A stretch of 12,334 nt of DNA from Burkholderiales bacterium (GTDB lineage Bacteria; Pseudomonadota; Gammaproteobacteria; Burkholderiales; Burkholderiaceae_C): positions 1 to 12,334 of the forward strand of contig CANJKD010000017.1 in assembly GCA_947474415.1 (NCBI GenBank), given 5' to 3'. How positions within the stretch are numbered: the first letter of the stretch is position 1; the number at the start of each line of letters is the position of its first letter. Position numbers and translations under genes: made by a program. Under the pieces are notes generated by a model. That model was not told where the DNA came from. It worked only from the letters and a program-made list of their open reading frames with translations, and ran no database searches. Positions 1-12,334 of the stretch are shown piece after piece.

Positions 1-316
1 AATCTGCGTCGATGCGGTCGAGGCCGAGGTGCGGCTCGCCCCGGCAGGCGCCTTCTACCTCGTGCTGACCCATGACCATGACCTCGACCTGCGCATCACC
101 GAAGTCATTCTGAAGCGCGCCGACTTCGCCTACCTCGGCCTGATCGGTTCGAAGACGAAGCGGCAGCGCTTCATTCACCGGTTCGAGCAACGCGGCATCG
201 ACCCCGAAGCCATCGCGCGCATGAGCTGCCCGATCGGTGTCGGCGGCGTCAGTGGCAAGGAGCCCGAACGCATCGCCATCAGCGTGGTGGCGCAGTTGCT
301 GCAGCGCGTGGCCTGA
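1..316 (+). CDS. xdhC: XdhC, xanthine dehydrogenase accessory protein (3' end only)
   Basis: This is the C-terminal part of an XdhC-family protein, read in the frame whose first full codon is at base 2; the start lies outside the window. XdhC binds molybdenum cofactor, promotes its sulfuration and delivers it to the XdhB subunit of xanthine dehydrogenase, the enzyme that oxidises hypoxanthine and xanthine in purine breakdown. About 104 residues are visible. The family's C-terminal Rossmann-like domain is recognisable from LTHDHDLD, then YLGLIGSKTKRQRF, then the block CPIGVGGVSGKEPERIAISV just before the end. The stop TGA (314-316) directly abuts the stop of the convergent phospholipase D gene, leaving no room for a terminator between them. 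No frameshift is seen. Family assignment is firm; the upstream xdhA and xdhB genes are only presumed. Confidence 0.9.
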   Translation, partial: ICVDAVEAEVRLAPAGAFYLVLTHDHDLDLRITEVILKRADFAYLGLIGSKTKRQRFIHRFEQRGIDPEAIARMSCPIGVGGVSGKEPERIAISVVAQLLQRVA

Positions 317-1903
317 TCAGAGCTGCTCGACCGGCACGAACGGCTTGAGCAGCCACGACTTGATGCGCAACCACGGCGTCGAATCAGGCTCTTCGTGCAG
401 CACCATTTCGCGCTCGCCATCGTTGCTCAGCCATTCCAGCCCCTTGCCGTTCGGCCCCAGCCGCACCCGGTAGGCGCTTTGCAGCCGGTCGATGTCGATG
501 ATGCGCAGCAACTCGCGGGCGAGCGGCGGGCTGTCGATCATGGCGCCGAGTTCGGTGTTGATGGTGGCCGAGCGCGGGTCGAGATTCATCGAGCCGATGA
601 ACAGCCGCTTCTTGTCGATCACCACCAGCTTCGCGTGCAGCCGCCCGAGCGACTTGCCGAACAGAAACATGCGCTTGTTCTCGCGCAGCCGCGACGAACT
701 GAGCTCGTACAGGTCGACGCCCATGCGCAGCAGTTCCTCGCGGTAGTGGCTGTAGCCGATGTGCACGATCGGCTCGTCGGTCGAGGCGAGCGAATTGGTC
801 ATCACCGTGATCTTCACGCCACGGCTGCGCAGCTCGTGCAGCATCTCCATGCTGGTCGGCCCCGGCACGAAGTACGGTGAAGACGCCACCACCTCCTGCT
901 GCGCCGAGCGGATCGCCTCGAAGACGTTGTAGGTGACGCTGGTTTCAGCCAGTTCGCCGCCCACTTCGCCGTCGAAGGGTTTGTCGGGGTGGTCGGCGAA
1001 CACATAGGCCTCGCCCCAGATCAGGCCGAGCCGGCCGAGGTCGAGGTCGTCGGCGATGGGCCCGTAGCCGAGGATGTCGTTCGGCGGCAGTTCGGCCGGC
1101 GGCGGCGTGTTGACCGGGCCGGTCCAGTCTTCGAAACGGGCCCGCAACTCGGCCGGCGAGAGGTCGGTTTTTGCGACCGCTTCGAGCGGAAACACCGGGT
1201 CGCTGTTCCAGTAGCGGTCGAATAGATATTGCAACGGTGGCACGACCCAGCCGGTGGTGAAGGCGTCGACGTCGACGAAGTTTTCGGACCTGCTGCGCAG
1301 GTAGTACTCGTTCGCCACATTGCGCCCGCCGATCACGGCCATCGCGCCATCGGCGATGAACAGCTTGTTGTGCATGCGGTGGTTCACGCGTGACCACTCG
1401 TTGGCCGATGCAATGAAGCGGCCGCCCTGCCCGTGCTCACGCGCGCAGCAGAACGGGTTGAACAGCCGCACCTGCACGTTCTTGTGGGCCGCGAATGCAA
1501 GCCACAGCGGGTCTTGCCCGCCGGTGTAGAGGTCGTCGATCAGCAGGCGCACGCGCACGCCGCGCTCGGCCGCATCACGCAGCGCACGCAACAGCCAGCG
1601 GCCGGTCTCGTCGTTCTCGAAGTGGTAGTACTGAACGTCGAGCGAGACCTCGGCGCGGCGCGCCAACTGCACCCGCGTGTCGAGCGAGAACAGGCCGAGT
1701 GGCATGAGCCGGAAGCCCGACACTTCGGGCGATGGTGCCGAGCGCTGCGCCATGCCACCCAGCGTCGTTTGCGCGCTGATCGGGATCGCCTCACTGGCGA
1801 TGACCGCGCGGTTCACGGCCGGCAGCGTGCTGCAGGCGCCGAGCAACAGCGCCAGGGCGAGTATCGCGAACCGGCACAAGAACTCACCCGGCGCGCGTTT
1901 CAT
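317..1903 (-). CDS. Phospholipase D-family lipoprotein (cardiolipin synthase-like)
   Basis: A 528-residue member of the phospholipase D superfamily, which makes or breaks phosphodiester bonds through a phosphohistidine intermediate. Two catalytic HxKxxxxD motifs are intact: H178-K180-D185 (HNKLFIAD, followed by GGRN) and H423-K425-D430 (HAKLVVID, followed by GSMN). The N-terminus has a hydrophobic segment (about residues 12-22) ending in a lipobox, LGAC with Cys24, so it is probably a lipoprotein in the cell envelope. The two-HKD layout and length resemble ClsC-type cardiolipin synthases and related 'PLD-like' lipoproteins; the real substrate cannot be read from sequence. The start ATG (1901-1903) overlaps the stop of the upstream methyltransferase as ATGA, so translation is probably coupled. 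Nothing looks damaged. Confidence 0.9.
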   Translation of the reverse strand: MKRAPGEFLCRFAILALALLLGACSTLPAVNRAVIASEAIPISAQTTLGGMAQRSAPSPEVSGFRLMPLGLFSLDTRVQLARRAEVSLDVQYYHFENDETGRWLLRALRDAAERGVRVRLLIDDLYTGGQDPLWLAFAAHKNVQVRLFNPFCCAREHGQGGRFIASANEWSRVNHRMHNKLFIADGAMAVIGGRNVANEYYLRSRSENFVDVDAFTTGWVVPPLQYLFDRYWNSDPVFPLEAVAKTDLSPAELRARFEDWTGPVNTPPPAELPPNDILGYGPIADDLDLGRLGLIWGEAYVFADHPDKPFDGEVGGELAETSVTYNVFEAIRSAQQEVVASSPYFVPGPTSMEMLHELRSRGVKITVMTNSLASTDEPIVHIGYSHYREELLRMGVDLYELSSSRLRENKRMFLFGKSLGRLHAKLVVIDKKRLFIGSMNLDPRSATINTELGAMIDSPPLARELLRIIDIDRLQSAYRVRLGPNGKGLEWLSNDGEREMVLHEEPDSTPWLRIKSWLLKPFVPVEQL

Positions 1904-2508
1904 GCGGCGACCCCCGGCTTGCGGGCGATGACGGTTTCAAACACCTTGTGCGTACCGCCCGGCGCTTCGAAATCGCTGGATTCGGCATGCAGGATCGACC
2001 AGCCACTGAAGTGCCGTGCCAGTTCAGCGCGTGCGAACAGGCAGTGGTCTTGCGCCTCGAACATGTCGAGGTAGGTCGTGCCTTCGACCAGCACGTTGAC
2101 CGCCGCCACGCCGCCGCCACGCACGTGCGCCTGCAACTGCGTGAGCATGCGAAGTGCCGTGGCGCAGTCGAAGAACATCAGCAGGCCGATCGACACGACG
2201 GCATCGAAGTCTTCGTGGAGCGCATGGTCGCGCAGGTCGGCCAGGCCGGCCTCGACCGCCAGCGCCGTGTCAGCGGCACGTTGCCGAATGTGCGTGATGG
2301 CAGCCGGGCTGGCATCGAGCGCGAGCACCGAAGAACCCCGCGCGGCGGCGGCGAACGCCAGGTTGCCCATGCCGCAGCCGAAGTCGAGCACGTGCCCGCG
2401 CAGGTACGGGAGGGCGGCCTGCTCGAACGGGTTGAGGGCGAAGTCTTCGCCGCGCGCCTGCCGTTCAAATTGCGCGTCGAAAAACTGCACGCTGTGGCTG
2501 GGGTTCAT
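1900..2508 (-). CDS. Class I SAM-dependent methyltransferase (TehB-like)
   Basis: A 202-residue protein with the Rossmann-fold signature of class I methyltransferases: motif I VLDFGCGMGNL at residues 40-50, the acidic end of beta-2 at VLALD (Asp65), and FDAVVSIGLLMFF in the motif IV region. The C-terminal part (VLVEGTTYLDMF, CLFARAELARHFSGW, FEAPGGTHKVFETVIARKP) resembles the TehB/tellurite-resistance methyltransferase group, which methylates chalcogen oxyanions or small thiols. The substrate here is unknown, so no gene symbol is given. There is no signal peptide, so it should be cytoplasmic. It is the first gene of a two-gene unit with the phospholipase D lipoprotein, sharing an ATGA overlap. 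Its upstream region faces the riboswitch-protease gene, so the two units are divergent. Confidence 0.85.
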   Translation of the reverse strand: MNPSHSVQFFDAQFERQARGEDFALNPFEQAALPYLRGHVLDFGCGMGNLAFAAAARGSSVLALDASPAAITHIRQRAADTALAVEAGLADLRDHALHEDFDAVVSIGLLMFFDCATALRMLTQLQAHVRGGGVAAVNVLVEGTTYLDMFEAQDHCLFARAELARHFSGWSILHAESSDFEAPGGTHKVFETVIARKPGVAA

Positions 2509-2729
2509 GTCGGGTGGGCGGTTCGGTGGTGGTCATTCCGGGCGCAAACTGCGGTGCCGAGTCATCCGATTCAGTATGCCGCAAGCGCGCGCCGCGCAGG
2601 CATGAGTCGATGCACAGCGCCATTCCTGACCACGCGCTGCTGCGACGCAATGCGCCGATTTGCACCAACAAGTTCTCGGATTTGGGCAGATCACCCGCCA
2701 GCGCACGCGCCGCTCGCCCGAACGCTGCC
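2509..2729. other. Intergenic stretch between divergent units
   Basis: About 220 bases between the methyltransferase start and the putative promoter of the riboswitch transcript. Short open frames cross it, but none has a convincing ribosome binding site or a recognisable protein. It should contain the methyltransferase promoter on the minus strand, but I could not point to clear -35/-10 boxes. Confidence 0.5.
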
Positions 2730-2735
2730 TAGAAT
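2730..2735 (+). promoter_or_regulatory. Possible -10 box for the riboswitch-protease transcript
   Basis: TAGAAT matches the sigma-70 -10 consensus TATAAT at five of six positions. A start about 6-8 bases downstream (near 2741-2743) would place the 5' end of the RNA just before the riboswitch aptamer, which is where such aptamers usually begin. No good -35 box is visible at the expected distance, so an activator or another sigma factor is possible. The call rests mainly on position. Confidence 0.4.
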
Positions 2736-2740
2736 TTCAA

Positions 2741-2830
2741 CGTCACATTCCGCAAACCACGTGAAAGCGTGGGACGCAAAGCCTCCGGCCTACAGCGCTC
2801 AGCGCCACGGCAGCGGGGCCGCCGGTCCGC
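2741..2830 (+). ncRNA. Cyclic di-GMP-I (GEMM-I) riboswitch aptamer
   Basis: The stretch matches the GEMM-I aptamer, which binds the second messenger cyclic di-GMP. After AAACC, a stem (C2757-T2762 with G2767-G2772) is capped by the GAAA tetraloop at 2763-2766. It is followed by the near-invariant block GGGACGCAAAGCC (2771-2783), then TCCGGCCTA (2784-2792). The second arm contains CGGC-AGCGGG-GCCG (2808-2821), which corresponds to the hairpin carrying the tetraloop receptor (Vc2-type 'GGTAGCGGGGTTACC'). The outer closing stem P1 could not be paired with confidence. It lies 37 bases before the start of the S8 protease gene in the same orientation, so it should regulate that gene. Recognition is from memory of the family consensus; a covariance-model search would settle it. 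Confidence 0.93.
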
Positions 2831-2861
2831 ACGCGCGGGCTGGCCTCGATCGAACCGAGGC
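2823..2861 (+). promoter_or_regulatory. Putative riboswitch expression platform: hairpins, one hiding the ribosome binding site
   Basis: Two adjacent hairpins follow the aptamer. The first pairs GTCCGC (2825-2830) with GCGGGC (2835-2840) around ACGC and can extend by two pairs. The second pairs GCCTCG (2843-2848) with CGAGGC (2856-2861) around a 7-base loop. The 3' arm of the second includes GAGG (2857-2860), the only good Shine-Dalgarno sequence before the ATG at 2868. There is no U-tract, so control is more likely at translation initiation than by termination. The first hairpin starts inside the 3' edge of the aptamer arm, which offers a way for ligand binding to influence the fold. The direction of the switch (on or off) cannot be deduced. 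Confidence 0.6.
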
Positions 2862-2867
2862 ATCTTC

Positions 2868-4697
2868 ATGAAAATTCGCCAGCGCCACCTTTCATGCATG
2901 TTCACGCCTGTGGCCATTGCCGCGTTGGCCTGCGTTCTGTCTGCAGCCGTGCAGGCCCGGGAAATCCAGAGCACCGAGGAACGCACTGCATGGCCGGCGG
3001 CAGCCACCCACACCGACCGGCTGATCGTGAAGTACCGCAACGGCAGCGGAGGCTTCCCAACCGCACGCGCCGCAGCGGCGACCCAGGTGGCCGCGAACCG
3101 GCAGGGCGTGCAGATCAGCCACCTCCGGCAGACGGCCAGCGGCGCGCAAGTGTTCAGGCTGAGCCGCCGCATGACCCACAACGAGGTCGAAGTCATCGCG
3201 GCCAGCCTGCGCGCCGGCGACGCGAACATCGAGTACGCCGAGCCCGACCGCCTGCTGCAACCCAGCTACGTGCCGAACGATGCGATGTACCCGCAGCAGT
3301 GGGCCCTGTCCGACCCGACCGGCGGCATTCGCGCGCCCACGGCCTGGGACCGAACCACCGGCACCGGTGTGGTGGTGGCCGTGATCGACACTGGCGTGCG
3401 CCCGCACGCCGACCTCGTGGCGAACTTGCTGCCCGGCTACGACTTCATCACCGACACCTTCATCTCGAATGACGGCAACGGCCGCGATGCCGACGCCTAC
3501 GACCCCGGCGATGCCGTGCCGGCCGGCTATTGCGCTGCAGGCTCTGCGGCGCACAACAGCTCCTGGCACGGCACGCATGTGGCGGGCATCATCGCAGCCG
3601 CCACCGGCAACGGCGCGGGCGTGGCCGGGGTGGCCTTCGGTGCCCAAGTGCTGCCCTTGCGCGCACTGGGGCGCTGCGGTGGCTACACGTCCGACATCGC
3701 CGATGCGATTCTCTGGGCTGTTGGCGGCACGGTCGGCAGCTTGCCGCTGAACACGACACCGGCGCGCGTGATCAACCTGTCGCTGGGCGGCTCGGGCGCC
3801 TGCGACACGACCACGCAGAACGCCATCAACACGGCCCGCGCGAAGGGCGCCGTGGTGGTGGTGGCAGCCGGCAATGATAACGCCGCCGCGAACAACTCGT
3901 CCCCGGCCAACTGCAGCGGCGTGATCGCGGTGGCGGCCACCGACAAGGGCGGTGGCAAGGCCTCGTATTCGAACTTCGGCAGCAATGTGGCGCTGGCGGC
4001 ACCGGGCGGCGACAGCGGCGCCGGCATCCTGTCTACGCTCAACGCCGGCACCACGGTGCCGGGCGCCGACAGCTACGCGTCGTACATGGGCACCTCGATG
4101 GCGACACCCGTCGTCAGTGGCGCGGCGGCGCTGATGATCTCGGCGAACATGGCGCTCACGCCGGACCAGATTGCGGCCATGCTGAAGAGCAGCGCCCGTG
4201 TGTTCCCGGCCGCGTGCTCGGGTTGCGGTACCGGCATCGTCGACGCCAGCGCGGCGGTGTCGCTCGCGCTGGGGGCACCTGCACCTGCACCTGCACCTGC
4301 ACCTGCACCTGCACCTGCACCAGCGCCGGCACCAACGCCAGCCGCCGTGACCGAGTCGACCGCAGCGAATGACACGGTCGCAACGGCGCAAGTCATCGCC
4401 GCCTTGCCGGCGACCGTCTCGGGTGCCATCAGCAGCAACACCGACCTCGACCACTTCAAGATCTCGATCGCCGCGGGCAAGAAGCTCACCTTGACGCTGA
4501 CCGCAGGCGCTTCCTCGGGCTTCGGCATCGGCGTGTTCACGGCGGCCGGGCAGCAGTTGCTGCTGGTGCCCGGCGTGGTGGGGCGAACCCAGCAGGTGGC
4601 CATCACGAACAGCGGCACGGGCGCGGCGCAAGTGGTGATCCGCGTGATGCGCTCCGCCGGCAAGACCGGAGCCTACCGGCTGGCGATGGTCTATTGA
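2868..4697 (+). CDS. Secreted S8 family serine protease (subtilase) with PPC-like domain
   Basis: A 609-residue exported subtilisin-type endopeptidase. The start ATG at 2868 is chosen because it begins a clear signal peptide (about residues 1-30, ending AVQA) and follows GAGG by seven bases. An upstream in-frame ATG at 2769 lies inside the riboswitch. Residues about 48-140 look like an inhibitor_I9-type propeptide (RLIVKYR near its start, ANIEYAEPD near its end). The catalytic triad is intact: Asp174 (VAVIDTG), His234 (HGTHVAG) and Ser410 (GTSMATP), with oxyanion Asn336 (AAGNDN). An Ala-Pro linker (from residue 470) leads to a C-terminal beta domain resembling bacterial pre-peptidase C-terminal (PPC) domains (NTDLDHFKISI; final TGAYRLAMVY), usually removed on maturation. 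Expression is probably governed by cyclic di-GMP through the leader. The substrate is unknown. Its 3' end overlaps the truncated dehydrogenase gene. Confidence 0.95.
   Translation: MKIRQRHLSCMFTPVAIAALACVLSAAVQAREIQSTEERTAWPAAATHTDRLIVKYRNGSGGFPTARAAAATQVAANRQGVQISHLRQTASGAQVFRLSRRMTHNEVEVIAASLRAGDANIEYAEPDRLLQPSYVPNDAMYPQQWALSDPTGGIRAPTAWDRTTGTGVVVAVIDTGVRPHADLVANLLPGYDFITDTFISNDGNGRDADAYDPGDAVPAGYCAAGSAAHNSSWHGTHVAGIIAAATGNGAGVAGVAFGAQVLPLRALGRCGGYTSDIADAILWAVGGTVGSLPLNTTPARVINLSLGGSGACDTTTQNAINTARAKGAVVVVAAGNDNAAANNSSPANCSGVIAVAATDKGGGKASYSNFGSNVALAAPGGDSGAGILSTLNAGTTVPGADSYASYMGTSMATPVVSGAAALMISANMALTPDQIAAMLKSSARVFPAACSGCGTGIVDASAAVSLALGAPAPAPAPAPAPAPAPAPAPTPAAVTESTAANDTVATAQVIAALPATVSGAISSNTDLDHFKISIAAGKKLTLTLTAGASSGFGIGVFTAAGQQLLLVPGVVGRTQQVAITNSGTGAAQVVIRVMRSAGKTGAYRLAMVY
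4275..4322 (+). repeat. Hexanucleotide microsatellite (GCACCT) encoding Ala-Pro repeats
   Basis: Seven perfect tandem copies of GCACCT (4275-4316) are followed by a GCACCA variant (4317-4322), within the protease linker. The repeat is in frame, each unit giving Ala-Pro. Because the unit is six bases, gain or loss of copies changes linker length without breaking the frame. Confidence 0.95.
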
Positions 4698-5278
4698 TCC
4701 AGCGGCCGCATCCGTCGGCGTGATCTGCCGGCGCCGGTCACCACCGCGTACTCGCCCGGCACCAGATGGCGCGACGCCTTCTTCGCGGCGCGGTAGGCGG
4801 TCAGGCCGGCGTCGGTGTACGGCGCCACGTCTTTCGGCGCCAGCGTCTGCGGCAGCTTGATCAGGGAGCGCTGGCCGGTGCGCAGGTACTCGGCATAGCC
4901 GCCGTCGGCATTGATGCCGGGGAAGCGGCTGTCTTCGGCATGCATGTCGTTGCCGCGCCGGCACGCCAGGCAGTGGCCACTCGTCACCAGCGGGTGGCAG
5001 ATGACGGCGTCACCGATCTTCAGGCCGGTGACGGCCGAGCCCATTGCCTCGACCCACCCGACGTTCTCGTGACCCATGATGTCAGGCAGCTTGACCTCGA
5101 CCTTGTCGCTCCAGATGCCTTCGACCACGTGCAGGTCGGTGCGGCACACCCCGGCGCCGCCGATGCGCACAATCACGTCGGTCAGGTTTTCTATTTCTGG
5201 ATCGGGCACGTCTTCGTAGTGAACGAAGGCGGCGCTGCTCAGCGACTTGTCGTACTGGTGCAGTACTGCGGCTTTCAT
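4691..5278 (-). pseudogene. Zinc-type alcohol dehydrogenase, 3' half missing
   Basis: The N-terminal 184 residues or so read as a medium-chain NAD(P)-dependent alcohol dehydrogenase beginning MKAAVLHQYDK at 5278, preceded by GGAGA. Visible features are the catalytic-zinc region GVCRTDLH (Cys45), GHE (His70-Glu71) and a Cys/His-rich loop (CHPLVTSGHCLAC, residues 94-106). Homology stops at VVTGAG (residues 179-184), exactly where the Rossmann nucleotide-binding motif should continue GxGxxG. About 11 unrelated residues follow before a stop that overlaps the 3' end of the protease gene. Family members are about 340-350 residues, so nearly all of the coenzyme-binding domain is lost. The remaining polypeptide could not bind NAD(P) and is almost certainly inactive. 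The break lies near 4726, with about 29 bases between it and the protease stop. Confidence 0.88.
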
Positions 5279-5586
5279 GATTCGTCTCCAGGGGATCGGA
5301 TGGTGGTGGAAGAGCCTGGCGCTGCCCCGTTTCGATGCTGCTGGTACGCAACCGGCATGCCGCGCGCAGACGCATCGCACGCAGCCACTCCGAGCCGTTG
5401 ATTCCAATGAAAAAGTAACCGGGCCGTCGCGGTTTACCCGCAACCAGGGTTGCACACCGGGTGTCGCGGGATCGGTCGCATGAACGGGCCGTGAGGCGGC
5501 CCCGCGCGTCTCGAATTGCGACAGCGTTTTCCCTTGGGTGGCCCGCACGGGCGGATGCGAATGTTCCCGGCTGCTGCCGCATTCCC
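5279..5586. other. Intergenic region between two broken genes
   Basis: About 308 bases between divergently oriented gene remnants. One short perfect inverted repeat, GCAACC-AG-GGTTGC (5440-5453), is flanked loosely by ACCC and GGGT and could be an old operator or just a stem. No convincing promoter boxes, RNA genes or coding frames were found. Confidence 0.4.
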
Positions 5587-6470
5587 ATGCCATCCAGGCC
5601 CGCCGTGAAGAAGCCCGATCGCCCGCGCAAGTCGCACCACCGGCACGCCGGTTTCCAGAACAACGACCTCGACTTCTCCGGCAAGTCGCTCGCCCAGGTG
5701 CTGCGCTGGCGCTGGGACGCGCAGCGCAACGGCCTGCCGCCACGGGCCGACGCGGCACCAGCCGCCCGGCGTGATGCTGGATGCGCTGCCGCATGTCGAT
5801 CTGGTGCTGGCTTCGCACCACCACCACCACCACCTCGACCACCTCGACGAGGCCTCGATCTGCGGCATGGCTGGCCGACAGGGGCGTGCACCACGCGATC
5901 GAGCTCGACTGGTGGGAACGGCATCAGGTCGAGGGCGTGGAGGTGACGCTCGTGCCGGCCCAGCACTGGTCGGGGCGTGGCGTCACCGACCGCATGAAGA
6001 CGCTGTGGGGCGGGTTCGCGGTGCTGGCCCCCGATTGCCACCTGTTCTTCGCGGGCGACACCGGGTACTCGCGTGACTTCGAAGACATCCGCAGCCACTT
6101 TGCCGAACGGCAGGCTGCCCACGCAGGCGGCGGCTTCGACATCGCCCTGCTGCCGATCGGTGCCTACGAGCTGCGGTGGTTCATGGCCGGGCAACACGTC
6201 AATGTCCACGAGGCGGTGAAGATCCAAGGCGACCTCGGCGCCAAGCGCTCGCTCGGCGTGCACTGGGGCACGTTCGAGCTCACCGACGAAGCGCTCGACA
6301 AACCGCCCCGCGCGCTGGGCCGGCTGCGTGCGGCCGAGGGCATTCACGAGAACGACTTCTTTGTGATGGCGATCGGCGAGACGCGAATCGTGCCGCGCCG
6401 CGCCACGCCTGCGCCCATACTGGCACCCTTTCGGCGCTCAGACGCCGCAGCCGACCCAGGAGGCCATTGA
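5587..6470 (+). pseudogene. Metallo-beta-lactamase-fold hydrolase (NAPE-PLD/UlaG-like), broken by deletions
   Basis: Three successive reading frames carry consecutive pieces of one protein. Frame A (from ATG 5587) gives HAGFQNNDLDFSGKS...RNGLPP. Frame B (about 5750-5862) gives QPPGVMLDALPHVDLVLAS, a His tract and LDHLDEASI, which holds the zinc-binding HxHxDH. Frame C (from about 5868) gives WLADRGVHHAIELDWWE, VTLVPAQHWSGR, FFAGDTGYSRDF, LGVHWGTFELTDE and runs to the stop at 6468-6470. Intact relatives have extra sequence at both joins, including the WIGHAT and DPIFS region at the first, so two internal deletions with frame changes are inferred. The family hydrolyses phosphodiesters such as N-acyl-phosphatidylethanolamine or phosphorylated sugars; this copy should be inactive. 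Its stop abuts the next gene's ATG, so they were probably an operon. Confidence 0.85.
5816..5833 (+). repeat. CAC trinucleotide tract in the metal-binding motif
   Basis: Six consecutive CAC codons (His) precede CTCGACCAC, so the broken hydrolase reads six histidines and then LDHLD, where relatives have SHNHYDHLD or similar. HxHxDH can still be read (HHHLDH), so the tract looks like a slippage expansion that preserved the motif. Confidence 0.8.
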
Positions 6471-7058
6471 ATGGACAAGCGGCGCTTTCTCATGACCGGG
6501 GCACTACTCGGTGCCACCTTGCCTGCGCGGGCCCTGGCGGCCCCTTCCAGGGCCCGCGCGGGCCCGTGTCTGCTGACCGTGACCGGCGAGATCGGCCGCA
6601 GCAACCGGGGCCCGCTGGACCCGGCGCTGGATCAGCTGATGGTGAAGCACGGCGCAAAGTTCGACAAGGCCTGGGCGCTCGATACCGCCATGCTGGCCCG
6701 GCTGCCGGCCATGACCATCCAACCCACGCTCGAGTACGACGCGAAGCCGCACAAGCTGAGCGGCCCGCTGCTCGCAACGGTGCTCGCCGAAGCCGGCGTC
6801 GCGGCGCGCGCGCCGGTGATGCTGGGCCTGCGTGCGCTCGACGGCTACACCATCGCGCTGAGCCTGGCCGATGCCCAGCGCTACCGGATGATCGTGGCCA
6901 CGGCACTCGACGGCGTGCCGCTGGGCCTTGGCGGCCTGGGCCCGCTGTGGGCCGTCTACGACGCCGACCGGCTGCCCGACTTCAAGGGCAAGCCGCTCAA
7001 GGAGCGCTTCGCGCTCTGCCCATGGGGCCTGTACGCCATCGACGTGAAGCCGGTCTGA
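6471..7058 (+). CDS. Small exported molybdopterin-domain (sulfite oxidase-fold-like) protein
   Basis: A 195-residue protein with an excellent ribosome binding site, AGGAGG (6458-6463), seven bases before the ATG. The N-terminus MDKRRFLMTGALLGATLPARALA is a signal sequence with a Tat-like KRRFLM core, suggesting periplasmic export, possibly folded. The mature part (LLTVTGEIGRSNRG, LPAMTIQPTLEYD, LSGPLLATVLAEAG, LGGLGPLWAVYDAD, ERFALCPWGLYAIDV) resembles the short 'molybdopterin-dependent oxidoreductase' proteins common in Proteobacteria, related to the sulfite oxidase/YedY molybdopterin domain. No clear molybdenum-ligating Cys is evident beyond the one in ALCPWG, so enzymatic activity is uncertain; such short proteins may act with a sensor or as a binding domain. 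It directly follows the broken hydrolase and is itself intact. Confidence 0.78.
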   Translation: MDKRRFLMTGALLGATLPARALAAPSRARAGPCLLTVTGEIGRSNRGPLDPALDQLMVKHGAKFDKAWALDTAMLARLPAMTIQPTLEYDAKPHKLSGPLLATVLAEAGVAARAPVMLGLRALDGYTIALSLADAQRYRMIVATALDGVPLGLGGLGPLWAVYDADRLPDFKGKPLKERFALCPWGLYAIDVKPV

Positions 7059-7137
7059 GATGGGGCACCCGGCACCGGGGTACCGGCGCCACCCGCCAAG
7101 CGGGTACACGGGCCGCTTGGGGCGGCCCGGCGCTGGC
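7059..7137. repeat. 79-bp structured repeat, copy A
   Basis: First of two head-to-tail copies with a period of 87 bp, differing at one position (G7064 versus C7151). Each contains a 6-bp stem ACCCGC-CAA-GCGGGT (7091-7105) and a 7-bp stem GGGCCGC-TTGGG-GCGGCCC (7110-7128), plus an overlapping CCAAGCGG/CCGCTTGG pairing. It starts just after the stop of the molybdopterin-domain gene. It looks like a REP/BIME-type extragenic palindromic element; it might also act as a transcription stop, though no U-tract follows. Confidence 0.85.
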
Positions 7138-7145
7138 CCGTGTCG

Positions 7146-7224
7146 GATGGCGCACCCGGCACCGGGGTACCGGCGCCACCCGCCAAGCGGGTACACGGGC
7201 CGCTTGGGGCGGCCCGGCGCTGGC
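7146..7224. repeat. 79-bp structured repeat, copy B
   Basis: Second copy, 78 of 79 bases identical to the first and separated from it by 8 bases (7138-7145). It ends one base before the first CRISPR repeat, so the palindromic element and the array remnant are almost fused. Confidence 0.85.
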
Positions 7225-7225
7225 T

Positions 7226-7315
7226 GGTTCATCCCCACGCACGTGGGGAACGCCAGGTTTTCGACGGTGGCCGCGAGGGTCGCGGCGGTTCATCCCCACG
7301 CACGTGGGGAACGCC
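7226..7315 (-). CRISPR. Type I-E CRISPR remnant: two repeats, one spacer
   Basis: Two identical 29-base repeats (7226-7254 and 7287-7315) flank one 32-base spacer (7255-7286), a 61-base period exactly as in type I-E systems. On the plus strand each reads GGTTCATCCCC...GGGGAACGCC with the stem CCCCACGC/GCGTGGGG-like pairing. The minus strand therefore matches the usual I-E repeat orientation (GTTCCCC...GGGGATGAACC), the same strand as the cas3 fragment. Beyond 7315 about 24 bases (7316-7339) look like a truncated second spacer before cas3 sequence begins. No leader or cas1/cas2 genes are present, so acquisition is impossible from this locus alone. The spacer's target could not be identified. 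Confidence 0.92.
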
Positions 7316-7534
7316 TCATGGACGACATCGGCGCCGACACCAATCGACGACAGCCTCTTCACTGGACCCGACCGCAGCCGCAAGCCAGCGCCTCAAGCCC
7401 GGCGCGCGATTCAGGTAGACACGGCCCGCCGCCGCCACATCCAGGCAGTGGTACGGCAGCAGGTGGTACGCGGCCACCGCATCACCCGACGGGCGGGCCT
7501 TGCCCCAATACCGGTAGAAGGCCGGCACGCTCAT
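7316..7534 (-). pseudogene. cas3: cas3 fragment, N-terminal end only (type I-E helicase-nuclease)
   Basis: About 65 residues match the N-terminus of type I-E Cas3, the nuclease-helicase that degrades DNA marked by Cascade: [18 protein letters not shown], then [15 protein letters not shown] (first part of the HD nuclease domain with its leading His), then [11 protein letters not shown] and EEAVVDW. Homology ends near 7340. The following codons (CRRRCRP, stop at 7316-7318) are array sequence read through. Full-length Cas3 is roughly 880-950 residues and the HDxGK metal site should come next, so the product is inactive. The start chosen is ATG 7532-7534, because it begins the conserved YWGK region and overlaps a short upstream ORF as ATGA. 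An in-frame ATG at 7633 would add 33 residues of unknown character. Confidence 0.88.
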
Positions 7535-7605
7535 CTCGGCAGCCCGCTCACCACGAACGGCAAGCTGCGGGACTGATTCGGGCTCCAGGTGCGGGTTGTC
7601 AGCAT
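7531..7605 (-). CDS. 24-codon ORF overlapping the cas3 start
   Basis: ATG at 7605 follows a strong Shine-Dalgarno sequence, GGAGGTGA (7616-7609), with six bases between GGAGG and ATG. It encodes [20 protein letters not shown] plus GLPR, and its TGA overlaps the cas3 ATG (ATGA). By my count 21 of 24 third codon positions are G or C, against 15 of 24 in the cas3 frame over the same stretch, so this frame looks more like translated DNA. It may be a leader peptide that couples cas3 translation, or the true cas3 N-terminus put out of frame by an indel. It matches no family I know. Confidence 0.4.
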
Positions 7606-7645
7606 GCGTCACCTCCGGTTGCGGTGCGCGCATCTTAGGGTGCCT

Positions 7646-7694
7646 ACTGGCTCACCAGATGAGCCAGTCAGGAAAAGTACAAACAATTCCTGAC
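7646..7694. promoter_or_regulatory. Two interlocked inverted repeats upstream of cas3
   Basis: A perfect 9-bp inverted repeat ACTGGCTCA (7646-7654)/TGAGCCAGT (7660-7668) with a 5-base gap overlaps by two bases a second perfect 8-bp repeat GTCAGGAA (7667-7674)/TTCCTGAC (7687-7694) with a 12-base gap. They lie between the stop of ttuD and the cas3 leader, on the side where the cas promoter should be. The first has the size of a dimeric repressor operator. Neither is followed by a T-run on either strand, so a simple terminator is unlikely. Confidence 0.5.
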
Positions 7695-7725
7695 AGCGCA
7701 CCCGGCCGGCCAATCGCCGGAAAAC

Positions 7726-9099
7726 TCACACCACCAGCACCGCCCGAAAGTCATTCACGTTCGTGAACGTCGGCCCCGGCACCACCAGGTCGGCGAGCGG
7801 AGCGAAGAAGTTGTAGGCGTCGTTGCGATCAAGGAACTCCTGCGGCTTCAGGCCTTGCGCCTGCGCCCGCGCCAGCGTGGTCGGCGTGACGATGGCGCCG
7901 GCGTTGTCTTCGACACCGTCGATGCCATCGGTGTCGGCTGCCAGCACGTGCACACCGGGCTCGCCCTGCAGCGCGATCACACAGCCGAGCAGGAACTCGG
8001 TGGCGCGGCCGCCTCGCCCCGGCCTGGCGCCGGGGCCCTGTAACCCATCCGGCCTGGCGCCGGGGCCTGGTGGCCGTTCGCCCAGGCTCTGGACGGGCAC
8101 GGTCGTTTCACCGCCCGACAGGATCACGCACGGCTTCTGGAACGGCTGGCCGTGGCGCGCCACGTAGCGCGCCAGCGCCGCGTGCACCTTGCCGACCTCG
8201 CGTGACTCGCCTTCCATCTCGTCGCTCAGCACATGCACGCCGATGCCGGCCTGGCGCGCCAGCGCAGCGGCGGCTTCGAGCGACTGCTTCGGCGTGGCGA
8301 TCATGTGGACCTGGTGGCCAGCAAACACCGCATCGCCCGGCTTCGGGGTCTCGAAGGCGCCGCTCTCGAGCCCCGCGCGGGCCGCCGCCGGAATGTCGAT
8401 GGCGTAGCGCGCGAGGATGCGCAACGCATCAGCGCAAGTGGTTGAATCGGGCACGGTCGGGCCACTGCCGATGACTTCGGGCGCATCACCGGGCACATCG
8501 CTGATCAGCAGCGTGACAACCCGCGCCGGCGCGCACATCGCGGCCAGCCGGCCGCCCTTGATGGCTGACAAGTGCTTGCGCACGCAGTTCATCTCGTCAA
8601 TGGCCGCACCGGAGCGAAGCAGCGCCTTGTTGATGGCCTGCTTCTCTTCCAGCGCGATGCCTTCGGCCGGCATCGCCAGCAACGACGACGCGCCGCCCGA
8701 CATCAGGCACAGCACGAGGTCGTGTTCCGTCAGGCCTTGCGTGAGTTCGGCGATGCGTTGCGCGGCGCGGCGGCCGGCTTCGTCGGGCACCGGGTGCGCG
8801 GCCTCGACGACTTCGATGCGGCCAGGGTTTGTCTTGTAGGCCGGCGGCACATAGTCGTAGCGCGTGACGACCAGCCCCGACATGGGCGCGCCCTTCGGCC
8901 ACAGCGCATCGACCGCCGCCGCCATTGAGCCGCCGGCCTTGCCGGCACCGAGCACCAAGGTTCGGCCGCCTTTGGAGGCATCGGGCGGCGCGGGCAGGAA
9001 CGCCGCCATTTCCGCGCCGGGCACGGCCTGCGCGACCGCCGCGTTGAACAACGCCAGCAGGAAGCCGCGTGGGTCGGAGTGGGGTGAAGGAATGGTCAT
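7726..9099 (-). CDS. ttuD: Glycerate 2-kinase (TtuD/GckA, MOFRL family)
   Basis: A 457-residue D-glycerate kinase that phosphorylates D-glycerate to 2-phosphoglycerate with ATP, feeding the product of the glyoxylate pathway into lower glycolysis. Hallmarks of the DUF4147/MOFRL fold are present: LVLGAGKAGGSMA (residues 48-60), VEAAHPVPDEAG, LMSGGASSLLAMP (132-144), LISDVPGDAPEVIGSGPT, ILSGGETT, GRGGRATEFLLG and AADTDGIDG. It is about 30 residues longer than usual. Much of the excess is a Gly/Pro/Arg stretch around residues 338-362 that contains a 10-residue tandem duplication (345-354 and 355-364) just before GRGGRATEF. The frame is kept, so the protein may still work. It is the last gene of the gcl-hyi-glxR-ttuD series, separated from glxR by a palindromic element; the ribosome binding site is weak. 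Confidence 0.93.
   Translation of the reverse strand: MTIPSPHSDPRGFLLALFNAAVAQAVPGAEMAAFLPAPPDASKGGRTLVLGAGKAGGSMAAAVDALWPKGAPMSGLVVTRYDYVPPAYKTNPGRIEVVEAAHPVPDEAGRRAAQRIAELTQGLTEHDLVLCLMSGGASSLLAMPAEGIALEEKQAINKALLRSGAAIDEMNCVRKHLSAIKGGRLAAMCAPARVVTLLISDVPGDAPEVIGSGPTVPDSTTCADALRILARYAIDIPAAARAGLESGAFETPKPGDAVFAGHQVHMIATPKQSLEAAAALARQAGIGVHVLSDEMEGESREVGKVHAALARYVARHGQPFQKPCVILSGGETTVPVQSLGERPPGPGARPDGLQGPGARPGRGGRATEFLLGCVIALQGEPGVHVLAADTDGIDGVEDNAGAIVTPTTLARAQAQGLKPQEFLDRNDAYNFFAPLADLVVPGPTFTNVNDFRAVLVV
8019..8067. repeat. 30-bp-period direct repeat of a GC-rich palindromic unit inside ttuD
   Basis: The 19-base unit beginning CCGGCCTGGCG occurs identically at 8019-8037 and 8049-8067. Each contains the palindromic centre GGCGCC flanked by GGCC ends. 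On the minus strand the units encode GPGARP twice (residues 345-350 and 355-360) in an exact 10-codon tandem. Confidence 0.9.
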
Positions 9100-9126
9100 G
9101 CGCGATTATCCGATGCGACGGTGCTT

Positions 9127-9233
9127 GCTCCCTCGCCACGTTGGGGAGTGGGCTTGGGTGAGGGGCTGCGCGCCCCGCCAATATATGTCCGCAGGCCCTC
9201 ACCACAACCCTCTCCCAAAAGGAGTGGGAGTGC
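9127..9233. repeat. Long imperfect inverted repeat between ttuD and glxR
   Basis: The left arm (9127-9170) and right arm (9190-9233) are imperfect reverse complements of about 44 bases, with the best pairing near the tip: GGGTGAGGG (9155-9163) against CCCTCACC (9196-9203), and CTGCG (9166-9170) against CGCAG (9190-9194). The 19-base loop includes AATATAT. The stem fills most of the 138-base gap between the two genes. It resembles the REP- or MITE-like palindromes scattered in Burkholderiales intergenic regions. It could end or attenuate the operon message, or protect the upstream mRNA. Confidence 0.7.
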
Positions 9234-9237
9234 TCTC

Positions 9238-10173
9238 TCAGCCCTTCGGATCGGGCGCGACCGGGTGGTTCGCCATCAGCTCCAGCGCCTTGACGAGCGC
9301 CGAATGATCGAGGTTGGCCATGCCGTTGGCGGCGCACACCTGCATCAGCTGCGCCGCACCGGCGGTCTGCGGCAGCGCCACGCCCAAGGCCCGCGCGCCA
9401 GCCAGCGCCAAGCTCAAATCCTTCTGGTGCAGGCCGATGCGGAAGCCCGGGTTGAACGTGCGTTTGATCATGCGTTCGCCATGCACTTCGAGGATGCGCG
9501 AGGCCGCGAAGCCGCCCATCAGGGCCTGGCGCACCTTGGCCGGGTCGGCGCCGGCCTTGCTGGCGAACAGCAGCGCTTCGCCGACCGCCGCGATGTTCAG
9601 CGCGACGATGATCTGGTTCGCGACCTTGCAGGTCTGGCCGTCACCGTTTGCCCCGACCAGCGTGATGTTCTTGCCCATCAATTCGAACAGCGGCCTGATG
9701 CGCTCGAACGCGGCATCGGGGCCGCCGACCATGATGGTCAGCGTCGCCGCCTTCGCGCCCACTTCGCCGCCCGAGACCGGCGCGTCGAGGTAGTCGCAGC
9801 CGAGGGCGTTGATCCTGGCTGCGAACGCCTTGGTTTCGATCGGCGAGATCGAGCTCATGTCGACGACGGTCTTGCCGACGCGGCCGTCAGGGCCGCGTGC
9901 CGATGCAGAGAGGCCTGCAGCCACGCCCGCTTCGCCGAACAGCACCGCCGCCACATCGGGCGTGTCGGGCACCATCGTGAAGATCACGTCGGCCTGCTCG
10001 GCCACGGCCTGGGCGCTCGCGCACAGCGTGGCACCGGCCGCCGTGATCTCGGCGGGCACCTTGCTGCGGGTGAAGACGAACAGCGCGTGCCCGGCCTTGG
10101 CGAGCTGGCCAGCCATTGGCGCGCCCATGATGCCCAGGCCGATGAAGCCAAGCTTGAGGGAAGTGGTGGTCAT
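9238..10173 (-). CDS. glxR: Tartronate semialdehyde reductase (2-hydroxy-3-oxopropionate reductase)
   Basis: A 311-residue member of the beta-hydroxyacid dehydrogenase family that reduces tartronate semialdehyde to D-glycerate using NAD(P)H. The N-terminal dinucleotide motif GLGIMG is at residues 12-17. The substrate-binding DAPVSGGEVGA is at 130-140. The catalytic lysine region GDGQTCKVANQ contains Lys183 and Asn186. The C-terminal helical domain (FRIGLHQKDLSLAL) is complete. Compared with GarR/GlxR proteins of about 292-296 residues it has a small insertion, roughly SARGPDGRV at 91-99, encoded by a GC-rich inverted repeat. It follows hyi by 84 bases on the same strand and has no strong ribosome binding site. 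The neighbourhood (gcl, hyi) supports glxR rather than garR. Confidence 0.93.
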   Translation of the reverse strand: MTTTSLKLGFIGLGIMGAPMAGQLAKAGHALFVFTRSKVPAEITAAGATLCASAQAVAEQADVIFTMVPDTPDVAAVLFGEAGVAAGLSASARGPDGRVGKTVVDMSSISPIETKAFAARINALGCDYLDAPVSGGEVGAKAATLTIMVGGPDAAFERIRPLFELMGKNITLVGANGDGQTCKVANQIIVALNIAAVGEALLFASKAGADPAKVRQALMGGFAASRILEVHGERMIKRTFNPGFRIGLHQKDLSLALAGARALGVALPQTAGAAQLMQVCAANGMANLDHSALVKALELMANHPVAPDPKG

Positions 10174-10257
10174 GACGGTGTCCGCGGTGGTGGGGTCGTG
10201 AGGTGGGCGCTTCTTGAGCGCTCGTTGGTCGCTCGTTGGGCGCCTGTCTGGGGCCGC
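10174..10257 (-). other. Intergenic gap between hyi and glxR
   Basis: An 84-base spacer inside the glyoxylate gene series. It contains an 11-base-period tandem of CGCTCGTTGG (10219-10228 and 10230-10239). There is no clear terminator or promoter, so read-through from hyi is likely. Confidence 0.5.
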
Positions 10258-11055
10258 TCAGGATTGTCGCCGCGCGCGCTCCAGCCAGCCCAGGCCGGCT
10301 TCGGTGGTGGTGGCGGGCTTGTACTCGCAGCCGACCCAGCCGGCGTAGCCCATGCGGTCGAGCGCCGCGAACACGTTGTCGTAGTTGATCTCGCCGCTGC
10401 CGGGTTCGTTGCGGCCGGGGTTGTCGGCCAGCTGCACGTGGGCGATGCGGGCGAGGTGCTTCTGCATCGTCGCGATCAACTCGCCTTCCATGCGCTGTGC
10501 GTGGTAAATGTCGTATTGCACGCAGACGTTGTCCGCGTTGGGGTCGAGCGCCAGCTCGTCGATGAGGGCCAGCGCCTGCGCCGTGCGGTTCAGGTAGAAG
10601 CCGGGAATGTCGAAGGTGTTGATCGGCTCGATCAGCAGCTTCAGGCCCGCCTTCTTGAGTTCGGCAGCGGCGTAGCGCAGGTTGTTGACGAAAGTGTCTC
10701 GAAGCGCATCGTCGGTCACGCCGCGCGGCGCCTTGCCGGCCAGGCAATTCAGCTGCGGCACGCCGAGCACCTTCGCGTACCCGATCGCACGGCCGACGCC
10801 GTCGCGGAACTCGGCCACGCGGTCGGGGTGGCAGGCGATGCCGCGTTCGCCGGCATCCCAGTCACCGGCCGGCAGGTTGTGCAGCACCAGCGTCAGGCTG
10901 TGGTCGGCAAGGCGCTGGTGGATGTCGGCGGCCTCGAAGGCATAGGGGAACAGGAACTCGACGGCCTTGAAACCGGCGCCGGCGGCGCGCTCGAAGCGGT
11001 CGAGAAAGGGATGCTCGGTGAAGAGCATCGTGAGGTTGGCGGCGAAGCGGGGCAT
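10258..11055 (-). CDS. hyi: Hydroxypyruvate isomerase
   Basis: A 265-residue TIM-barrel enzyme of the xylose isomerase-like family that interconverts hydroxypyruvate and tartronate semialdehyde. It opens with PRFAANLTMLFTEHPFLDRF, typical of Hyi. Probable metal-binding or catalytic glutamates are Glu143 (LLIEPINTFDIPGFYL) and Glu244 (VGCEYKP). The signatures VQYDIYHAQRMEG (179-191) and HVQLADNPGRNEPGSGEINY (206-225) are complete. Length is close to the family's 258-265. An AAGGA ribosome binding site lies in the 10-base gap after the gcl stop, so hyi is almost certainly co-transcribed with gcl. In this pathway it is an accessory step that lets hydroxypyruvate enter or leave the tartronate semialdehyde pool. 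Confidence 0.95.
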   Translation of the reverse strand: MPRFAANLTMLFTEHPFLDRFERAAGAGFKAVEFLFPYAFEAADIHQRLADHSLTLVLHNLPAGDWDAGERGIACHPDRVAEFRDGVGRAIGYAKVLGVPQLNCLAGKAPRGVTDDALRDTFVNNLRYAAAELKKAGLKLLIEPINTFDIPGFYLNRTAQALALIDELALDPNADNVCVQYDIYHAQRMEGELIATMQKHLARIAHVQLADNPGRNEPGSGEINYDNVFAALDRMGYAGWVGCEYKPATTTEAGLGWLERARRQS

Positions 11056-11065
11056 GACGCGTTCC

Positions 11066-12334
<1,269 letters not shown>

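Follow-up and report, generated by a model that had tools for sequence, protein, structure and literature searches.

A c-di-GMP-I aptamer ahead of a subtilase gene from a Burkholderiales bacterium: a probable translational OFF switch

The leader of an S8 subtilase gene in a Burkholderiales bacterium appears to be a cyclic di-GMP class I (c-di-GMP-I) riboswitch, and high c-di-GMP most likely lowers translation of the protease; we consider this reading of sequence and structure models reasonably probable. The gene lies in a stretch of 12,334 nucleotides, here called the window (assembly GCA_947474415.1, contig CANJKD010000017.1, positions 1 to 12,334, forward strand). Five observations underlie this reading: the aptamer matches its covariance model, it is conserved before one protease clade, a hairpin starting within the aptamer (hairpin A) covaries, a second hairpin holding the Shine-Dalgarno sequence is conserved, and the two hairpins overlap. 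Ligand binding, the direction of the switch (OFF), its level (translation), secretion of the protease, and its biological role are inferred. The features of the leader are collected in Table 1.

Table 1. Features of the leader and of the downstream gene, in window coordinates
Feature	Position	Strand	Basis
TAGAAT, possible -10 element just upstream of the aptamer (tentative)	2730..2735	+	TANNNT enrichment in leaders
c-di-GMP-I (GEMM-I, RF01051) aptamer	2741..2826	+	covariance model match
GCAAACC block	2752-2758	+	sequence
G before CAAA, Vc2 G20 equivalent (c-di-GMP vs cGAMP preference)	2752	+	invariant in 16/16 leaders
GAAA (stem cap)	2763-2766	+	sequence
GGGACGCAAAGCC block	2771-2783	+	sequence
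CCGGCCTA block	2785-2792	+	sequence
AGCGGGG block	2812-2818	+	sequence
Hairpin A 5' arm (GCCGGUCCGC): aptamer 3' end and next four bases, including the C92 equivalent (2822)	2821..2830	+	10 bp, covariation
Hairpin A 3' arm (GCGGGCUGGC), switching strand	2835..2844	+	pairing, covariation
Shine-Dalgarno hairpin 5' arm GCCUCG, overlapping hairpin A at 2843-2844	2843..2848	+	leader comparison
Shine-Dalgarno hairpin 3' arm CGAGGC, containing GAGG (2857-2860)	2856..2861	+	conserved
Subtilase of family S8 (609 aa) with putative signal peptide and propeptide, D174/H234/S410, Ala-Pro linker, beta-rich C-terminal domain	2868..4697	+	PF00082

The scan of the whole window with cmscan against Rfam 15 listed, over both strands, a single match above the gathering score: RF01051 (c-di-GMP-I) at 2741-2826 on the forward strand, scoring 66.8 bits (gathering score, 35) with an E-value of 1.3e-11. 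The alignment spans model positions 1-87 of 87, with no end cut off, and departs from the Rfam consensus in a non-standard A-C pair and a single deleted position. From the end of the match to the ATG (2868) of the subtilase gene there are 41 nt. The initial annotation had proposed a c-di-GMP-I aptamer in this leader and had named the RF01051 model as a check; the GEMM-I hallmark blocks are present where it had placed them, and the proposal is borne out by the covariance model score and by the pairing kept in relatives. The genome that holds the window (a 2.9-Mb assembly, 68% complete) contains this one RF01051 match. A further candidate in the window, Hammerhead_II at 9506-9583 on the reverse strand (26.1 bits vs 37, E-value 0.097), falls within a coding gene and was treated as a chance match.

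Three bases of the aptamer, G 2752, A 2779, and C 2822, are invariant in the 16 leaders that we compared, and we take them to be the equivalents of the pocket bases G20, A47, and C92 of Vc2. The stretch is very likely a real c-di-GMP riboswitch placed ahead of the gene for a secreted protease, and its aptamer would be expected to bind the ligand.

Hairpin A joins the end of the aptamer to the strand that follows it. The expression platform, which the initial annotation did not mention, is in our view the informative part of the leader. Both hairpins occur in all 16 leaders, hairpin A with 5-10 uninterrupted pairs and the second hairpin with 5-7, and an unguided RNAalifold run recovered the aptamer, hairpin A, and the second hairpin, with 33 pairs of which 10 had both sides changed. 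When the arms of hairpin A are taken from the same locus, 147 of 160 cells pair, while 2,000 swaps of arms among loci gave a mean of 120.9 and a maximum of 135; in the aligned leaders, pairs form in 94.4% of 144 cells, and sliding the partner strand lowers pairing to 16-50%. In comparison with 500 shuffles, which leave the relatedness among leaders in place, the covariation score was 0.519 vs 0.203 and the cells changed on both sides were 22 vs 6.1, neither value being reached by any shuffle; the number of pairs with a change on both sides was not unusual (5 vs 3.8, 117/500 shuffles). Furthermore, a hairpin starting from the aptamer end reached a shuffle p of 0.02 or less in 11/16 protease-type leaders and at 1/143 other aptamer sites; hairpin A is particular to the protease-type leader group. 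P1-like runs did not stand out from shuffles in length, at 4.05 in the 21 protease-type leaders (4.17 in shuffles) and 4.65 at the 143 other sites (4.59 in shuffles).

The second hairpin encloses the likely Shine-Dalgarno sequence, a GAGG that ends 7 nt upstream of the ATG in the window. The Shine-Dalgarno lies within a stem in 16/16 leaders, and the conserved part of the leader stops at the start codon. On the alignment, 95.8% of the cells of this stem pair; the MAFFT alignment showed no covariation in it, and compensating changes were seen by eye only, in two leaders (L032 and L116). The GC at 2843-2844 is used by both hairpins, so they are never both complete, and the Shine-Dalgarno stem drops from six to four pairs when hairpin A is complete. 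The three mutually exclusive pairs are invariant, so covariation is no test of exclusivity. The base opposite aptamer C84 is G in 21/21 leaders and in most loci falls outside the 6-bp Shine-Dalgarno stem.

The energies of the two states were computed for each leader. Losing the shared bases weakens the Shine-Dalgarno stem by 6.8-7.0 kcal/mol in 15 of the 16 leaders and by 9.9 in L116. The window scores -54.4 with hairpin A complete and -52.1 with the Shine-Dalgarno stem complete and the aptamer 3' bases free. Of the 21 leaders, 20 have the ligand-free state as the more stable one, by 0.7-2.7 kcal/mol; L116 is the exception, with the other state ahead by 0.4. The mean unpaired probability of the Shine-Dalgarno was 0.02-0.48 with hairpin A forced and 0.00-0.32 in the bound model; openness was higher with hairpin A in 15/16 leaders, often slightly, and lower in L027. 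Equilibrium folding thus leaves the Shine-Dalgarno mostly paired in both states, and the predicted effect of switching is modest, which counts against the mechanism proposed below. An alternative pairing noticed by eye, between 2842-2848 (GGCCUCG) and the aptamer segment CGGGGCC (2814-2820), was dropped as the main model because the unconstrained fold of the window retains the aptamer helix and because covariation favours hairpin A. The unconstrained folds of L145 and L116 differ from that of the window at the aptamer helix.

In the mechanism that we propose, the 3' strand of the ligand-free aptamer (2821-2830) would zip to 2835-2844, forming the 10-bp hairpin A, which would take the GC (2843-2844) and leave GAGG covered by a weak stem of 4 bp. 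Vc2 C92 and its equivalents in class I aptamers contact c-di-GMP; with position 2822 taken as such an equivalent, ligand binding should keep 2821-2823 in the aptamer and out of hairpin A, the GC would be freed, the Shine-Dalgarno stem would extend to 6 bp, and initiation would fall. On this account, c-di-GMP is predicted to repress translation, and the gap between the two states is small enough that ligand binding could overturn it. In the sequence and in the models, the Shine-Dalgarno stem is only partial while the ligand-free hairpin is complete, as translational OFF control would have it. Cells that move or disperse have low c-di-GMP; under an OFF switch, such cells would make the protease and biofilm cells would shut it off; since the pairing and the Shine-Dalgarno hairpin recur in relatives, the protease is probably OFF in biofilm cells. 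Its role may be matrix release or feeding.

As regards transcription, the scan of 2560-2900 found no sigma-70 promoter. A TANNNT motif starting 20-32 nt upstream of GCAA is present in 14/21 leaders, against a mean of 2.2 and a maximum of 7 in 500 base shuffles, the 20-32 nt range having been picked after inspection. In the same region (2560-2900), there were no sites for an intrinsic terminator (hairpin plus T run), and intrinsic termination was judged unlikely.

The pairing of aptamer and S8 protease recurs in relatives. RF01051 is present in 88 of 299 genomes of the window's family and in 8 of 10 of its genus; pooling the family and genus searches gave 157 aptamer sites with their surroundings, which come from related genomes and are non-independent. 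With a custom S8 profile, an S8 protease was found downstream at 36 of the 157 sites in the window's family. A Pfam tally of the downstream ORFs, covering 150 of 154 (three of the 157 sites lacked an ORF of this minimum length, 60 aa), placed S8 as the top family with 34/150, the runners-up having five each.

Close relatives of the window protease come with the aptamer. Two loci found by protein similarity (L032 and L033, 67 and 64% identity) carry it just upstream, and among 120 family genomes, an S8 protease scoring at least 624 bits to that of the window has RF01051 just upstream in 6/6 other genomes. Seven other, more distant loci from the protein-similarity set had no RF01051 upstream (L041 and L042 fell outside the scan); among more distant proteases, RF01051 was found at 0/20 loci of one set and was missing from the 14/20 of another that lay outside the six genomes just mentioned; a locus was scored as lacking the aptamer if RF01051 stayed below threshold in the sequence fetched around it (flank up to about 1.5 kb, shorter at contig ends). 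In a tree of 71 proteins, with arbitrary rooting and leaving out L082 (a second aptamer site in G258, likewise followed by an S8), the 16 window-type, aptamer-bearing proteases form one group with SH-aLRT 100; 14 of these had been collected by aptamer presence and two by protein similarity. The 34 aptamer-less proteases all lie outside that group, and the 21 other aptamer-bearing S8 proteases are spread elsewhere, the starred branches requiring at least two changes.

Within the window's genus, the distribution is patchy: among 10 genomes, several of them incomplete assemblies, a close protease was found only in the window's own genome. The best full-length protease matches in the other genus genomes are about 41-51% identical, and those listed for the whole-leader model gave at most 62.4 bits or no match. 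In one genome of the genus, G301, the aptamer is followed by an S8 of another kind (L053).

A covariance model of the 16 leaders (R1) was run on 399 family genomes. The scores split in two, with 19 genomes at 94.7 bits or more and the next at 78.1; 14 of the 19 were already in the model and five were new. All five new leaders are followed by a high-scoring S8 (602-726 bits with the custom profile), and their hairpin A pairs in 46/50 cells, against 37.8 expected with the arms of other loci. In one leader, L262, a C replaces the usual U opposite G in hairpin A, and the pair is kept. Among 300 genomes sampled from the order, R1 exceeded 80 bits only in the window and in G091, both in the model, and S8 lay behind 6 of the 30 loci fetched from this sample, the same two included. 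The complete platform was thus observed within the window's family alone, the order sample including an uncounted number of family members. These data would fit a lineage-specific subtype, which we rate at about an even chance: the 3' strand of the aptamer, a switching strand, and a Shine-Dalgarno strand would form a two-hairpin relay that trades two GC pairs and was passed down together with a single clade of secreted subtilases whose translation c-di-GMP would repress, making the protease a dispersal-phase enzyme, with other S8 clades of the family having recruited c-di-GMP-I aptamers separately.

The product of 2868-4697 matches PF00082 with 190.9 bits, over threshold, and D174, H234, N336, and S410 are invariant in 17/17 aligned relatives; L201, whose S8 match contains a stop codon, was omitted from the alignment. 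From what is known of subtilisins, we take D174, H234, and S410 to be the catalytic triad. The signal peptide and the propeptide were assigned by eye, and the protein is probably secreted. The initial annotation had called it a PPC-domain subtilase: the subtilase part is supported by the PF00082 match, and a PPC domain (PF04151) was not confirmed, as the C-terminal 140 aa gave no Pfam PPC match at E-values up to 10. Residues 501-609 are confidently predicted as an all-beta C-terminal domain (block pLDDT 84-92), in a whole-protein model with a mean pLDDT of 68.5. The closest solved chain is 5yl7 (Pseudoalteromonas Pro21717), and the best matches among solved structures, by sequence and by fold, are Pro21717 (5yl7), Bga1903 (7w2a), Dichelobacter AprV2, and BprV, which have the catalytic domain in common with the window protease.

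Other readings of the leader have to be weighed against translational repression. The same riboswitch could work as an ON switch in which the ligand opens the Shine-Dalgarno, by stacking of hairpin A or through another fold, and the protease would then be a biofilm enzyme. Riboswitches may be on or off depending on context, according to a passage of PMC6366702, the highly homologous cyclic-dinucleotide riboswitch pilM is described as an ON switch in an excerpt of PMC9262584, and the model of L027 has a more open Shine-Dalgarno when bound. Conversely, in the models only the state in which the aptamer can be occupied has a complete Shine-Dalgarno stem, and 15 of the 16 leaders lean OFF; we consider ON control unlikely. 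The aptamer could also act on elongation or stability, via Rho-dependent termination or RNase access, leaving the Shine-Dalgarno hairpin to tune basal translation. Translational riboswitches can have a coupled influence on transcript level, and the title of one paper reportedly combines a translational platform with Rho-dependent termination. This reading has to face a conserved part that ends at the start codon and a Shine-Dalgarno held in a stem throughout the 16 leaders, together with a region free of intrinsic terminators, although Rho would be compatible with the latter; we hold it to be quite unlikely.

As for the ligand, the RNA might sense another cyclic dinucleotide, e.g., 3',3'-cGAMP. 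A cGAMP-type (GEMM-Ib) aptamer needs an A at the G20 position and was judged unlikely, since what we take to be the discriminating base is G, the c-di-GMP type, in every one of the 16 leaders. Passages of the literature state that cGAMP-sensing riboswitches were initially annotated as c-di-GMP-sensing (PMC9262584) and discuss a G20A GEMM-I aptamer with cGAMP (PMC6274999). A ligand other than c-di-GMP seems very improbable to us. Finally, the deletion and the non-standard pair relative to the Rfam model could be signs of a degenerate aptamer or a fortuitous resemblance to one, with no function; the score to RF01051, the related leaders with covarying stems across several genera, and the five leaders outside the R1 model that precede the same type of protease all argue against this reading, to which we give hardly any credence. 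Repression of translation by c-di-GMP remains the reading that we prefer.

Each element has been described before: the riboswitch class, a secreted protease as its target, and OFF control of translation. What is new to us is that the target recurs within a single family, that a protease clade carries the switch, and that the relay covaries. The initial annotation had regarded the pairing with a subtilase as not a standard example. Our searches, which covered open-licence PMC papers, turned up no S8 protease reported under a class I c-di-GMP riboswitch; that view is tempered by the C. difficile precedent described below and by S8 being the commonest family downstream of the aptamer in the window's family. 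If the proposed switch is real, the second messenger of the biofilm/motility transition would be tied directly to one exported protease, by RNA alone, in environmental bacteria. Because S8 is the commonest family behind the aptamer in the window's family and the S8 proteases concerned belong to more than one clade, it would also suggest that placing secreted proteolysis under c-di-GMP is a recurrent design that extends beyond C. difficile. The leaders would also represent compact natural switches with a clear two-state model.

Three known systems can be compared with the window leader. For V. cholerae Vc2 (tfoY), the title of Inuzuka 2018 reportedly names ribosome-site masking. Vc2 is described in a passage of PMC7371385 as restricting translation when bound, an outcome like that proposed for the window; the target gene differs, and the likeness is one of outcome. 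The C. difficile OFF switch Cd1 has, in the excerpted text of PMC9262584, four strands (P, A, T, and H), of which A joins T in the ligand-free state and T pairs with H when ligand is bound. The logic of an aptamer strand and a switching strand is similar in the window leader, whereas H in Cd1 is a terminator strand and its counterpart in the window is the Shine-Dalgarno strand, with exclusion limited to the shared bases. The nearest precedent is C. difficile PPEP-1/ZmpI (CD2830), where a class I c-di-GMP aptamer likewise precedes the gene of a secreted protease; as reported in a passage of PMC11477304, the enzyme is made at low c-di-GMP and frees cells by cleaving adhesins. As far as these passages go, PPEP-1 is a metalloprotease and the class I riboswitches of C. 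difficile are transcriptional OFF switches, whereas the window, with no terminator found in 2560-2900, combines an S8 subtilase with a Shine-Dalgarno hairpin.

Three genomes of the window's own family, Burkholderiaceae_C, carry six aptamers of the c-di-GMP-I class apiece (G258, G075, and G271). The Pfam tally of the genes downstream of the family's aptamers includes sensor domains (Cache, PAS, and HAMP), ShlB-type transporters, GGDEF, and FliE. At one locus collected from the relatives (L201, genome G111), a stop codon falls within the S8 match downstream of the aptamer. Either this S8 gene is possibly defective or the match possibly extends beyond the end of the gene.

Two further loci, L142 (G081) and L155 (G185), carry proteases of an S8 lineage other than that of the window. 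Inspected by eye, they present a comparable layout directly 3' of the aptamer, built from a different sequence: the aptamer-end GCCGG lies opposite a downstream CCGG, which adjoins GGTCTC/GGAGACC at a candidate GGAG ribosome site. The pairing runs of the aptamer end were no better than shuffled sequence in L142 and L155 (p = 0.15 and 0.12, respectively). This layout could perhaps represent a second origin of the window-type leader design, in which a hairpin formed from the aptamer 3' end is combined with a Shine-Dalgarno hairpin.

Within the S8 protease of the window, the Ala-Pro linker is encoded by a short run of CACCTG units. The protein alignment showed that linker length differs between the relatives, several of which have no linker.

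Other features of the window

Feature	Position (nt)	Strand	Description
Ala-Pro linker	about 4275-4325	+	CACCTG-unit run
Alcohol dehydrogenase ORF	4691-5278	-	matches N-terminal domain ADH_N only
Metallo-beta-lactamase-like ORF	5600-6470	+	only profile positions 82-200 matched
87-nt tandem repeat	7049-7222		2 head-to-tail copies, 94% identity
Repeat pair GGTTCATCCCCACGCACGTGGGGAACGCC	7226-7315		2 x 29 nt, identical; start-to-start spacing 61 nt
105-aa ORF	7316-7633	-	start of Cas3 HD domain (PF18019, E 1.2e-9)

Judged by eye, the alcohol dehydrogenase and metallo-beta-lactamase-like ORFs look affected by shortening, a frameshift, or an assembly error. The 87-nt tandem repeat spans the end of the 6471-7058 ORF and continues beyond it.

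The two 29-nt repeats are similar to those of type I-E CRISPR and adjoin the 105-aa ORF; together (7226-7633) these features may represent a CRISPR-Cas remnant that is short or has eroded.
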